A DNA stretch of 64,000 nt from a virus. The DNA lies in IMG/VR virus record IMGVR_UViG_3300021963_000027, positions 1 through 64,000 of that record. The stretch is one strand, 5' to 3'. The position numbers and the translations under genes were made by a program. The notes under the pieces are model-generated. The model saw only the letters and a list, made by a program, of their open reading frames with translations, made no database searches and was not told the DNA's origin. This document shows, piece after piece, positions 1 through 64,000 of this stretch (the stretch's first letter is position 1; every line of letters starts with the position of its first letter).

Positions 1-2
1 TC

Positions 3-332
3 ACAGGGCAGCTAACTGATTTTGTTGGTGCAATTGATGGTGATCGTGAAACGCGCTACAATGCCAATCCTGCTCCTAATTATTATTTTCGTGGCAGTGA
101 GATTGTGAATGAGCCGAGATATGTTCTCGTTCAATTTACTGGCATGAAAGACAAGAACAACTTGAAAGAAGTTTATGAAGGCGATATAATAGATAAACAT
201 GGAAACATCAAAGGAAGCGTCTATCAAATGGACGAAGAAGAAACTGATACAGTCATTCAAGGATTTGGAACAAAGACTTGGTGCGAGACCTACCGCAGAG
301 CAATATTACTTGGACTCAGAGACTCCGAGTAA
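3..332 (+). CDS. YopX-family protein, 5' end outside the window, 3' end probably displaced
   Basis: The reading frame is open at the left edge. It carries the YopX hallmark around window codons 35-55 (VLVQFTGMKDKNN, then EVYEGDII). YopX proteins are small phage and plasmid proteins of unknown function. After GDIIDKHGNIKGSVYQ the frame runs into unrelated sequence and stops at 332. The usual YopX tail (IGN-I/F-ENPELL) is missing here but appears as NFENPELLKQ at the end of the overlapping HNH gene. This suggests that an endonuclease gene was inserted into yopX. A second, intact YopX gene lies at 20697-21071. Confidence 0.6.
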   Translation, partial: TGQLTDFVGAIDGDRETRYNANPAPNYYFRGSEIVNEPRYVLVQFTGMKDKNNLKEVYEGDIIDKHGNIKGSVYQMDEEETDTVIQGFGTKTWCETYRRAILLGLRDSE

Positions 333-780
333 TATGCCCATACGTCAGAGATTTGGTAATTGGACGGGATTTATAAAAGAAATGGGATTAAAACCATTAG
401 AACCTAAGTTTTCAGAACTTGCTCGTAAAAATAGCGCATTGGCACATAAGGGCAAAAGAAGTTGTGGATGGAAGGGTGGAAGAATTATAGATGCAAATGG
501 ATATGTTATGGTTTACGAACCGAATCACCCTAACACGACAAAAAAAGGTTATATCGGTGAACATAGATTAGTAATGTCTAAATATCTTGAAAGACCGCTT
601 GCTAAAGGTGAAAATGTTCACCACAAAGATGGAAATAGGCAAAATAATGAATTATCTAACCTAGAACTTTGGAATACTACGCAGCCAAGTGGACAAAGGG
701 TAGAGGATAAAATTAAATGGGCAAAAGAAATATTAAAAATATATGAGAATTTCGAGAACCCTGAACTTTTAAAACAATGA
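199..780 (+). CDS. HNH homing endonuclease with N-terminal DNA-binding repeat
   Basis: Residues about 10-55 (LGARPTAEQYYLD, then FGNWTGFIKEMG) resemble the homing-endonuclease-associated helical repeat. Residues about 95-160 form an HNH nuclease: EHRLVMSKYL, VHHKDGNRQNN, LSNLELW. Members nick or cut DNA to spread themselves. The start is uncertain because the frame overlaps the YopX gene by 134 nt; internal ATGs such as the one at MPIRQRFGN are possible. The last residues (NFENPELLKQ) look like a YopX tail rather than an HNH end. The stop overlaps the next ATG (ATGA). Confidence 0.85.
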   Translation: METSKEASIKWTKKKLIQSFKDLEQRLGARPTAEQYYLDSETPSNMPIRQRFGNWTGFIKEMGLKPLEPKFSELARKNSALAHKGKRSCGWKGGRIIDANGYVMVYEPNHPNTTKKGYIGEHRLVMSKYLERPLAKGENVHHKDGNRQNNELSNLELWNTTQPSGQRVEDKIKWAKEILKIYENFENPELLKQ

Positions 781-974
781 CAGGCAACGAAACAATCACA
801 ATTACAATAGAAGACTCCGATAGAAATATTCGCCTCTCCACTCGTTACTTATTTTTGAAAGAAGATGGAGCCGTCATCACGAAAGGAAAATATCACAATT
901 TAGAACTTGACAATCTGATTGAAAGATTTGATAATTATCGAAGACAAAATAGTCAGAAAAATGAGACCCTCTAA
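777..974 (+). CDS. Hypothetical protein, 65 aa
   Basis: The ATG overlaps the stop of the HNH gene (ATGA), so the two are translationally coupled in one transcript. The product is polar, begins with a threonine/isoleucine-rich stretch suggesting beta strands (ETITITIEDSD) and ends with a basic helix (IERFDNYRRQNSQ). No family is recognised. Its end overlaps the next gene by 14 nt, as is usual in this compact operon. Confidence 0.6.
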   Translation: MTGNETITITIEDSDRNIRLSTRYLFLKEDGAVITKGKYHNLELDNLIERFDNYRRQNSQKNETL

Positions 975-1194
975 ACAAAGACAAAAAGAAGATTTGGAAT
1001 TAGTCATCGCTGCGATGCGCAAAAATAACTTCCAACCTTACGACGAAAAACTAAATCCATTTACTGAAGGAGTTCGCAAAGAAAGATTCGAGAGATACTA
1101 TCACCGCGAACATAGAAGCTTTATCGCCGCAGACAATAACTGGAAAGATTTATGCGAAGTATATGGATACCCTTACAAAATACCAAAACTATGA
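961..1194 (+). CDS. Hypothetical protein, 77 aa
   Basis: The ATG at 961 lies inside the end of the preceding gene. The start at 919 would overlap far more and is less likely. The protein is basic and arginine-rich (VRKERFERYYHREHRSF) with an aromatic C-terminus (WKDLCEVYGYPYKIP). No known domain is recognised. It ends ATGA-style into the next small gene. Confidence 0.6.
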   Translation: MRPSKQRQKEDLELVIAAMRKNNFQPYDEKLNPFTEGVRKERFERYYHREHRSFIAADNNWKDLCEVYGYPYKIPKL

Positions 1195-1319
1195 AATGGC
1201 AAGAATACAAAGAACACATGCGCGAAGAGTGGGAATTCCACAAACGCAACCCTGAACTGTTTTTTGTTTGGGCAGCATACGCAACAGCGATAATCATCGC
1301 TCTTTTCTCTGACAATTAA
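1191..1319 (+). CDS. Small membrane protein, 42 aa
   Basis: The ATG overlaps the previous stop. The first 24 residues are charged (MKWQEYKEHMREEWEFHK). The last 18 form one hydrophobic segment (LFFVWAAYATAIIIALF) ending in SDN. This is the typical shape of a single-pass phage inner-membrane peptide. Function unknown. Confidence 0.55.
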   Translation: MKWQEYKEHMREEWEFHKRNPELFFVWAAYATAIIIALFSDN

Positions 1320-1327
1320 TCAACAAA

Positions 1328-1546
1328 ATGAAACATAAATTTTATTATTACGAATACTCCGACGATGGTGGGCAAACTTGGACAATGGGCGATTATCGCC
1401 GCTATTTGATGCCCATCATAGAGCAAGTAAGAGAACTGTCCTATCCATTTCGCGTCCTTAATCAAGATGATGAACAAATCAGTGAAGAAGAAGTTCGCGA
1501 AACAATTGATCAAATGAACACAATGGAAACAATTTTTGGAAAATAA
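1328..1546 (+). CDS. Hypothetical acidic protein, 72 aa
   Basis: It starts with a tyrosine-rich beta segment (KHKFYYYEYSDDGGQTW), followed by an acidic helical end (DDEQISEEEVRETIDQ). No family is assigned. It ends directly before a CTAG-box promoter variant at 1547-1561 that serves the next gene. Confidence 0.6.
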   Translation: MKHKFYYYEYSDDGGQTWTMGDYRRYLMPIIEQVRELSYPFRVLNQDDEQISEEEVRETIDQMNTMETIFGK

Positions 1547-1567
1547 AAACTAAGGTATACTATAATC

Positions 1568-2035
1568 ATGAAACTTTTAGGAATAACAGACGGTGAGAAA
1601 TTCATCGCATCGCTCCATCACTATCATTATGTGACTCATGGTGACATGATGTTTGATGGTGGTCAACCCCATACTAATTTTTACGGTGGTTACAATCGCT
1701 ATTCTTTGCAAGGTGAAAGAGTTTGGTTTGAAGTTGATGAAGATTTCGCAGAAATTTATAACAAATATAATCGAAAAGAAATCAATGGTGTTTGGGATGT
1801 GAAACAAGGTAGAATCCTACCACCTGAAGAACATCCAAATTGTGATAGCATCGAAGAGCAAGTCGAGAATTTTATTTGGGGGACTCGTGGTAAAGATGGT
1901 AAATCACCTCTGAAATACGTTCTCCTAAAGAATTGCGATACTGATCATCTACAGAATATTTTGAAAGATGTTAAACATATTCAAGCAGAGACGAAGAAAG
2001 TAATTGAATACATTTTGAAAAATCGTGAAGTATGA
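1568..2035 (+). CDS. Hypothetical protein, 155 aa
   Basis: It has its own promoter: an AAAAACTAAGG variant of the CTAG box with -10 TATACT, 6 nt before the ATG. The protein has a histidine-rich N-terminus (SLHHYHYVTHGDMMFDGG) and a charged helical C-terminus (DTDHLQNILKDVKHIQAE). The histidines could bind metal, but no family motif is complete. It overlaps the next gene by 4 nt. Confidence 0.65.
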   Translation: MKLLGITDGEKFIASLHHYHYVTHGDMMFDGGQPHTNFYGGYNRYSLQGERVWFEVDEDFAEIYNKYNRKEINGVWDVKQGRILPPEEHPNCDSIEEQVENFIWGTRGKDGKSPLKYVLLKNCDTDHLQNILKDVKHIQAETKKVIEYILKNREV

Positions 2036-2343
2036 AAATAACAGTTACAAAAACAGAAGTCTATGATTACGATTTGAAAAAAGAGATTCGTCGTTTGAAA
2101 AAATGCTTTAAAGGTGAACAGCTTCAAAGACAGATGGATATTCTTCATGCCGCTTTCATCGAAAGAGACGATATTAAATTTAGAGAACTTTATTATGCTT
2201 TACCTGATTGTAAAGAAAATGAGTGTAGTGAGATGGAATATGTTGGATCGTGGATTAATTTTTTTGGTGGTGGAAATTGGCGTGGGGAATATTTGGTAGA
2301 AGAGGATCATGTGGTAGATTTTGAAAAATTGGAAAAATTATGA
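2032..2343 (+). CDS. Hypothetical protein, 103 aa
   Basis: Coupled to the previous gene through ATGA. It has a basic helical N-terminal half (KEIRRLKKCFKGEQLQRQM), an acidic middle and a glycine/aromatic patch (WINFFGGGNWRGEY). No domain is recognised. It also overlaps its downstream neighbour by 4 nt. Confidence 0.6.
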   Translation: MKITVTKTEVYDYDLKKEIRRLKKCFKGEQLQRQMDILHAAFIERDDIKFRELYYALPDCKENECSEMEYVGSWINFFGGGNWRGEYLVEEDHVVDFEKLEKL

Positions 2344-2609
2344 AAGAATGCTACTGTGGTAAAAAATCATCCGACAATTACACTTGGTGTGATGATTGCC
2401 TAATCAGGAATCACAAAGCTGTTGATGCGCTTTTTAAGGTGTGTCATGATAGTCACAGAAGCGGTGCTGGAGGCGCGAGAATGTGTATATGTGGTGCTGG
2501 TTGTGGCGGCAGTGAGGCTTGCAATGGGTTGTATTTACTACAATCAGCATTGAAGTATGGTGGTAAGCAAAAAGATGATGTGATGCGATTATTTGGATGG
2601 TATGAGTGA
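2340..2609 (+). CDS. Cysteine-rich zinc-binding protein, 89 aa
   Basis: Ten cysteines occur in pairs: CYCGKK, WCDDC, then MCICGAGCGG and EAC. The first two pairs look like a treble-clef or zinc-ribbon knuckle; the second set could bind another ion. It is coupled to both neighbours. A nucleic-acid or protein adaptor role is likely from the fold, but the exact function is unknown. Confidence 0.65.
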   Translation: MKECYCGKKSSDNYTWCDDCLIRNHKAVDALFKVCHDSHRSGAGGARMCICGAGCGGSEACNGLYLLQSALKYGGKQKDDVMRLFGWYE

Positions 2610-2841
2610 AGAACTTGGTAAAGAAATGTGGAGGAAACATCGCGCATTACTGGATAAACATTCTGAAGAACGCTCTTCTTTATTAGCAGAAGCTTCTAAA
2701 AAATGGTTGAAAGAAGAGGCTGAATTGTATCAAGAATGCTTTGAAAAGACAGGACACAAATTCGCTATTACACCAGAAAGAAGACGCAAATTAAATGGAA
2801 TTTTGGCAGAGCGTTGTCAATATTGTGGGAGAGAAAAATAA
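2602..2841 (+). CDS. Hypothetical coiled protein with C-terminal CxxC, 79 aa
   Basis: The start at ATG 2602 keeps an 8-nt overlap with the upstream gene; ATG 2593 is the alternative. The body is a long charged helix (SSLLAEASKKWLKEEAELYQ). The end carries RCQYCGREK, half of a zinc knuckle. Function unknown. Confidence 0.6.
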   Translation: MSEELGKEMWRKHRALLDKHSEERSSLLAEASKKWLKEEAELYQECFEKTGHKFAITPERRRKLNGILAERCQYCGREK

Positions 2842-2863
2842 AAAACTAGATTACAATAATAGC

Positions 2864-3205
2864 ATGAAAAGATTAACAAAAATAGACGTAAACCCTAACA
2901 GTCTTGTGCTTCAAGCGCAAACAATCGAAGAATATAGAATTGATCAAGAGCGTGGAGGATGGGGACAGTTCTTTGAAGGTAAATCCCCACCAATTGCTTA
3001 TGAAATGGTCGGTGAATTGATTGGTGAAATTGAAGTTGATCGACAAATTTTAATGAATCGATTTTTCCGATCTGACATCACAGGAGCATTGATTGAAATG
3101 CGTGGTGTTTTCCATAGCTCGATTGTTCGGAATGTGGAAGAGCGGAATGGCGTGACTTACGTTACGACTGATAATAGTTTATACAAAGTAGAAGATTATT
3201 CATAA
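2864..3205 (+). CDS. Hypothetical protein, 113 aa
   Basis: It has a CTAG-box promoter (-10 TACAAT) with exactly 6 nt to the ATG. This spacing sets the start at 2864 although the frame is open from 2795. The sequence is mixed alpha/beta, with GGWGQFFEGK and a C-terminal beta-rich half (RNGVTYVTTDNSLYKVE). No known family. Confidence 0.6.
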   Translation: MKRLTKIDVNPNSLVLQAQTIEEYRIDQERGGWGQFFEGKSPPIAYEMVGELIGEIEVDRQILMNRFFRSDITGALIEMRGVFHSSIVRNVEERNGVTYVTTDNSLYKVEDYS

Positions 3206-3208
3206 ACC

Positions 3209-3439
3209 ATGCAGAAACTAATTTTACGATACGATTGGTCAGTTCCTTACGAAGCGTCAGGAACTGAAGTCATCCCATTTGAATATGAATCACCTGAACG
3301 GGCTTATGTTGACTTTTGTGATTTACAAGAAAAGGCTGAATACTTTTTCTGGTTTTTGGGTCACGAATTTGAAAAAGATGTTGATGTCGAATTCTTTACT
3401 TTAGAAGAATGGTTTGAGCGTTATAAATTTAAACAATAA
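3209..3439 (+). CDS. Hypothetical acidic aromatic protein, 76 aa
   Basis: Follows the previous stop by 3 nt and touches the next start (TAATG). It is rich in aromatic and acidic residues (EKAEYFFWFLGHEFEKD). No domain is recognised. Phage proteins of this size and character are often inhibitors, but nothing here proves that. Confidence 0.55.
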   Translation: MQKLILRYDWSVPYEASGTEVIPFEYESPERAYVDFCDLQEKAEYFFWFLGHEFEKDVDVEFFTLEEWFERYKFKQ

Positions 3440-3831
3440 TGAAAAAAAATCAATTAATCGAACAATTGCAAAAAATCAAAGGCAATCCCGAAATCAAAAT
3501 GTGGAACGGGTATGTCGATGATTGGATGGATATTAAGCTTTGCGAACAAGAGTTTGTCAAAGAATCGGAGGACTTTATTCGTTGGGGTGTCGAGATGGCT
3601 TGGAAGGAGCGTAACCAAAAATGGGAAATCCCTGAAGAGGCACAGATTCAAATCGAAGAGGTTATAAAAGAAATGTTAAAAAATAGACAGTGGGAATTGC
3701 CGAATCAATATTTGCAAACAGAAGAAGATGAGAAGCGTTGGTATGGTAAAAATAAAAAGAAGTTTGTTTTAATCAACGGAAAAATTCGCGGCAAATCAAT
3801 TGAAGATCGACTTGGAAAAGTCAGCTACTAA
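3439..3831 (+). CDS. Hypothetical protein, 130 aa
   Basis: The N-terminus (LIEQLQKIKGNPEIKMWNGY) resembles the small phage proteins that begin with a leucine-rich helix followed by a short D/N-G beta turn; compare the 64-aa gene at 28744. The C-terminal half is basic (KNKKKFVLINGKIRGKS). It sits directly upstream of the RNA ligase gene with no promoter between them, so the two are probably co-transcribed. Confidence 0.6.
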   Translation: MKKNQLIEQLQKIKGNPEIKMWNGYVDDWMDIKLCEQEFVKESEDFIRWGVEMAWKERNQKWEIPEEAQIQIEEVIKEMLKNRQWELPNQYLQTEEDEKRWYGKNKKKFVLINGKIRGKSIEDRLGKVSY

Positions 3832-3832
3832 T

Positions 3833-4924
3833 ATGAAACTACCAAATAAAGAAGAATTCAATTTCAAAGATTGCGTCATCGCTGGTGACGAATGTTGGCT
3901 CATTACACCAAAAGATATGAGCGTCAAATGGAACGACGAAAATACTCGTTTCCGTTCTTGTATTGTGCGTAAGTCTGACAATTTCGTAATTAGCCAAGGA
4001 TTCCGAAAATTTACAAATTTCGGAGAGCAACCAGCATTTGAACCATGGAAAGATTGTTGGAAATTTGAAGCGAGACACAAGTTGGATGGTAGTCTTTTAA
4101 TCATTTCTCGATACAAAGGTCAGTGGATTACCAGAACCCGTGGCACTGTAGATGCTCGCCAACTTCCTAATGGTCATGAGATTGACCTGTTAATTGAAAA
4201 ATATAAAAAATTTTTTGAAGATAGTGATGCTATTGATAGCATATCAGCATTAGAGCAATCTTGGTTATTTGAATGGACTACTCCGTCCAATATTATTGTA
4301 TTGAAAGAGTCCGATGAGTATGAATTAACTTTAATCGGTATTGTTTCCAATGAGGATGCAGCATACTATAGTCAGGCATATGTAGATATATGTGCGATTC
4401 AATACGATTTTAAACGTCCAGAGATGTATCATTACAATTCTGTTTCAGAGTGCATTGCTGATGTTACTGCTTGGAAAGGTAAAGAGGGCGTTGTCATTTA
4501 CTCTCCCAATGGTCAAACTCTCAAGAAAATCAAAGCAAGTGAATACTGTGAACTTCATAAAATTGCTACTGGAATTAAAAATGTAAAAAATGTTCTGGAT
4601 GTATTTATGGAGTCCCCAAAATTCACCAAATATGAAGATTTCTATAGCCATATTGAAAAGTTACTCGACTTTGAGATCGCGGAAAAATGCAAACCATTTA
4701 TCCAAGAAATCACTGATGCCTATGCTAAGTTCGTAAAGGGTGTGGATAATATGAATGAGCGTATTCCTTTTATTCAGAATTACGAAACTCGCAAAGAACA
4801 AGCAATGGCGATTCAACAAGAGTTCCGTGATTGGAAGACTGCTATTGCATTTCTTCTACTTGACAATCGTAAGGTTGATGATAAAGTTGTGCGCAAAGCA
4901 ATGGAGAAAATCTTAGAACTATGA
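3833..4924 (+). CDS. rnlA: RNA ligase, T4 Rnl1 (RnlA) type
   Basis: 363 aa, close to the 374 of T4 RnlA. The nucleotidyltransferase motif I is KLDGS at about residue 83 and contains the AMP-accepting lysine. Upstream is the Rnl1-typical RKFTNFGE. Motif IIIa (WLFEWTT), motif IV (EGVVIY) and motif V (LKKIKASEY) follow in order. Rnl1 joins 3'-OH to 5'-phosphate RNA ends and, in T4, reseals tRNAs cut by host anticodon nucleases. The ATG at 3833 follows the previous stop. The frame is open further up, but those extra codons lie inside the upstream gene. No T4-like Pnkp partner is visible in the window. Confidence 0.93.
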   Translation: MKLPNKEEFNFKDCVIAGDECWLITPKDMSVKWNDENTRFRSCIVRKSDNFVISQGFRKFTNFGEQPAFEPWKDCWKFEARHKLDGSLLIISRYKGQWITRTRGTVDARQLPNGHEIDLLIEKYKKFFEDSDAIDSISALEQSWLFEWTTPSNIIVLKESDEYELTLIGIVSNEDAAYYSQAYVDICAIQYDFKRPEMYHYNSVSECIADVTAWKGKEGVVIYSPNGQTLKKIKASEYCELHKIATGIKNVKNVLDVFMESPKFTKYEDFYSHIEKLLDFEIAEKCKPFIQEITDAYAKFVKGVDNMNERIPFIQNYETRKEQAMAIQQEFRDWKTAIAFLLLDNRKVDDKVVRKAMEKILEL

Positions 4925-4949
4925 AAGCGAAAAACAATAAAAAATAAAT

Positions 4950-5171
4950 ATGATCATCTGTCCATACTGCCAAAAGGTAGAAGCTAAATGGGTTTATATG
5001 CCTAATGGTGAATACGCCTGTGATGACTGTGTGCCACGAAAGTGTTCCTGTAATATGGAGCCGATAGATGGCAATTGGGAAAACGAAAATGAAAGTAATT
5101 GGGACTATATAAAAGATGAAAATGAAAAACATTTACCTTGCTGTGAATGGGAATGGATAGAAGAAATATGA
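4950..5171 (+). CDS. Zinc-ribbon protein, 73 aa
   Basis: Starts MIICPYCQKVEAKW and continues with YACDDCVPRKCSCN. The paired CxxC motifs form a zinc ribbon. Such phage proteins, with an acidic tail as here (WENENESNWDYIKDENE), are common and uncharacterised. It overlaps the next gene by 4 nt and lies 25 nt after rnlA. Confidence 0.7.
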   Translation: MIICPYCQKVEAKWVYMPNGEYACDDCVPRKCSCNMEPIDGNWENENESNWDYIKDENEKHLPCCEWEWIEEI

Positions 5172-5593
5172 AGAAAATAGATTTTTTAAATAACTATATA
5201 CGACTTTATAAGAAAAATATTGCAGAAATTCTTGAAAAGAAGGTTAAACCTCTTAAAGAACTTATAGCAATCCTTGAGAAACAAAGGGATGAAATCATTT
5301 TAGATTCTCAGTTTACATGGAACGATAAGACATTCAATGTTTCTGATATGCGATGGTTTAACGACTGGATGTATGAGGATTGTCCTTATACTCCAGGATT
5401 TAAAAGTTATACGGAAACATTGCATATATTTTCCACAGACGGCAGATCTATCCATTTTAGCTTGCCTGAAAACGAACACGGATGGTATGATGAAAAACAC
5501 CAACAATTCAAAGACTTCGAAGATTTTTTTATTGACAAATTTGGAGTATCGTTTAAAATGGTATTGAAAAAAGGAGAAGTGAAAGAACAATAA
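5168..5593 (+). CDS. Hypothetical coiled-coil protein, 141 aa
   Basis: The first 45 residues form a heptad-like basic coiled coil (RLYKKNIAEILEKKVKPLKE). The rest is an aromatic beta-rich domain (FTWNDKTFNVSDMRWFNDW). The start at 5168 overlaps the previous stop. Function unknown. Confidence 0.6.
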   Translation: MKKIDFLNNYIRLYKKNIAEILEKKVKPLKELIAILEKQRDEIILDSQFTWNDKTFNVSDMRWFNDWMYEDCPYTPGFKSYTETLHIFSTDGRSIHFSLPENEHGWYDEKHQQFKDFEDFFIDKFGVSFKMVLKKGEVKEQ

Positions 5594-5594
5594 T

Positions 5595-6032
5595 ATGTTA
5601 GAAAAAATTAAACAAGATACAATTCAAGCAATGCGCGATAAGATTCGAGTAGATTTGAGCGTATTACGTATGTTGCAGAGCGCAATTACCAATGCACAAA
5701 TTCTCAAGAGAGGCGAATTGGATAAAAATGAAATCATTGGGTTGATTCGTAAACAGATTGCACAACGACAAGATAGTGTAACACAATTTCGTGCTGGAGG
5801 TAGGGAAGAATTAGCCGATAAAGAGCTTGTGGAAATCACAGTTCTTCGACGCTACTTACCTACCGAATGGTCTGATGCTGAACTCGAACAGAACGTGCAA
5901 AACGCTATTGACAATCTTGGCGCATCAAGTAAAAAAGATATGGGTCGAGTGATCAAGGCAGTTGTTGAAGCAGCAAATGGTCAATGCGATAATAAGAGAA
6001 TCTCTCAAACAGTAGGAGCAAAATTGAATTGA
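5595..6032 (+). CDS. GatB/YqeY-domain protein
   Basis: Full-length YqeY-like protein of 145 aa. The visible hallmarks are RQDSVTQFRAGGREELADKE, VLRRYLPTEWSDAELE and SKKDMGRVIKAVVE. The helical domain is shared with the tRNA-tail-binding end of GatB, part of the enzyme that makes Gln-tRNA(Gln) by transamidation. The role of stand-alone YqeY is not settled. A phage copy next to RNA-repair genes, in a genome carrying its own tRNA-Gln, suggests a link to tRNA charging. The N-terminus is shorter than in many bacterial homologues. Confidence 0.85.
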   Translation: MLEKIKQDTIQAMRDKIRVDLSVLRMLQSAITNAQILKRGELDKNEIIGLIRKQIAQRQDSVTQFRAGGREELADKELVEITVLRRYLPTEWSDAELEQNVQNAIDNLGASSKKDMGRVIKAVVEAANGQCDNKRISQTVGAKLN

Positions 6033-6033
6033 T

Positions 6034-6435
6034 ATGAAATACAGAACAGAGAAAATTATAGATGATTTCGAATGGGATAAATTGGTGCAGGAAACCTATG
6101 GTAAACCATATATCTTTCAACAACAAAATGGTTGTGTTGGCAGAGGATTATATAGCTTAACAGTTCCAAGTGAAGAAGATTATGACGATGAAATGCCTGA
6201 CAGCATTCCTGAAGTAGTCAATGGAGAGATTCAGGGTATTAAATTTGCTAAATGGTTAGAACGAGATCCTAAACAACCTCTATCAGAGGGAGAAGAGAAT
6301 ATTAGCGAATATCAATGGGCTATTGATCTTTGGTGGGAACGTAATTTTTACCCTTGTTTGGGAACTATTGCAAACGATCTTCACAAAAAAGGTTTGTTGG
6401 AGGCTGGTGAGTATATGATTAATGTTGATTGGTGA
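6034..6435 (+). CDS. Conserved phage hypothetical protein, 133 aa
   Basis: It carries YGKPYIFQQQNGCVGRG near residues 21-37, a pattern I associate with small uncharacterised phage proteins. The middle is very acidic (SEEDYDDEMPDS). The C-terminal half is helical with many tryptophans (WAIDLWWERNFYPCLG). It starts 1 nt after the YqeY stop. Confidence 0.6.
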   Translation: MKYRTEKIIDDFEWDKLVQETYGKPYIFQQQNGCVGRGLYSLTVPSEEDYDDEMPDSIPEVVNGEIQGIKFAKWLERDPKQPLSEGEENISEYQWAIDLWWERNFYPCLGTIANDLHKKGLLEAGEYMINVDW

Positions 6436-6464
6436 TTCTAACTAAAAAAAAGATATAAATTAAA

Positions 6465-6707
6465 ATGAATAAAAATTTCGTATTGGCAACGAGTGCAACT
6501 TGCGGTCCATGTCACTTGCTTAAAGCAAGACTGGAGAAATTGGAATTAACTGTGGAAATTAAAAATTATAATGATCCACAAAACATTGAATGGTTTAAAA
6601 AACATGGTATTCGTAATGTGCCATGTTTGGTAGTGGAAGATGATACTACCTTCGAAATCATTCAAGGTATCGATGATATTATTGAAAAAATAAAACAAGG
6701 TGAATAA
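6465..6707 (+). CDS. Thioredoxin/glutaredoxin-like protein, 80 aa
   Basis: A minimal thioredoxin fold: beta strand NFVLATSA, active-site CGPC at residues 14-17, and cis-proline RNVPCLVV. The CGPC centre is that of thioredoxin; the length is that of glutaredoxin. It could supply electrons to a ribonucleotide reductase encoded elsewhere. It ends inside the next gene (8-nt overlap). Confidence 0.88.
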   Translation: MNKNFVLATSATCGPCHLLKARLEKLELTVEIKNYNDPQNIEWFKKHGIRNVPCLVVEDDTTFEIIQGIDDIIEKIKQGE

Positions 6708-7350
6708 AATTATTAAACATAAATGGGAAGATAGAAATAAAATCTTTTTCTCAAGTGATTGGCATAATTACCATGATCCGAAGTGGGATGTTCCCATCTG
6801 GAAGATGCGTGGTTATTCGTCCCCTCAAGAATCTTTGGATGATGTAGTGAACAAAATCAATGCGAGAGTTAAAGAAGATGATTTTTTATATTTTCTTGGA
6901 GATGGATTTTTGAATGCTACAGATGAACAAGTTCTGGAATGGTTCTCACGAATCAATTGTAAGAATATTAATTACATCTATGGGAATCATGAATCAAACA
7001 TTTTCCGTATCTATCGGCGAACAGTATTGGAAAAATACGGTGATCCTGATATCGAAGTGTATCCCATGCGATTTAACAATGTAGTGTTCTTGGGTAATTA
7101 CCAAGAACTCCAAGTTGGTAAGAAAAGTGTTATCCTACAACATTTTTCGATTAAGACATGGCATAACAATTCTCGTGGGAGTATCCATCTTCATGGTCAT
7201 AGCCATAATACTGATAAAACAAGAAATCCAGAGTATCCAATGGGTAAATGCCTAGACTGCTCATGGGACTATAAGAAAGATGTGTGGTCTTGGGAAGAAA
7301 TTGAAGATATCATGTCAACGAAAGACGTTTTGATAACTGACCACCATTAA
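6700..7350 (+). CDS. Calcineurin-like metallophosphoesterase
   Basis: Starts at GTG 6700. Metal-binding motifs appear in order: FSSDWHNYHD (D-x-H), YFLGDGF, YGNHES (GNHE) and HLHGHSHN (GHxH). All the usual ligands are present. The substrate is unknown. The neighbouring RNA ligase makes a role in RNA-end or nucleotide processing possible. The last 13 codons overlap the 3' end of the opposing LAGLIDADG gene. Confidence 0.88.
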   Translation: MNKIIKHKWEDRNKIFFSSDWHNYHDPKWDVPIWKMRGYSSPQESLDDVVNKINARVKEDDFLYFLGDGFLNATDEQVLEWFSRINCKNINYIYGNHESNIFRIYRRTVLEKYGDPDIEVYPMRFNNVVFLGNYQELQVGKKSVILQHFSIKTWHNNSRGSIHLHGHSHNTDKTRNPEYPMGKCLDCSWDYKKDVWSWEEIEDIMSTKDVLITDHH

Positions 7351-8353
7351 TACAATAATGAGAGATTATCATAGCTTTATCATATTTTCTTTTTAAGCAC
7401 ATGCTGTGATTATTATAAATGTATTTTACAATTTTGTTGATATTTTTATAACCACATGAGCGAACAGTGGAACTTTTACTTTTCTCATGTCTGATTCTTC
7501 TATCTATTTTGTAGCTCACTCCTATATCGTCTAATAAATTAGTGAGAGATGTCCAGTCTTGTTCGTATGTTCCTGATATAGAAAATTGAAACATTTTACG
7601 TTTTAAATTTACATAAAAACAACCATCACCATCTATCCAACCTCGAAGAAAGTCTTTATGGTATTCTTTTCTAATATTTTCTAATATTTTATTTGGTGAA
7701 ATTTTTGATTTATTACAAAAATCATTATCAAATAACCATTTAGTTAAACCATAATTTCTAATATATGCATCAATTTGTGGTTGTCTTCCGATTCTGGTTC
7801 TTTTTAGATAACTTAATTTACCTAATTTTGATAAAGAATGCTCAAAATCGTAAAAGTCTTTTTCGACGCATGAAAATTTTAATGATCTACTTTTATTAAC
7901 ATAAAGATAACCATCCGCCCAAAGTAATCCGAGAGCATATGATTGCATATCATCAAATTCTGGTGTGAAGTCTTTATATAGGGTTTTTTGTTTTTCATCC
8001 ATTCTTTGTTTTTTCGTTATTTCAAGTCCACTATCGGTTAAATTTAACCGTTTTTTAGATGCGAAAAATCTTACCAATTTTTCAGAGATATTGAGATTGT
8101 CTGCACAATAACGAGTTCCAAATTTTGGATAATTATCCAAGATAAATTTTTCTTGATCTTTTGTTATTTTCGACTCTTTCTTGGATATATCCGCAACATT
8201 TTTAATTTTTTGAGGTTTTTTAATATTATTTCTATGTGTGATGTGTCTTATCGCATTTGGAGTGGTGTTTAATTTATTCGCTATTTCTAAAGTTGTCAAT
8301 CTACCATAATTGCTTTTGATAAATTCTAAAATTTCTGGTGTTAATTTGATCAT
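7310..8353 (-). CDS. LAGLIDADG homing endonuclease
   Basis: 347 aa on the opposite strand to its neighbours. Two LAGLIDADG helices are visible: YALGLLWADGYL at about residue 140 and FLRGWIDGDGCF at about 237. Two copies in one chain indicate a monomeric enzyme. The first 100 residues hold helix-turn-helix segments (LEIANKLNTTPNAIRHIT). It is more AT-rich than its neighbours and lies tail-to-tail with the phosphoesterase gene, which fits a mobile free-standing insertion. Confidence 0.92.
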   Translation of the reverse strand: MIKLTPEILEFIKSNYGRLTTLEIANKLNTTPNAIRHITHRNNIKKPQKIKNVADISKKESKITKDQEKFILDNYPKFGTRYCADNLNISEKLVRFFASKKRLNLTDSGLEITKKQRMDEKQKTLYKDFTPEFDDMQSYALGLLWADGYLYVNKSRSLKFSCVEKDFYDFEHSLSKLGKLSYLKRTRIGRQPQIDAYIRNYGLTKWLFDNDFCNKSKISPNKILENIRKEYHKDFLRGWIDGDGCFYVNLKRKMFQFSISGTYEQDWTSLTNLLDDIGVSYKIDRRIRHEKSKSSTVRSCGYKNINKIVKYIYNNHSMCLKRKYDKAMIISHYCINGGQLSKRLSLT

Positions 8354-8419
8354 ATTAAGTATTTAATGTAACAGGACACAAATTTTACAAAAACATAGAA
8401 AAAAATATTCCAATCTCCC

Positions 8420-8447
8420 TTGACAAATGGAAAAACAATATTAACAT
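8420..8447 (+). promoter_or_regulatory. Sigma70-like promoter TTGACA-N16-TAACAT
   Basis: TTGACA at 8420-8425, 16-bp spacer, TAACAT at 8442-8447. It points at the gene starting at 8458. The 16-bp spacer recurs at 17553, 60960 (minus) and 61380 (minus). Inferred from sequence only. Confidence 0.6.
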
Positions 8448-8457
8448 AATAAAACTT

Positions 8458-8742
8458 ATGCAAACAGAAACAAAACAACAAAAAAATATGGAAAACAACA
8501 AAACAACAAAAACAGTAAAAAACAACCGAAAAAACAAACAGTGGCTACGTAGCCGTGATCAACGCAAACATCCAAAATTGTTCAATGTGCAGATGGTGCA
8601 GATGAAAGACGGATCGTTCCATATCCTTGGAGGAGGTGCTAATGTTGCCATTTCTAAGAACCAACACTCCACACAATGGGCGAGTGTAGATGTTCGAGAC
8701 TTGGCAACCGAGATTAGGATGAACGGTGTTCGTTCGTTCTGA
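8458..8742 (+). CDS. Basic protein with polar N-terminal tail, 94 aa
   Basis: The first 30 residues are Q/K/N/T-rich and probably disordered. They are followed by a folded-looking part (QMVQMKDGSFHILGGG). A second ATG at 8488 is a possible start. It stands alone between a sigma70-like promoter and a strong terminator, so it forms a monocistronic unit and is probably well expressed. Function unknown. Confidence 0.6.
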   Translation: MQTETKQQKNMENNKTTKTVKNNRKNKQWLRSRDQRKHPKLFNVQMVQMKDGSFHILGGGANVAISKNQHSTQWASVDVRDLATEIRMNGVRSF

Positions 8743-8750
8743 TCCCACCG

Positions 8751-8780
8751 AAAAATGCCCCTGAAATATGGGGCATTTTT
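8751..8780 (+). terminator. Rho-independent terminator
   Basis: An 11-bp stem AAAAATGCCCC/GGGGCATTTTT (8751-8761 and 8770-8780) with an 8-nt loop. The 3' arm supplies the T-run. It ends the unit 8458-8742. Confidence 0.9.
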
Positions 8781-8800
8781 CATTTACTATGGGAAGGGTT

Positions 8801-8853
8801 AATGTGTGGTATATACAACATTAACTCGATTTATGAGTGATATACCACACATT
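8801..8853. repeat. 14-bp perfect inverted repeat
   Basis: AATGTGTGGTATAT at 8801-8814 is exactly complementary to ATATACCACACATT at 8840-8853, with 25 nt between. The right arm runs into the first CTAG-box promoter. It could be an operator or a stem-loop; no T-run follows, so it is not a simple terminator. Confidence 0.75.
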
Positions 8854-8877
8854 AAAAAACTAGAATACACTCTGCTC

Positions 8878-9363
8878 ATGAATATTTTTTCAACTTCCGA
8901 ATCTCCTGATCAATCCGCTAGATGGTTAGTGGATAAACATTGCGTAAAAATGTTGCTCGAATCAACACAACTCTTATGCACAGCTTATCATGAGCAAGGT
9001 ATCGAAGCACCTTACAAACCATCACACCGCTCGCATCCGTCATCTATTTGGACAAGAGCAAGCTGGGATAACTTCCAATGGTTGATTGCTCATGCTCATG
9101 CTATTGCTGACGAATATACAGCACGTTATGGTAAGATACACAAGTCTCAAGCAGTATTAGAATGGTGTGAAGACCATGCTCATCTATTGGGGTTTGACTC
9201 TTGGGATTTGACACCATTCGCTATCGCTATTGCTGATGACTGCGAGTGTCGTAAGCTATCAAATTTTGAATCTTTGTCAGCAATTGACAAATACCGACAA
9301 TATATTATCTTGGACAAGAAGCATATCCATGCTTGGAAAAGAAACAAACCCGATTGGATTTAA
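8878..9363 (+). CDS. Conserved phage/bacterial protein, 161 aa
   Basis: First gene with a full CTAG-box promoter (-10 TACACT, 6 nt), which fixes the start at 8878 although the frame is open from 8806. It shows the conserved pattern MNIF, DKHCVKMLLESTQLL, YKPSHRSHPSSIW and LTPFAIAIADDC, ending in K-PDWI. I recognise this as a widespread but uncharacterised family. The many conserved H, D, E and W residues suggest an enzyme acting on nucleic acid, but that is inference. Confidence 0.75.
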   Translation: MNIFSTSESPDQSARWLVDKHCVKMLLESTQLLCTAYHEQGIEAPYKPSHRSHPSSIWTRASWDNFQWLIAHAHAIADEYTARYGKIHKSQAVLEWCEDHAHLLGFDSWDLTPFAIAIADDCECRKLSNFESLSAIDKYRQYIILDKKHIHAWKRNKPDWI

Positions 9364-9368
9364 TAATT

Positions 9369-9581
9369 ATGGAAGAAGAAATTAGCGAAGAAATTGTATT
9401 TAAAACATATAATGATAACAATCTCATTCATTTTGAGGTAACACTTGCCAAAGAAGATAAGTGGTTTGCACTCATCTCTGGATTACCAAACAATGGCGAA
9501 ATTAAAGATATTGAGACATTGAAGAGAATTATTAAGTGTTTGAAAAAAGCTAAAAAACGCTGGAAAGAATTAAAAAACTAG
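9369..9581 (+). CDS. Hypothetical protein, 70 aa
   Basis: Starts 5 nt after the previous stop. Acidic N-terminus (MEEEISEEIVF) and a basic C-terminal helix (RIIKCLKKAKKRWKELKN). The final LKN-stop is encoded by the CTAG box of the next gene's promoter, a pattern repeated many times in this window. Confidence 0.6.
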   Translation: MEEEISEEIVFKTYNDNNLIHFEVTLAKEDKWFALISGLPNNGEIKDIETLKRIIKCLKKAKKRWKELKN

Positions 9582-9595
9582 AATACAATCGGTGC

Positions 9596-10030
9596 ATGAT
9601 CAATGCCAGTGGGGTAATTAAAGTAGAAAGAGATAGACAACGCATCGTCGTTGAGACTTCTCCTGATATTATTGATTATTACCACTGGCATCTGTCAAAA
9701 AAATATTGGATTCTCTTACAACGTCCTTTACATAAAGCTCACATCACTATTACGAATCCCAAATTTCACAAAGATGTCAATTGGCAACGTGCTGTGTATT
9801 ATGATGGAGAACGTGTGAATTTTCAGTATGATCCATGTGTAATACAAGGTGGTCACACCAAAGGATTCATCATGTTTTATTTAAAAGTTTATTCGGAAGT
9901 GCTTGACAATATGAAAAAAGACCTTAATATCGTGGAGAACAATGGCTACCGTGGACTTCATATTACCCTTGCGAACGGAAAACACGGTAATGTTCATCCG
10001 TGGTGGCCTAAAATGATTACAATCAAATAA
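9596..10030 (+). CDS. 2H phosphoesterase-like protein, 144 aa
   Basis: Two H-x-T-x motifs, KAHITITN at about residue 54 and GLHITLANG at about residue 125, are about 70 residues apart, as in the 2H phosphoesterase fold (LigT/CPDase). Such enzymes open 2',3'-cyclic phosphates or act in RNA end repair. CTAG-box promoter (-10 TACAAT, 6 nt). With two RNA ligases in the window, a tRNA-repair role is plausible. Confidence 0.7.
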   Translation: MINASGVIKVERDRQRIVVETSPDIIDYYHWHLSKKYWILLQRPLHKAHITITNPKFHKDVNWQRAVYYDGERVNFQYDPCVIQGGHTKGFIMFYLKVYSEVLDNMKKDLNIVENNGYRGLHITLANGKHGNVHPWWPKMITIK

Positions 10031-10034
10031 TTTT

Positions 10035-10205
10035 ATGAAAACATATACTTGGAATTATGCTGTTGAAGGTATCTTTACTTTTATGCCTCTTTACATCACG
10101 GTAGAAGCCGAAACAGAAAAAGAGGCTAAGGATGAAGCTATTGTAAAAATACAATCAACACACGGAGATAGGAAAATCATTTTCTTCACATTAGATATAA
10201 AATAA
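10035..10205 (+). CDS. Hypothetical protein, 56 aa
   Basis: Follows the 2H gene by 4 nt and shares 1 nt with the next start (TAATG). Pattern: beta strands (YTWNYAVEGIFTFMPLYITV), an acidic helix (EAETEKEAKDEAIVKI), then another strand (RKIIFFTLDI). This small alpha/beta fold has the look of phage proteins with an E-A-x-S/K-x-x-EA helix. No function known. Confidence 0.6.
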   Translation: MKTYTWNYAVEGIFTFMPLYITVEAETEKEAKDEAIVKIQSTHGDRKIIFFTLDIK

Positions 10206-10705
10206 TGAAATATAAAAAACATGCAGTTACAATGATGGATGGTTTGGAAACCTATCGCATCGGTAGTGAAGCTATCATTACACTACAACCATCTACTGGT
10301 TATGTGTCGGTATCATGCCCTCATTATCAGGAGTTGAATGGGTGTCATTGGTGGACACATCGAGGTAACTATACTCTACACGAATTTTTAATCGATTTAC
10401 ATGCCGATTACACTATGAATAAATTATTCGATTCGCGCAAATTGGAAGAATATGATGAAGATCAGACCAAAAAAGACATTCGTGACTATGTGATCAATTT
10501 GAGAGTGAATAATCGGATTTCCAAAATTAAAGCTAGAGATATTTGGACAGAGGTTGAGTATGCAGAAACAATGGATGATATTGCTAGATTGGAAGGGATT
10601 GAATGTCCATATGAATTCATTCGACACAAAGACAAATGGTGTGTGGCGTGGTTTTGGAATGAGGTTTGGTTTTCGTTTATTGAACACTTAAAAGAAAAGA
10701 AATAA
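10205..10705 (+). CDS. Hypothetical protein, 166 aa
   Basis: The N-terminus has a CPHYQELNGCHWWTHRGNY stretch with two cysteines and three histidines, possibly metal-binding. The C-terminal half is charged and helical and ends W-rich (KWCVAWFWNEVWFSFIEH). No known family. Confidence 0.6.
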   Translation: MKYKKHAVTMMDGLETYRIGSEAIITLQPSTGYVSVSCPHYQELNGCHWWTHRGNYTLHEFLIDLHADYTMNKLFDSRKLEEYDEDQTKKDIRDYVINLRVNNRISKIKARDIWTEVEYAETMDDIARLEGIECPYEFIRHKDKWCVAWFWNEVWFSFIEHLKEKK

Positions 10706-10709
10706 TAAT

Positions 10710-10895
10710 ATGAATGAACATTTTATATCAGGAGCATGTGGTTTTGGGTTAGCGATTCTTCTATTGATCGTGACAGGACTTACTCCAAAAGCCACACAAG
10801 AAAAATTTGAAAAAGAAGCATTTAGCCATGGCTATATGGAAAAAATTATTAACGACAAAGACCAAGTGATCTATCGCTGGAAGGAGAAACAATAA
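10710..10895 (+). CDS. Small membrane-anchored protein, 61 aa
   Basis: Residues 7-25 form one membrane segment (SGACGFGLAILLLIVTGL). The remainder is a charged tail resembling the end of other phage one-pass proteins (EAFSHGYMEKIINDKD, then VIYRW). It is followed 1 nt later by the next gene. Confidence 0.6.
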   Translation: MNEHFISGACGFGLAILLLIVTGLTPKATQEKFEKEAFSHGYMEKIINDKDQVIYRWKEKQ

Positions 10896-10896
10896 C

Positions 10897-11505
10897 ATGA
10901 AACCAATCAAAGGAAAAACATATCGTCTGAAAGATGGAGATCGGATTTTAAGAGGCATTTATTCTGGTGAGGAAGATGGTTCTTTCACTATTTATAAATT
11001 TTTTATTTTCGATGATACCGATGATCGTAAATGGTTTTCGGAATCTGAAATCATCGAAGAAATCGAACCTAAAGAGAGACAGCGAATCCACGGCAAAGAC
11101 CGCAACCCAAAGCATGGTGACTTCTCTGATTATGAAGTTCGCTGTATGGTGGCAAACTATTGCCGCGACATTACAGTTGGGGTGGCAGGTTGGGGCGTTC
11201 CCTTCACTGTGTGGGTAGAACTGAAAGGTCTTGCCAAATTCGAGAACGGTTCTCTCTATAAGCTAGAGAAACCTACTTGTGAATGTGAGATGTGTGATGG
11301 GCGCAGAGCAGCGCACGAAGAACTTGAGGAATGTCTTGACAATCTGGAAGTAGATGATAGAGTGAAAGTAATCAATCCTGATTATACATTATCTCTTGGT
11401 CAAGAGGGGTTTATTAGTGAGATCGTTGAGGATGAAATTATGGTTAATTTCACTGGTGGATGGAGAGGTTGGTTTAATAAAGAAGATGTAGAAAAAATAA
11501 AATAA
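10897..11505 (+). CDS. Hypothetical protein with beta-barrel-like ends, 202 aa
   Basis: Short strands in KPIKGKTYRLKDGDRILRG and in the C-terminal DRVKVINPDYTL, then MVNFTGGWRGWF, look like small SH3-like barrels. In between lies a four-cysteine stretch CECEMCDGRRAAHEE. An AGGAG-like sequence (GGAAGGAG) precedes the start by about 10 nt. Function unknown. Confidence 0.55.
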   Translation: MKPIKGKTYRLKDGDRILRGIYSGEEDGSFTIYKFFIFDDTDDRKWFSESEIIEEIEPKERQRIHGKDRNPKHGDFSDYEVRCMVANYCRDITVGVAGWGVPFTVWVELKGLAKFENGSLYKLEKPTCECEMCDGRRAAHEELEECLDNLEVDDRVKVINPDYTLSLGQEGFISEIVEDEIMVNFTGGWRGWFNKEDVEKIK

Positions 11506-11681
11506 TGATAACAGAAGAGCAACAAAAACAAATTGAATCCATCGTCAAAAACCTGATTCCTTGTCGTGCGCAAGCATATATGTTTGGATCAAAACATAAG
11601 ATTGTTCACACTAATAACCGCTATTGGGATTTGATGAGCTTTTATCAAGGACAATGGCATTACATCGCAACATTAAAATAA
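11505..11681 (+). CDS. Hypothetical protein, 58 aa
   Basis: Shares 1 nt with the previous stop (TAATG). Begins MITEEQQKQIESIVKNLIP and ends in an aromatic stretch (YWDLMSFYQGQWHYIATLK). Not recognised. It is too short for a confident domain call, but the tight spacing supports it. Confidence 0.5.
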   Translation: MITEEQQKQIESIVKNLIPCRAQAYMFGSKHKIVHTNNRYWDLMSFYQGQWHYIATLK

Positions 11682-11692
11682 TAAAAAAAAAT

Positions 11693-11926
11693 ATGAAAAT
11701 TATATTTGAAAAAGAAGAAAATCAAGATAAGCATTTGACTATTGCTGATGTCGAGGACAATCAATTCTTTGTATGCGAAGTCGGTTATCTGTGTCAAAAG
11801 GTCAGCAATTCCCTTTACACTACCATCACGGATGAAGATGGATTACTTAGCTGCGAAATTTTTGATTGCGATTCTGATTACCCAATCAAGCGCATTCTTC
11901 CTAAGATCGCGAAGATTGAATTCTAA
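11693..11926 (+). CDS. Hypothetical beta-rich protein, 77 aa
   Basis: The ATG at 11693 follows an A-rich leader. The sequence alternates strands (NQFFVCEVGYLCQKV, then SLYTTITDEDGLLSCEIF). The start at 11624 would overlap the upstream gene and is less likely. Unknown function. Confidence 0.55.
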   Translation: MKIIFEKEENQDKHLTIADVEDNQFFVCEVGYLCQKVSNSLYTTITDEDGLLSCEIFDCDSDYPIKRILPKIAKIEF

Positions 11927-11938
11927 TCAATAAAAAAT

Positions 11939-12181
11939 ATGAACTACTTTATACTTCTAGCAACTAACCCTCCTATGGACAATAAGATCGCTGCGATAAT
12001 TTTTCTATGCAGTGCTGTGTTGGTTGCAACACACATACTTTCCTATCTAGCTGGTGCTAATGCTGAGAGCAGCGGTGGTGGTGATGCACCAATAATGCTG
12101 CCATTCGTATTGGTCATGTTTGCTACAATCGCATCAACATTAGGCTCTCTTATTATTATCTTAATAAACATTTTATCTTAA
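11939..12181 (+). CDS. Membrane protein, 80 aa
   Basis: Two clear hydrophobic segments (KIAAIIFLCSAVLVATHILS and PFVLVMFATIASTLGSLIII) flank a small polar loop, NAESSGGGDAP. Probably an inner-membrane protein. It is next to another two-pass protein at 12191, so the two may act together. Confidence 0.6.
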   Translation: MNYFILLATNPPMDNKIAAIIFLCSAVLVATHILSYLAGANAESSGGGDAPIMLPFVLVMFATIASTLGSLIIILINILS

Positions 12182-12190
12182 ACTAACACT

Positions 12191-12385
12191 ATGTCAAAAA
12201 ATATATTAATCTACTTATTCGGAGCTTGGACAGCAAGCTCAATCTGGATGGCTATAACAGGTATTGGTTATAACTCAAATCAAGCACAGGCGATTCCATT
12301 TGGGCTTTTCAGCTTAATTGCTTGGGTTGGCACAATTATTGGTTTAATCTACGAGACAATGAAAACTCTTGATAACGAAGACTAA
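12191..12385 (+). CDS. Membrane protein, 64 aa
   Basis: Two membrane segments (ILIYLFGAWTASSIWMAITG and IPFGLFSLIAWVGTIIGLIY) and a short acidic tail, KTLDNED. Follows the 80-aa membrane protein by 9 nt and touches the next start. Confidence 0.6.
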   Translation: MSKNILIYLFGAWTASSIWMAITGIGYNSNQAQAIPFGLFSLIAWVGTIIGLIYETMKTLDNED

Positions 12386-12624
12386 TGAACCATAATCCTC
12401 TCACGAAAAAACAATTAGAAGAATTAGGCTTTACAGTCACAGAGCAAAAGCTTAAAACAAAAACAAAAGTAGAAATCGAATACGAACCGTGGGGGAATAA
12501 TCACATTGATACGTTTTATCATTACCCTTCTTTTGGAGAAATTATTGATCGCATCGTCTCAAATGTGAGACAAGATGAACGTGACAGAATAAAAGCAAAA
12601 ATAACAAACAAATTATTCCAATAA
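12385..12624 (+). CDS. Hypothetical protein, 79 aa
   Basis: Polar protein with LTKKQLEELGFTVTEQKLKT at the start and an arginine-rich helix at the end (NVRQDERDRIKAKITNKLF). Not recognised. Overlaps the previous gene's stop by 1 nt. Confidence 0.55.
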   Translation: MNHNPLTKKQLEELGFTVTEQKLKTKTKVEIEYEPWGNNHIDTFYHYPSFGEIIDRIVSNVRQDERDRIKAKITNKLFQ

Positions 12625-12629
12625 AAAAT

Positions 12630-12707
12630 ATGAGAACAAAACAATTTGAATTAAGCAACTACTCATCAAACGGTAAACACTTTGGAGGAATTATTATACA
12701 CCTATGA
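12630..12707 (+). CDS. 25-aa peptide, truncated copy of the 12992 gene start
   Basis: The first 24 bases are identical to the start of the gene at 12992 (both encode MRTKQFEL). The frame then diverges and ends after 25 codons, overlapping the next ATG. This looks like the remnant of a duplication. It could be a real peptide or a pseudogene fragment. Confidence 0.4.
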   Translation: MRTKQFELSNYSSNGKHFGGIIIHL

Positions 12708-12976
12708 CATACGAAAAATTCAGAGCAAAATACCGAATCGTCAAAGTGCAATATGATGAACGACCTAATTACTTCACTTACATTGTTCAATGCCGAAAAT
12801 TTTTCTTCTGGTGGGGTGCGCCAGTCACACCATACTCAGATAAACGATTCCTATCTTTTAGAGTGTGTATGGGTGAATACCAGCACATAACTTTCTTTAG
12901 TATTGAAAAGGCTGAAGAGGCTATTAAGAAACAATACAATTATTGGTATCGTGTAACACCTGAAGTAGTAGCTTAA
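12704..12976 (+). CDS. Hypothetical aromatic protein, 90 aa
   Basis: Basic and aromatic (RPNYFTYIVQCRKFFFWWGA), ending in a helix (SIEKAEEAIKKQYNYWYRV). The ATG overlaps the stop of the 25-aa peptide. No family recognised. Confidence 0.55.
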   Translation: MTYEKFRAKYRIVKVQYDERPNYFTYIVQCRKFFFWWGAPVTPYSDKRFLSFRVCMGEYQHITFFSIEKAEEAIKKQYNYWYRVTPEVVA

Positions 12977-12991
12977 CTAACAAAACGAGAT

Positions 12992-13285
12992 ATGAGAACA
13001 AAACAATTTGAATTAGAAAACAGCAGTATTGCTTATGGTGAGTCAATTGAACAGCTAATTAAAACTCTTGAGAGCCTTAACAAACGAGCAAAGGAGCACG
13101 GAGCAATTGATACATCTGTCGATTTTTATCATGGAGACGGTGGCTATGTTCAAATTTGCGGCATTCGATACATGACACCTGAAGAGATTGCAAAAGCTGA
13201 AGCAGACGATGCAGTTAGAAACCAAAAACAACTTGATTGGGAGCGCAAACAATACGAAGCTCTTAGAGCAAAATTCGAACCATAA
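12992..13285 (+). CDS. Hypothetical protein, 97 aa, paralogue of the next gene
   Basis: The central part (IDTSVDFYHGDGGYVQICG, then MTPEEIAKAE) matches the layout of the 13293 product (VEDTSFKWFRHDGYMDIDGF, then YTEEQIEENR). Each has a helix, a D-x-S beta segment, a second strand, and a charged C-terminal helix. The genes are adjacent paralogues of unknown function. Confidence 0.6.
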   Translation: MRTKQFELENSSIAYGESIEQLIKTLESLNKRAKEHGAIDTSVDFYHGDGGYVQICGIRYMTPEEIAKAEADDAVRNQKQLDWERKQYEALRAKFEP

Positions 13286-13292
13286 TAAAAAT

Positions 13293-13613
13293 ATGAATTA
13301 TAATCACGAAACACACGACGAACGTAATCTCTGTGAATACTATCCAGAGGGGTTCGACTGGGAAGACGAAATGACACTTGAATATCTTATCGACGCACTT
13401 CAAAAGACATTACAAAATGCTTATGCAGATGGAATGGAAGTAGAAGACACCAGTTTCAAATGGTTTAGACATGATGGGTATATGGATATTGATGGCTTCT
13501 TCCCATATACGGAAGAGCAAATTGAGGAAAATAGAATCCGAGAAGAGCAGCGTCAGAAATGGAGAAAAGAACATCTTAAACAAGAATTGGAGAAATTAGA
13601 AAAAGGAGAATAA
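13293..13613 (+). CDS. Hypothetical protein, 106 aa, paralogue of 12992
   Basis: The ATG at 13293 follows the upstream stop by 7 nt; the longer frame from 13188 only overlaps the neighbour. It shares the strand-turn-strand core with the 12992 product and ends in a long charged helix (EEQRQKWRKEHLKQELEK). Unknown function. Confidence 0.6.
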   Translation: MNYNHETHDERNLCEYYPEGFDWEDEMTLEYLIDALQKTLQNAYADGMEVEDTSFKWFRHDGYMDIDGFFPYTEEQIEENRIREEQRQKWRKEHLKQELEKLEKGE

Positions 13614-13614
13614 T

Positions 13615-13713
13615 ATGTGGTGCTTTATATCGTTAATCTTTTACTGTCTTTGTTTGCTTGCGGTGATTGCCATGTGCAAAGCTGCAAGTGACGAATATAA
13701 ACCCAAAAAATAA
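13615..13713 (+). CDS. Small membrane peptide, 32 aa
   Basis: GGAG ends 6 nt before the ATG, one of the few clear Shine-Dalgarno-like sites in the window. The product is MWCFISLIFYCLCLLAVIAM followed by a short basic tail, with one membrane segment and four cysteines. Confidence 0.5.
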   Translation: MWCFISLIFYCLCLLAVIAMCKAASDEYKPKK

Positions 13714-13719
13714 AAAAAT

Positions 13720-14223
13720 ATGAAACCATGGATGCCACAAAATCAAATTGATTTAATACAATCGTATTTAAAACCAACTGACACAATGTTGGAATATGGA
13801 GCAGGAGGATCTACTTTATATTTTTCTCAATATGTGGAAAAATATGTCAGTATTGAACATGATATAAATTGGATTGATAAAATACGTGAGAATAAAATGC
13901 CTGATAATGTTGAATTACATTATTGCGCTCCAAATAATAAAATTCAATTACCAACTTGGAAAGGAAATCCTGAAGATTTTCAAAATTATATTTCTTTTAT
14001 TGATACTTTAAATTACAAAAATTATGATAAGGTTTTTATTGATGGGAGAGTTCGGGTTGAATGTAGCGTGAAAGTATTGGATTATTTAAATACTGATTCA
14101 CTCGTATTCGTTCATGACTTCTTTGAAAGAGATAGGTATCATAAAATACTCGAATATTATAAAATTATTGATCAAGATAGAAACACTAGACCAAGTTTAG
14201 TGATACTTAAAAAACATGAATAA
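13720..14223 (+). CDS. SAM-dependent methyltransferase-like protein, 167 aa
   Basis: A Rossmann-type methyltransferase core: motif I MLEYGAGGSTLYFS, acidic motif II YVSIEHD, and motif IV-like DKVFIDGRVRVEC, then SLVFVHDFFERDRY. It is short and lacks an obvious target-recognition domain, so it may modify a small molecule or glycan. Very AT-rich codons compared with its neighbours suggest later acquisition. Substrate unknown. Confidence 0.75.
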   Translation: MKPWMPQNQIDLIQSYLKPTDTMLEYGAGGSTLYFSQYVEKYVSIEHDINWIDKIRENKMPDNVELHYCAPNNKIQLPTWKGNPEDFQNYISFIDTLNYKNYDKVFIDGRVRVECSVKVLDYLNTDSLVFVHDFFERDRYHKILEYYKIIDQDRNTRPSLVILKKHE

Positions 14224-14227
14224 AAAT

Positions 14228-14539
14228 ATGGAAGAAGAACCAGAATACGAATACTATGTTGTGGAGGTGGTTAAAAAATCTTACTCCGAAATCTATATCA
14301 AAGTCCCAAAAGGAGAAGAGATTACATGGAGAGATAAGAAATTGATTTCCGAAGCAGCAGTGGAAACGCTTGAAGACTGTGATTGGGACGACTGTGGGGA
14401 TTTGGAAACCGATTCTATTCGGAAAACATCTGAAAAAACCGCTAAGTTCTACGAAGTTTATGATGCGACAGAATACTTTCCAGTAAGACCAAAACCTGAA
14501 GACCCAAATCAAATGACACTTGACTTTTTAAAAAACTAG
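14228..14539 (+). CDS. Hypothetical acidic protein, 103 aa
   Basis: Starts at ATG 14228, or 14216 with a small overlap. Acidic, with beta strands at the front (YYVVEVVKKSYSEIYIKV) and many D/E in the middle. It ends PNQMTLDFLKN, the last three residues and stop coming from the next CTAG box. Confidence 0.55.
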   Translation: MEEEPEYEYYVVEVVKKSYSEIYIKVPKGEEITWRDKKLISEAAVETLEDCDWDDCGDLETDSIRKTSEKTAKFYEVYDATEYFPVRPKPEDPNQMTLDFLKN

Positions 14540-14571
14540 AATACAATAACCACCACAACGAAAATAATATT

Positions 14572-14925
14572 ATGGGATTAGATATGGGTTTATATTCCGC
14601 AAAGCGGAAAAATGATGAAATTGCTTATTGGAGAAAATTCAACGCACTACATCAGTGGTTTGTTGAAAATTTGGAAGGAGTTGATAATTGCGAATACTCT
14701 CCAGTATCCAAAGAAAAATTGGAAGAATTGGTGAAAACGTTGGAAGAATTACAAACAACCAAAAACACAGAACTTCTACCAACTCAAAGTGGCTTTTTCT
14801 TCGGTTCAACGGAGTATGATGAATGGTATTGGGGAAACGTTGATAGAACTATCTCCACTCTAAAAGGGATTCTTGGAGACTTTGATTTTGAAAACGACCA
14901 ATTACTTTACAGCGCAAATTGGTAA
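14572..14925 (+). CDS. Conserved phage protein of the MGLDM-type, 117 aa
   Basis: Begins MGLDMGLYSAKRKNDEIAYW and continues RKFNALHQWFVENL. This N-terminus (MGLDMYLY, then YWRKANAIHGWF) recurs in many phage genomes, always uncharacterised. The CTAG-box promoter here (-10 TACAAT) lies 24 nt from the ATG, so this transcript should have a short leader. Confidence 0.7.
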   Translation: MGLDMGLYSAKRKNDEIAYWRKFNALHQWFVENLEGVDNCEYSPVSKEKLEELVKTLEELQTTKNTELLPTQSGFFFGSTEYDEWYWGNVDRTISTLKGILGDFDFENDQLLYSANW

Positions 14926-14956
14926 AAATAAAAAACTAGAATACACTATGCAGACA

Positions 14957-15217
14957 ATGTTAATTAATTATATTAGAAATGAAAATCGGAAACCACACGG
15001 AGTCGTTGTGGCATTTAAACAAGACGGAAAAATTCATTATGGATACTCTCTCCATAATCCTATTGACAAATGGGATCGTGAGCTTGGTATCAAAATTGCT
15101 GTGGCTCGTGCCAATGCGAATGAATTTCAATTGCCTAAAGTTGATAATCGCCTTAAATCGGTGAGTGAAGCAATTGAACATATGAAAACCCGCTCTAACA
15201 AATACTTCAAACAATAA
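14957..15217 (+). CDS. Hypothetical protein, 86 aa
   Basis: The CTAG-box promoter has -10 TACACT directly followed by an ATG at 14948, which would lie upstream of the expected transcript start. The next in-frame ATG, 14957, is 9 nt after the hexamer, so I chose it. The protein has a beta-hairpin-like part (GVVVAFKQDGKIHYGYSL) and a long helix. It is followed 1 nt later by the next gene. Confidence 0.6.
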   Translation: MLINYIRNENRKPHGVVVAFKQDGKIHYGYSLHNPIDKWDRELGIKIAVARANANEFQLPKVDNRLKSVSEAIEHMKTRSNKYFKQ

Positions 15218-15218
15218 T

Positions 15219-23281: not shown

Positions 23282-24661
23282 ATGATTAGTATCTCTAAAA
23301 ATGCAGACCCGAATTACCTTGCTACGGTAATTGAATGCCCTGAATTGAAGAATCATCCAAATGCTGACCGTCTGGAGATTACTAATGTGTTTGGTGGTGA
23401 TGTGATCGTTGCCAAAGGACAGTATCAAAAAGGCGAATTGCTATGCTATTTTCCAGTGGAGTCTTGTATCTCACAGAAGTTCTTGGCATGGGCTAATCTG
23501 TTAGATAAAGCAGAATCGAATGCTGATGGTAAGACCAAGGGCTTTTTCTCATCGAAAAATGGTCGTGTTCGTGCTATTAAATTAAGAGAGATTCCAAGTC
23601 AAGGATTCCTTTTCAAAGTCTCTAAGCTTGCTGAATACTACGGTGTTAAAGAATCTGTGTTCAAATTGGGAGAGTCATTTGATACTATCAATGATGATCT
23701 ACTGGTGAAGAAATATGTATCAGGAGAACGCAAGAGTGGAAATCAGAATGAGTCTAAGAAGCGCATTCCAAAATGGATTGAAAATACTGTTCGTATCTTC
23801 CCTCTTCCCATTCGTAAGCGTCTATACACTGGTATCAATTACTTCTACGATAAGAACAAGCAAGGTATCGGTAGCTTGATTGTGGATGGGCATTGGGCAT
23901 TCCATTATAAAACAGAAGGGGCTGGTAGAAATATACACATTTTATCACCAGAGGATACAATAATTATTACAGAAAAATTACACGGTGCTAATGGGGTATA
24001 TGGTAACATTCTTTGTAAAAAACCTTTTAATATTTTTCGATACTTTGGAAAAAAAATCGGTTTTAGTGTTGAAGAGACGGAACATAAGTTGGTTTACAGT
24101 AGCAGAAACATTCTAAAAAATAGGAGAGATGGTAAATATACTGATGATGTGTGGGGCAATGTAGCACAAGATATTGATGGTAAATTACCAAAGGATATTA
24201 TTCTATATGGAGAATTAATCGGTTGGTCATCTGATAATAAATGTATTCAGAAGAATTATGACTACTCACTGCCTAATGGTAAGGTCGGGTTTAGAGTATT
24301 TCGTGGAGTTCGAAATACTCAAGAAGGTAAACAAATTGAACTATCTTGGGATGAGCTTGTGGAAATTTGTGAATATTCAAATTTGGAAATGGTTCCCATT
24401 CACTATAAAGGCTTGGTAAAAGATTTGTTTGATATTCATATTGATGATACATGGCGCGATAAATTTCTTTCAAATCTGGCGAAAAAATTCTTCAAAAATA
24501 AATGCCATTATTGTAAAAATTCTGTTGTAAATGAGGGGGTCGTGTTGAGAATCGAATCTTCCGAGCGCAAAACAGTATTAAAATATAAAAATCCGAGCTT
24601 TCTAGTACAAGAAAGTAGTGCCAGAGATATCAACGAAGAAAATATTGATGAAGAAAATTAA
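23282..24661 (+). CDS. RNA ligase of the Rnl5/DraRnl-like type, 459 aa
   Basis: Two parts. Residues 1-110 form an OB-fold-like domain (HPNADRLEITNVFGGDVIVA), as in the N-terminal part of Deinococcus RNA ligase. The ligase core starts with motif I KLHGANG at about 233 (nucleophile lysine), then YSSRN (motif III), LYGELIG, EGVVLRIE (motif IV) and LKYKNP (motif V). DraRnl-type enzymes seal nicks with a 3'-OH RNA end. This is a second RNA ligase besides Rnl1. It ends in a 4-nt overlap with the opposing GIY-YIG gene. Confidence 0.85.
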   Translation: MISISKNADPNYLATVIECPELKNHPNADRLEITNVFGGDVIVAKGQYQKGELLCYFPVESCISQKFLAWANLLDKAESNADGKTKGFFSSKNGRVRAIKLREIPSQGFLFKVSKLAEYYGVKESVFKLGESFDTINDDLLVKKYVSGERKSGNQNESKKRIPKWIENTVRIFPLPIRKRLYTGINYFYDKNKQGIGSLIVDGHWAFHYKTEGAGRNIHILSPEDTIIITEKLHGANGVYGNILCKKPFNIFRYFGKKIGFSVEETEHKLVYSSRNILKNRRDGKYTDDVWGNVAQDIDGKLPKDIILYGELIGWSSDNKCIQKNYDYSLPNGKVGFRVFRGVRNTQEGKQIELSWDELVEICEYSNLEMVPIHYKGLVKDLFDIHIDDTWRDKFLSNLAKKFFKNKCHYCKNSVVNEGVVLRIESSERKTVLKYKNPSFLVQESSARDINEENIDEEN

Positions 24662-25428
24662 TCAACATATTTCATCATATAAGTCTCGTTTCGTTGTTTA
24701 CCAGTGCATAGGTTTCTTATACTTGTTCTACTGAGTCCAAGTGTTTTAGCGGCATAAGATACTGATTCATAAACTGTCTCGATATTAGAAACTTTATCGA
24801 GACAGTTTATCGCTCTTCTTGTGTCGGTAGAAATCGGTTCTATGTGATCTCCCATATAAGAAGATTTGAATACGTAACCACCGCATTGTTTGGTTTTATT
24901 CGATAAAACATTACAAATACCGCTATGTGAGTATAAATTTAATTGTCTAGCCGCTTCTGTATAGCCTATAAAAGAACCAACATACCCACCAGTAATGTGA
25001 TTATATACATAAACTTGTTTGCTAAGAATACATTTTTCACCTGTTTTACCCTTTGTATGCGAATTTTTACTCATTTTAATTTTAGTTTCCTCACTGTGTC
25101 GTAATCCAACGCAACCTCTACCCTTAGAACAGATATTATATCCGTTCGGTGTTAAACTATTATATTTGATTATCATTTGTTCTTCCAAATTCCATAATTG
25201 TTCTTTGTTTGCATTTGGGAAATATTCAACATGTATTTCGAAATTATCACGACCATATTTTCTTATGGCGTTGTGGATCAAGCTACGTTTTTCCGCACCG
25301 ACTCTGCTTCTATGCTCACATATTCGTTTATGGATATTTATAGTTTCTCCGATATAACATTTACCATTTATTAGATTTTTAATAATGTAAATCCCCGCAT
25401 TGTTTTCAAATTTATCGTTTAATTTCAT
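24658..25428 (-). CDS. GIY-YIG homing endonuclease
   Basis: GIY-YIG signature at the N-terminus: AGIYIIKNLINGKCYIGET, with the following conserved R (KRICEHR) and E (WNLEEQMI). C-terminal DNA-binding modules of the NUMOD type follow (RHSEETKIKMSKN; GYTEAARQLNL; YAAKTLGLSRTSI). It is inserted tail-to-tail after the RNA ligase gene. It is coupled (ATGA) to a small ribbon-helix-helix gene upstream on the same strand. Confidence 0.92.
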   Translation of the reverse strand: MKLNDKFENNAGIYIIKNLINGKCYIGETINIHKRICEHRSRVGAEKRSLIHNAIRKYGRDNFEIHVEYFPNANKEQLWNLEEQMIIKYNSLTPNGYNICSKGRGCVGLRHSEETKIKMSKNSHTKGKTGEKCILSKQVYVYNHITGGYVGSFIGYTEAARQLNLYSHSGICNVLSNKTKQCGGYVFKSSYMGDHIEPISTDTRRAINCLDKVSNIETVYESVSYAAKTLGLSRTSIRNLCTGKQRNETYMMKYVD

Positions 25429-25559
25429 TTTAAATATTCATCTAACATTCTTTTGATCAGTTCTGACATCGTGATACCCATTAAATCAGCTTTGGTTCTC
25501 AGCATTTTTTTAATGTCTGGTAGTAAATACACCTCTATTTTTTCTTTATTTTTTCTCAT
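25425..25559 (-). CDS. Ribbon-helix-helix (CopG/Arc-like) protein, 44 aa
   Basis: Product MRKNKEKIEVYLLPDIKKML, then RTKADLMGITMSELIKRMLD. A short beta strand (KIEVYLL), helix, G turn and a second helix with the SELIKRM pattern match the RHH fold, which binds operator DNA as a dimer. It overlaps the GIY-YIG start by 4 nt (ATGA), so the two form one operon and it could control the endonuclease. Confidence 0.75.
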   Translation of the reverse strand: MRKNKEKIEVYLLPDIKKMLRTKADLMGITMSELIKRMLDEYLK

Positions 25560-25641
25560 ACCTTATTATTTAGTGTTTTTATCATGTTTTTTTCATTACA
25601 GTATTGACTAAATTAAAAACTAAGATAATATAATCTTAATT

Positions 25642-26211
25642 ATGAAATTACTAATCACTCGTCATGGTCAGTCAGAGGGTAATATCAACAAGTCAGTGTA
25701 TTTCAAAATGCCTGATTGGTCTGTTCCTCTAACAGAAAAAGGTAAAGAGCAAGCAAATAAAGTTGGGGAAGAGATTCGTGCAGAGCTTCTCTCATCAAAT
25801 GAATTTTTATTGATTCATAGTCCTTATGTGCGAGCAAAAGAGACAATGCAAATTATCAATACACACTTTCCTCTCTATACTCCATTTTATAAAGAAGAGC
25901 ATGTCTTGATTCGCGAACGTGAATGGGGAAATCTTAGAGAAGAATACGAAACATATAAAACCAGAGAAGAACGTGAACACCTGTTTGATTTCTATCGTCG
26001 TCCTAATGGTGGAGAATCATTCGCTGATTGCTATCAAAGAGCATTCATCTTTCTGAATTGGTTGAAGACACAAGTGGCTGATACAGCTATTATCGTATCT
26101 CATGGAGAATTTATCAAAACGATGTTGATGATCATTGACAACGTGAGTGTGGAAGACTTCGATAAGATTCCCAATGTTAAGAATTGTAAATTGATTATCC
26201 GCGAAATTTAA
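25642..26211 (+). CDS. Histidine phosphatase (phosphoglycerate-mutase-like), 189 aa
   Basis: Catalytic motif LLITRHGQSEGNIN at residues 3-16, arginine HSPYVRAKETMQ, acid donor E in REREWGNLRE, and second catalytic histidine IVSHGEF. All core residues are present. The substrate is unknown; sugar phosphates, nucleotides or RNA ends are possible. A CTAG-box variant (AAAAACTAAG) with TATAAT lies 7 nt before the ATG. Confidence 0.88.
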   Translation: MKLLITRHGQSEGNINKSVYFKMPDWSVPLTEKGKEQANKVGEEIRAELLSSNEFLLIHSPYVRAKETMQIINTHFPLYTPFYKEEHVLIREREWGNLREEYETYKTREEREHLFDFYRRPNGGESFADCYQRAFIFLNWLKTQVADTAIIVSHGEFIKTMLMIIDNVSVEDFDKIPNVKNCKLIIREI

Positions 26212-26233
26212 AAAACTAGAATATACTGAACAC

Positions 26234-26629
26234 ATGACAAACGAATTGGAAACGAAATTGATTGGATGGCTTGAAACATCCGCACAGGCTATTGGAGACT
26301 TTGCTTCGAAAGAAGTGCCTCCTTTCATTCACGAATACCTTCAATGGAAATTCTTGGAGTGTTTTTATGCACCTTGTATGGCACTATTAGGATTTGTCGT
26401 ATTTGGACTTATTATGCGTAAATGTTGGAAAAAATATAAAACTGATAATGATTCTGTTCTAACAGAATTATATTTTGGTGGCACAATTTTTTCTGCTTTT
26501 TCTTTATTTATTATATTCCTTATCTTTATGATTAGCTCACTAAAAAACATACCCACAGCAATACAAATCAAAGTAGCACCAAAAGTATATCTTATGGAGA
26601 AAGCAACAGAATTTATTAAAAGTAAATAA
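26234..26629 (+). CDS. Membrane protein, 131 aa
   Basis: CTAG-box promoter (-10 TATACT, 6 nt). Amphipathic front (GWLETSAQAIGDFASKEVPP), then two membrane segments (CMALLGFVVFGLIM and FSAFSLFIIFLIFMISSL). The front-plus-two-segment layout recalls phage inner-membrane proteins; the exact role is unknown. Confidence 0.6.
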   Translation: MTNELETKLIGWLETSAQAIGDFASKEVPPFIHEYLQWKFLECFYAPCMALLGFVVFGLIMRKCWKKYKTDNDSVLTELYFGGTIFSAFSLFIIFLIFMISSLKNIPTAIQIKVAPKVYLMEKATEFIKSK

Positions 26630-26630
26630 T

Positions 26631-26828
26631 ATGGTGACAAAATTAGAAAAACAATACGATGCGGGAGAAAATCTATCTTCCATTCAGAAAATTGATGAAA
26701 AGCTTTCTATTCTTCGTGAATCTTGGCAAGATGCTGGTGAGGATAAAAAAAATAAATGGATGAAAATGATTAACGAACAACTTGATCAACGCTTGACTTT
26801 GATGAGTATTCGTGATAACATGGGGTGA
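26631..26828 (+). CDS. Hypothetical helical protein, 65 aa
   Basis: Charged helices (KIDEKLSILRESWQDAGEDK; KWMKMINEQLDQRLTL). Starts 1 nt after the membrane-protein stop. Its TGA overlaps the 5' end of a degenerate tRNA-Ser. Confidence 0.55.
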   Translation: MVTKLEKQYDAGENLSSIQKIDEKLSILRESWQDAGEDKKNKWMKMINEQLDQRLTLMSIRDNMG

Positions 26829-26886
26829 TGGCAGAGTGGTAATGGTCTGGTCTTGAAAACCAGAGACAACCCTGACAGGCATCTTA
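26822..26886 (+). tRNA. Degenerate tRNA-Ser(TGA) remnant
   Basis: The 5' half is clearly tRNA-Ser: D-arm GCAGAGTGGTAATGGTC and anticodon arm CTGGT-CTTGAAA-ACCAG with anticodon TGA at 26854-26856. The variable arm, T-arm and matching acceptor strand are missing. The 3' part is GACAACCCTGACAGGCATC, which gives only a weak GATG/CATC closing stem. It runs straight into the next CTAG box. Probably inactive. Confidence 0.55.
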
Positions 26887-26926
26887 AAAAACTAGAATAC
26901 AATAACAACACAACAAAATAATATAT

Positions 26927-27097
26927 ATGGCTAATCGTAATACTAAATCGGCTCGCAGAGCGGGATTCGCAAGTAAAAAAGACCAGAACAACAACGGCAC
27001 TCGTATTTTCAAGGGCAAAGCTTGTGACACTGGATGGGATGCTCCTGAGAGTAAACACAAGAAGCGCAAGGTATATCAGCGCAACAATTCCAATTAA
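26927..27097 (+). CDS. Small basic protein, 56 aa
   Basis: Starts MANRNTKSARRAGFASKKDQ and ends in a basic tail (SKHKKRKVYQRNNSN). Very basic and polar, suited to RNA or DNA binding. A CTAG-box promoter with TACAAT lies upstream with a 24-25 nt leader. Unknown family. Confidence 0.6.
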   Translation: MANRNTKSARRAGFASKKDQNNNGTRIFKGKACDTGWDAPESKHKKRKVYQRNNSN

Positions 27098-27105
27098 CGA
27101 TTTTT

Positions 27106-27285
27106 CGCTTCGGCAGTATCAATAAATGACCAGAACCTCCCTCTACTATTCACTTAGCATGGAGACTGGTGGGATCGAGAAATAGAGCCTTCGGGTGCGC
27201 GGATAAAGTCAGTAATGACAGGTAGTAATTCTATCCTCCCTAAAACTCGGATACTGAAAAGGTAGGCGCAGACCGTTCCGAAGCG
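27106..27285 (+). ncRNA. Structured RNA of about 180 nt with nested stems and GNRA/UUCG loops
   Basis: Closing stem CGCTTCGG/CCGAAGCG (27106-27113 with 27278-27285), then CAGTATC/GATACTG (27114-27120 with 27250-27256). Inside are hairpin ACCAG-CTCC/GGAG-CTGGT (27129-27170), a UUCG-capped CC/GG (27188-27195), a GUAA-capped GTCA/TGAC (27208-27219) and helix ATAGA/TCTAT (27182-27186 with 27230-27234). No ORF crosses it. It does not match the sequence hallmarks I know for RNase P, tmRNA or 6S RNA. Confidence 0.75.
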
Positions 27286-27307
27286 AATTAATTTTAATCA
27301 ATAAATT

Positions 27308-27508
27308 ATGAATATCATTGTAAAAAACGATAAAGGACATAGCTACTCCGACAGAGTTGAAGCTGTCGCTAGAAAAGGCGACTTCATTATTTTCGACGAA
27401 CAAGTTAAAGAAGTAAAAAGTGTTGTTTGGTATCCTGATTACGATTACATCAAAACTCATTACACATCAAACATAGGAAATATCACAGCATTCATTTGGG
27501 TAGAATAA
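27308..27508 (+). CDS. Hypothetical protein, 66 aa
   Basis: Short beta-rich protein (NIIVKNDKGHSYSDRVEAVA; FIIFDEQVKEVKSVVWY). It starts 22 nt after the structured RNA without a CTAG box, so it may be read through from it or be controlled by it. Confidence 0.55.
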   Translation: MNIIVKNDKGHSYSDRVEAVARKGDFIIFDEQVKEVKSVVWYPDYDYIKTHYTSNIGNITAFIWVE

Positions 27509-27519
27509 TATTAAAAATT

Positions 27520-27825
27520 ATGTTTATAGAAATTGGAAAATATTTAGCAGAACAAAACATCACAGTAACACTTCATTTTAATTCAGAGACGAAACAACAC
27601 TATTGGGATTTAAACACCCAAGCAAAGTCTGATCTCCATCTATATGAAGATTTAACTTTGAAAGGTCGTTATGGTTATACTTCTAAGCTGGAAAACGAAA
27701 CTCTTGAAGAAAACATCCGAAGTCTTTGTTGGGAATTTAAAGACTGTCTTCATGGAAGAGATTACGGCTCATGTGCTTGGTTTGAGCTTTGTGAGAAAAA
27801 ACAATTTGACTATTTAAAAAACTAG
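27520..27825 (+). CDS. Hypothetical protein, 101 aa
   Basis: The ATG at 27520 follows the previous stop by 11 nt. Beta front (NITVTLHFNSETKQHYWDL), acidic middle, end EKKQFDYLKN with the CTAG-box tail. Unknown. Confidence 0.55.
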   Translation: MFIEIGKYLAEQNITVTLHFNSETKQHYWDLNTQAKSDLHLYEDLTLKGRYGYTSKLENETLEENIRSLCWEFKDCLHGRDYGSCAWFELCEKKQFDYLKN

Positions 27826-27839
27826 AATACAATTTCATC

Positions 27840-28214
27840 ATGAACGAACAACAAAAAGAAAACCTTAAATTGGGAATCAAAGCTTTACGCGAAAATCCCT
27901 TAAAAGCAAAAGATCAAATGCGTGACTCATCTGGAGGACGATGCTGTCTCTGTGTCTTGTCAGAAGTGGCAGAAGATATTCAGGGTGTTCCTCGCGGAAC
28001 TTTCACGTATTGCGAACCTGATGGGGAAGATGCTATAGCACCAACAAGCGATCTTGCCGAAATCTTCGGATTGCGTAATGTATCTATTTCACAGACGTTC
28101 AACTTTATGATTAATCATAAGATGGCATCTATCTGGAATGATGGTTTCGGTTATACATCTGAATTATCTCATGCAGAAATTGCTGATATGATTGAAAAAG
28201 AATTTCTAAGCTAA
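27840..28214 (+). CDS. Conserved phage protein, 124 aa
   Basis: CTAG-box promoter (-10 TACAAT, 6 nt). Carries SGGRCCLCVLSEVAEDIQG and a tail LSHAEIADMIEKEFLS. The pattern GRCCLGVL followed by an F-x-x-I-A-x-x-I-E end is common in phage proteins of unknown role. The two adjacent cysteines may bind metal. Confidence 0.65.
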   Translation: MNEQQKENLKLGIKALRENPLKAKDQMRDSSGGRCCLCVLSEVAEDIQGVPRGTFTYCEPDGEDAIAPTSDLAEIFGLRNVSISQTFNFMINHKMASIWNDGFGYTSELSHAEIADMIEKEFLS

Positions 28215-28223
28215 AACAACATC

Positions 28224-28499
28224 ATGGAAACAGTTGAAACATACACACCAGTTCTACGCGAATACAAATTTGATTACTTCTCTGCTGAAATGGTGCTTGA
28301 TAGCTCTGGTGAATGGGTGCGCTATGAAGACTACAAAGAACTCTCAGAATATGCTGACAAGCTCGCAGAAGGGTTGCCATGCTTGCCAAAGGACATTGAA
28401 GTTCTCCGTGATGCTAACGCCACACTTGCTCAACGAGTCTTTGAACTTGAACAACAATTACATTATGACAAAGACTTATCCATTCTGGACAGTATTTAA
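28224..28499 (+). CDS. Hypothetical acidic coiled protein, 91 aa
   Basis: Beta-like front (VLREYKFDYFSAEMVLDSSG) followed by a heptad-rich end (ATLAQRVFELEQQLHYDKDL). Looks like the phage proteins with a W-V-x-Y-x-D-Y turn (EWVRYEDYKEL) before a coiled coil. Overlaps the next gene by 35 nt. Confidence 0.55.
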   Translation: METVETYTPVLREYKFDYFSAEMVLDSSGEWVRYEDYKELSEYADKLAEGLPCLPKDIEVLRDANATLAQRVFELEQQLHYDKDLSILDSI

Positions 28500-28722
28500 T
28501 CCACGCCGTATAATGCTCGGTAGTTGTGAGCATAAGATTAAAGTAACTCATCTTGGCAAAGGTATCTACGGGTGCCGAGTATTTACTAATGGTTTACTCA
28601 ATGCTGAGAATCGCTGCAAAGGTAAAGAGAACATTCGCTTTGCTTGTCGTGATCTATTGCGCTGGGAGTCTAAGTTAGGCAACATCAGCGATTTCTCTCA
28701 AGCATCTCGCTGTCGCCAATAA
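28465..28722 (+). CDS. Hypothetical protein, 85 aa
   Basis: Frame from ATG 28465. Core NPRRIMLGSCEHKIKVTHLG, then YGCRVFTNGLLNAENRC. It has a small beta-sheet look and a W-rich helical end. Real codon quality continues well past the overlap with the previous gene. Confidence 0.55.
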   Translation: MTKTYPFWTVFNPRRIMLGSCEHKIKVTHLGKGIYGCRVFTNGLLNAENRCKGKENIRFACRDLLRWESKLGNISDFSQASRCRQ

Positions 28723-28743
28723 CGAACTCTGATACAATTAGGT

Positions 28744-28938
28744 ATGACCATTTCCAAACTTATTACTGAATTACAAAAGGCTCAAGCTGAACACGGAGAC
28801 GTTCCAGTTATGCTCGATGGCATGGAGTATCGAGAGGAGATTTACGACATTCGACTCTGCTATCCAACTAAGCCAGGGTATATTTGGTATGAAGAAGACA
28901 AGACTCAGCCAGTTAATGCAATCGTTCTCAATTCTTAA
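28744..28938 (+). CDS. Small conserved-type phage protein, 64 aa
   Basis: MTISKLITELQKAQAEHGDV, then PVMLDGMEYREEIYDI. The layout leucine-rich helix, G-D-x-P/V, D-G turn, strand is shared by many phage and bacterial proteins of unknown role. The promoter differs from the CTAG box: CGAACTCTGA with TACAAT, 5 nt before the ATG. Confidence 0.65.
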   Translation: MTISKLITELQKAQAEHGDVPVMLDGMEYREEIYDIRLCYPTKPGYIWYEEDKTQPVNAIVLNS

Positions 28939-28981
28939 TAACGAACTCTGATATAATTAAAAACTAGAATACAATTGAGCC

Positions 28982-29284
28982 ATGTTTAAATTACCTTATA
29001 TTGGAGTAGGACTTATTTTGTTTCTAATCGGAATAGCTATGAATGCAGGATTATTTTCCTTTGGATTGGCTTTAATTGGTTGCTACATTCTTTCAAGAAT
29101 CATGGCACAAGATTTTGGTGTCCCTGCCTTTTTCGTTATTGGTATTTTTATTTTTGGATTAGCTTTTTTCGTAGCATCCCCTTTACTACAAGAAATTGGT
29201 GTTGATGTGGGAACAGCAAATATCGTCCGTATAGTAACAACATTGGCATCTGGTGTATTAACATGGTTATCAGTCCCGAAATAA
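28982..29284 (+). CDS. Membrane protein, 100 aa
   Basis: CTAG-box promoter (-10 TACAAT, 6 nt), preceded by a second copy of CGAACTCTGATA. Three hydrophobic segments (GVGLILFLIGIAMNAGLF; LALIGCYILS; FFVIGIFIFGLAFFVAS) and a short C-terminal one. Probably an inner-membrane protein of unknown role. Confidence 0.6.
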   Translation: MFKLPYIGVGLILFLIGIAMNAGLFSFGLALIGCYILSRIMAQDFGVPAFFVIGIFIFGLAFFVASPLLQEIGVDVGTANIVRIVTTLASGVLTWLSVPK

Positions 29285-29285
29285 T

Positions 29286-29558
29286 ATGAACAGAGAAGAA
29301 TCTCCTAAAACAAGCCAATTCGCATTGAATCTCTACGCTGCTGGATGCGTGGATGAAGCGATGGAATTCGAAAAGATGGAAAAAGAAATCCGCGAACTAA
29401 AAGAAAAATTTTCTTCTGGCAAGCCTGTTTGCCCTTTCTGTCTAACGGAAATGAAAACAATCGAATACCATGGATATTATGAATCGTTCCCAATGTGGGA
29501 ATGCAGATGTGAAAAATTCGAAAAACCAGATTACACAGCACATGGTGCTTACGCTTAA
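29286..29558 (+). CDS. Zinc-binding protein, 90 aa
   Basis: Helical front (NLYAAGCVDEAMEFEKMEKE) then VCPFCLTEMKTIEY and WECRCEKFE: two C-pair knuckles of a zinc ribbon. Starts 1 nt after the membrane-protein stop. Function unknown. Confidence 0.65.
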   Translation: MNREESPKTSQFALNLYAAGCVDEAMEFEKMEKEIRELKEKFSSGKPVCPFCLTEMKTIEYHGYYESFPMWECRCEKFEKPDYTAHGAYA

Positions 29559-29580
29559 AAAACTAGAATACAATCAACAC

Positions 29581-29898
29581 ATGACAATCGCTCAACAATT
29601 AAAGATCAAAGAATTCCCATTCAGCATCAAAGATTCCAATGGTAATGAGATTTACCACGAATATTCCGATGGATTTTGGATTAAACGTGAATACGATTCC
29701 AATGGTAATCGCAATCGCTTTGAAACGTCCACTGGTTACTGGTCAATTTGCGAGTATGACGAAGAAAATAGAGAGATTTACTGGGAGAACTCCGATGGAG
29801 AAATCCTCGACAATCGCCCCAAGACAGATGTTCAAAAAGCTATTGATCTTCTGACAAAAGAAGGATTGTTGGTGGATGGTAAGATTTTAAAAAACTAA
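29581..29898 (+). CDS. DSNG-repeat family protein A, 105 aa
   Basis: First of six paralogues with one design: an N-terminal MTIAQQLKIKEFPF cap, tandem units of about 20-23 residues (D-S/D-G-x-W-x-K-R-E-Y-D-S-N-G-N-x-I-Y), and a C-terminal cap DNRPKTDVQKAIDLLTKEGL ending GKILKN. This copy has about three units. The repeats resemble YD/RHS-like or MORN-like beta hairpins, suggesting an elongated binding surface. CTAG-box promoter (-10 TACAAT, 6 nt). Confidence 0.75.
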   Translation: MTIAQQLKIKEFPFSIKDSNGNEIYHEYSDGFWIKREYDSNGNRNRFETSTGYWSICEYDEENREIYWENSDGEILDNRPKTDVQKAIDLLTKEGLLVDGKILKN

Positions 29899-29917
29899 GA
29901 TACAATCATAACATAAT

Positions 29918-30175
29918 ATGAAAACAATCGCACAACAACTTAACGTAAAGGAATTTCCATTCATTATCAAAGATTCTAATGGTAAAGTGATTTACTCCGA
30001 GAACTACAAAGGATATTGGATAAAGCGCGAGTGGGATTCCAAAGGTAATGTGATTTACTTCGAGAACTCCTATGGACAAATCGTTGATAATCGTCCTAAA
30101 ACAGAAATCCAAAAGGCTATTGATCTTCTCACAAAAGAAGGATTGATCGTAGATGGTAAGATTTTAAAAAACTAG
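29918..30175 (+). CDS. DSNG-repeat family protein B, 85 aa
   Basis: Same caps as its neighbour (MKTIAQQLNVKEFPFIIKDS and DNRPKTEIQKAIDLLTKEGL) with about two repeat units. The promoter copy (TACAAT) leaves 11 nt to the ATG. Tandem placement with 29581 points to recent duplication. Confidence 0.75.
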   Translation: MKTIAQQLNVKEFPFIIKDSNGKVIYSENYKGYWIKREWDSKGNVIYFENSYGQIVDNRPKTEIQKAIDLLTKEGLIVDGKILKN

Positions 30176-30189
30176 AATACACTTGGGAC

Positions 30190-30417
30190 ATGACACATAC
30201 ATTTGAAGTAGAAGTAGATGATGAGATTTACGAATCCGAAGTTGATATCGTTCGCATTTATAGCGATTGGGAACACGGTTACGATGGTGAGATTTGCCCT
30301 ACTGGTGATGTGATCGATTGGGAAATTGATATTCTCGATCTAACTCTCTCTCCCAAAGTTACACAAAAAATGAAAGAAGTTGCCACGAAATGGGCAGCAG
30401 AATACATGAAATATTAA
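30190..30417 (+). CDS. Hypothetical acidic protein, 75 aa
   Basis: CTAG-box promoter (-10 TACACT, 6 nt). Acidic beta-rich front (FEVEVDDEIYESEVDIVRIY) and a helical tail. Followed 1 nt later by the next ORF. Confidence 0.55.
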   Translation: MTHTFEVEVDDEIYESEVDIVRIYSDWEHGYDGEICPTGDVIDWEIDILDLTLSPKVTQKMKEVATKWAAEYMKY

Positions 30418-30418
30418 A

Positions 30419-30919
30419 ATGCACGAAATATACAATCCCATTAATCTTTTAAACAAAGAAGTTGAAATCTCTTATCATGTTAGTGATTTGGGAGAAGATG
30501 CTAAAGTAATTGAAATTGAACCTGTAGATGGGCAAAGACGATTTGAAATTGTTTTTGCGAAATTTCCAGAGGAACAAGATGACGAACGCTTTTTTTGGAC
30601 AGATCAAAAACCGTATGAGATTGTTGGTGATAAAGCTGTATTCTCTGATATTGGTCATCCACGAAGAATTTACTTGAATATTAAAAAACTAGAGTATACT
30701 GAAGAAGTAACAAGTGAACAAACAAACAACGAATCAAATATGAAAACAACTGTTAAAGAATTGAGCGATAAATTGGGTGTTGATGTGGTCTATATCAATG
30801 GATTCCTTCAAACACTGGTCAAGATTGGTAAAGCAGAAGTGGTCGGTAAGGTTGAAAAACCTGCTGGTGCGCGTGGTAAACCATCTAACATCTATCAAAT
30901 CGCAGAAGGTATTCTGTAA
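30419..30919 (+). CDS. Fused ORF: small beta protein plus winged-helix domain, 166 aa
   Basis: The reading frame passes through a full CTAG box at 30682-30700 without stopping, so the box is translated as NIKKLEYT. Before it lies a 90-aa beta-rich domain. After it, from ATG 30740, comes a winged-helix domain (VKELSDKLGVDVVYINGFLQ, then PAGARGKPSNIYQ). The promoter can make a separate mRNA for the 59-aa DNA-binding domain, so one locus may give a long and a short product. Confidence 0.6.
   Translation: MHEIYNPINLLNKEVEISYHVSDLGEDAKVIEIEPVDGQRRFEIVFAKFPEEQDDERFFWTDQKPYEIVGDKAVFSDIGHPRRIYLNIKKLEYTEEVTSEQTNNESNMKTTVKELSDKLGVDVVYINGFLQTLVKIGKAEVVGKVEKPAGARGKPSNIYQIAEGIL
30740..30919 (+). CDS. Putative internal gene for a winged-helix protein, 59 aa
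   Basis: Starts at the ATG 34 nt after the internal -10 (TATACT). Encodes MKTTVKELSDKLGVDVVYIN and ends GKPSNIYQIAEGIL, a complete small winged-helix DNA-binding domain similar to phage transcription regulators. In frame with the 166-aa ORF, so it would be its C-terminal part expressed alone. Confidence 0.55.
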   Translation: MKTTVKELSDKLGVDVVYINGFLQTLVKIGKAEVVGKVEKPAGARGKPSNIYQIAEGIL

Positions 30920-30927
30920 ATTTTAAT

Positions 30928-31153
30928 GAAACAGCGGCGTGGAAAGTAGACACGCAGGAACAAAAGAACTGGAACAAAACCAACACGGAGATGCACCGAG
31001 ATGTGATTGTGAGTGAAGGTTGTATGACCGAAGAGAAGACCCGTGCATGGGGAGAAGACGGGAGCTTGATGTGGTGTCACATTTTAACGCTCAACAATAC
31101 GTCGATGGGTTTTAAACTCATTCTAGCAGGAGTTACACCCTGCCTGTTTCACC
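30928..31153 (+). ncRNA. tRNA-like element 1, with long insertion
   Basis: Acceptor-like 7-bp stem GAAACAG/CTGTTTC (30928-30934 with 31144-31150), then CG and a D-arm-like GCGTG/CACGC. Near the 3' end are an anticodon-arm-like ATGGG-TTTTAAA-CTCAT (31105-31121) and a T-arm-like GCAGG/CCTGC (31126-31143). About 150 nt lie between D-arm and anticodon arm. Read as a tRNA, the anticodon would be TTA, pairing with the UAA stop. The T-loop is not canonical, so function is uncertain. Confidence 0.5.
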
Positions 31154-31162
31154 TTTTTTAAT

Positions 31163-31274
31163 GAAGCAACGGTGTGGATGGAGACACATAGACCTCGACC
31201 CCAGAGATGGATGATGGTCGCCTTACCCCAAAGTCAAAGGATAGGTGCAGTTGGTTCGAATCCAACTTGCTTCG
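31163..31274 (+). ncRNA. tRNA-like element 2, homologous to element 1
   Basis: Acceptor GAAGCAA/TTGCTTC (31163-31169 with 31267-31273), CG, D-arm GTGT/ACAC, and a perfect T-arm GTTGG-TTCGAAT-CCAAC (31250-31266). About 62 nt lie between the D and T arms, too many for a normal tRNA, and no standard anticodon arm is evident. The 5' part aligns with element 1 (GAARCAR-CG-GYGTGGA, then GACAC). A T-run follows. The two form a tandem pair of unknown class. Confidence 0.6.
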
Positions 31275-31285
31275 CTTTTTTTAAT

Positions 31286-31387
31286 ATGAACTTAGAACTG
31301 AAAAACATACTAGAAAATCAAGCATGGGATGATGAATTCTATGCAGCCATGTTGGAGAAATCACAACAACAATCGCGTATAATATAA
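31286..31387 (+). CDS. Hypothetical peptide, 33 aa
   Basis: Helical and acidic (NLELKNILENQAWDDEFYAA). Lies between the tRNA-like element and the next gene, with an A-rich start context. Modest evidence. Confidence 0.4.
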   Translation: MNLELKNILENQAWDDEFYAAMLEKSQQQSRII

Positions 31388-31393
31388 ACAATA

Positions 31394-31771
31394 ATGAAGA
31401 TATTTAACTTTGGAAAATACAAAGGACTAAGCATACAAAGAGTTGCCTTTGGAAATCCAAATTATGTTAGATGGGCGATTGAAAATGTTGCTGGATTCGA
31501 AGAGTTGGCTAAAGACATTGAAATTCCAGAAACAAAAATCAAGAACATGGCAAGCCATAATCAATACAGCGAACTGTATGATGAAAAAATGCCATCCGAT
31601 CACGGATCAGAGGTTACAGATGATAGAGGATGCGTAATAGGTACAAGATACTACAGGCGATCTTCAACTGGTAGCGATCTTGAATGTCATACTGTATATC
31701 CAAATGGATCAGGAGTTTGGCATGGTGGAATGGGCGGCGATCTGTATTACGATGAATTCGGGAACACTTAA
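31394..31771 (+). CDS. DUF3820-like N-terminus protein, 125 aa
   Basis: The first 40 residues (FNFGKYKGLSIQRVAFGNPN, then YVRWAIENV) match the short F-G-K-Y-K-G, Y-x-x-W domain found alone or attached to exonucleases. The rest (HGSEVTDDRGCVIGTRYYRR; GSGVWHGGMGGDLYYDEFG) is glycine-rich and looks like a separate beta domain. Function unknown. Confidence 0.6.
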   Translation: MKIFNFGKYKGLSIQRVAFGNPNYVRWAIENVAGFEELAKDIEIPETKIKNMASHNQYSELYDEKMPSDHGSEVTDDRGCVIGTRYYRRSSTGSDLECHTVYPNGSGVWHGGMGGDLYYDEFGNT

Positions 31772-31797
31772 TTAAAAAACTAGATTACTATTGTGAC

Positions 31798-32154
31798 ATG
31801 CTTAAAGAAACTTTATTTGAACTTTTCGGTGAACTTAATACAGTTCATGAATTGGATGAATGCGGTTATGCTCGTTATTCCACCGATGACTTTATCATCT
31901 GTGTTGATGAATATCATGGTTTTCATATCGTCTCTGTAGATTTAAAAGAGGTCTTCAACAAGACTTCACAATCTCCCATTCACTTCGAATTCTCGGAATA
32001 CAAACCACTCTCCAAGCGTAAGAAAGATCGCATTCGTGAAGCTATGCGATTCTTGATTAAGAATCGGAAAGATGCTGGTGGTTTCTTTGGATGTATGGAT
32101 GGGTTCGACGATTTGAGTTCTGATATTCGACGAGCATTTTATCAAACAATCTAA
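31798..32154 (+). CDS. Hypothetical protein, 118 aa
   Basis: CTAG-box promoter with -10 TACTAT and 6 nt. Alpha/beta with VHELDECGYARYSTDDFIIC and a basic helix KRKKDRIREAMRFLIKNRK. Not recognised. Confidence 0.55.
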   Translation: MLKETLFELFGELNTVHELDECGYARYSTDDFIICVDEYHGFHIVSVDLKEVFNKTSQSPIHFEFSEYKPLSKRKKDRIREAMRFLIKNRKDAGGFFGCMDGFDDLSSDIRRAFYQTI

Positions 32155-32161
32155 CAATTTT

Positions 32162-32226
32162 GGTGGGGAGGTGGGATACCATGAGTGTGGTCATTCTGTC
32201 ATTGTCTTTTTCATACCCTCCTCACC
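32162..32226 (+). ncRNA. Stem-loop between genes
   Basis: A 10-bp stem GGTGGGGAGG/CCTCCTCACC (32162-32171 and 32217-32226, one G-T pair) encloses 45 nt with an inner ACCA/TGGT hairpin. No T-run follows, so this is probably not a simple terminator. It could be a leader structure for the gene at 32243. Confidence 0.5.
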
Positions 32227-32242
32227 ATCAATTTTCAAATAT

Positions 32243-32476
32243 ATGGAACTGATTCCTATAGAATATAAAATAAAACACGATTTCAACGAATACACTTACT
32301 ACATCGTGTCGAGAAATACCAATAAAGGGAACCAAAAATGGTTTATCACTATGTATCGTAAAGAAATTTATTTTAATATTGAAGATATGTCTTGGACGTA
32401 TTTTGCTTTGGATTGGTGCGGTTTCAACAAACCTGAAGAAGCTTTGGAAGCTTTTGAAAAATATCTTAAAAACTAG
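32243..32476 (+). CDS. Hypothetical protein, 77 aa
   Basis: The ATG at 32243 follows the stem-loop by 16 nt; the frame further upstream is inside the stem-loop. Beta front (NEYTYYIVSRNTNKGNQKWF) and helical end PEEALEAFEKYLKN with CTAG-box tail. Unknown. Confidence 0.6.
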   Translation: MELIPIEYKIKHDFNEYTYYIVSRNTNKGNQKWFITMYRKEIYFNIEDMSWTYFALDWCGFNKPEEALEAFEKYLKN

Positions 32477-32490
32477 AATACAATCGTGTC

Positions 32491-32757
32491 ATGCAGAAAC
32501 GTTATTACATGTATCTCCCAATGAATATCGACAAAGAAAAGAATACTCGCTTTGTCGTGGAAACTGATGGCATCCCTCAAAGTGATTTGTTCACTGGTAG
32601 AGTCGTCGCTCGTAATTCCAAAGCTTATTTCCATCTTGGTCGTGTAATGAATGAGTGGGTCAATCCCATGGCAGACTTGCGAAATGGTATGCAACCATCT
32701 TTTATTCCTATCAGTCTATCAGAGGTCAAAGAGAAATTTGAACAACACATTTTATAA
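32491..32757 (+). CDS. Hypothetical protein, 88 aa
   Basis: CTAG-box promoter (-10 TACAAT, 6 nt). Alpha/beta (RYYMYLPMNIDKEKNTRFVV; FTGRVVARNSKAYFHLG). Followed 2 nt later by the next gene. Confidence 0.6.
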   Translation: MQKRYYMYLPMNIDKEKNTRFVVETDGIPQSDLFTGRVVARNSKAYFHLGRVMNEWVNPMADLRNGMQPSFIPISLSEVKEKFEQHIL

Positions 32758-32759
32758 TT

Positions 32760-33038
32760 ATGAAAAAAGAAATCGCAGAACTTATTGTTGAAAATAGCTA
32801 CGACATGGACATTCGTGAGGATTACAGTGGTCGAGGAATGTTTGGGAATACCACTACTGGTATCGTGTGTGATAGCGAGAAAGATTTTTATAACGCCATT
32901 GGTGAACTTTACATGGAAATGATCAAAGATGCTATGATTGAAGCTGAAAATTATGATATGGAGCCAGCACAAGAACTAACAGAAACAATCGGTCGAATTC
33001 GCGTTGATAACATGGGATATCGTTATATTTTTTACTGA
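32760..33038 (+). CDS. Hypothetical protein, 92 aa
   Basis: Mostly helical, acidic. GRGMFGNTTTGIVCDSEKDF in the front is a typical loop-strand stretch. Its stop shares 1 nt with the next ATG. Unknown. Confidence 0.6.
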   Translation: MKKEIAELIVENSYDMDIREDYSGRGMFGNTTTGIVCDSEKDFYNAIGELYMEMIKDAMIEAENYDMEPAQELTETIGRIRVDNMGYRYIFY

Positions 33039-33256
33039 TGATAGAAGAACGATCAATATTCATCGAAGAAGGACAAAGCGTATTCTTCCCCAGAGTTGGT
33101 CTTTGTTTTCATAAATCATTTTCGGATAAATTTAAAGGACTGACATTCCCCCAAGCAAGGCGTAAATTGAAGAAGTCTTTCACACATAGTCAGCAAGATC
33201 ACATCATGCACTATCTGAAACAAAAAGGAATCACAATATCACCATTAAAAAACTAG
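33038..33256 (+). CDS. Hypothetical basic protein, 72 aa
   Basis: Overlaps the previous stop. Basic helical end (PQARRKLKKSFTHSQQDHIM) and CTAG-box tail SPLKN. Possibly nucleic-acid binding; no motif is diagnostic. Confidence 0.55.
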   Translation: MIEERSIFIEEGQSVFFPRVGLCFHKSFSDKFKGLTFPQARRKLKKSFTHSQQDHIMHYLKQKGITISPLKN

Positions 33257-33299
33257 AATAAAATCGTAGCACAACAACGAACCAACAGAATAACACATT

Positions 33300-34328
33300 A
33301 TGGCACACGAAATTGAAATCGGAACTGATCGGGTAATCACATTTGGCGAACGCGCATGGCATCGTCTCGATGAGAATCACCAGACTCCTCTTACTAAAGA
33401 GATTATCAATCCTTTGTTCATTCCTTATCTGGAAGGGCAAGCTAACGTCAACATCGATGGGGTAGAAGTACCTCTTGAGGGTTGGAAGACTATTGTTGCT
33501 GATCTTCGTAACAGTGACATTGAAGGCGATTTCCGTCCTGTTCATGTTGCGTCTGATCGCTATGAGATTCTCCAAAATGAAGTCTTGTTCGATGCACTGC
33601 AAGAGGCACTGCGTGGAATCAATTACAATATCGTATCTGCTGGCACACTGGCAGGTCTAAAGAACTTCTTCGTATCGGTGGAATTCAATGGAGAATCGAA
33701 TATCAATCTACCTGATGGTAGTGAGTGCAAAGCGTTCTTCTCCCTCTTTACTTCTCATGATGGCACGAAAAATGCTTCCTACTACGATACGACACATCGC
33801 ACTGTTTGCATGAACACTGTTCGTTCTTCTTATCAAGCTCGCGGTAATCAAGGGTTCAACATCGCTCACACCAAAAACGCAAGTGTGCGTATCATGAACA
33901 TGGCTCAAATCTTCAATGATACTCTCCATGGTCGTCGTGTCTTCGAAGAGAATATGGCTGAATTGTATTCCATTGAATGCGATTTGTCCAAAGCAGAACG
34001 ATTCGTTGCTGGTTTCTTGGCAGACAAGACAAAAGCCGAAGAGAAGCTTTCCACACGCTCTTTCAACCAAATGACAGAGATTGTCGCTCTTGCTTGGAAC
34101 GGTGCTGGTAATCGCGGTGGCAATCTGTTCTACCTTGCCCAAGGTGCTACTGAGTATTGGACTCGCGGCAATGGCACTGGTGGTGCAAACAAAGACCTCG
34201 GACGCAAAGCATTCTCTTCTGAGTTCGGTCTTGGCATGGATAACAAGTGCAATTTCCTCTCTGCTCTTAGCAATCCATCGCAACGTGAGAAATTCATCAA
34301 GCGGGGAGATTTGGTTCTTAGCAACTGA
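33300..34328 (+). CDS. DUF932 phage/plasmid protein, 342 aa
   Basis: Full-length DUF932: GERAWHRLDENHQTPLT, then FRPVHVASDRYEILQNEVLF, TLAGLKNFFVSVEFNG, MNTVRSSYQARGNQGFNIAH and AWNGAGNRGGNLFYLAQGAT. Found in many plasmids and phages, with an unknown role that may be linked to DNA replication or maintenance. CTAG-box promoter with TAAAAT and about 34 nt leader. Codons are more GC-rich than in the neighbours. Confidence 0.9.
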   Translation: MAHEIEIGTDRVITFGERAWHRLDENHQTPLTKEIINPLFIPYLEGQANVNIDGVEVPLEGWKTIVADLRNSDIEGDFRPVHVASDRYEILQNEVLFDALQEALRGINYNIVSAGTLAGLKNFFVSVEFNGESNINLPDGSECKAFFSLFTSHDGTKNASYYDTTHRTVCMNTVRSSYQARGNQGFNIAHTKNASVRIMNMAQIFNDTLHGRRVFEENMAELYSIECDLSKAERFVAGFLADKTKAEEKLSTRSFNQMTEIVALAWNGAGNRGGNLFYLAQGATEYWTRGNGTGGANKDLGRKAFSSEFGLGMDNKCNFLSALSNPSQREKFIKRGDLVLSN

Positions 34329-34336
34329 TCCCTACG

Positions 34337-34348
34337 CCCCCCCCCCCC
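34337..34348 (+). repeat. Run of 12 C
   Basis: A homopolymer C12 followed by TCCCTCCC between the DUF932 stop and the next CTAG box. The length may vary between virions or reflect sequencing error. Confidence 0.6.
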
Positions 34349-34385
34349 TCCCTCCCTAATTAAAAAACTAGAATAAAATAATCGC

Positions 34386-34778
34386 ATGAATGAATCACGA
34401 ATGTATTTCTTTGTCATGAGACAATTAAACGGTTTAAATAAAGGAATCCAAGCAGGTCACGCAGCAATCGAATATCAACTGGAACACGGTAATAAAAAAG
34501 TTTATAAGGACTTTGCAAAATATCACAAGACATTCATCATCTTGGATGGTGGTGGGTCAAAAGATATGGAATCGCGCCTGACTGAATTGGAATATTTCAA
34601 AGTTGATCATGCACCATTTTATGAGCCTGATCTGAACAATTCTTTGAGCGCAATCGCTTTTATTGTTCCTGAAAGTATCTATGGTATGGATATTAAAACA
34701 ATCGATGATCCTATCTTTGTTACCAGAAATGAAGAATTCGCACGGTATCTCAAATCTTTCAAATTAGCAAGTAATTAA
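34386..34778 (+). CDS. Pth2-like peptidyl-tRNA hydrolase family protein, 130 aa
   Basis: MYFFVMRQLNGLNKGIQAGH, then AAIEYQLEHG, resembles the beta strand and K-G-x-x-A-x-Q-x-x-H/A helix of Pth2-fold proteins; FYEPDLNNSLSAIAFIV corresponds to the E-P-D-L-N-x-x-L-T-A-I-A segment. Pth2 frees tRNA from stalled peptides. Phage forms are reduced and their activity is unproven. CTAG-box promoter (-10 TAAAAT, 6 nt). Confidence 0.7.
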   Translation: MNESRMYFFVMRQLNGLNKGIQAGHAAIEYQLEHGNKKVYKDFAKYHKTFIILDGGGSKDMESRLTELEYFKVDHAPFYEPDLNNSLSAIAFIVPESIYGMDIKTIDDPIFVTRNEEFARYLKSFKLASN

Positions 34779-34803
34779 AAAACTAGAATACAATAATCAC
34801 ATC

Positions 34804-35298
34804 ATGAAAATTACAACAAACATTCAGTCATTGACTGCCACAGACACCATTTCTAACTTCTTCAAAGGGAAAGGTCAATTCATGCGAGCAGCATGGAAAA
34901 GTAATCCGAAACCAGCAGCAGCGTTTAAAGGTGTTGTTTTGGAAAAACGCACCACCACTATCGTTCGCTCTGGATTGGAATTCCAAAATCTTTCGAGTGT
35001 TAAAGAAGCTATCGAATCTGGTGAACGTGGAGAAGTTCAAGAGCTTCCTTGGGGTGAATGGGTTTATTATCCTTACCTTATCAAGCACAACGAATCGTAT
35101 TATCTGCGAATGTATCCCACTGATTCTATTCCTATCGTGCGATATTTTGTCGATGATGTTGAAGTCACAAAAGATGTTTTCGCGACATATCTCACACCAT
35201 CGGAAGCTAAGAAATTGCTGAGTGAAGATAAAGAAAAACCCGAATGCTTCACGATCAAAATGGAAAACGTTCTCTCAACTGAGGAATTCATTGGCTAA
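34804..35298 (+). CDS. Hypothetical protein, 164 aa
   Basis: CTAG-box promoter (-10 TACAAT) with 9 nt to the ATG. The N-terminus is basic (FFKGKGQFMRAAWKSNPKPA); the middle has WGEWVYYPYLIKHNESYYLR. Beta-rich core with helical ends. Not recognised. Confidence 0.6.
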   Translation: MKITTNIQSLTATDTISNFFKGKGQFMRAAWKSNPKPAAAFKGVVLEKRTTTIVRSGLEFQNLSSVKEAIESGERGEVQELPWGEWVYYPYLIKHNESYYLRMYPTDSIPIVRYFVDDVEVTKDVFATYLTPSEAKKLLSEDKEKPECFTIKMENVLSTEEFIG

Positions 35299-35335
35299 TC
35301 AATCCCAAACAAACAACACAAATACACAAATACAC

Positions 35336-35572
35336 ATGAATAACAAACTAAATTGCTGTGCATACAACATCGGTCGTCCACAAAAAACCCATACAGGTTG
35401 GGTAAACAGAGGGGCAACTGAAGTATTGAATGCTAATCGTAAAGGTATCGCCAAACTTCGTCAACGTGGATTCACTTGGGCGCAGATCAACCAATGCCTT
35501 GAGCGTGTCGGTGTTAATGTTGGTTACAATAACCTTTATCAGTGGTCTTTGAATCATTACAATAAACGCTAA
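35336..35572 (+). CDS. Putative helix-turn-helix protein, 78 aa
   Basis: Starts after repeated ACACAAAT units. Basic. The C-terminal half (GIAKLRQRGFTWAQINQCLE, then VNVGYNNLYQWSL) has the spacing of a helix-turn-helix. Followed by a predicted pseudoknot. Regulatory role inferred only. Confidence 0.5.
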   Translation: MNNKLNCCAYNIGRPQKTHTGWVNRGATEVLNANRKGIAKLRQRGFTWAQINQCLERVGVNVGYNNLYQWSLNHYNKR

Positions 35573-35581
35573 TCTGTAGGA

Positions 35582-35635
35582 CTTGGCTGATTCCCTCTCT
35601 CCCATAGCCAAGGGGACTCATATCAGAGAGGGAAT
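35582..35635 (+). ncRNA. H-type RNA pseudoknot after the 35336 gene
   Basis: Stem 1 CTTGGCT/AGCCAAG (35582-35588 with 35606-35612) is interleaved with stem 2 ATTCCCTCTC/GAGAGGGAAT (35590-35599 with 35626-35635). Both are perfect. The crossing order gives an H-type pseudoknot. It lies between a stop codon and the next CTAG box, so it may end or protect the upstream mRNA. Confidence 0.65.
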
Positions 35636-35666
35636 TACTTTTAAAAAACTAGAATAGACTCTTCAC

Positions 35667-35846
35667 ATGCACGTTGCCGAAGCTATCCAACACCTCAAAA
35701 AAGTTCTTCCTTACATTCACACCATCGAGCCGATTGGTAAGAATCTATTCACTGTCAAGTATGCAAGCTACAATGGAATCAGATCGTGGAGATGTCCAAC
35801 TTGCTTTGCGGAACATAGAAAGCGCATAGCCGATCTTAAAAACTAG
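35667..35846 (+). CDS. Hypothetical protein, 59 aa
   Basis: CTAG-box promoter (-10 TAGACT, 6 nt). MHVAEAIQHLKKVLPYIHTI, a strand, then WRCPTCFAEHRKRIADLKN with a C-x-x-C knuckle and basic end. A zinc-binding or nucleic-acid role is possible. Confidence 0.6.
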   Translation: MHVAEAIQHLKKVLPYIHTIEPIGKNLFTVKYASYNGIRSWRCPTCFAEHRKRIADLKN

Positions 35847-35860
35847 AATACACTTGAGAC

Positions 35861-36013
35861 ATGATAAAAAGTATATTAGAAATTGAAAAATTGATTGATG
35901 ATGCCAAAGATTGCGGTAGAAATTTTAACGGTATGACATATCTCGAAGGTGTTATAGTTGCTTTGGAATGGGTTCTCGGTAATCTTGAAGATGACGAATC
36001 ACCAATCGAATAA
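35861..36013 (+). CDS. Hypothetical acidic peptide, 50 aa
   Basis: CTAG-box promoter (-10 TACACT, 6 nt). Two helices (LEIEKLIDDAKDCGRNF; LEGVIVALEWVLGNLEDDE). Helix-hairpin-like acidic protein of unknown role. Confidence 0.55.
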   Translation: MIKSILEIEKLIDDAKDCGRNFNGMTYLEGVIVALEWVLGNLEDDESPIE

Positions 36014-36019
36014 AATATT

Positions 36020-36259
36020 ATGAAAGACGATCACCCATTTGATGATTTTAAATTTACTATTGATTTCACACCAGAGAATGAAAAGTATCTGAAAAGTAAA
36101 GGTTACGAAAAACGCAATGGTTCTTGTGCATATACGAGAACAGTTCTTACGGTAGTGCCTTTTAAAAAGTGGTATTGGGAAGATGCTTATAAATCTAAAA
36201 TCCATTTAAATATCGAAACAGAAACGATTGTGAAAGCACGTTTGGTAATTAAAAACTAG
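36020..36259 (+). CDS. Hypothetical protein, 79 aa
   Basis: Follows the previous stop by 6 nt. FDDFKFTIDFTPENEKYLKS, then GSCAYTRTVLTVVPFKKWYW: alpha/beta. Ends in VIKN, the CTAG-box tail. Confidence 0.55.
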   Translation: MKDDHPFDDFKFTIDFTPENEKYLKSKGYEKRNGSCAYTRTVLTVVPFKKWYWEDAYKSKIHLNIETETIVKARLVIKN

Positions 36260-36273
36260 AATACACCCAAATT

Positions 36274-36558
36274 ATGGAAAATATCAAATTTATTAATAAC
36301 GATGAGTGGTCTGGTTGTTTTGTGAATAATAATCACCCACCTTACAAATCAAATCCATTGCATCAATATACCTATACTGGAAGTGTGGAGGGTAATAATA
36401 TTGTATTTTATCAATTATACGAACACACATTTCTCTACGAAGAAATAATGCTTTATAAAATTCTTCGATGGGAACCAATTTCGGTGAAAAGACATTGCGT
36501 GTCAATGCTTCGAAATGTCATCGATGGTTTGAATGCTTGTACAGAATTTAAAAACTAG
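36274..36558 (+). CDS. Hypothetical protein, 94 aa
   Basis: CTAG-box promoter with TACACC, 6 nt to the ATG. Aromatic beta-rich front (NPLHQYTYTGSVEGNNIVFY), helical end TEFKN. Unknown. Confidence 0.6.
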   Translation: MENIKFINNDEWSGCFVNNNHPPYKSNPLHQYTYTGSVEGNNIVFYQLYEHTFLYEEIMLYKILRWEPISVKRHCVSMLRNVIDGLNACTEFKN

Positions 36559-36572
36559 AATACACTTGAGAC

Positions 36573-37331
36573 ATGACAAATAACCTTGCTACCATCGCCA
36601 AAGCATTCCGTCACAACACTGGTAAGTCTTTTCTTGACTCTGGTGATCACTATGGTCGTCACTATGAAAAACCTCCCATTACTGATGAGACTCCATTGGT
36701 GTCTATTGATACATGGAGAACGGAAATCACTGCCACAATCGACACTGCTCGCTTTCTGGCTGAAACCTGTAAAGTCGATACTGAACTTCAAAATCAATTT
36801 GATAAGTGGGTTGAACTGGAAGAGAATTCTGAATTGAATTGGTTCGAAGCGGGAGAGACATTTGCTACAGAAGTGTTAGGTCTAACACAATTGGCGAGAG
36901 ACAATACTTACAATGGTGAGAATGATTTATCTCAAACGTATGTTTGGGAAGTCTATGCCGATGAGGATGATGGTGATTGGATTTACAATGACGATGCTCT
37001 GATGGTCGTCTATGCTCACACTGGTTGCGATGTACGCGGTGGTTATGCTTATCCCTTGTTCCTACGATGCCAAGGGGATTATTCGATTCCCATGGATTTG
37101 GTAGCTGAATTTTTCATCACCGATGCTCGTTTGAATGGTGAAGACTTGGAAGACGAAGCATGTCGATCATTGGATGAACAATGGCAATGTGGCTATACTT
37201 CCAATCCTGCTTACCATATGTCCAAGGACATTGAGCGCGTATTTGAATTCACCAAGACAGTGAACACGGTGGTCGTGAAGCTGACAAGCGGTGAGATTGT
37301 CAGAATCATGGCAGGAGCAAGAACATATTAA
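36573..37331 (+). CDS. Conserved phage hypothetical protein, 252 aa
   Basis: CTAG-box promoter (-10 TACACT, 6 nt). The front has SGDHYGRHYEKPPITDETPL. The middle has VVYAHTGCDVRGGYAYPLFL followed by PMDLVAEFFI, which I associate with a phage-specific family of unknown function. Acidic overall (ADEDDGDWIYNDDA), so a DNA-mimic role cannot be excluded. Confidence 0.65.
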   Translation: MTNNLATIAKAFRHNTGKSFLDSGDHYGRHYEKPPITDETPLVSIDTWRTEITATIDTARFLAETCKVDTELQNQFDKWVELEENSELNWFEAGETFATEVLGLTQLARDNTYNGENDLSQTYVWEVYADEDDGDWIYNDDALMVVYAHTGCDVRGGYAYPLFLRCQGDYSIPMDLVAEFFITDARLNGEDLEDEACRSLDEQWQCGYTSNPAYHMSKDIERVFEFTKTVNTVVVKLTSGEIVRIMAGARTY

Positions 37332-37353
37332 AAAACTAGATTAAAATTTGGAC

Positions 37354-37551
37354 ATGATGAAGATCGTCAAACTCGACATGGAGTATGTCAATAAAGGAAC
37401 TCCAATGCATGAACTACCCGTTATCTTTAAAGGTAATTCAAAACAATGTAAGGGTATGTTGTTACGCTATCAATTTGTTAAAGAGAGTAATCTCTATGGA
37501 GGTTACTGGAACGATGAAGAAGGAAACAGTTATTTTATTTTACCCTCATGA
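37354..37551 (+). CDS. Hypothetical protein, 65 aa
   Basis: CTAG-box promoter (-10 TAAAAT, 6 nt) selects ATG 37354 over 37348. Product MMKIVKLDMEYVNKGTPMHE, then YGGYWNDEEGNSYFILPS: a short beta-sheet protein. Overlaps the next ATG. Confidence 0.55.
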   Translation: MMKIVKLDMEYVNKGTPMHELPVIFKGNSKQCKGMLLRYQFVKESNLYGGYWNDEEGNSYFILPS

Positions 37552-37802
37552 ATGATCTTACTTTACGTATGAATAATCTTGCACGATATGTGAAATGCCC
37601 GATCTACATTGATTACTATACTCATGATAGTTGTGATTGTTACAAGATCGATGTACCATATACTACATATGCCAAAGAAACACGGGTTTTGTGTCGAGTC
37701 GATGAAGGTATCGAACTGGCAAGACAACGAGCAAAACAAATTTTGTTTAACAGAATTGAAGAATCTCTCACCTTAAATCCAATTGAAAGTTATGAACGAT
37801 GA
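37548..37802 (+). CDS. Hypothetical protein, 84 aa
   Basis: ATGA overlap with the upstream gene. Strand-rich front with C-x-C (YTHDSCDCYKIDVPYTTYAK) and a helical end (GIELARQRAKQILFNRIEE). Unknown. Confidence 0.55.
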   Translation: MNDLTLRMNNLARYVKCPIYIDYYTHDSCDCYKIDVPYTTYAKETRVLCRVDEGIELARQRAKQILFNRIEESLTLNPIESYER

Positions 37803-38007
37803 TGATTTAGATATGTTTCGCGCCATTGCGAACGAATGTGATTATGATGAATGTGTTTTGATCATGGAGGATTGTTTGGAATCTGATTCGGAAATCATGC
37901 GAACATCTGTGTATGAAATCTATAAAAGTAGGCTTAGATATTTGAAGGATTTGGAGGATGAACTTGAATACTACGAATATCTTAGCGAATCAGGAAATTG
38001 GGATTAA
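37792..38007 (+). CDS. Hypothetical acidic protein, 71 aa
   Basis: The ATG at 37792 lies inside the end of the previous gene. Strongly acidic and helical (CDYDECVLIMEDCLESDSEI). Could mimic nucleic acid; no family match. Confidence 0.5.
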   Translation: MNDDDLDMFRAIANECDYDECVLIMEDCLESDSEIMRTSVYEIYKSRLRYLKDLEDELEYYEYLSESGNWD

Positions 38008-38028
38008 AAACTAAAACATAATTAAGCC

Positions 38029-38172
38029 ATGAAATACATTCTAACAAAACGCTGCCCTGATGGTCAAATCGTAATTGTGCATCTCGCATCTGAACAGGAA
38101 CTCAAATTTCATCTTACTGGTATGTGGCATCACACCACTGGTTACGAAATCATTTCCATCGTCAAAGCATAA
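38029..38172 (+). CDS. Hypothetical protein, 47 aa
   Basis: Promoter variant AAAAACTAAAA with CATAAT, 6 nt. MKYILTKRCPDGQIVIVHLA and HHTTGYEIISIVKA: a three-strand beta protein. Followed 4 nt later by the next gene. Confidence 0.55.
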   Translation: MKYILTKRCPDGQIVIVHLASEQELKFHLTGMWHHTTGYEIISIVKA

Positions 38173-38176
38173 TCCT

Positions 38177-38389
38177 ATGAAAAGACTCACTAAAGAAGAA
38201 ATAGAACGATTTGCCAATGCATCCACAAACAAAGATGCTGTGTGGAATTTCCTTGGCACTGCTCATCACTGTGGTAATTATGTCAATGCGATTGCCAATC
38301 TGTTAGACGATGCGGCACTGTATGGTTGGAACAATTTGACTGTGATGGCAATCTATGAGGGATTGAAATACGCAAATTTAAAAAACTAG
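38177..38389 (+). CDS. Hypothetical protein, 70 aa
   Basis: The ATG at 38177 lies 4 nt after the previous stop. Helical: RLTKEEIERFANASTNKDAV, then GNYVNAIANLLDDAALYGW. Ends ANLKN with the CTAG-box tail. Confidence 0.55.
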   Translation: MKRLTKEEIERFANASTNKDAVWNFLGTAHHCGNYVNAIANLLDDAALYGWNNLTVMAIYEGLKYANLKN

Positions 38390-38403
38390 AATATACTTGG
38401 GAC

Positions 38404-38604
38404 ATGAACATTACAGCAGAAGCAGGAGAATCGGTGTTTAATTTAGCAAAGAGAGCCATACAAGAAGCAGCATATAAAAACATTGCAATTGGGATGACTC
38501 ATAATGGAGATACTGTATCGGTTTATCCAGAAAGTCATATTCATGATATTCTTGAAAAAATGCATTATCTTCGGGAGTATAAAAGATTAAAAACTAGAGC
38601 ATAA
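38404..38604 (+). CDS. Hypothetical protein, 66 aa
   Basis: CTAG-box promoter (-10 TATACT, 6 nt). MNITAEAGESVFNLAKRAIQ with VYPESHIHDILEKMHYLREY. Reads KTRA at the end through the next box until TAA. Unknown. Confidence 0.55.
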   Translation: MNITAEAGESVFNLAKRAIQEAAYKNIAIGMTHNGDTVSVYPESHIHDILEKMHYLREYKRLKTRA

Positions 38605-38611
38605 TCAGGAT

Positions 38612-38758
38612 ATGATAGTTGAAAACAATCCAATCGATGGTAGTATTCAAATTACTACGATTAAATTCAATCGTCTGATTACCCGAACATACTTCGACTT
38701 CACGCATGACGAAGCAGTTGCGGCATTCGATGAATATCTCAAATCTCTAAAAAAATGA
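38612..38758 (+). CDS. Hypothetical protein, 48 aa
   Basis: Promoter variant with CATAAT, 6 nt. IVENNPIDGSIQITTIKFNR and a helix AFDEYLKSLKK: a small beta-beta-alpha protein. ATGA overlap with the next gene. Confidence 0.5.
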   Translation: MIVENNPIDGSIQITTIKFNRLITRTYFDFTHDEAVAAFDEYLKSLKK

Positions 38759-38970
38759 AAATTAAATTTATACCAGCAAAGGAATATCCGAAAGAATCGG
38801 GGCAATATTTATGGAAATCTTGCTTTGGGGATGTTATGCTTGTGAATGTTCGCAAGTTGTCTTCTGAATTTGGCTATGGGGACTGGTTTGGAGTATCTGA
38901 ATTCGGGGGTAAGAATGTTGAGAGATACAATGCGAATCAATTCAGTGAGAAAGTAGAATTTGAACAATGA
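38755..38970 (+). CDS. Hypothetical protein, 71 aa
   Basis: Overlaps both neighbours by 4 nt. Beta-rich: KFIPAKEYPKESGQYLWKSC, then YGDWFGVSEFGGKNV. Resembles small phage proteins with a P-x-x-SG-x-Y-L-W turn, of unknown role. Confidence 0.55.
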   Translation: MKIKFIPAKEYPKESGQYLWKSCFGDVMLVNVRKLSSEFGYGDWFGVSEFGGKNVERYNANQFSEKVEFEQ

Positions 38971-39164
38971 AAGACAAATTTACAACCCAAGAAGTGTGGC
39001 GATACGTGGAAGGATTCATGTCTACCCAATCGAATAGTCAAGAGCTATCCATGAATGAAATCCTTGCCATGTTGAAAAATGCGTTGGCATGTATCGAAGA
39101 TGGTGATGATGGTCTTGTTGCTTATCTTGATCGCATGGAATACTACAAAAATTTAAAAAACTAG
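38967..39164 (+). CDS. Hypothetical acidic helical protein, 65 aa
   Basis: ATGA-coupled to the upstream gene. MKDKFTTQEVWRYVEGFMST, then ILAMLKNALACIEDGDDG. End YYKNLKN with CTAG-box tail. Confidence 0.55.
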   Translation: MKDKFTTQEVWRYVEGFMSTQSNSQELSMNEILAMLKNALACIEDGDDGLVAYLDRMEYYKNLKN

Positions 39165-39178
39165 ACTACACTTGGGAC

Positions 39179-39727
39179 ATGACAACGACACGAAAAGTAA
39201 TCGAATCAATCGATCTTGAAAAACATGGGAAAGAAGTCCATGGAAATGAGGATCTTTGTAATGTGTTTGGTATCTACGAATACTTACATTTTGATGATAG
39301 AATCAAAATGGTGTTTGTTCGCCCTCATCTTTGCACAGACTCTTGGGTTGGTGTTAGAGCATACTTTCTTGATGGAGAATTCGTAGCAATCTCCACACAA
39401 GTTGGTCGAAAATGGGATGAAGAATTTAAATTCGTTTCCAACGAAGCGGCAATGAAAGTTAAAGATTATGTATTGTCTTTCGTAGAAGAACCTCGATACG
39501 ATATTAGCATTGCTGATGATCTGGATGTCGAAATTGATGATTTTTATACCGTTGAGTATGCTGAACAAATTCTACACAAGCATGGTGTATATCAAGGAGA
39601 ACGTGTTGCAATCAAACGCAAGCATAGAAATTGGAATGATTTGCACACTGCAACAATTATGCTGAATGTGAAAGAATGTGATGTGGATTGTCGCGAAATT
39701 CAATTGGCTTACGTCGATCTTTCTTAA
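39179..39727 (+). CDS. Hypothetical protein, 182 aa
   Basis: CTAG-box promoter (-10 TACACT, 6 nt). Repeated strand-helix pattern (FGIYEYLHFDDRIKMVFVRP; VRAYFLDGEFVAISTQVGR; YTVEYAEQILHKHGVYQGER). Not recognised. Confidence 0.6.
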   Translation: MTTTRKVIESIDLEKHGKEVHGNEDLCNVFGIYEYLHFDDRIKMVFVRPHLCTDSWVGVRAYFLDGEFVAISTQVGRKWDEEFKFVSNEAAMKVKDYVLSFVEEPRYDISIADDLDVEIDDFYTVEYAEQILHKHGVYQGERVAIKRKHRNWNDLHTATIMLNVKECDVDCREIQLAYVDLS

Positions 39728-39749
39728 AAAACTAGAATATACTTGGGAC

Positions 39750-40091
39750 ATGACAGGACGGGACATGACAGGAGAACAAAATGAATTCATTAACAATCAT
39801 TTCTTCAAAAATTATGATAATCATGGTTGGGATAATATCGCACGGAAGCTTATCAAAGATGGGAAATGTATTGTAGCGGGAAATAGTAAACTTTGGCATG
39901 GTGGTATTGGAAACTTTATCAAATGCGCCCCTGCTGAAAATGCCATTGGTTGTTCTCTATTGACTTTCGATAAAGAATCTTTTTTACAATCAGCATGGTT
40001 CAAAGAACAAGTAGGATACTATCTCAAAGAATTGACACATCAAATTGATTCTTTACAAGATGAGCGATACGCAATCACGAATCTACTTTAA
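39750..40091 (+). CDS. Hypothetical protein, 113 aa
   Basis: CTAG-box promoter (-10 TATACT, 6 nt). MTGRDMTGEQNEFINNHFFK, GKCIVAGNSKLWHGGIGNF and a coiled end. The MTG repeat at the start leaves a second possible ATG at 39765. Confidence 0.55.
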   Translation: MTGRDMTGEQNEFINNHFFKNYDNHGWDNIARKLIKDGKCIVAGNSKLWHGGIGNFIKCAPAENAIGCSLLTFDKESFLQSAWFKEQVGYYLKELTHQIDSLQDERYAITNLL

Positions 40092-40113
40092 AAAACTAGA
40101 ATATACTTGGGAC

Positions 40114-40284
40114 ATGACGAGAGACGAATTACTACCAATCATTGAAAAGATGGAACAATACGGTGGAAGCTTTGCGAAATCGCTGGCAGTTGCCATGCGT
40201 TATGCTGATTCAAACAATCTTCAACGTATTGTGAATGCCTTCCCCGAAATGATTAAAAGCTACTCAGAATTTTTAAAAAACTAA
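40114..40284 (+). CDS. Hypothetical protein, 56 aa
   Basis: CTAG-box promoter (-10 TATACT, 6 nt). Helical: MTRDELLPIIEKMEQYGGSF, then NNLQRIVNAFPEMI. End EFLKN with CTAG-box tail. Similar to small conserved phage and bacterial helical proteins with the pattern R-Y-A-D-x-x-N. Confidence 0.6.
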   Translation: MTRDELLPIIEKMEQYGGSFAKSLAVAMRYADSNNLQRIVNAFPEMIKSYSEFLKN

Positions 40285-40298
40285 ATTAGAATAATAAC

Positions 40299-40595
40299 AT
40301 GAACATCGACAACATCGAAAAAGCATTATTTATCAAACAAAGAATTGACAATAACAACATCGCAATTAAAAAAATTGATTCTCTACTCGCGAAATATCCT
40401 AATGGAAACTCCGATGGTAAGTCATTTAATGGAGATGGTAAAATTTACGCTCTTTATTTGGGAGAGTATAAAGATGGTAGTGGAATTTCGATTGAACTTA
40501 CTGGTTCATTGATTCAAACCCAATTATTGGAAAATGCGATGCGATTATTGGAAGCTCAAATCGAAAATGATATCAAAATTATCGAATCTCTATAA
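40299..40595 (+). CDS. Hypothetical protein, 98 aa
   Basis: Promoter variant AAAAACTAAAT with TAGAAT, 6 nt. Coiled front (IEKALFIKQRIDNNNIAIKK), glycine-rich middle, helical end. Resembles the product at 45009 (which has Y-D-T-K-Q-R-I-E-R and a similar glycine loop); the two may be distant paralogues. Confidence 0.55.
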   Translation: MNIDNIEKALFIKQRIDNNNIAIKKIDSLLAKYPNGNSDGKSFNGDGKIYALYLGEYKDGSGISIELTGSLIQTQLLENAMRLLEAQIENDIKIIESL

Positions 40596-40618
40596 AAACT
40601 AGAATACACTAAAAGCAC

Positions 40619-40753
40619 ATGAAATACATATATCGAATCTGGAACTTCTTCTCTCCCCCTGCCACTCCCACCTATGGTTGGAAAATCCTTGAACAACGGT
40701 CTTGGCTTGAAAAACAAGTGCAAGAAGAATTACTGAAACGCCGCGAATACTAA
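40619..40753 (+). CDS. Hypothetical basic peptide, 44 aa
   Basis: CTAG-box promoter (-10 TACACT, 8 nt). MKYIYRIWNFFSPPATPTYG then a basic helix (LEKQVQEELLKRREY). Unknown. Confidence 0.5.
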   Translation: MKYIYRIWNFFSPPATPTYGWKILEQRSWLEKQVQEELLKRREY

Positions 40754-40754
40754 T

Positions 40755-41072
40755 ATGACAATCGCTCAACAATTAAAGATTAAAGAATTCCCATTCAGCA
40801 TCAAAGATTCCAAAGGTAATGTGATTTACTTCGAGAACTCCGATGGATATTGGATTAAACGTGAATACGATTCCAATGGTAATCGGATTTACTACGAGGA
40901 CTCTGATGGAGGTTGGATTAAGCGTGAATACGATTCTGATGGTAAAGAGATTTACTACGAATCTTCTTTCGGAACAGTCATTGATAATCGTCCCAAGACA
41001 GAAATCCAGAAAGCAATTGAACTTCTCACGAAAGAAGGGTTGATCGTGGATGGTAAGATTTTAAAAAACTAG
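40755..41072 (+). CDS. DSNG-repeat family protein C, 105 aa
   Basis: Same N- and C-caps as the proteins at 29581 and 29918, with about three repeat units (SDGYWIKREYDSNGNRIYYE and the next). Starts 1 nt after the previous stop without its own CTAG box, unlike most siblings. Confidence 0.75.
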   Translation: MTIAQQLKIKEFPFSIKDSKGNVIYFENSDGYWIKREYDSNGNRIYYEDSDGGWIKREYDSDGKEIYYESSFGTVIDNRPKTEIQKAIELLTKEGLIVDGKILKN

Positions 41073-41086
41073 AGTATAATCAACAC

Positions 41087-41278
41087 ATGAACAAACCATA
41101 TTTATATCAGGCAGGTTACTCCCTTGACACCGTAGAGGCTGGAAAATGCCAAATCCGAACCACGGACATTCGTGGGAATACTGTGAAATTGTCAGGCTGG
41201 TTTAAAGATGACAAGGCAGCACAAAAAGAGTTAATACGCCGCCAACGTGAATTTGGCAGCGCATACGGTTGCCGATAA
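41087..41278 (+). CDS. Hypothetical basic protein, 63 aa
   Basis: CTAG-box promoter with TATAAT, the sigma70 consensus, 6 nt before the ATG. MNKPYLYQAGYSLDTVEAGK; basic end (KELIRRQREFGSAYGCR). Unknown. Confidence 0.55.
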   Translation: MNKPYLYQAGYSLDTVEAGKCQIRTTDIRGNTVKLSGWFKDDKAAQKELIRRQREFGSAYGCR

Positions 41279-41300
41279 AAAACTAGAGTATAATAACGAC

Positions 41301-41528
41301 ATGGTAACTAATGAACATTTGATTCAATGGGCAAAACACAGATGTGCAAGCGAAAATAGTTCTCCTGAATACCAACTATTTGCTGAAATCACCGCACGAT
41401 ATGAAGCGTCTTTAGAAATGTTGGATATTGTTTCTCGACATTGTTTGATGTTTAGTAATGATCGCAAGATTTTCATGGAAAATCTTATAATTTGGGCTAA
41501 AAAATATAATAATATACCAGATGCCTAA
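41301..41528 (+). CDS. Hypothetical helical protein, 75 aa
   Basis: CTAG-box promoter with TATAAT, 6 nt. MVTNEHLIQWAKHRCASENS, then EASLEMLDIVSRHCLMF. Overlaps the next small gene by 8 nt. Confidence 0.55.
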   Translation: MVTNEHLIQWAKHRCASENSSPEYQLFAEITARYEASLEMLDIVSRHCLMFSNDRKIFMENLIIWAKKYNNIPDA

Positions 41529-41631
41529 GATTAAAGTCTATCTCGATACAAACCAAGCTAAGGGATTCCCAATCTCTGAAAAGAATCGTAAGCGGTCTTT
41601 TTTCACTAGACTTTTACGAAAGATTTGGTAA
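41521..41631 (+). CDS. Basic peptide, 36 aa, paralogue of 54834
   Basis: MPKIKVYLDTNQAKGFPISE, then KNRKRSFFTRLLRKIW. The 31-aa product at 54834 has the same layout (LDTNKCKGLPMGVRNRKRTI, ending IIRWFN). A basic amphipathic C-terminus in both suggests membrane or nucleic-acid contact. Confidence 0.6.
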   Translation: MPKIKVYLDTNQAKGFPISEKNRKRSFFTRLLRKIW

Positions 41632-41644
41632 GTATCATAATAAT

Positions 41645-41739
41645 AAGGGTGTACCAGTACGCACTTCTAATGCGTGGACGTTTAAATATACTGTAATTGG
41701 ATATGTCCTATGTAGGTTCGAATCCTATCATCCTTGCCA
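41645..41739 (+). tRNA. Unusual tRNA-Arg(TCT) lacking a D-arm, with large variable arm
   Basis: Acceptor AAGGGTG/CATCCTT (41645-41651 with 41729-41735), anticodon arm ACGCA-CTTCTAA-TGCGT with TCT at 41666-41668, T-arm GTAGG-TTCGAAT-CCTAT, discriminator G and encoded CCA. Only 7 nt lie between acceptor and anticodon stems, so there is no D-arm. The variable region is about 36 nt, with GGAC/GTCC. The 3' part overlaps the end of the opposing endonuclease gene. Confidence 0.7.
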
Positions 41740-42655
41740 CTTTTCTAATGAAATAACCTCTTGGTGGGTAATCTATAATACCATATGATTTACACCACTT
41801 TCTAACAGCATTATCTGATATATTATATTTCTTTCCTATTTTTGTGAATGGTAATTCCCATAGTAAATTCTCCAATTCTTCTTTACTAGGTTTTATTCGA
41901 TGTGAATATTGTTTGATCGCAGAACATCGTTTACACCTATAAGACGTTTTGGATATATCAACACCGCAATCTAAACACTTTTTAACCACTTTGTTTTTTG
42001 GAACATAATTGAAGTAATCAAATTCAACTTTAACATTCGCATTTGATAACTTATCTATAAAATCACTCCACTTATCTAAATTAAAACATGCTGAATAATG
42101 AATCTCATATACATCCCATCCACTAAATTCTAACAAATCATGTCTTTCCTGATAGTAAGCTTTCAATGTTCCATCTCTTTCATAATGTTGATTACCATTG
42201 ATTTCTAAAGCTATCATCTTATCGGGTAATGCTATATCAATTGAAAAAGCTCTCCCATTAATCTCTGGTTGATATTCTTCTATAAATGGTATATTCAATT
42301 GAGATAGAAATTCTTTCACTTTCTCACAAGGTTTTGATTTGAACTTGTCTTTATTTCTCCATGGATGTTTATCGGGATTATCTTTCAACCATTGCTTTCT
42401 CTTCTCTGATAGATTCCTTTTTGTTTCCTCTGTATGTTTTTTTCTTATGTTGATATTTTCATTGACGATGAATAATTTTTGTTCTCTCGCATTTTTAAGT
42501 GCTGCATATGGTAATTTATATTCCTTCCTTAATTTAGACATTGTAACGCCTCTATCGTGTAACTCTTGAATATGATTCCAGTCGTATCTATCTTCTAATT
42601 TACCCCATCGCAACTCATTCATGATTTTTGCTCTATCTTTATCAATCGAACTCAT
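41708..42655 (-). CDS. Vsr-like (EDxHD/PD-(D/E)XK) homing endonuclease
   Basis: N-terminal HTH-like region, a lysine-rich linker with W-R-N-K (HPWRNKDKFKSKPCEKVKEF), then the nuclease core: FIEEYQPEING, FSIDIALPDKMIALEING, and QHYERDGTLKAYYQERHDLL, matching the Vsr-like homing endonucleases. It ends with a zinc knuckle (KCLDCGVDISKTSYRCKRC) and HTH (IGKKYNISDNAVRKWCKSYG). I start it at 42655 because the longer frame lies in an antisense CTAG box. Its last 10 codons are antisense to the tRNA-Arg T-arm. Confidence 0.85.
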   Translation of the reverse strand: MSSIDKDRAKIMNELRWGKLEDRYDWNHIQELHDRGVTMSKLRKEYKLPYAALKNAREQKLFIVNENINIRKKHTEETKRNLSEKRKQWLKDNPDKHPWRNKDKFKSKPCEKVKEFLSQLNIPFIEEYQPEINGRAFSIDIALPDKMIALEINGNQHYERDGTLKAYYQERHDLLEFSGWDVYEIHYSACFNLDKWSDFIDKLSNANVKVEFDYFNYVPKNKVVKKCLDCGVDISKTSYRCKRCSAIKQYSHRIKPSKEELENLLWELPFTKIGKKYNISDNAVRKWCKSYGIIDYPPRGYFIRKVARMIGFEPT

Positions 42656-42718
42656 ATTATTATTTATCTCCAATGTTAATATTTTTGCTCTATCCAATAA
42701 ATAAAGATATTGACTAAT

Positions 42719-42737
42719 TAAAAAACTAGAATACACT
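42719..42737 (+). promoter_or_regulatory. CTAG-box promoter of a tRNA gene
   Basis: TTAAAAAACTAG followed by AA and TACACT (42732-42737). The RNA should start about 42744, 4 nt before the tRNA-Met 5' end at 42748. A non-coding target shows the element acts in transcription. Confidence 0.75.
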
Positions 42738-42747
42738 TTTCATACAA

Positions 42748-42821
42748 TGCGCTTGTAGCTAATTGGTCTAGCGATCTGCTCATAACGGATGGCAAGCAGG
42801 TTCGATTCCTGTCGGGCGCAT
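42748..42821 (+). tRNA. tRNA with CAT anticodon (Met or Ile2)
   Basis: Acceptor TGCGCTT/GGGCGCA, D-arm TAGCTAATTGGTCTAGC, anticodon arm ATCTG-CTCATAA-CGGAT, T-arm GCAGG-TTCGATT-CCTGT. A complete cloverleaf; CCA is not encoded. CAT-anticodon tRNAs can be Met or, after lysidine change, Ile; the sequence alone does not decide. Confidence 0.92.
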
Positions 42822-42854
42822 CAACTTTTTAAAAAACTAGAATACAATCAACAC

Positions 42855-43109
42855 ATGACAATCGCCAAACAATTAAAGATTAAAGAATTCCCATTCATCA
42901 TCAAAGATTCTAATGGTGAAGGGATTTACCGTGAGGACTCTGATGGATATTGGGAGAAGATAGAACGAAATTCAAAGGGTAAAGTGATTTTCTTCAAAAA
43001 CTCCAATGGAACAATCTATGATAATCGTCCCAAGACAGATGTTCAGAAAGCCATTGAACTTCTCACGAAAGAAGGATTGATCGTGGATGGTAAGATTTTA
43101 AAAAACTAG
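42855..43109 (+). CDS. DSNG-repeat family protein D, 84 aa
   Basis: CTAG-box promoter (-10 TACAAT, 6 nt). N-cap MTIAKQLKIKEFPFIIKDSN, about two diverged repeats (SDGYWEKIERNSKGKVIFFK), C-cap DNRPKTDVQKAIELLTKEGL. The shortest, most diverged member. Confidence 0.75.
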   Translation: MTIAKQLKIKEFPFIIKDSNGEGIYREDSDGYWEKIERNSKGKVIFFKNSNGTIYDNRPKTDVQKAIELLTKEGLIVDGKILKN

Positions 43110-43123
43110 AATACAATCATAAC

Positions 43124-43504
43124 ATGACAATCGCCAAACAATTAAAGATTAAAGAATTCCCATTTGAAATCAACGATTCCAAGGGTGATCGGATTTACTG
43201 GGAGGACTCTGATGGATATTGGATTAAACGTGAATACGATTCCAATGGTAATATGATTTACTGGGAGAACTCTGATGGACTTTGTGAGAAGCGTGGATAC
43301 GATTCCAAAGGTAATGAGATTTACGTAGAGTATTCCAACGGAAGTTGGGAGAAGCGTGAATACGATTCCAAGAGTAATCAGATTTACTACGAGGACTCTG
43401 ATGGCTTGATCGTTGATAATCGTCCCAAGACAGATGTTCAGAAAGCAATTGAACTTCTCACGAAAGAAGGGTTGATCGTAGATGGTAAGATTTTAAAAAA
43501 CTAG
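43124..43504 (+). CDS. DSNG-repeat family protein E, 126 aa
   Basis: CTAG-box promoter (-10 TACAAT, 6 nt). Four repeat units between the standard caps (SDGYWIKREYDSNGNMIYWE and so on). Nearly identical repeat codons within the gene indicate growth by slippage or recombination. Confidence 0.78.
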   Translation: MTIAKQLKIKEFPFEINDSKGDRIYWEDSDGYWIKREYDSNGNMIYWENSDGLCEKRGYDSKGNEIYVEYSNGSWEKREYDSKSNQIYYEDSDGLIVDNRPKTDVQKAIELLTKEGLIVDGKILKN

Positions 43505-43518
43505 AATACAATCAACAC

Positions 43519-43698
43519 ATGACAACTCAAGAAATAGACTCATTGGAAAGCACATTTGATAGCGTGGCATCTGAAATTCTCGATACTCTACGTGATCATC
43601 CTGACTATGTTTCGATTAAAGTTAAATTTGATTCAATGCAAACGATGATGCAGAAAGCTATCGGAGAAAAATTTCCTGATAGTTGGATGGCAAAATAA
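43519..43698 (+). CDS. Hypothetical protein, 59 aa
   Basis: CTAG-box promoter (-10 TACAAT, 6 nt). Helical, with FDSVASEILDTLRDHPDYVS and QTMMQKAIGEKFPDSW. Unknown. Confidence 0.55.
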   Translation: MTTQEIDSLESTFDSVASEILDTLRDHPDYVSIKVKFDSMQTMMQKAIGEKFPDSWMAK

Positions 43699-43720
43699 AA
43701 AACTAAAATACACTTACAAT

Positions 43721-43879
43721 ATGTTCAAAATACTCGGTTCAGGCGTTGGCGGAATTTCTTCTGCTCTTATCACAGGTGGAAATTGCTTCCAATCAACTTA
43801 TCACTTCGGCGTGTTCATCGCATTCCTTTTTGTGGGTATGGTGTTGGGTATTATTGCTGATATAGTAATTGAAAACTAA
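43721..43879 (+). CDS. Membrane protein, 52 aa
   Basis: Promoter variant AAAAACTAAAA with TACACT, 6 nt. Two hydrophobic stretches (ILGSGVGGISSALI and FGVFIAFLFVGMVLGIIAD). A small inner-membrane protein. Confidence 0.55.
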   Translation: MFKILGSGVGGISSALITGGNCFQSTYHFGVFIAFLFVGMVLGIIADIVIEN

Positions 43880-43885
43880 AATACT

Positions 43886-44173
43886 ATGGGATTATTCAGT
43901 TGGAAAACACAAGACACAGATCGCTCAATTCCCTGCGAGGGAGCAAGCAGACCTACTTTCAAAGTGGTGATGCATGACAACAACGGTAAAAAATGGATTG
44001 AAGATTGTTATGAGGGTTACGGTGTTTTTGGAGGAAAGGATTACTACGAACTTCTAGCAGAAATGAATGGAGAAGAACGGAGTGATCCCGAATTGGCAAG
44101 AGCAAAAGGTATCAACATCGCATATGGTAAAAACCCATTCATTGCGCCCAACCTAACAGAAACCGAGGATTGA
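43886..44173 (+). CDS. MGLFSW-type conserved phage protein, 95 aa, followed by in-frame continuation
   Basis: Starts MGLFSWKTQDTDRSIPCEGA, a phage-wide signature; the middle has YEGYGVFGGKDYYELLAEMN. The frame stops at TGA 44171-44173, but continues open for 22 more codons (EWIDEEPENCEYQGYFYDDE, then DF) to a TAA at 44240-44242, with the acidic composition of the normal tail. The TGA probably replaces a Trp codon. The promoter here is degenerate and lacks the 6-nt spacing. Confidence 0.7.
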   Translation: MGLFSWKTQDTDRSIPCEGASRPTFKVVMHDNNGKKWIEDCYEGYGVFGGKDYYELLAEMNGEERSDPELARAKGINIAYGKNPFIAPNLTETED

Positions 44174-44267
44174 GAATGGATTGACGAGGAACCTGAAAAT
44201 TGTGAATATCAAGGGTATTTCTACGATGACGAAGATTTTTAATTAAAAACTAATATATCATAATAAC

Positions 44268-44429
44268 ATGCAACCTATCATCAAGCTTATTATAGCACCT
44301 TCAATTTATTGCGTATTGTCAATCATTCATGCGATTGTTGACACTCCATACAATTTCCAAAATGTTGCGCTGACAATCATTCTATCAATCGTGGTGTTTT
44401 TGGCTATTGATAAAATCTTTGGGAATTAA
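44268..44429 (+). CDS. Membrane protein, 53 aa
   Basis: Promoter variant AAAAACTAATA with TATCAT, 6 nt. Two hydrophobic segments (IIKLIIAPSIYCVLSIIHAI; VALTIILSIVVFLAIDKIFG). Inner-membrane protein, unknown role. Confidence 0.55.
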   Translation: MQPIIKLIIAPSIYCVLSIIHAIVDTPYNFQNVALTIILSIVVFLAIDKIFGN

Positions 44430-44451
44430 AAAACTAGAATACACTGATACC

Positions 44452-44598
44452 ATGGACACTATTGATACTATCATTAAAAAAATCGATCTTATTGAAGAAC
44501 AAACCATCAATCTTATCAAAGAGCGTGACGAGTGGAAACGCATGTATTACGAGTTGAAACAAGAATGTGAGGAGACGATCAAAGCTTTTAAAAACTAG
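44452..44598 (+). CDS. Coiled-coil peptide, 48 aa
   Basis: CTAG-box promoter (-10 TACACT, 6 nt). Heptad-rich MDTIDTIIKKIDLIEEQTIN, then LIKERDEWKRMYYELKQECE. Could dimerise. Ends AFKN with the CTAG-box tail. Confidence 0.55.
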   Translation: MDTIDTIIKKIDLIEEQTINLIKERDEWKRMYYELKQECEETIKAFKN

Positions 44599-44612
44599 AA
44601 TACAATTGAGAC

Positions 44613-44984
44613 ATGCGATTCAATAACACCGCAGAATTCCCTCAGTGGGTCAAGGATTACAAAGACTCACAGAATACCTATCCAACAGGGTATCAAGAAA
44701 TTGCCAACGCATTGAAGGTCAAGGGTAACGAAATGGCTAAAAAATGGCGTGGTGTTGGCTTGAAAGAAATGCCTTTCACACGATGTGAAGTTGACAACAA
44801 GTTGGGATGTGATTACGATACGTATGATTCTTATCAAGTCTTTTGCGCATCCAAAGGTTCTCGCCCATCAGAGTGGGATCATCTGCATGATTCTGATGAT
44901 CAGTATGACTTTTGCCGAACTGGTTACTTCGAAGAGGCACAAATCGGAGAGTGGTATCTGGTAGTGGGATTTGATTTTGATTAA
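44613..44984 (+). CDS. Hypothetical protein, 123 aa
   Basis: CTAG-box promoter (-10 TACAAT, 6 nt). Helical front with TYPTGYQEIANALKVKGNEM, then an acidic, aromatic tail (SEWDHLHDSDDQYDFCRTGY). The helical front could bind DNA; no proof. Confidence 0.55.
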   Translation: MRFNNTAEFPQWVKDYKDSQNTYPTGYQEIANALKVKGNEMAKKWRGVGLKEMPFTRCEVDNKLGCDYDTYDSYQVFCASKGSRPSEWDHLHDSDDQYDFCRTGYFEEAQIGEWYLVVGFDFD

Positions 44985-45008
44985 AAAACTAGACTAATAT
45001 AAACGCAT

Positions 45009-45296
45009 ATGGAATACGAACTTATACAAGTAGCTTACGACACAAAACAACGGATTGAGCGAAATTCAAAATTACACTCTCTGTTACTGGAGAGAGTCAA
45101 TCAAGGTGAGCAATTCCCACCTACGGAGAAAAATCATCAATTTGGACAAGACTTTGGTTATCTATCAATTGGCGATGGTTTTAATTTTCAGATTGGTTTC
45201 GCCTCAACAGGATGTAACAAAGCAATCATCGACGCAATTCTGGATATTCTGGAGAAGAAAGTGGCAGAAGACAAGGAATTCATCGAAAATATTTAA
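45009..45296 (+). CDS. Hypothetical protein, 95 aa
   Basis: Promoter with TAATAT, 8 nt to the ATG. Layout helix, glycine/aromatic strand (FGYLSIGDGFNFQIGFASTG), helix, as in the 40299 product. Unknown role. Confidence 0.55.
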   Translation: MEYELIQVAYDTKQRIERNSKLHSLLLERVNQGEQFPPTEKNHQFGQDFGYLSIGDGFNFQIGFASTGCNKAIIDAILDILEKKVAEDKEFIENI

Positions 45297-45318
45297 AAAA
45301 CTAGAATACAATTGAGCC

Positions 45319-45540
45319 ATGACATTACAAGAACATATCGCTTACCAAGAAGACAAGATTGATCGCCTTTATGAGCAGTATTATCAGACTCAGGGTTATA
45401 TTCACAAAGAAACAAGTATCAATTCTCATTTGAAAGCGGGAACTTTATTGGAATTGGTGAAACAACTCTATTCTTTAGAGATTGAGTTACGCTCTGCCAT
45501 TGACACTCGCATGACACTTATCAATATTAAAAGCAATTAA
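45319..45540 (+). CDS. Hypothetical helical protein, 73 aa
   Basis: CTAG-box promoter (-10 TACAAT, 6 nt). Coiled: EHIAYQEDKIDRLYEQYYQT, then GTLLELVKQLYSLEIELRS. Unknown. Confidence 0.55.
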   Translation: MTLQEHIAYQEDKIDRLYEQYYQTQGYIHKETSINSHLKAGTLLELVKQLYSLEIELRSAIDTRMTLINIKSN

Positions 45541-45562
45541 AAAACTAGAATACAATTTACAC

Positions 45563-45958
45563 ATGAACTTTATAATTCTTACAAAAACAAAAGTCGAAAA
45601 ATTCACAGCAATTCAACTCATCCACAAATTTACAGGAGCGGAATTGGATGTATATACCAACGAAGAAGTTGGGGATATGTGGATGAGTTTTCCATATTTG
45701 AAAATCGACGAACACGAAAAGGTTGTCAATGCATACAGCGATGATCAAGGATTGGAAGTTCTGGTATGGGAGACGCAATTGAATGAAATCGTTGAAAGAC
45801 TCACTGTCTTGAATGATAATACTATCGAGGATTTTGCTGGTAACAAAGTGGAAATCACGAAATCAGGAATTCTAATCGGAAATGAAAAAGTTTCATTTGA
45901 AAAGTTTGAAGAACTGGCAAAAAAGGTTGAAAAATTCCTAAGCTCGACAAAAGCTTAA
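45563..45958 (+). CDS. Hypothetical protein, 131 aa
   Basis: CTAG-box promoter (-10 TACAAT, 6 nt). Beta-alpha pattern (MNFIILTKTKVEKFTAIQLI; NKVEITKSGILIGNEKVSFE). Not recognised. Confidence 0.55.
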   Translation: MNFIILTKTKVEKFTAIQLIHKFTGAELDVYTNEEVGDMWMSFPYLKIDEHEKVVNAYSDDQGLEVLVWETQLNEIVERLTVLNDNTIEDFAGNKVEITKSGILIGNEKVSFEKFEELAKKVEKFLSSTKA

Positions 45959-45987
45959 TTAAAAAACTAGATTACAATTATACCATC

Positions 45988-46323
45988 ATGAAAGTTACTA
46001 CAGAAAACGTTATCAATGCCATCGTTCGGGAAAAAATCAGTCACCGTGGTGGTGGAGTGGAAATCGATTTGAGCCAATTTGGATTCCCCGATGGTTCTCT
46101 CATGTCTGCTTATCAAAATTACCTTGGTGGTGGCATGTTGGGAGCAATCCAAAGCAATCACAACATGTTCCGCATGGAATTCACTAAAGCACAAGAGAAA
46201 AAGATTGAGAACTTGTCAGAGATTCTCAAGCGTTATCTCCATGATCAAACGAATCATGAAGATGATGAATGGGAAAGCGCAACATATTTCCAAAATCAAA
46301 TGCGCCCAACCTCTGCTTATTAA
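45988..46323 (+). CDS. Hypothetical protein, 111 aa
   Basis: CTAG-box promoter (-10 TACAAT) with 9 nt. Core GVEIDLSQFGFPDGSLMSAY with NYLGGGMLGAIQSNHNMFRM resembles small phage glycine-rich helical proteins. Unknown. Confidence 0.55.
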   Translation: MKVTTENVINAIVREKISHRGGGVEIDLSQFGFPDGSLMSAYQNYLGGGMLGAIQSNHNMFRMEFTKAQEKKIENLSEILKRYLHDQTNHEDDEWESATYFQNQMRPTSAY

Positions 46324-46348
46324 AAAACTAGACTAAAATTGCACCATC

Positions 46349-46594
46349 ATGAAATACTTACCGACTATCGACCTCTGGAATCCCGCTGTGAATTACGCTG
46401 TTCGCACAGGACAATTGAAATTACAAGCGGGACAATGGGTGAAATGTGGCAATGAGAAGAAATCCCGCTTCGTCTGTGTAAAGCCTAAGAGCGGCACAAT
46501 CTGGGCAAGCCATTGGCAAGGGAATAGTAAAAGCACCAACGAGCGTTTCAAAACGTTGTTGGAAGCATCCAAAGGAATTAAAAAACTAGCTTAA
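46349..46594 (+). CDS. Hypothetical basic protein, 81 aa
   Basis: Promoter with TAAAAT, 9 nt. PAVNYAVRTGQLKLQAGQWV, then KPKSGTIWASHWQGNSKSTN: basic and aromatic, a typical small nucleic-acid-binding profile. The frame crosses the next CTAG box (GIKKLA) and stops at TAA within it. Confidence 0.6.
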   Translation: MKYLPTIDLWNPAVNYAVRTGQLKLQAGQWVKCGNEKKSRFVCVKPKSGTIWASHWQGNSKSTNERFKTLLEASKGIKKLA

Positions 46595-46603
46595 TATTGA
46601 GGC

Positions 46604-46768
46604 ATGACAAAAGAATTAACTGAAAAATACCTTGAAACAGCAATCAGAAGAAAATCTTATCTTCTTGATCGTATCTCGAAAGTGACAGATATTCTCGAAG
46701 AATTGGAAGGCGATCTGGAGGATGTGGAGAACGAAATCCAAGACTTGCAAAGCGTTTTAAAAAACTAA
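46604..46768 (+). CDS. Coiled-coil peptide, 54 aa
   Basis: CTAG-box promoter (-10 TAATAT, 6 nt). One long helix (RRKSYLLDRISKVTDILEEL, then EGDLEDVENEIQDLQSVLKN). Likely dimeric; unknown role. Confidence 0.55.
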   Translation: MTKELTEKYLETAIRRKSYLLDRISKVTDILEELEGDLEDVENEIQDLQSVLKN

Positions 46769-46787
46769 GATACAATCATAACATAAC

Positions 46788-47168
46788 ATGACAATCGCTC
46801 AACAACTTAACGTAAAGGAATTTCCATTCATTATCAAAGATTCCAATGGTAAAGAGATTTACTGGGAGAACTCTGATGGACTTTGGGAGAAGCGTGAATA
46901 CGATTCTAATGGTAAAGAGATTTACTACGAGGACTCCTATGGATTTTGGATTAAGCGTGAATACGATTCTAATGGTAAAGTGATTTACTCCGAGAACTAC
47001 AAAGGATATTGGATAAAGCGCGAGTGGGATTCCAAAGGTAATGTGATTTACTTCGAGAACTCCTATGGACAAATCGTTGATAATCGTCCCAAGACAGATG
47101 TTCAGAAAGCTATTGAACTTCTCACGAAAGAAGGATTGCTGGAAGATGGTGAGATTTTAAAAAACTAG
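46788..47168 (+). CDS. DSNG-repeat family protein F, 126 aa
   Basis: The promoter (TACAAT) leaves 11 nt. Four repeat units between the standard caps. The fourth unit and C-cap are almost identical in DNA to those of the 29918 gene, showing exchange between loci 17 kb apart. Confidence 0.78.
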   Translation: MTIAQQLNVKEFPFIIKDSNGKEIYWENSDGLWEKREYDSNGKEIYYEDSYGFWIKREYDSNGKVIYSENYKGYWIKREWDSKGNVIYFENSYGQIVDNRPKTDVQKAIELLTKEGLLEDGEILKN

Positions 47169-47182
47169 AATACAATCAACAC

Positions 47183-47452
47183 ATGTTCTTTACATATCGT
47201 CAAAACAACTCAGGTGGTAGATTCATTGGTGAAATCAATATCATCATCGAAGCCGATTCAGCAAAAGAAGCTGATGAAATTGCACAAGAAAACGGTGTAT
47301 ATTTCGATGGCGTTGATGAGGGTCACGACTGCGGATGCTGCGGTGATCGCTGGTCACGCGCATGGGAAAGTGATGGCACGGAAAATCCTGAAATTTACGA
47401 TGAAGCAGTAGGTGAAAGTCACAATTGCAAAATCGTTAGAAAACAAGCTTAA
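47183..47452 (+). CDS. Conserved phage protein with CGCCGDRW motif, 89 aa
   Basis: CTAG-box promoter (-10 TACAAT, 6 nt). Helix EADSAKEADEIAQENGVYFD followed by GVDEGHDCGCCGDRWSRAW. This small family (helix, then C-x-C-C-G-D-R-W) is frequent in phages. The clustered cysteines suggest metal binding; role unknown. Confidence 0.7.
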   Translation: MFFTYRQNNSGGRFIGEINIIIEADSAKEADEIAQENGVYFDGVDEGHDCGCCGDRWSRAWESDGTENPEIYDEAVGESHNCKIVRKQA

Positions 47453-47457
47453 TCTTG

Positions 47458-47510
47458 GTAACATGGTAAAGACCTCTCCCTTGGTGGTTCTTGGGAGAGG
47501 CAAATGTTAC
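47458..47510 (+). ncRNA. Nested stem-loop with CCTCTCCC/GGGAGAGG core
   Basis: Outer GTAACA/TGTTAC (47458-47463 and 47505-47510) and inner CCTCTCCC/GGGAGAGG (47473-47480 and 47493-47500). The 5' side ACATGGTAAAG recurs before the 53579 hairpin. It lies between a stop and the next CTAG box, so it may end or stabilise the mRNA. Confidence 0.6.
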
Positions 47511-47543
47511 AACAATTAAAAAACTAGACTATCATTGAGCCAT

Positions 47544-47798
47544 ATGAAAAACGAAATTCAATCTTATCGCGAAACAATTAAAAAGCTTGAAGAAACCAGA
47601 CAAAACACAGCAATTCTCGAAGTGGGTTGCGAGGTAACTTTAGCTAACGGAACGAAACAAATCATTTCAAAAGTAGAATTCGATGAAGCATATGGTGAGA
47701 ATGCATTTTACCGATGGGACAGATTCTTTCCGTATGAAATCGAACACGCTGCGATGTATGGCTCGAACTTGGAAATCGTGGATGTAAAACACAATTAA
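47544..47798 (+). CDS. Hypothetical protein, 84 aa
   Basis: Promoter with TATCAT; ATG at 8 nt, and an in-frame TTG (47535) lies closer. Coiled front (NEIQSYRETIKKLEETRQNT) then a beta domain with VGCEVTLANGTKQIISKVEF. Unknown. Confidence 0.55.
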   Translation: MKNEIQSYRETIKKLEETRQNTAILEVGCEVTLANGTKQIISKVEFDEAYGENAFYRWDRFFPYEIEHAAMYGSNLEIVDVKHN

Positions 47799-47823
47799 AA
47801 AACTAGATTAGAATTAGAGCATC

Positions 47824-48003
47824 ATGAAACAATATCCCACTCACGAAGAAATCTATGAGCAAATCAGAAAGCTTGTCCTTGGCAATGTCAATCACGCATC
47901 CATGCACAATCGCGAATCATTGGATGATTTGATTGCTGATCTGGAGCAATATCGTGATACTCTTCCAAGTGTCGATGAATACATGAAGGTAAACAAACTC
48001 TGA
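47824..48003 (+). CDS. Hypothetical protein, 59 aa
   Basis: Promoter with TAGAAT, 9 nt. Helical, acidic (EIYEQIRKLVLGNVNHASMH; ESLDDLIADLEQYRDTLP). Unknown. Confidence 0.55.
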   Translation: MKQYPTHEEIYEQIRKLVLGNVNHASMHNRESLDDLIADLEQYRDTLPSVDEYMKVNKL

Positions 48004-48030
48004 ATTAAAAAACTAGAATACAATTACATC

Positions 48031-48189
48031 ATGCAATCCATTTACATTATCGCAGCTTTCTTCGCTGGTTATCTTTTGCCAGAATTTATTAAGATGCTCG
48101 CACCTCGCAATTACACTGTTCCATTTATGATGAACATTATGTGCGGTTTCATCGCCTCTGCAATTCTCCACTACATCCTTACTCACTAA
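48031..48189 (+). CDS. Membrane protein, 52 aa
   Basis: CTAG-box promoter (-10 TACAAT, 6 nt). Two hydrophobic segments (IYIIAAFFAGYLLPEFI; MMNIMCGFIASAILHYILTH). Followed by CGAACTCAGAATTA, a partial copy of the CGAACTCTGATA element seen at 28721 and 28942. Confidence 0.55.
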   Translation: MQSIYIIAAFFAGYLLPEFIKMLAPRNYTVPFMMNIMCGFIASAILHYILTH

Positions 48190-48229
48190 TATCGAACTCA
48201 GAATTAAAAAACTAGATTAGAATTGAGCC

Positions 48230-48460
48230 ATGACAAACAACATCGTAGTAATCAAAATCCACAATGCAAGAGTATCATCTGTTTACAGTGTAGATACCAT
48301 AGAAAATGCCAAAGCACTGGTGAGTGATCTATTCTTTAGCCAATTCCATCGCTCCCTCAATGAAGAGGAAATTGATGATCTGGAAGTATTCATGGAATTG
48401 TATAATGACGAAGACCATGACAATCAATTCACATTCTCCATCTCATTCGTTGACAATTAA
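48230..48460 (+). CDS. Hypothetical protein, 76 aa, paralogue of 52175
   Basis: Promoter with TAGAAT, 6 nt. VIKIHNARVSSVYSVDTIEN, then YNDEDHDNQFTFSISFVDN. The 52175 product is nearly collinear (VIKLHNSTVSSVYSTDTVEG, then YNDEDHDNIFTFSIAF). Likely duplicated cassette; function unknown. Confidence 0.65.
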   Translation: MTNNIVVIKIHNARVSSVYSVDTIENAKALVSDLFFSQFHRSLNEEEIDDLEVFMELYNDEDHDNQFTFSISFVDN

Positions 48461-48484
48461 AAAACTAGAGTAACATTGAGCCAT

Positions 48485-48694
48485 ATGAAAAAACAATATC
48501 TCATAATCCAATTGGAAACCAAAGAGAGTCAAGTTCCTGATGGTTATCACATGACTACGAGAACAGAGTATTTTGGCGTTACTAATGGTTATCCTATCAC
48601 TTTCGATACACTGGAAGAAGCAGAAAAAGAATTGGCACTGCGGATTGGTAAATGGTCTAAATACACGATCATCCCCCTTTACACTCAAGAATAA
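48485..48694 (+). CDS. Hypothetical protein, 69 aa
   Basis: Promoter with TAACAT, 8 nt to the ATG. Beta-rich (QYLIIQLETKESQVPDGYHM; FGVTNGYPITFDTLEEAEK). Unknown. Confidence 0.55.
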   Translation: MKKQYLIIQLETKESQVPDGYHMTTRTEYFGVTNGYPITFDTLEEAEKELALRIGKWSKYTIIPLYTQE

Positions 48695-48717
48695 AAAAAC
48701 TAGATTAAAATTAGGAC

Positions 48718-48912
48718 ATGGAAAGTATTAAACGATACAATTGGACAATCCGCAACACTGTTACTGATAAGATAGTTGGGTATAATTGTCGGTTCTGCGC
48801 TTGTGACGAAAATCATGTTCGTAGTAGTCCATCGGTTCAAATTTGGGCAAATGGTGATGAAATCGAAGTGATTGCAGAATCATTCAGTGACTTCGATGAA
48901 TTAGTGGGATAA
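48718..48912 (+). CDS. Hypothetical protein, 64 aa
   Basis: Promoter with TAAAAT, 6 nt. RYNWTIRNTVTDKIVGYNCR with F-C-A-C, then an acidic beta end. Perhaps metal-binding; not recognised. Confidence 0.55.
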   Translation: MESIKRYNWTIRNTVTDKIVGYNCRFCACDENHVRSSPSVQIWANGDEIEVIAESFSDFDELVG

Positions 48913-48934
48913 AAAACTAGATTAGAATTGGGAC

Positions 48935-49117
48935 ATGGAAACAACCAAAGAAAAGATGGAGAAAGCTTACGAGAGCTTGAAAAACATTCAAGAAATCCTA
49001 AGCACTGTAGTTGCCTCTGAAATTGATCAGACTTTCGACTTCTATCGCATGACAAATAACGTTTTCATTGCAAAAATGCACATGGAACATATTCTCCAAC
49101 ACCCAATTAAAAACTAG
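48935..49117 (+). CDS. Hypothetical helical protein, 60 aa
   Basis: Promoter with TAGAAT, 6 nt. Helical (KEKMEKAYESLKNIQEILST), end HPIKN with CTAG-box tail. Followed at once by the promoter of a ncRNA. Confidence 0.55.
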   Translation: METTKEKMEKAYESLKNIQEILSTVVASEIDQTFDFYRMTNNVFIAKMHMEHILQHPIKN

Positions 49118-49125
49118 AACATACT
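49108..49125 (+). promoter_or_regulatory. CTAG-box promoter of a probable ncRNA
   Basis: TTAAAAACTAGAA with CATACT at 49120-49125. Six nt later, at 49132, the structured RNA begins. There is no ATG at that place and no ORF. Confidence 0.7.
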
Positions 49126-49131
49126 TTCATT

Positions 49132-49205
49132 CTACGGAGAAATAGGGTTCAAGTCCCTTAGTCTAGCAATCGCTAGTCATAGCATACTGGTCATGCGCCG
49201 TTTTT
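49132..49205 (+). ncRNA. Cloverleaf-like RNA with a T-loop hairpin, 70-75 nt
   Basis: Closing stem ACGG/CCGT (49134-49137 with 49198-49201). Inside are AGGG-TTCAAGT-CCCT (49144-49158, a T-arm with canonical T-loop), CTAGC-AATC-GCTAG (49163-49176) and GCAT-ACTGGTC-ATGC (49182-49196). A T-run follows at 49201-49205. The arm order differs from a tRNA because the T-arm comes first. Promoter, structure and T-run make a complete RNA gene. Confidence 0.7.
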
Positions 49206-49232
49206 CTTTAAAAACTAGATTAGAATTAGGAC

Positions 49233-49619
49233 ATGCAAAAGATCAGCACAACACAATTCGGTGGTATCAAAGTCACCATGTTTCTCTCCAACACCAAGCA
49301 ACCAACTTGGTCAAACGGTAATCATGATCATTATCGAGTGAAGATTGAACATGAGGGAAAATCCCACACTTTCGATTTTTGGGGTAGCATTGCCAATAAA
49401 GAAAATAATCAATTGGAGAATGTAAAAAATGCTCTGAATTGCTTTGCCAGTGATTGCGATCTGGGAGAGGGTGAATTCAAAGACTTCATCTGGAAAACAG
49501 GTGGATTCGAAGATTCAAAGAATTTGAAAATCTTCAAAGCTTGTCAGAAATCCCATAAAGCAATGAAACGCTTGAACATTCCCAACGATGTTTTCCTTGG
49601 ATGGTTGGACGGTGAATAA
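49233..49619 (+). CDS. Hypothetical protein, 128 aa
   Basis: Promoter with TAGAAT, 6 nt. Phage-type small protein: YRVKIEHEGKSHTFDFWGSI, then ALNCFASDCDLGEGEFKDF. Beta sheet plus helices; unknown function but recurrent pattern in phages (F-D-F-W-G-S). Confidence 0.6.
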   Translation: MQKISTTQFGGIKVTMFLSNTKQPTWSNGNHDHYRVKIEHEGKSHTFDFWGSIANKENNQLENVKNALNCFASDCDLGEGEFKDFIWKTGGFEDSKNLKIFKACQKSHKAMKRLNIPNDVFLGWLDGE

Positions 49620-49641
49620 AAAACTAGATTAGAATTGGGAC

Positions 49642-49923
49642 ATGACAACAATCCATCTAATCAACCTTTGTAGAGAATCAGATTTTCAAAAGAAATACGG
49701 TTCGCAAGTCTATTACGATATTTCAAAGGCTAAAAAGGAATCAAATTGTTTCGATGATGTTATTCGTTCCCTACAACAAGAACACGATGATTTTGTTGGG
49801 TTCTCAGGAGAAGAACACACTAAACAACGCAAGCAAGACATTCAAAACGCAATTCAATTTTTGAACGATTACAAAGAAAATGTCAATCTCGCCAACATGA
49901 CAGTTCAATTTGTAGAATATTAA
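49642..49923 (+). CDS. Hypothetical protein, 93 aa
   Basis: Promoter with TAGAAT, 6 nt. Alpha/beta (SQVYYDISKAKKESNCFDDV; EEHTKQRKQDIQNAIQFLND). Unknown. Confidence 0.55.
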   Translation: MTTIHLINLCRESDFQKKYGSQVYYDISKAKKESNCFDDVIRSLQQEHDDFVGFSGEEHTKQRKQDIQNAIQFLNDYKENVNLANMTVQFVEY

Positions 49924-49945
49924 AAAACTAGATTAGAATTAGGAC

Positions 49946-50212
49946 ATGCGAACATACATTCAATATAAAGACGGAAAACAAAAAGAAGTCAAGAATCTGG
50001 GTTGGTTAGCTCGTAATATCACCCGTGTCGAAGGTATCACAATCAGCGATAGAAACGATGGTGCGAAATGCGGATGCCAATTCGTGGCAACTCTATCGGG
50101 AGGGGATTACTACCACACTGCATTCAATTCTTACGATGTTTGTAAAGATTGGATTGCAAGCCGTAGAGGACTGAAAAACGTTCGTGTCATTGATCTTGTC
50201 GATCTCATTTAA
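49946..50212 (+). CDS. Hypothetical protein, 88 aa
   Basis: Promoter with TAGAAT, 6 nt. Beta-rich front (RTYIQYKDGKQKEVKNLGWL), then CGCQFVATLSGGDYYHTAFN with a helix that ends in basic residues. Unknown. Confidence 0.55.
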   Translation: MRTYIQYKDGKQKEVKNLGWLARNITRVEGITISDRNDGAKCGCQFVATLSGGDYYHTAFNSYDVCKDWIASRRGLKNVRVIDLVDLI

Positions 50213-50234
50213 AAAACTAGAATAGAATTAGAAC

Positions 50235-50447
50235 ATGACAGAGACTATTATCATAAATCATTTTACTGGTTATCGTAAGTTGATCCTTACAAAAGGTTTA
50301 CCCAAGATTGGAACTCTAAGAAAACACCTGCGAGCAAGTAAAGCCCAAGGATGCCAAAGCGTAACCCATATTTTCACGGAACAAGGTGTAATTGATGTCA
50401 CACGATTCGGGGAAGTTCTAATCAATGGAAGACAATTAAAAAACTAG
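50235..50447 (+). CDS. Hypothetical basic protein, 70 aa
   Basis: Promoter with TAGAAT, 6 nt. TIIINHFTGYRKLILTKGLP, then KHLRASKAQGCQSVTHIF. Basic alpha/beta; ends RQLKN with CTAG-box tail. Confidence 0.55.
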   Translation: MTETIIINHFTGYRKLILTKGLPKIGTLRKHLRASKAQGCQSVTHIFTEQGVIDVTRFGEVLINGRQLKN

Positions 50448-50461
50448 AATACAATTACACC

Positions 50462-50755
50462 ATGCCTATTATTGAACCAAATTTAAGCAAAGAAGTCAAA
50501 GCATACATTGCTAAAGAATGTCACCGCATCTTGAAAGCAGTGGAAGAGGGTCGTGCAATCAAATACGTGGGACTGTGCTCCAATTCCAAGATGGATGAAA
50601 AATTACTAATCAGCCTTAAAGATGTTTTCCATAAATCCTACCCTTTCAATAGTAGTGGTGGGGAATATGGAGCGGAAGCTATGTCACAATCAATCTTTAA
50701 AAATAAAAAGCGCATGGCATTTCTTCGTCGATGGGCAAAGAAACATAAAAACTAG
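50462..50755 (+). CDS. Hypothetical basic protein, 97 aa
   Basis: CTAG-box promoter (-10 TACAAT, 6 nt). Helical (KEVKAYIAKECHRILKAVEE) and a basic end (NKKRMAFLRRWAKKHKN). Possibly nucleic-acid binding. Confidence 0.55.
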   Translation: MPIIEPNLSKEVKAYIAKECHRILKAVEEGRAIKYVGLCSNSKMDEKLLISLKDVFHKSYPFNSSGGEYGAEAMSQSIFKNKKRMAFLRRWAKKHKN

Positions 50756-50769
50756 AATACACTTGGGAC

Positions 50770-50973
50770 ATGAAAAGATACAGATACGATCCTTATTGTG
50801 ATAGCTTCAAGTGCTTCCAAGGAATGGAAGAATCACCTGATGGTGATTGGGTGAACATCGAAGCAAGAGAACTCCTGAAACGTGCGATGGATTTACTACA
50901 AGATTATTGCACGGAACTCAATGGCATGAATTGCTATCTCAGCAAAGAGATTGAAGAATTTCTTAAAAACTAA
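50770..50973 (+). CDS. Hypothetical protein, 67 aa
   Basis: CTAG-box promoter (-10 TACACT, 6 nt). YRYDPYCDSFKCFQGMEESP then a helical part (ARELLKRAMDLLQDYCTEL). Short relative of coiled phage proteins; unknown role. Confidence 0.55.
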   Translation: MKRYRYDPYCDSFKCFQGMEESPDGDWVNIEARELLKRAMDLLQDYCTELNGMNCYLSKEIEEFLKN

Positions 50974-50987
50974 GATTCAATAAACAC

Positions 50988-51191
50988 ATGAACAGAAGCA
51001 GAATCGCATTGGTTTACATGGATGATGGAAACAATTTCTTCATCGAAAATCCCCCGAATGGTAATCCCGAAACATGGATTGATCATCATGTTTATTCCAT
51101 CTCTAATGTGGAGAATGTCATAGTTTATGATTTGGGAGGGGTGGTAGAGAATTGGGTAAATCCTGATGTGTCATCCGAAGAAGAGGAATAA
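50988..51191 (+). CDS. Hypothetical acidic protein, 67 aa
   Basis: Promoter variant AAAAACTAAGA with TTCAAT, 6 nt. Beta-rich with an acidic end (VENWVNPDVSSEEEE). Unknown. Confidence 0.55.
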   Translation: MNRSRIALVYMDDGNNFFIENPPNGNPETWIDHHVYSISNVENVIVYDLGGVVENWVNPDVSSEEEE

Positions 51192-51213
51192 AAAACTAGA
51201 TTAAAATAAACAC

Positions 51214-51351
51214 ATGATGACACTTGAACAAATTATCAATTTCTTCAAATCTCTGGAAGAAATCACCCATGAAAACATGGAATCTGAATCAGATAGAACG
51301 GAATTGTTGCGCTGTGTTGCTCTAGCAGAAAATGCTCTTCGCGGTGGTTAA
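51214..51351 (+). CDS. Hypothetical acidic peptide, 45 aa
   Basis: Promoter with TAAAAT, 6 nt to ATGATG. Helical MMTLEQIINFFKSLEEITHE, then RTELLRCVALAENALRGG. Unknown. Confidence 0.5.
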   Translation: MMTLEQIINFFKSLEEITHENMESESDRTELLRCVALAENALRGG

Positions 51352-51356
51352 TCAAC

Positions 51357-51437
51357 ATGATTAAAAACATTGATAAACCAAGGAAAAACGACTGCGACAA
51401 AATGACGCAGGGGTGTGACAAAATGACGCAGGGATAG
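51357..51437 (+). CDS. Peptide, 26 aa, made of a DNA repeat
   Basis: The ATG follows the previous TAA by 5 nt. The last 14 codons are two copies of TGYGACAAAATGACGCAGGG, giving CDKMTQG twice. The same DNA core occurs at 53705. More likely a repeat site than a protein gene. Confidence 0.3.
   Translation: MIKNIDKPRKNDCDKMTQGCDKMTQG
51397..51435. repeat. Direct repeat TGACAAAATGACGCA type, two copies here, one at 53705
   Basis: GYGACAAAATGACGCAGGG occurs twice in tandem at about 51397-51435 and once as TGTGACAAAATGACGCA at 53705-53721. It includes the half-palindrome TGACGCA. Possibly a protein-binding site. Confidence 0.55.
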
Positions 51438-51485
51438 ACGGATATAGAAAAGAATATAAATAAAAAACTAGAGTAAAATTTTACT

Positions 51486-51728
51486 ATGCTCAACATCACC
51501 ATTGATCCCAAAGAAATCCGCGCTGAATATCGTGAAGACCAAAGCAATCGCGGATGGTTGTATATCTCAGTTCCTAACGGATGGGATGACGTATCAAAAT
51601 TGTGTAAGAAAGTTCTCACGTATGACAATCGCAAATTCTTTTATAGTGGTTGGAATTCCGATAGAAATGATTGTTTCTTCAAGGAAGAACTGGTAGGAAG
51701 TTCCACGGTGGTAGCACGAATCAATTAA
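51486..51728 (+). CDS. Hypothetical protein, 80 aa
   Basis: Promoter with TAAAAT, 6 nt. Alpha/beta with SNRGWLYISVPNGWDDVSKL and FFYSGWNSDRNDCFFKEE. Unknown. Confidence 0.55.
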   Translation: MLNITIDPKEIRAEYREDQSNRGWLYISVPNGWDDVSKLCKKVLTYDNRKFFYSGWNSDRNDCFFKEELVGSSTVVARIN

Positions 51729-51749
51729 AAACTAGAATAAACTGATAAC

Positions 51750-51929
51750 ATGATAAGACAATACACCAATCAACTACTGGAAATGATCGACAACGGAATC
51801 CTTGATGCTGAAACGGTTCTCCGTTCGTGTCTCTCTTATATGTCCGAAGCAGAAGTGCAGGACATGGCAGAATCCGAGGGATTCATCGAAGAAGAGGAAG
51901 AGGAAGAGGAAGAGGACGAAGAAGAGTAA
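51750..51929 (+). CDS. Acidic-tail protein, 59 aa
   Basis: Promoter with TAAACT, 6 nt. Helical (QLLEMIDNGILDAETVLRSC, then MSEAEVQDMAESEGF) and a 14-residue poly-acidic end. Such phage proteins with L-S-Y-M-S-E-x-E-V-x-x-M-A motifs are common and uncharacterised. Confidence 0.65.
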   Translation: MIRQYTNQLLEMIDNGILDAETVLRSCLSYMSEAEVQDMAESEGFIEEEEEEEEEDEEE

Positions 51930-51939
51930 AATCCCCCCT

Positions 51940-52029
51940 CAGTCTCAATAAGGGCATTTTCAAGAATCCTTGATATATCAATGAAAAAAGTCATTTTGCT
52001 CTAGGACTATTTGAAGCTTATTGAGACTG
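51940..52029 (+). ncRNA. Structured RNA with 13-bp closing stem
   Basis: CAGTCTCAATAAG (51940-51952) pairs perfectly with CTTATTGAGACTG (52017-52029). Inside are TCAAG-AATC-CTTGA and AATGA-AAAAAG-TCATT. It lies between a stop codon and a tRNA promoter. No T-run at the 3' end, so more than a simple terminator. Confidence 0.65.
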
Positions 52030-52040
52030 GAAAACACAAA

Positions 52041-52060
52041 TTAAAAAACTAGACTAATAT
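52041..52060 (+). promoter_or_regulatory. CTAG-box promoter of the second tRNA-type gene
   Basis: TTAAAAAACTAGAC with TAATAT at 52055-52060. The seventh nucleotide downstream, G52067, is exactly the 5' end of the tRNA with an 8-bp acceptor. The tRNA takes the place the ATG has at protein genes. Confidence 0.75.
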
Positions 52061-52066
52061 GTGTAT

Positions 52067-52140
52067 GTTGTCGGTGGCGAAGTGGTAACGCGAGGCTGAA
52101 TTAACAGCAAGAAACGTGAGTTCGATTCTCACCCGACGAC
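52067..52140 (+). tRNA. tRNA of undetermined type, 8-bp acceptor, 6-nt anticodon loop
   Basis: Acceptor GTTGTCGG/CCGACGAC (52067-52074 with 52133-52140), D-arm with GCGAAGTGGTAACGC, anticodon arm GCTG-AATTAA-CAGC with only 6 loop bases, and T-arm GTGAG-TTCGATT-CTCAC. The extra G at the 5' end paired with C at the discriminator position is a tRNA-His trait, but no GTG anticodon is present. Decoding specificity cannot be assigned. Confidence 0.75.
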
Positions 52141-52174
52141 ACACTCTTTAAAAACTAACCTAAAATAATACCAC

Positions 52175-52402
52175 ATGAAAGACATCGCAGTAATCAAACT
52201 TCATAATAGCACAGTAAGTTCCGTTTATAGCACGGACACTGTAGAAGGTGCAAAAGAACTGGTGCGGGATTTGTTCTATTTCCAATTCAAACGCACTCTA
52301 AATGATGAAGAAAATGACCAATTGGAAGACATGTTAGAAGTTTACAATGATGAAGATCATGATAATATTTTCACATTCAGCATCGCATTTGTCAATCCTT
52401 AA
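52175..52402 (+). CDS. Hypothetical protein, 75 aa, paralogue of 48230
   Basis: Promoter variant AAAAACTAACC with TAAAAT, 8 nt. Collinear with the 48230 product (see there), about two thirds identical by eye. Duplicated cassette of unknown function. Confidence 0.65.
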   Translation: MKDIAVIKLHNSTVSSVYSTDTVEGAKELVRDLFYFQFKRTLNDEENDQLEDMLEVYNDEDHDNIFTFSIAFVNP

Positions 52403-52423
52403 AAACTAGACTAAACTGATACC

Positions 52424-52756
52424 ATGACCAACACCGACCTACAACAACCAAACGATCTATCAAACAAAGGCAAACAAGCCCATGCTGCAATCGTGGCATT
52501 TCTTGAGAAGCACAAACTCACCTACACAGGGGGATGCAAAGCGTTCTATTCACCTAAAGAGTGGAAGGAGCGGGAAGAGGATTACGGGTGTGACAGTGAG
52601 CTTGTCGTGGTGTATGATGGGGGTGATCACGGAGACGCTTTCTCATACAGCCGTGAGAATTACAAGATGATCGAAGCAATGAATGAGATTCTGAAACCGC
52701 TCGGTCTTTACAGTGAACCATGCACCTGCTGGTACACAGCGATCTACCTCAGTTAA
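52424..52756 (+). CDS. Hypothetical protein, 110 aa
   Basis: Promoter with TAAACT, 6 nt. Helical front (GKQAHAAIVAFLEKHKLTYT), then SPKEWKEREEDYGCDSELVV and YDGGDHGDAFSY. Pattern of a small phage alpha/beta protein; role unknown. Confidence 0.6.
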   Translation: MTNTDLQQPNDLSNKGKQAHAAIVAFLEKHKLTYTGGCKAFYSPKEWKEREEDYGCDSELVVVYDGGDHGDAFSYSRENYKMIEAMNEILKPLGLYSEPCTCWYTAIYLS

Positions 52757-52778
52757 AAAACTAGACTAACATTGCACC

Positions 52779-52982
52779 ATGATCATTCGATACACTAGCA
52801 AGATGGGATATAAAGCAATGCCAGATGAGAAGTTCAAAGGAACAGTTCTTGAGGCGAAAGCTCATGCGATGGGGAAAATGAATGATGATACTTACACCAT
52901 CTCCATTGAAGACAAGAAAAACAAAATTGTTTTTAACTATGGCTACACGGGAGTATCTCTCGGACAAAATAAAGTGAAATAA
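52779..52982 (+). CDS. Hypothetical protein, 67 aa
   Basis: Promoter with TAACAT, 6 nt. MIIRYTSKMGYKAMPDEKFK, then DDTYTISIEDKKNKIVF: beta-sheet protein. Unknown. Confidence 0.55.
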   Translation: MIIRYTSKMGYKAMPDEKFKGTVLEAKAHAMGKMNDDTYTISIEDKKNKIVFNYGYTGVSLGQNKVK

Positions 52983-53003
52983 AAACTAGACTAACATTGC
53001 ACC

Positions 53004-53114
53004 ATGACATACCTATTCATTCCGACACTCATCATATCATTCATAGCTATCGGCTCCCGCAGCTTCATATTCTATGCTACTGCGATAGTCATGTGGTGTC
53101 TGACACTCAGCTAA
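53004..53114 (+). CDS. Membrane peptide, 36 aa
   Basis: Promoter with TAACAT, 6 nt; the promoter and spacer copy those of 52779. MTYLFIPTLIISFIAIGSRS plus a second hydrophobic stretch. Two short membrane segments. Confidence 0.55.
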   Translation: MTYLFIPTLIISFIAIGSRSFIFYATAIVMWCLTLS

Positions 53115-53146
53115 GAATTAAAAAACTAGACTAAACTGATTCCGTT

Positions 53147-53272
53147 ATGAAATACAAACACTGCACAATCCTCAAAGCAATCGCTGGTTACAATGTATAT
53201 GCCAGCAATGACATCTTGAATGTTCCTACCATCGCAGCAGCAAAGGCACTGATCGACGGATTAAAAAACTAG
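53147..53272 (+). CDS. Hypothetical peptide, 41 aa
   Basis: Promoter with TAAACT, 9 nt. MKYKHCTILKAIAGYNVYAS, then a helix (IAAAKALIDGLKN) with CTAG-box tail. Similar to small phage peptides with a YNVY-A-S-N turn. Unknown. Confidence 0.55.
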   Translation: MKYKHCTILKAIAGYNVYASNDILNVPTIAAAKALIDGLKN

Positions 53273-53309
53273 ACTAAACTGATAACGTAACCAATAACCA
53301 CTGAATACC

Positions 53310-53567
53310 ATGACCAATAAAGAAATCATTACAAAATTCGTAAAAGGCGCAACCACTGGCAAGATCACCCGCAACAATCCATATGCAGGGGGCAAGCTCA
53401 CTCCGCTCTTCATCGAGGGTGACACTATCTACTCTTATGGACACCACTTCCCCCTCGCTCGTCGCAATGGCGATGGCACTTTCTGGGTGAATCCCGACAA
53501 GTATAGCGTCACCACCAGCAAGCATCAGTCGCTTGTGCGCTACGCAATCAGCAAATTTTCGGTGTAA
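53310..53567 (+). CDS. Hypothetical protein, 85 aa
   Basis: Promoter with TAAACT and about 30 nt leader. Basic beta domain (GKLTPLFIEGDTIYSYGHHF, then LARRNGDGTFWVNPDKYS) with a following helix KHQSLVRYAISKF. Phage proteins with the pattern S-x-x-T-S-K-H-Q-x-x-V-R are known but uncharacterised. Confidence 0.65.
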   Translation: MTNKEIITKFVKGATTGKITRNNPYAGGKLTPLFIEGDTIYSYGHHFPLARRNGDGTFWVNPDKYSVTTSKHQSLVRYAISKFSV

Positions 53568-53578
53568 CATGGCAAAGT

Positions 53579-53619
53579 CCCCTCTCTTCCGTGGTAGGAA
53601 GAGAGGGGCAACCCTTTTT
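53579..53619 (+). terminator. Strong hairpin with short T-run
   Basis: 12-bp perfect stem CCCCTCTCTTCC/GGAAGAGAGGGG (53579-53590 and 53597-53608), loop GTGGTA, then CAACCCTTTTT. Probably a terminator. It shares the AACATGGYAAAG lead with the 47458 stem-loop. Confidence 0.7.
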
Positions 53620-53643
53620 AAAAAACTAGACTAAACTGTTACC

Positions 53644-53718
53644 ATGCCTGACATCACCGACCTATCCGACAGCGACCTGCAAGACCTGATTGACTACTTG
53701 CAAGGTGTGACAAAATGA
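53644..53718 (+). CDS. Acidic peptide, 24 aa
   Basis: Promoter with TAAACT, 6 nt. MPDITDLSDSDLQDLIDYLQ and four more residues. Helical acidic peptide; the stop lies in the TGACAAAATGACGCA repeat. Confidence 0.45.
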   Translation: MPDITDLSDSDLQDLIDYLQGVTK

Positions 53719-53769
53719 CGCACCTGAAAAACCAATCCAATTAAAAAACTAGCATAGAATAGCTATACC

Positions 53770-53931
53770 ATGCAAGACTTTAAAGAATATATTCAATCCG
53801 CTCTCGACTCCAACGTTCTCTGTGAGGTTATGGGATGGGACACAAAACACGGTCCAACAGTGGAACAAATGCAAGCACTGGACACCCTTTTGGGTGAGAG
53901 TCTCGAATCTTTAAAAACTAGACTAAACTGA
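53770..53931 (+). CDS. Hypothetical peptide, 53 aa
   Basis: Promoter with TAGAAT, 9 nt. Helical (MQDFKEYIQSALDSNVLCEV). The last residues (LKTRLN) are encoded by the next CTAG box, read in the frame without TAG, and the stop TGA lies in its spacer. Confidence 0.55.
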   Translation: MQDFKEYIQSALDSNVLCEVMGWDTKHGPTVEQMQALDTLLGESLESLKTRLN

Positions 53932-53938
53932 TTACGTC

Positions 53939-54079
53939 ATGAAAACTTACTACGCGCATATCCGTCTGACTAACCGCGAGCGCAGTCTGCTCGCGCAAGC
54001 AATCCGCATCAATCGCCACCAGCGCAAAACCTTCACCCGTAAAGATGCCCACAATCTGGCATGGGTGCTGTTCGCATAA
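53939..54079 (+). CDS. Basic peptide, 46 aa
   Basis: Promoter with TAAACT, 9 nt. Arginine-rich (LTNRERSLLAQAIRINRHQR, then KTFTRKDAHNLAWVLFA). Likely nucleic-acid binding. Confidence 0.55.
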   Translation: MKTYYAHIRLTNRERSLLAQAIRINRHQRKTFTRKDAHNLAWVLFA

Positions 54080-54108
54080 TTAAAAAACTAGAGTAAACTG
54101 ATTACGTC

Positions 54109-54396
54109 ATGAAAACACAAAAAGAGATTAAATTAAAAGACGGTTCAACGCTTGCCAAAGGTCTGCCAGTATCATTCGTTGCTGGCAGTGATAGCCGATG
54201 CCTTGTGCATTCTCCCGCGCATTCTGAGCCGTTGCAAGTGCGCATCACAAGCGCGTTCAAAGCACCTTCCATGGCTTCTCTGGAACGCTGGGGAATGGAT
54301 GGCGTGTGCAAGACTCCCACGGGCAAGCGTGTCGAGCCTGATGGATACGGTTCTGATGGTAGCCCGTCATGGCTGCTGGTTTTCGGACTCATCTGA
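54109..54396 (+). CDS. Hypothetical protein, 95 aa
   Basis: Promoter with TAAACT, 9 nt; spacer GATTACGTC repeats that of 53939. Small beta domain (EIKLKDGSTLAKGLPVSFVA) and a basic part. Phage proteins with this KDGSTL-GxPVSF start are known, uncharacterised. Higher GC than genes upstream. Confidence 0.6.
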   Translation: MKTQKEIKLKDGSTLAKGLPVSFVAGSDSRCLVHSPAHSEPLQVRITSAFKAPSMASLERWGMDGVCKTPTGKRVEPDGYGSDGSPSWLLVFGLI

Positions 54397-54400
54397 ATCC

Positions 54401-54431
54401 AAGGGGGGAGCGCATCCTACACGCTCATTAA
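54401..54431 (+). repeat. Repeated hairpin segment, copy 1
   Basis: AGGGGGGAGCGCATCCTACA, then CGCTCATTAAAAAACTAG. The same segment appears at 55771. GAGCG/CGCTC forms a small hairpin before the CTAG box. Confidence 0.6.
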
Positions 54432-54456
54432 AAAACTAGACTAAACTGATTGCACC

Positions 54457-54612
54457 ATGAAAGTCTATATCTCTTACAACTGTGGTTTCGCTTGCATCCG
54501 TGAAATGGGAACTGACAAAGTTCTCCACGAACTCAAAGGCAAGCGTTCTATTGAACAGCACTTTGCTACTGGTAAAACCTATGCCAAGAAAATGGGATGG
54601 GAACTCGCATAA
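54457..54612 (+). CDS. Hypothetical peptide, 51 aa
   Basis: Promoter with TAAACT, 9 nt (spacer GATTGCACC, shared with the next two genes). MKVYISYNCGFACIREMGTD, then a basic helix. Unknown. Confidence 0.55.
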   Translation: MKVYISYNCGFACIREMGTDKVLHELKGKRSIEQHFATGKTYAKKMGWELA

Positions 54613-54640
54613 TTAAAAACTAGCCTAAACTGATTGCACC

Positions 54641-54805
54641 ATGAAATACAACGTAACTAATATTCAATGGGATACCGATGGTATCCCTAACAAATCCCTT
54701 CCGACAAGCATCACCCTTGAAGTGGAAGATGAAGATGATGTGATAGATGATCTTTCCGATGAATATGGCTTTTGCATATTCTCTGCTGACATTGAAGAAG
54801 CGTAA
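54641..54805 (+). CDS. Hypothetical acidic peptide, 54 aa
   Basis: Promoter copy with TAAACT and GATTGCACC. MKYNVTNIQWDTDGIPNKSL is a known start pattern of small phage proteins of unknown role (beta, helix, beta); the acidic stretch VEDEDDVIDDLSDEYGFC fits it. Confidence 0.6.
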   Translation: MKYNVTNIQWDTDGIPNKSLPTSITLEVEDEDDVIDDLSDEYGFCIFSADIEEA

Positions 54806-54833
54806 TTAAAAACTAGCCTAAACTGATTGCACC

Positions 54834-54929
54834 ATGAAACTCGACACTAACAAATGCAAGGGACTTCCAATGGGAGTCCGCAATCGCAAGCGCACGATCC
54901 TATCCAAGATCATCCGCTGGTTCAATTAA
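54834..54929 (+). CDS. Basic peptide, 31 aa, paralogue of 41521
   Basis: Third gene with the GATTGCACC spacer. MKLDTNKCKGLPMGVRNRKR, then TILSKIIRWFN. The match to the 41521 product (see there) supports both as real genes. Confidence 0.6.
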   Translation: MKLDTNKCKGLPMGVRNRKRTILSKIIRWFN

Positions 54930-54951
54930 AAAACTAGACTAAACTACTACC

Positions 54952-55254
54952 ATGTCCAACACCATCAACACCCTGTCAGGCAAGTGCGCGAAATCATTCG
55001 CGTGGAAACCATTCGCGTCCGCGACTATCGCAAAAGGTAAAATTCCCTTTGCTTTCTGGGAGTCAAACCGATCAAAACGTGAGTGCAATAGCATCACGGT
55101 GATTGAGTTCGACTCGGAGCATGAAATTTCATCATGGATCTCGGATCTCTGCTCTGGTGCAATCATTTGCGATTCCAACTATTTCTGGTGCGTCTCAGTG
55201 AATGGTAAATTCGAATCATCAAAATCTCGCTACGGTGGATACCTCAGTGCCTAA
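54952..55254 (+). CDS. Hypothetical protein, 100 aa
   Basis: Promoter with TAAACT, 6 nt. Mixed (AWKPFASATIAKGKIPFAFW; EHEISSWISDLCSGAIICDS). The GCGCGAAATCATTCGCG-rich start of the gene is unusually GC-rich for the window. Unknown. Confidence 0.55.
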   Translation: MSNTINTLSGKCAKSFAWKPFASATIAKGKIPFAFWESNRSKRECNSITVIEFDSEHEISSWISDLCSGAIICDSNYFWCVSVNGKFESSKSRYGGYLSA

Positions 55255-55297
55255 CGGTGCTGGGGCTTTTAAAAAACTAGACTAAACTGTTACTACC

Positions 55298-55504
55298 ATG
55301 AGACTTCAAACCATCATCAATCAATTCGCCATCACCACGCGCAAAACACGCGAGGGCAATACCATCGTGGAAGCACCCATCGGCACTGAGTATCGTCGCT
55401 TTCTTTTCAACCTTCAGGACTACGTTGTCACGGGTTGCGCTGGTGATATGGTATGGCTTAGTCCACGCCAAGGTTTCTATGGCGGTGTCCCATACGGCAA
55501 TTAA
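55298..55504 (+). CDS. Hypothetical protein, 68 aa
   Basis: Promoter with TAAACT, 9 nt (spacer GTTACTACC, shared with four genes downstream). LQTIINQFAITTRKTREGNT and a beta domain. Unknown. Confidence 0.55.
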   Translation: MRLQTIINQFAITTRKTREGNTIVEAPIGTEYRRFLFNLQDYVVTGCAGDMVWLSPRQGFYGGVPYGN

Positions 55505-55529
55505 AAAACTAGACTAAACTGTTACTACC

Positions 55530-55766
55530 ATGAGAAAAGGATACGGACCAACCAACGTTAGCTACCACCTCCCCCTTCAGCGTTTCACCGAGATGGTGAA
55601 GCAGGGGATCAACATCGCTCAGGGAGTCGATGACAATAACAAAGTGCTTTCCAGCACACTGCCGCAAAACCTATCGGAAAATTCAATCAAAAGAATTTTC
55701 GACGATGCGGATTGCGTCTGCTACCACGGAGGTGTTCAGATGATCATCCCCCGTCATCTTGCTTAA
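55530..55766 (+). CDS. Hypothetical protein, 78 aa
   Basis: Same promoter and spacer as 55298. MRKGYGPTNVSYHLPLQRFT, then SENSIKRIFDDADCVCYHGG. Unknown. Confidence 0.55.
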   Translation: MRKGYGPTNVSYHLPLQRFTEMVKQGINIAQGVDDNNKVLSSTLPQNLSENSIKRIFDDADCVCYHGGVQMIIPRHLA

Positions 55767-55770
55767 AGAC

Positions 55771-55804
55771 TAGGGGGGAGCGCATCCTACACGCTCATTA
55801 AAAA
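55771..55804 (+). repeat. Repeated hairpin segment, copy 2
   Basis: Second copy of the GGGGGGAGCGCATCCTACAC segment found at 54401. Both copies sit directly before a CTAG box. Confidence 0.6.
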
Positions 55805-55826
55805 ACTAGAGTAAACTGTTACTACC

Positions 55827-56039
55827 ATGATTACTGTATTGACCATCGAAGACCTTGAAACAATCATCACCAAAACGTCCCCGCGCCTTAGTGCGCTCGG
55901 AATCGTGTACGCAATCATCAATGATGATACTGATGAAGAAGTCACAAGCCGATACCCCACAATCGAGGAAGCGTGGGATGAATTTAAAAAGACTTGGGTT
56001 GTCGGGACGTTCACCGTTCTCACAATCTTTAGATCCTGA
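55827..56039 (+). CDS. Hypothetical protein, 70 aa
   Basis: Same promoter and spacer type. MITVLTIEDLETIITKTSPR and a helix EEAWDEFKKTW. Alpha/beta; unknown. Confidence 0.55.
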   Translation: MITVLTIEDLETIITKTSPRLSALGIVYAIINDDTDEEVTSRYPTIEEAWDEFKKTWVVGTFTVLTIFRS

Positions 56040-56068
56040 TTAAAAAACTAGAGTAAACTGTTACTACC

Positions 56069-56305
56069 ATGAATACTACCACTGCTACCACCGCCACCGC
56101 CAAGAACTTCATCGTTGCCTTCCACGACTGGCAAGGCAATCGCCATACAGTTCAAGTCAAAGCTTCCGATAAAACGTCCGCATACGATGCGGCGTGGCAA
56201 TGGATTGAAGAGAATCGCGGCGACCAACTGGAAATTGAATTTGCGGGTGTTAAAGAGATTGTCTATCTCAAAGACATCATCGCAGAAGCACTGGCTGCAA
56301 ATTAA
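56069..56305 (+). CDS. Hypothetical protein, 78 aa
   Basis: Same promoter and spacer type. Alanine/threonine-rich start (TTTATTATAKNFIVAFHDWQ), then TSAYDAAWQWIEENRGDQLE. Resembles small phage proteins with a beta-alpha-beta core. Confidence 0.6.
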   Translation: MNTTTATTATAKNFIVAFHDWQGNRHTVQVKASDKTSAYDAAWQWIEENRGDQLEIEFAGVKEIVYLKDIIAEALAAN

Positions 56306-56321
56306 AAAACTAGAGTAAAAT
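56302..56321 (+). promoter_or_regulatory. CTAG-box promoter of a probable ncRNA
   Basis: TTAAAAAACTAGAG with TAAAAT at 56316-56321. The expected start at about 56328 has no ATG and no ORF, but two stable hairpins follow. Confidence 0.7.
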
Positions 56322-56327
56322 AGCTCT

Positions 56328-56417
56328 GTCAACCCCTTCCAACTATCGCGAAGGGTCAACCTGAACCATCAACTACCCCGTCTCTCCCGACCACAGGGAG
56401 GGGCGGGGCAACCAATC
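56328..56417 (+). ncRNA. Promoter-driven small RNA of about 90 nt
   Basis: Hairpin CCCTTC/GAAGGG (56334-56339 with 56350-56355) and a 13-bp hairpin CCCCGTCTCTCCC/GGGAGGGGCGGGG (56376-56388 with 56396-56408, two G-T pairs, loop GACCACA). The motif CAACC occurs three times (after 56330, 56357 and 56409). Ends with CTTTT just before the next CTAG box. Confidence 0.7.
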
Positions 56418-56451
56418 TGCTTTTAAAAAACTAGAGTAGACTGCTACTACC

Positions 56452-56670
56452 ATGAATTACATCACTCCAGAATACGACTTCACAGGACGCTGCACTCCAT
56501 CGGAGGAAGCACAACGCAAGGAAGCGCAAGCGTTCGCCGCCTATCGCGAAAAGGAAGAAGCTAAAAAATTCAAGGTGCGCGATGCCTTCGGGTTCTCCCG
56601 CTACGCCACCTTGGAAGAAGCGCAAGCGTTCGCCGCCACCCTCAAGAATGCAGAGATCATCATCCTATAA
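56452..56670 (+). CDS. Hypothetical protein with internal repeat, 72 aa
   Basis: Promoter with TAGACT, 9 nt. EEAQRKEAQAFAAYREKEEA and later LEEAQAFAATLKNAE repeat the EAQAFAA helix, the DNA also repeating GCGCAAGCGTTCGCCGCC. In between, KFKVRDAFGFSRYATLE. Unknown. Confidence 0.6.
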   Translation: MNYITPEYDFTGRCTPSEEAQRKEAQAFAAYREKEEAKKFKVRDAFGFSRYATLEEAQAFAATLKNAEIIIL

Positions 56671-56699
56671 TTAAAAAACTAGAGTAAACTGATTACGCC

Positions 56700-56909
56700 A
56701 TGAATGAAATTACTGCTGACGAGGCACTTGCCCAAATTCGCTCCATGTCCGATAGAGAGTTAGTTGCTTTCTGGAATGTCTTGCAATTCTCTTCCCGTAT
56801 GGTAGGGAGCGGTCGCGACACTTTCAGAGAACCACTGGTTTCTCTTGTCATGAGTGAGCGCAAAATCCCTCATGAGATTGGGAAGCGAACTCTAACATCT
56901 AACATCTAA
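56700..56909 (+). CDS. Hypothetical protein, 69 aa
   Basis: Promoter with TAAACT, 9 nt. Helical (ADEALAQIRSMSDRELVAFW). The stop lies in TAACATC repeats before a terminator. Unknown. Confidence 0.6.
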   Translation: MNEITADEALAQIRSMSDRELVAFWNVLQFSSRMVGSGRDTFREPLVSLVMSERKIPHEIGKRTLTSNI

Positions 56910-56917
56910 CATCTAAC

Positions 56918-56946
56918 GCCCACGGTCTAACAGATCGTGGGCTTTT
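56918..56946 (+). terminator. Terminator GCCCACG/CGTGGGC
   Basis: 7-bp stem (56918-56924 with 56936-56942), T4 run merging with the next CTAG box. Preceded by tandem TAACATC units. The same hairpin with longer T-run ends the next gene. Confidence 0.75.
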
Positions 56947-56969
56947 AAAAACTAGAGCAAACTGTTGCC

Positions 56970-58094
56970 ATGCCTACTACCAATACTACCACTGCTACCA
57001 TCCCCGCCTCCGCCCGTGCAGCATTCATCGCTGCCCTCGTCAAACTCAATCGTCGCGCTGCTCGCTTGGGCTGCGCACCACTGACAATCGTATCGACAGT
57101 CGATACGATCGTGGAGATCGACAGAGTGAAGTTCCCTGCGCTCCGTCTCGAAATCGCAGGTACAACACCAACTTTTTCAGGTTGGACGTTTGCCGCCTCT
57201 GTCGAAGCACTTGACACTGGAAAAAACATCTTCCATGGTGCTAGCGACATCCCTGCGCGATTCGCTAGCACTGGTCACGCCTGTGAGCATTGCAACCAAA
57301 ATCGCAAGCGCAACTCCAGCTTCATCTTGAGCCATGAAGCAGGTGACTACAAGCAGGTTGGTTCGACCTGCATCAACGACTTCCTCGGTGGTAATCACTT
57401 GCCAGTGTTCAATTTCCTCTCGAATGCGCGTGAGATTCTCAGCGAGTTTGAGAGCTTCGCAAACGCTACCATTGACAGCGTGAGCGTGATCACCACCCTC
57501 GTGGCATCCGCCGCCACGATTCGAGAGCATGGCTTCGCGAAGAAAACAGGATGGGATGGTGAAGGTGCGCGTCCCACGGCATCTCTCGTCGAATCGTTTC
57601 TTTTGGACGTTCGCAACCCTAAGCGTTTCGTTCCTGACATCACGGAAAACGATGAGGCGAAAGCAGAAGCCGTTCGCGCTTGGTTGGTCAACCACGAAGG
57701 AACGCAAAGCGATTACCTGCAAAAGCTGATCGACTTGGCAGCAGCAACACGGGTGTCATCTCGAAACATCGGTATCCTCGCATCGTCCATCGCCGCCTAT
57801 GATCGCGAGTTAGAGCGCAAAGCACAAGTCCTTGCCAGTCCTTCCAATCACGTTGGAACGGTGGGCAAGCGTGAGTCGTTCACCGTCTCTCTCACTGGTT
57901 GCAAGGTGCTTCCCGACTATGGCTATGGTTGCTCAAATCTCTATTCATTCAAGGACGAAAACGGCAACATCCTGAAGTGGAAAACACAAGCGCAACTCGA
58001 ACGCACTGGCACGTTCCAGATCACTGGAACGGTGAAATCACACGGTGCGTGGAACGGCGTGAGTGAAACCGAACTGACTCGGTGCAAAGTCTAA
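56970..58094 (+). CDS. Conserved phage/plasmid zinc-binding protein, 374 aa
   Basis: CTAG-box promoter with CAAACT, 6 nt. Alanine-rich start, zinc site CEHCNQNRKRNSSFIL, then GDYKQVGSTCINDFLG (second C). Helical middle, and an OB-like end (FTVSLTGCKVLPDYGYGCSN; TFQITGTVKSHGAWNGVSET). This multi-domain family is widespread in phages and plasmids and has no assigned function; the end resembles single-strand-binding folds. The most GC-rich gene of the window, suggesting different ancestry. Confidence 0.75.
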   Translation: MPTTNTTTATIPASARAAFIAALVKLNRRAARLGCAPLTIVSTVDTIVEIDRVKFPALRLEIAGTTPTFSGWTFAASVEALDTGKNIFHGASDIPARFASTGHACEHCNQNRKRNSSFILSHEAGDYKQVGSTCINDFLGGNHLPVFNFLSNAREILSEFESFANATIDSVSVITTLVASAATIREHGFAKKTGWDGEGARPTASLVESFLLDVRNPKRFVPDITENDEAKAEAVRAWLVNHEGTQSDYLQKLIDLAAATRVSSRNIGILASSIAAYDRELERKAQVLASPSNHVGTVGKRESFTVSLTGCKVLPDYGYGCSNLYSFKDENGNILKWKTQAQLERTGTFQITGTVKSHGAWNGVSETELTRCKV

Positions 58095-58121
58095 CATCTA
58101 ACATCTAACATCTAACATCTA

Positions 58122-58159
58122 ACGCCCACGGTCTAACAGATCGTGGGCGTTTTTTTTTT
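58122..58159 (+). terminator. Strong rho-independent terminator ending the cassette array
   Basis: 9-bp stem ACGCCCACG/CGTGGGCGT (58122-58130 with 58142-58150) followed by T9. It is preceded by four TAACATC units (58092-58120). It closes the plus-strand cassette region. Confidence 0.92.
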
Positions 58160-58392
58160 GCGTACTGGTAGTCTAGTTTTTTAATTCAACTTTTTAAAAA
58201 CTAGGGGGGTCTGTTTGGATTTGCTTTAGTTTTTAAAAACTAGGGTAGGGGGGGTGTATGCCATGGCTAAATAATTTTTTATATAATTCTTGGAAATTCG
58301 CCCATTGAAAAAAATTTTTTTTATATGAAATTTTCCAATTTTCCTATATTCGCGCCCTCCTCAAAAAATTTTTTTTGGTATTTTTTAGCGAA
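58160..58392. other. Noncoding region with CTAG-box relics at strand switch
   Basis: Holds two plus-strand CTAG-box relics (TTTTTAAAAACTAGGGGGG and TTTTTAAAAACTAGGGTAG at about 58195 and 58232) and one reverse copy (GTCTAGTTTTTTAATT at about 58171). None has a good -10 or gene. The rest is A/T tracts. The plus-strand array and the minus-strand genes converge here. Confidence 0.6.
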
Positions 58393-59247
58393 TCACATAA
58401 TGGACATTGTTCTCATATGCTTACCGATCATGACATTGAACATTTCATCTAGAGCATATTTAAATTGATTAATATATTCCCAAGCTTCGTCTTCATCTTC
58501 CAATCGATAATTACGTGCTGTCGATTTACCCCATGCTTGTTTGTTACTGTCTTGTAGAATTTTTGGGGGATCATTGAAGTCCAATTCTCCATCATGTAGT
58601 AACCAATAGGCAAATGCTTCGTGATAGAATTCTGCGGGTCTTACGAGCTTACCCATTCTTGCGCTACGGAACTTACCGATCTTTTGGAAGAAGTCTCTTA
58701 CATAATAATCAGATGAATAGCGTAAATCTCTGGAATTACTTGTGTTTATATTATAAGCTTGTTCAAAAAGATTTTTAAGGATGTTTGATATATTTCTATT
58801 AATATAATTTAAATCATTATTCCTTCTAAATGTTGCTGCAAAGCTATGACCGATTCTATGAGCGATTGTCCATGGAGTCAGAGGGACTTTTTCTGCTGCT
58901 GCGTTATTGGTGAAGAATACTGTGATTTGGTCGTTCTGTGGTTCGGGAAAATCTTTACCTACTTCCAGACCCAAATGTTCTTTTACAAATTCGGGAGTCA
59001 CTAGACCTTTTTCTGCTTCTTTCCATGCATTAGGTAACTTTACGAAATATAAATTAAAATCCCAATTACCAATTCTATTGAAAGTATTTTCCAATTTCTT
59101 CAGACCAGCAGGAGATGACAAAATACCAATGGATGCTTTGTCATAACCGTGTCTGTTCTTTCTGTCCTCCCACTTTCCAATCTTTTGGAGATTGGTCAGA
59201 GCCATTTCTTGGTAGATTTGTTGTAGGGAGATTTCGTCTCTATTCAT
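58393..59247 (-). CDS. Putative phage virion-associated protein, 284 aa
   Basis: Starts MNRDEISLQQIYQEMALTNL; the S-L-x-x-I-Y-x-E-M start is frequent in myovirus structural or head-associated proteins. The middle TPWTIAHRIGHSFAATFRRN has an H-x-x-G-H pattern like a metalloprotease HEXXH site in which the E is replaced, so catalysis is doubtful. The end is basic, helical and acidic. Role unknown. Confidence 0.6.
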   Translation of the reverse strand: MNRDEISLQQIYQEMALTNLQKIGKWEDRKNRHGYDKASIGILSSPAGLKKLENTFNRIGNWDFNLYFVKLPNAWKEAEKGLVTPEFVKEHLGLEVGKDFPEPQNDQITVFFTNNAAAEKVPLTPWTIAHRIGHSFAATFRRNNDLNYINRNISNILKNLFEQAYNINTSNSRDLRYSSDYYVRDFFQKIGKFRSARMGKLVRPAEFYHEAFAYWLLHDGELDFNDPPKILQDSNKQAWGKSTARNYRLEDEDEAWEYINQFKYALDEMFNVMIGKHMRTMSIM

Positions 59248-59286
59248 TCTATTATTTAATCAATAGACCATTCGACTTCTTTTATT

Positions 59287-60390
59287 TTAAGGGAATATGT
59301 CTTCTTGGTGAAAGAAATAGTAAATTGCTGCTTGGGAGATAATTAAGATAATGAATGCTGCAATGACCCATCCCGTAGGAATCAGGAAATCTGTGTCTTT
59401 ATACATTGTCCATTCATGGGATTGGAAGTCTTTGCGGACAATCGCTTTCAATTCTTTTAGGATATCATCGTTTACGGGATTTGTTAAGAACAGAGTTTGG
59501 ATATTTTGTTTCACCAATTCACTCTTAGACCAACCAAAGACATAGCACCAATCAGCGGAAGCGTTTTTAGTCCCTCCATGACAGATCACCAGATCATTCT
59601 TTTTACCGTTTTGCCAGTGAGCCTGAATATATTTCGCCTTTTCAATGCTATCTGTCTTTACTAGAATGAGGTTGACATGTTTCTGCGGTCCGAGCGCACT
59701 ATTCATTTTGTCCCAATTCCAGATATCAATGGCAGTGTCACCGATGATTCTCGATGAACTGAACGTGGCATTGTCGGGATAATTTGGTAGTCCCATTTTT
59801 TGAGCCTCTTCTTTGGAGATCTTTTGATAATTATGTAGTGTTTTACTATTTTTCAGAGGGTTCATCCATGTTCTGATTTTCGTTACAGGGTAATCACAAA
59901 ATTCAGGATCATCATTCACATAGGAAATATAATCGTTTCTATCACCGCTATCATAATCAGGACGATAACCCTTTTCTACGGAGATTCCGTGTTTCTCCGA
60001 GATTTGATCAAAGAACCAAGGCTCGATATCATACCTACCCAAAGTCGTTTCCACCCACCATTTGGGGTAATGTGTCTCCCGTTTTGTTTCAGGGACTGTG
60101 TATGATGTGGTGTTGCCTTTGCTGTCAGTAGAATAATGTGTTACCAATTCTATCCACTCTGCTTCCCACTTGGGAATATGAACTGCTTTTTCAACCTTTC
60201 CTGAATGAGTCTCTGTATCTCTTTGATTGGAACACTTCGACAAACCCAAGACCATCGAAATTGTTACCAGAGCAGCGGCGATTCCCACACCGCTTTCTCT
60301 GATATCAATCGTATGGAATTTAATCCATGCGAAAACCCCCGCCGCAACGGGGATAATCATCAATAAGAATAACCAATATCCGAATGTCAT
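59287..60390 (-). CDS. Membrane protein, 367 aa
   Basis: Two N-terminal membrane segments (YWLFLLMIIPVAAGVFAWI; GIAAALVTISMVLGLSKC), a soluble domain of about 270 residues with KWEAEWIELVTHYSTD and WNWDKMNSALGPQKHVNLIL, and a C-terminal segment (GWVIAAFIILIISQAAIYYF). The second segment ends in a cysteine that might serve as a lipobox. Its start is next to the LemA-like gene, so they are one operon and probably act together at the membrane. Confidence 0.7.
   Translation of the reverse strand: MTFGYWLFLLMIIPVAAGVFAWIKFHTIDIRESGVGIAAALVTISMVLGLSKCSNQRDTETHSGKVEKAVHIPKWEAEWIELVTHYSTDSKGNTTSYTVPETKRETHYPKWWVETTLGRYDIEPWFFDQISEKHGISVEKGYRPDYDSGDRNDYISYVNDDPEFCDYPVTKIRTWMNPLKNSKTLHNYQKISKEEAQKMGLPNYPDNATFSSSRIIGDTAIDIWNWDKMNSALGPQKHVNLILVKTDSIEKAKYIQAHWQNGKKNDLVICHGGTKNASADWCYVFGWSKSELVKQNIQTLFLTNPVNDDILKELKAIVRKDFQSHEWTMYKDTDFLIPTGWVIAAFIILIISQAAIYYFFHQEDIFP

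Positions 60391-64000: not shown

What the first reader, a model, noticed from the sequence alone, without database searches (positions are those of the whole stretch)
30928..31274. Tandem pair of tRNA-like RNAs with oversized cores
Both start GAARCAR-CG-GYGTGGA with a D-arm, and both end with matching 7-bp acceptor strands; the second has a perfect T-arm. The first has about 150 extra nt before an anticodon-like arm TTTTAAA (anticodon TTA, reading UAA), the second about 40 extra nt. They could be decoys for anticodon nucleases, aminoacylated non-decoding RNAs, or tRNAs with inserts.
Basis: partly seen in the sequence, partly recalled or inferred. Interest (0 to 1): 0.72.

Follow-up and report, generated by a model that had tools for sequence, protein, structure and literature searches.

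The report
Phage RNAs with swappable cores
The two odd "tRNAs" are not decoding tRNAs: the first belongs to a large, apparently undescribed family of phage RNAs that keep one constant tRNA-shaped frame while exchanging whatever sits inside it, and their most likely job is to occupy or block host factors, probably the ones that handle or attack tRNA.

Summary
RNA1 (30928-31150) and RNA2 (31163-31273) are two tandem structured RNAs in a noncoding gap of an uncultivated 184-kb phage. The reading "tRNA with insert, anticodon UUA" does not hold. RNA1 lacks the tRNA D- and T-loop residues, and its "anticodon" loop is TTTTAAA, TGATC or AATA in three relatives. Pattern scans of IMG/VR, then a structural scan, gave 159 distinct relatives (172 raw hits against 2 in reversed sequence). 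None matched Rfam 15. All share a frame: a closing helix (6-23 bp, richly covarying), a short linker, hairpin 1 (loop GAAAG[U/C]NGA), a core, then hairpin 2 (loop RGUNRCGN) stacked on the closing helix. The two loops pair: C-G 139 times, U-A 19, U-G 1, C-A 0. The core (44-270 nt) is mostly unrelated between members. In three close phage pairs (flanks 94-98% identical, window included) the core was replaced exactly between the hairpins. No partner gene recurs, and antisense matches are not enriched. The best-supported mechanism is a trans-acting decoy or inhibitor RNA on a tRNA-elbow-like scaffold. The structure is near certain; the function is inferred. RNA2 is a sister chimera with the same 5' half and a true T-arm.

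The parts
30928..31150 (+). RNA1, window member of the elbow-shell RNA family (closing helix is 8 bp if U30927-A31151 is counted)
   Evidence: homologues in L009/L027, L028, L105, L267, L274, L287
30928..30934 (+). RNA1 closing helix, 5' strand GAAACAG, pairs with 31144-31150
   Evidence: 7 of 8 pairs of this helix have a change on both sides in the six-sequence alignment, 100% of cells paired
30937..30955 (+). RNA1 hairpin 1 (D-arm-like), GCGTG-GAAAGTAGA-CACGC, 2-nt linker CG before it
   Evidence: stem varies with compensation across the family (GCGTG/CACGC, GCGCT/AGCGC, GTGTG/CACAC, GCACG/CGTGC)
30946..30948 (+). Loop-loop contact, hairpin 1 side (GUA), can pair with UAC 31134-31136 in hairpin 2; the pair 30947-31135 is the covarying one
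   Evidence: Top-ranked non-helix column pair of the shell; C-G 111, U-A 18, U-G 1, C-A 0 in 130 shells; 139/19/1/0 in 159 members
30956..31125 (+). RNA1 variable core, 170 nt; replaced by an unrelated 147-nt core in near-identical phage L009/L027
30991..30996 (+). Core long-range helix, AUGCAC, pairs with GUGCAU 31043-31048
   Evidence: AUGCAC/GUGCAU, AUACAC/GUGUAU, ACACAC/GUGUGU in six members
31043..31048 (+). Core long-range helix, GUGCAU, 3' strand
31105..31121 (+).
   Evidence: loops TTTTAAA, TGATC, AATA in window, L009, L028
31126..31143 (+). RNA1 hairpin 2 (T-arm position), GCAGG-AGTTACAC-CCTGC, directly stacked on the closing helix
   Evidence: 4 of 5 pairs with a change on both sides; family consensus GCCGG-RGUNRCGN-CCGGC
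31144..31150 (+). RNA1 closing helix, 3' strand CTGTTTC, then A31151
31163..31273 (+). RNA2, tRNA-like sister RNA with an unusual 60-nt middle
   Evidence: copies in L009 and L012
31172..31189 (+). RNA2 D-arm-like hairpin GTGTG-GATGGAGA-CACAT; its 5' half is closely similar to that of RNA1, with compensated stem changes
   Evidence: cross-matches of the two 5' ends in blastn
31250..31266 (+). RNA2 canonical T-arm GTTGG-TTCGAAT-CCAAC

Best explanation
RNA1 is one member of a widespread family of autonomous, trans-acting phage noncoding RNAs. Shown by comparison: a constant frame (closing helix, 2-nt linker, D-arm-like hairpin 1, hairpin 2 stacked on the closing helix as a T-arm is) is locked by Watson-Crick pairing between the two hairpin loops, and it carries an exchangeable core. 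Inferred: the frame imitates the acceptor/elbow half of tRNA, so the RNA is stable and, in phages with tRNA arrays, is matured alongside phage tRNAs, while the core is the specific part that binds a host factor. The core is swapped between close relatives because the factor differs between hosts or escapes. The most likely factors are host proteins that handle or attack tRNA, such as antiphage anticodon or tRNA nucleases, so the RNA would act as a decoy or inhibitor. RNA2 would do the same with a canonical T-arm in place of hairpin 2. Confidence in the structural part is about 0.95; the figure below is for the whole, mechanism included.
For: Structure, strong: 159 members, 172 raw hits against 2 in a reversed control; loop-loop pair 139 C-G, 19 U-A, 1 U-G, 0 C-A, Fisher p = 1e-23 without tree correction, best non-helix column pair; both loop types occur on the same window-type core. 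Trans-acting: no recurring neighbour gene, mixed orientation to neighbours, -10 boxes concentrated 10-13 nt before the closing helix, Persinger copy followed by a terminator-like hairpin and T-run. Phage-borne: 1 of 369 genomes of the class, a Pseudomonas contig that was the seed. Swappable core: window/L009, L277/L284, L339/L238 have 94-98% identical flanks and unalignable cores, with boundaries at the hairpins. tRNA link: all 16 members with a tRNA within 1 kb are on the same strand, and L274 ends 1 nt before a tRNA-Val; 8 cores hold a perfect T-arm (0.09 expected, 0 in reverse complement). The window encodes two RNA ligases, one related to T4 Rnl1.
Against: No transcript, binding or phenotype data exist. 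Only 5% of cores have an obvious T-arm, and the tRNA proximity excess is modest (16 against 8.8 expected, maximum 12 in 200 draws). The loop contact is antiparallel Watson-Crick, not the G18-Psi55/G19-C56 arrangement of tRNA, so elbow mimicry is by shape only. Closing helices up to 23 bp are un-tRNA-like. Core exchange could be neutral recombination between conserved ends.
Confidence: 0.4

Rival explanations
1. The RNA is a base-pairing regulator: the frame stabilises the RNA and the variable core is antisense to a host, prophage or competitor transcript, which would explain why cores change freely.
For: Constant frame with variable payload resembles guide-type RNAs; cores are mostly unrelated between members and exchanged cleanly.
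Against: Longest exact matches of cores to the rest of their own locus equal the reversed-core control (10.41 vs 10.40 nt, 116 members; RNA1 12 vs 12, RNA2 13 vs 12). Within the window type the core conserves loops and a covarying helix rather than a changing single-stranded stretch. Host targets could not be tested.
Confidence: 0.18
2. Selfish or mobile RNA gene: the shell is a mobile cassette that spreads between phages like homing elements, with cores carried along and no benefit to the phage.
For: Identical closing helix and hairpin 2 with unrelated flanks and cores (group CAGAACGG in five members); homing endonuclease genes occur near some copies and in the window.
Against: Core, not shell, is what is replaced between close relatives; no ORF or endonuclease recurs regularly next to it; strong helix covariation implies selection on the RNA product.
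Confidence: 0.12
3. Cis-acting element for packaging, transcription or processing of the adjacent gene.
For: The Ssp-JY40 copy lies directly after the terminase large subunit gene.
Against: Neighbouring genes and orientation differ everywhere; other copies lie beside repressor, integrase, recombination or tRNA genes.
Confidence: 0.07
4. tRNA genes with unusual introns or inserts that are removed to give functional tRNAs.
For: Same order of elements as a tRNA; a 5-bp stem with 7-nt loop in RNA1 and a CAT-type arm in A0 of L009; a true group I intron tRNA-Leu exists in a related phage.
Against: No D-loop GG or T-loop UUCRA in RNA1; anticodon loop not conserved; no intron model matches; core has its own conserved fold and the whole RNA is preserved with compensation.
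Confidence: 0.03

Closest known systems
Bacteriophage T4 species 1 and 2 RNAs (RNAC, RNAD)
   Same: Phage-encoded RNAs of 139 and 119 nt beside the tRNA cluster; RNAC has a perfect T-arm CCGGG-TTCGAAT-CCCGG next to a terminal helix and an oversized core. Function still unknown (PMC3014915, PMC9697503, PMC12685909).
   Different: No GAAAG-Y loop hairpin, no hairpin 2 loop motif, imperfect terminal helix; no sequence similarity seen. Closer in kind to RNA2 than to RNA1.
Phage tRNAs that counter tRNA-cleaving defences (T5 tRNA-Tyr against retron-Eco7, T6 tRNA-Tyr against Septu)
   Same: Phage RNA made against tRNA-targeting immunity is an established strategy (PMC11555353, PMC13096335).
   Different: Those are ordinary decoding tRNAs that replace or dilute the target; RNA1 has no usable anticodon.
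tmRNA
   Same: Acceptor plus T-arm stack and D-arm region with the anticodon arm replaced by a large domain (own knowledge of tmRNA).
   Different: No Rfam tmRNA match, no G3-U70, no CCA, closing helix of the family not limited to 7 bp.
Viral tRNA-like structures (TYMV type) and the tRNA elbow
   Same: Structural imitation of the elbow by a D-like/T-like loop contact (PMC4810234).
   Different: Separate dsDNA-phage RNA; the contact is a short antiparallel kissing helix.
GOLLD and ROOL RNAs
   Same: Noncoding RNAs of phages and bacteria with intricate folds (PMC12286853, listed; phage and tRNA proximity from own knowledge).
   Different: Much larger; their Rfam models do not match here.

Membership tests
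Canonical tRNA (Rfam RF00005) | Covariance model match over gathering score or ARAGORN call | tested here: not met
   No call for RNA1 or RNA2; the L012 copy of RNA2 scores 20.2 bits against 29
Canonical tRNA (Rfam RF00005) | T-loop UUCRANN and D-loop GG | tested here: not met
   RNA1 loops are AGTTACAC and GAAAGTAGA. RNA2 does have TTCGAAT and GG
Canonical tRNA (Rfam RF00005) | Conserved anticodon arm with U33 | tested here: not met
   Loop TTTTAAA/TGATC/AATA in three homologues; none recognisable in RNA2
Canonical tRNA (Rfam RF00005) | CCA addition and aminoacylation | not testable with these tools
   No CCA is encoded; needs end mapping
Group I intron in tRNA (RF00028) | Catalytic core match | tested here: not met
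   No match in the window, although the search finds one in related G014
tmRNA (RF00023) | Covariance model match | tested here: not met
   No match in window; the model works, as it finds a tmRNA in L105
Any Rfam 15 family | Match over gathering score at a member | tested here: not met
   Window and about 50 loci fetched with the family patterns gave only tRNA, tmRNA and one intron, none at a member
T4 RNAC/RNAD | Sequence or frame homology | tested here: inconclusive
   Frame motifs absent from the T4 sequences by inspection; no formal alignment or model score was computed
Elbow-shell RNA family (defined here) | Closing helix, 2-nt linker, hairpin 1 GAAAG-Y loop, hairpin 2 RGUNRC loop stacked on closing helix, loop-loop pair | tested here: met
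   RNA1 meets all
Elbow-shell RNA family (defined here) | Same features in RNA2 | tested here: not met
   Shares closing helix, linker and 5' half but has a tRNA-type T-arm and D-loop; a related chimera, not a strict member
Decoy or inhibitor of tRNA-targeting defence | Binding to, or cleavage by, such a nuclease and protection of the phage | not testable with these tools
   Needs experiment

The most novel reading that the evidence does not exclude
A phage-wide RNA class built like an antibody or guide: one constant, loop-locked tRNA-elbow-like scaffold presenting rapidly exchanged RNA cores that each inhibit a different host target, with no protein partner, so that phages retarget by swapping the core between the two hairpins.
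Probability: 0.35. Interest if true: 0.92.

Novelty: categorically new. Interest (0 to 1): 0.8.

Why it matters
Its frame is now defined tightly enough to look for all members, and its cores give testable differences: near-identical phages that differ only in the core let one ask directly what the core does in different hosts. If the cores inhibit host factors, they are a kind of counter-defence that uses RNA alone. It may also illuminate T4 RNAC and RNAD, whose function is recorded as unknown in 2010, 2022 and 2025 papers.

Tried and rejected
Blast of the locus against GenBank phages found nothing useful. L029 was a chance pattern hit inside a gene. HTVC019P and the weak Mycobacterium and Klebsiella matches lack the frame or were not followed. 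pCB2047-A has the hairpin 1 stem but no full frame was found, so it is not counted. An RNase P P9-like reading of hairpin 2 and a Y RNA (YrlA) reading were considered from memory and dropped: no Rfam match. Antisense cores within the phage locus: tested, no signal. Recurrent partner gene: tested, none. Several pattern hits (e.g. L108, L113, L118, L122, L123, L125, L130) have hairpin 2 only and are not members. A last motif scan for the window-type core found nothing, probably because the pattern was too strict.

Full report
WHAT WAS CHECKED. The window is bases 1-64000 of a 184,181-base IMG/VR virus record. Between the end of an ORF at 30919 and a short ORF near 31288 lies about 350 nt without a plausible conserved gene. 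It holds the two elements described. RNA1 is closed by GAAACAG 30928-30934 and CTGTTTC 31144-31150, RNA2 by GAAGCAA 31163-31169 and TTGCTTC 31267-31273. ARAGORN finds 11 other tRNAs in the window but neither of these. Rfam finds none either, even at permissive thresholds. Folding alone is only mildly better than shuffled sequence for the two window RNAs (z -1.9 and -1.4), so comparison was needed.

RELATIVES OF THE LOCUS. Neighbour-gene searches brought 16 related viral contigs. The slot after the conserved ORF differs in nearly every relative. L009 holds four elements in a row (A0, RNA1 with another core, a 73-nt tRNA-Val-like RNA, RNA2). L012 holds RNA2 and the Val-like RNA. G007 and G012 hold other elbow-type RNAs, G011 an odd tRNA, and none was seen in G008, G009, G010 and G013. 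Between window and L009 the flanks are 97-98% identical and the RNA1 shell is identical but for one loop base, yet the core is replaced (170 nt against 147 nt, no alignment).

THE FAMILY. A 19-base pattern of the 5' half found an RNA1 homologue in L028. A 5' hairpin pattern found L101-L105 and one bacterial contig (L106, Pseudomonas delhiensis). A structural scanner over all held sequence (both strands) gave 159 members with distinct cores. The same scanner gives 172 raw hits in real sequence and 2 in reversed sequence. Members also sit in GenBank phages PotUPM1, Persinger, POI1126, Orimi01, Ssp-JY40 and vB_PaeS-D14H, mostly in stretches without annotated features. A 30-base consensus of hairpin 1 found nothing in 5,426 E. 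coli genomes, and the exact hairpin pattern occurs in only 1 of 369 genomes of the Pseudomonas class, the seed itself. So the family is phage-borne as far as these searches go. The window and about 50 fetched loci were scanned with Rfam 15 without a match to this element.

ARCHITECTURE. Consensus of 130 shells: closing helix, linker CG, GCGUG-GAAAG[C/U]AGA-CACGC, core, GCCGG-RGUARCGN-CCGGC, closing helix. The spacing is that of tRNA: 2 nt between acceptor and D-arm, none between T-arm and acceptor, 5-bp T-stem. The closing helix uses all four Watson-Crick pairs at most positions. This part was demanded by the scanner, so pairing itself is not evidence there, but the diversity of pair types is. 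The loop-loop pair was not demanded: the scanner allowed C or U on one side and G or A on the other. The counts are C-G 139, U-A 19, U-G 1, C-A 0; Fisher p = 1e-23, uncorrected for relatedness. It is the strongest non-helix column pair. Both types occur among the six members with the window-type core, so the switch is not one ancient event tied to one core. The collection scans selected on one hairpin only, so they did not impose the association. G007 and G012 have unlike loops that can still pair (CUUA/UAAG or UCUU/AAGA; GGA/UCC; by inspection). The pairing is antiparallel, unlike G18-Psi55/G19-C56 of tRNA (PMC4810234), so the shape is analogous but the contact is not the same.

THE CORE. Cores run 44-270 nt, median 100. 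Most are unalignable with each other. One cluster has 16 members, including the Pseudomonas phage PotUPM1 and the P. delhiensis copy, and one has 6 (the window type). The window-type core has a 6-bp long-range helix, AUGCAC 30991-30996 with GUGCAU 31043-31048, which is AUACAC/GUGUAU in L028 and ACACAC/GUGUGU in L287. With shell and both contacts the structure pairs 156 of 156 cells; shuffles average 82% and slid versions 20-47%. The supposed anticodon loop is not conserved. Core replacement with boundaries at the two hairpins is seen in three pairs with both flanks 94-98% identical: window/L009, L277/L284 (157 against 63 nt) and L339/L238 (119 against 142 nt). L168/L226 show it with short shared flanking stretches. 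Eight cores contain a perfect TTCRANN T-arm (0.09 expected after shuffling, none in the reverse complements). L239 is close to a whole tRNA without U33 (by inspection). Anticodon-like arms are modestly enriched (10 against 2.9).

HOW IT IS LIKELY EXPRESSED. A -10-like hexamer begins 10-13 nt before the closing helix in 23 cases among 156 upstream regions, against about one per position elsewhere, which would place transcription start near the helix. Neighbour strands show no preference and no neighbour family recurs: of 525 neighbour proteins the largest cluster has 5 (terminase-like by its appearance). In some large phages members sit inside tRNA arrays. All 16 with a tRNA within 1 kb share its strand, with 1-2 nt spacing in L274 and L267, so tRNA-processing enzymes probably cut them out. 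In the window the nearest copies of the phage's repeated promoter-like motif are at 30682 and 31773, so RNA1 and RNA2 are probably read from 30682 with the small gene before them (inference).

FUNCTION. Shown: structure, phage linkage, exchange of the core. Inferred: trans action, because there is no fixed neighbour. Inferred more weakly: a decoy or inhibitor acting on host tRNA-handling or tRNA-attacking proteins, from the tRNA-like frame, tRNA-containing cores, tRNA-array position, and two RNA ligases in the window, one related to T4 Rnl1. Phage tRNAs are known to defeat tRNA-cleaving immunity (PMC11555353, PMC13096335). An antisense role is not supported within the phage loci, but host transcripts were not tested. 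RNA2 keeps the 5' half of the frame with a canonical T-arm and D-loop GG. It may be the more tRNA-like relative and needs its own test.

NOVELTY. T4 RNAC and RNAD are the nearest known kind, and papers of 2010, 2022 and 2025 still give no function for them. Literature searches were limited to open PMC papers, without bioRxiv, and found no description. A description in a subscription journal or preprint cannot be excluded.

LIMITS. Exact-pattern scans bias the sample to GC-rich members; counts are lower bounds; sequences are related, and no tree correction was made; no expression data were available.

Noticed in passing
L077 7113-7299 (G014:C1 about 26985-27276): tRNA-Leu(UAA) interrupted by a group I intron (RF00028, 70.8 bits) in a related phage.
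   Followed up: partly
L009 5309-5438: A0: a further elbow-type RNA with hairpin 2 loop AGTAACGC and a clean CAT anticodon-like arm (CTTGGA-CTCATAA-TCTAAG) after an insert; hairpin 1 differs.
   Followed up: partly
L009 5667-5739 and L012 4266-4338: 73-nt tRNA-Val(AAC)-like RNA without U33, part of the same array.
   Followed up: no
G004, G002, G014, G006, slot after the conserved ORF: Another possible RNA closed by covarying helices GGTTCGT/ACGAACC, GGTCCGT/ACGGACC, GGCCCGT/ACGGGCT.
   Followed up: no
L028 minus strand, about 8330-8060: Two further noncoding stretches closed by 9- and 11-bp helices just upstream of the RNA1 homologue and downstream of two tRNAs.
   Followed up: no
window 32158-32236: Intergenic stretch with a long terminal helix (z -2.4); possible further structured RNA.
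   Followed up: partly
window, 100 sites, e.g. 30682, 31773, 61421: Motif TTAAAAACTAGANTA (up to 2 mismatches), 100 sites against 1.5 expected, 98 on the + strand, mostly at gene starts: probably the phage's own promoter.
   Followed up: partly
window 41645-41736 and 52067-52142: Odd tRNAs: an Arg(TCT)-like one apparently without a D-arm and with a long variable region, and one with a non-standard anticodon loop.
   Followed up: no
window 3800-4924 and 23282-24661: Two RNA ligases (T4 Rnl1-like and DRB0094-like), suggesting tRNA repair.
   Followed up: partly
L105 3515-3895: A phage-contig tmRNA (135 bits) near the RNA1 homologue.
   Followed up: no
L134 2251-2322 and 2654-2724 (Ochrobactrum phage POI1126): Two tRNAs not annotated in the record, flanking a family member.
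   Followed up: partly
G015:C1:134940-135040 and G011:C1:38503-38597: tRNA-like RNAs of 95-101 nt with unusual middles; the G015 one has a GCA loop without U33.
   Followed up: no
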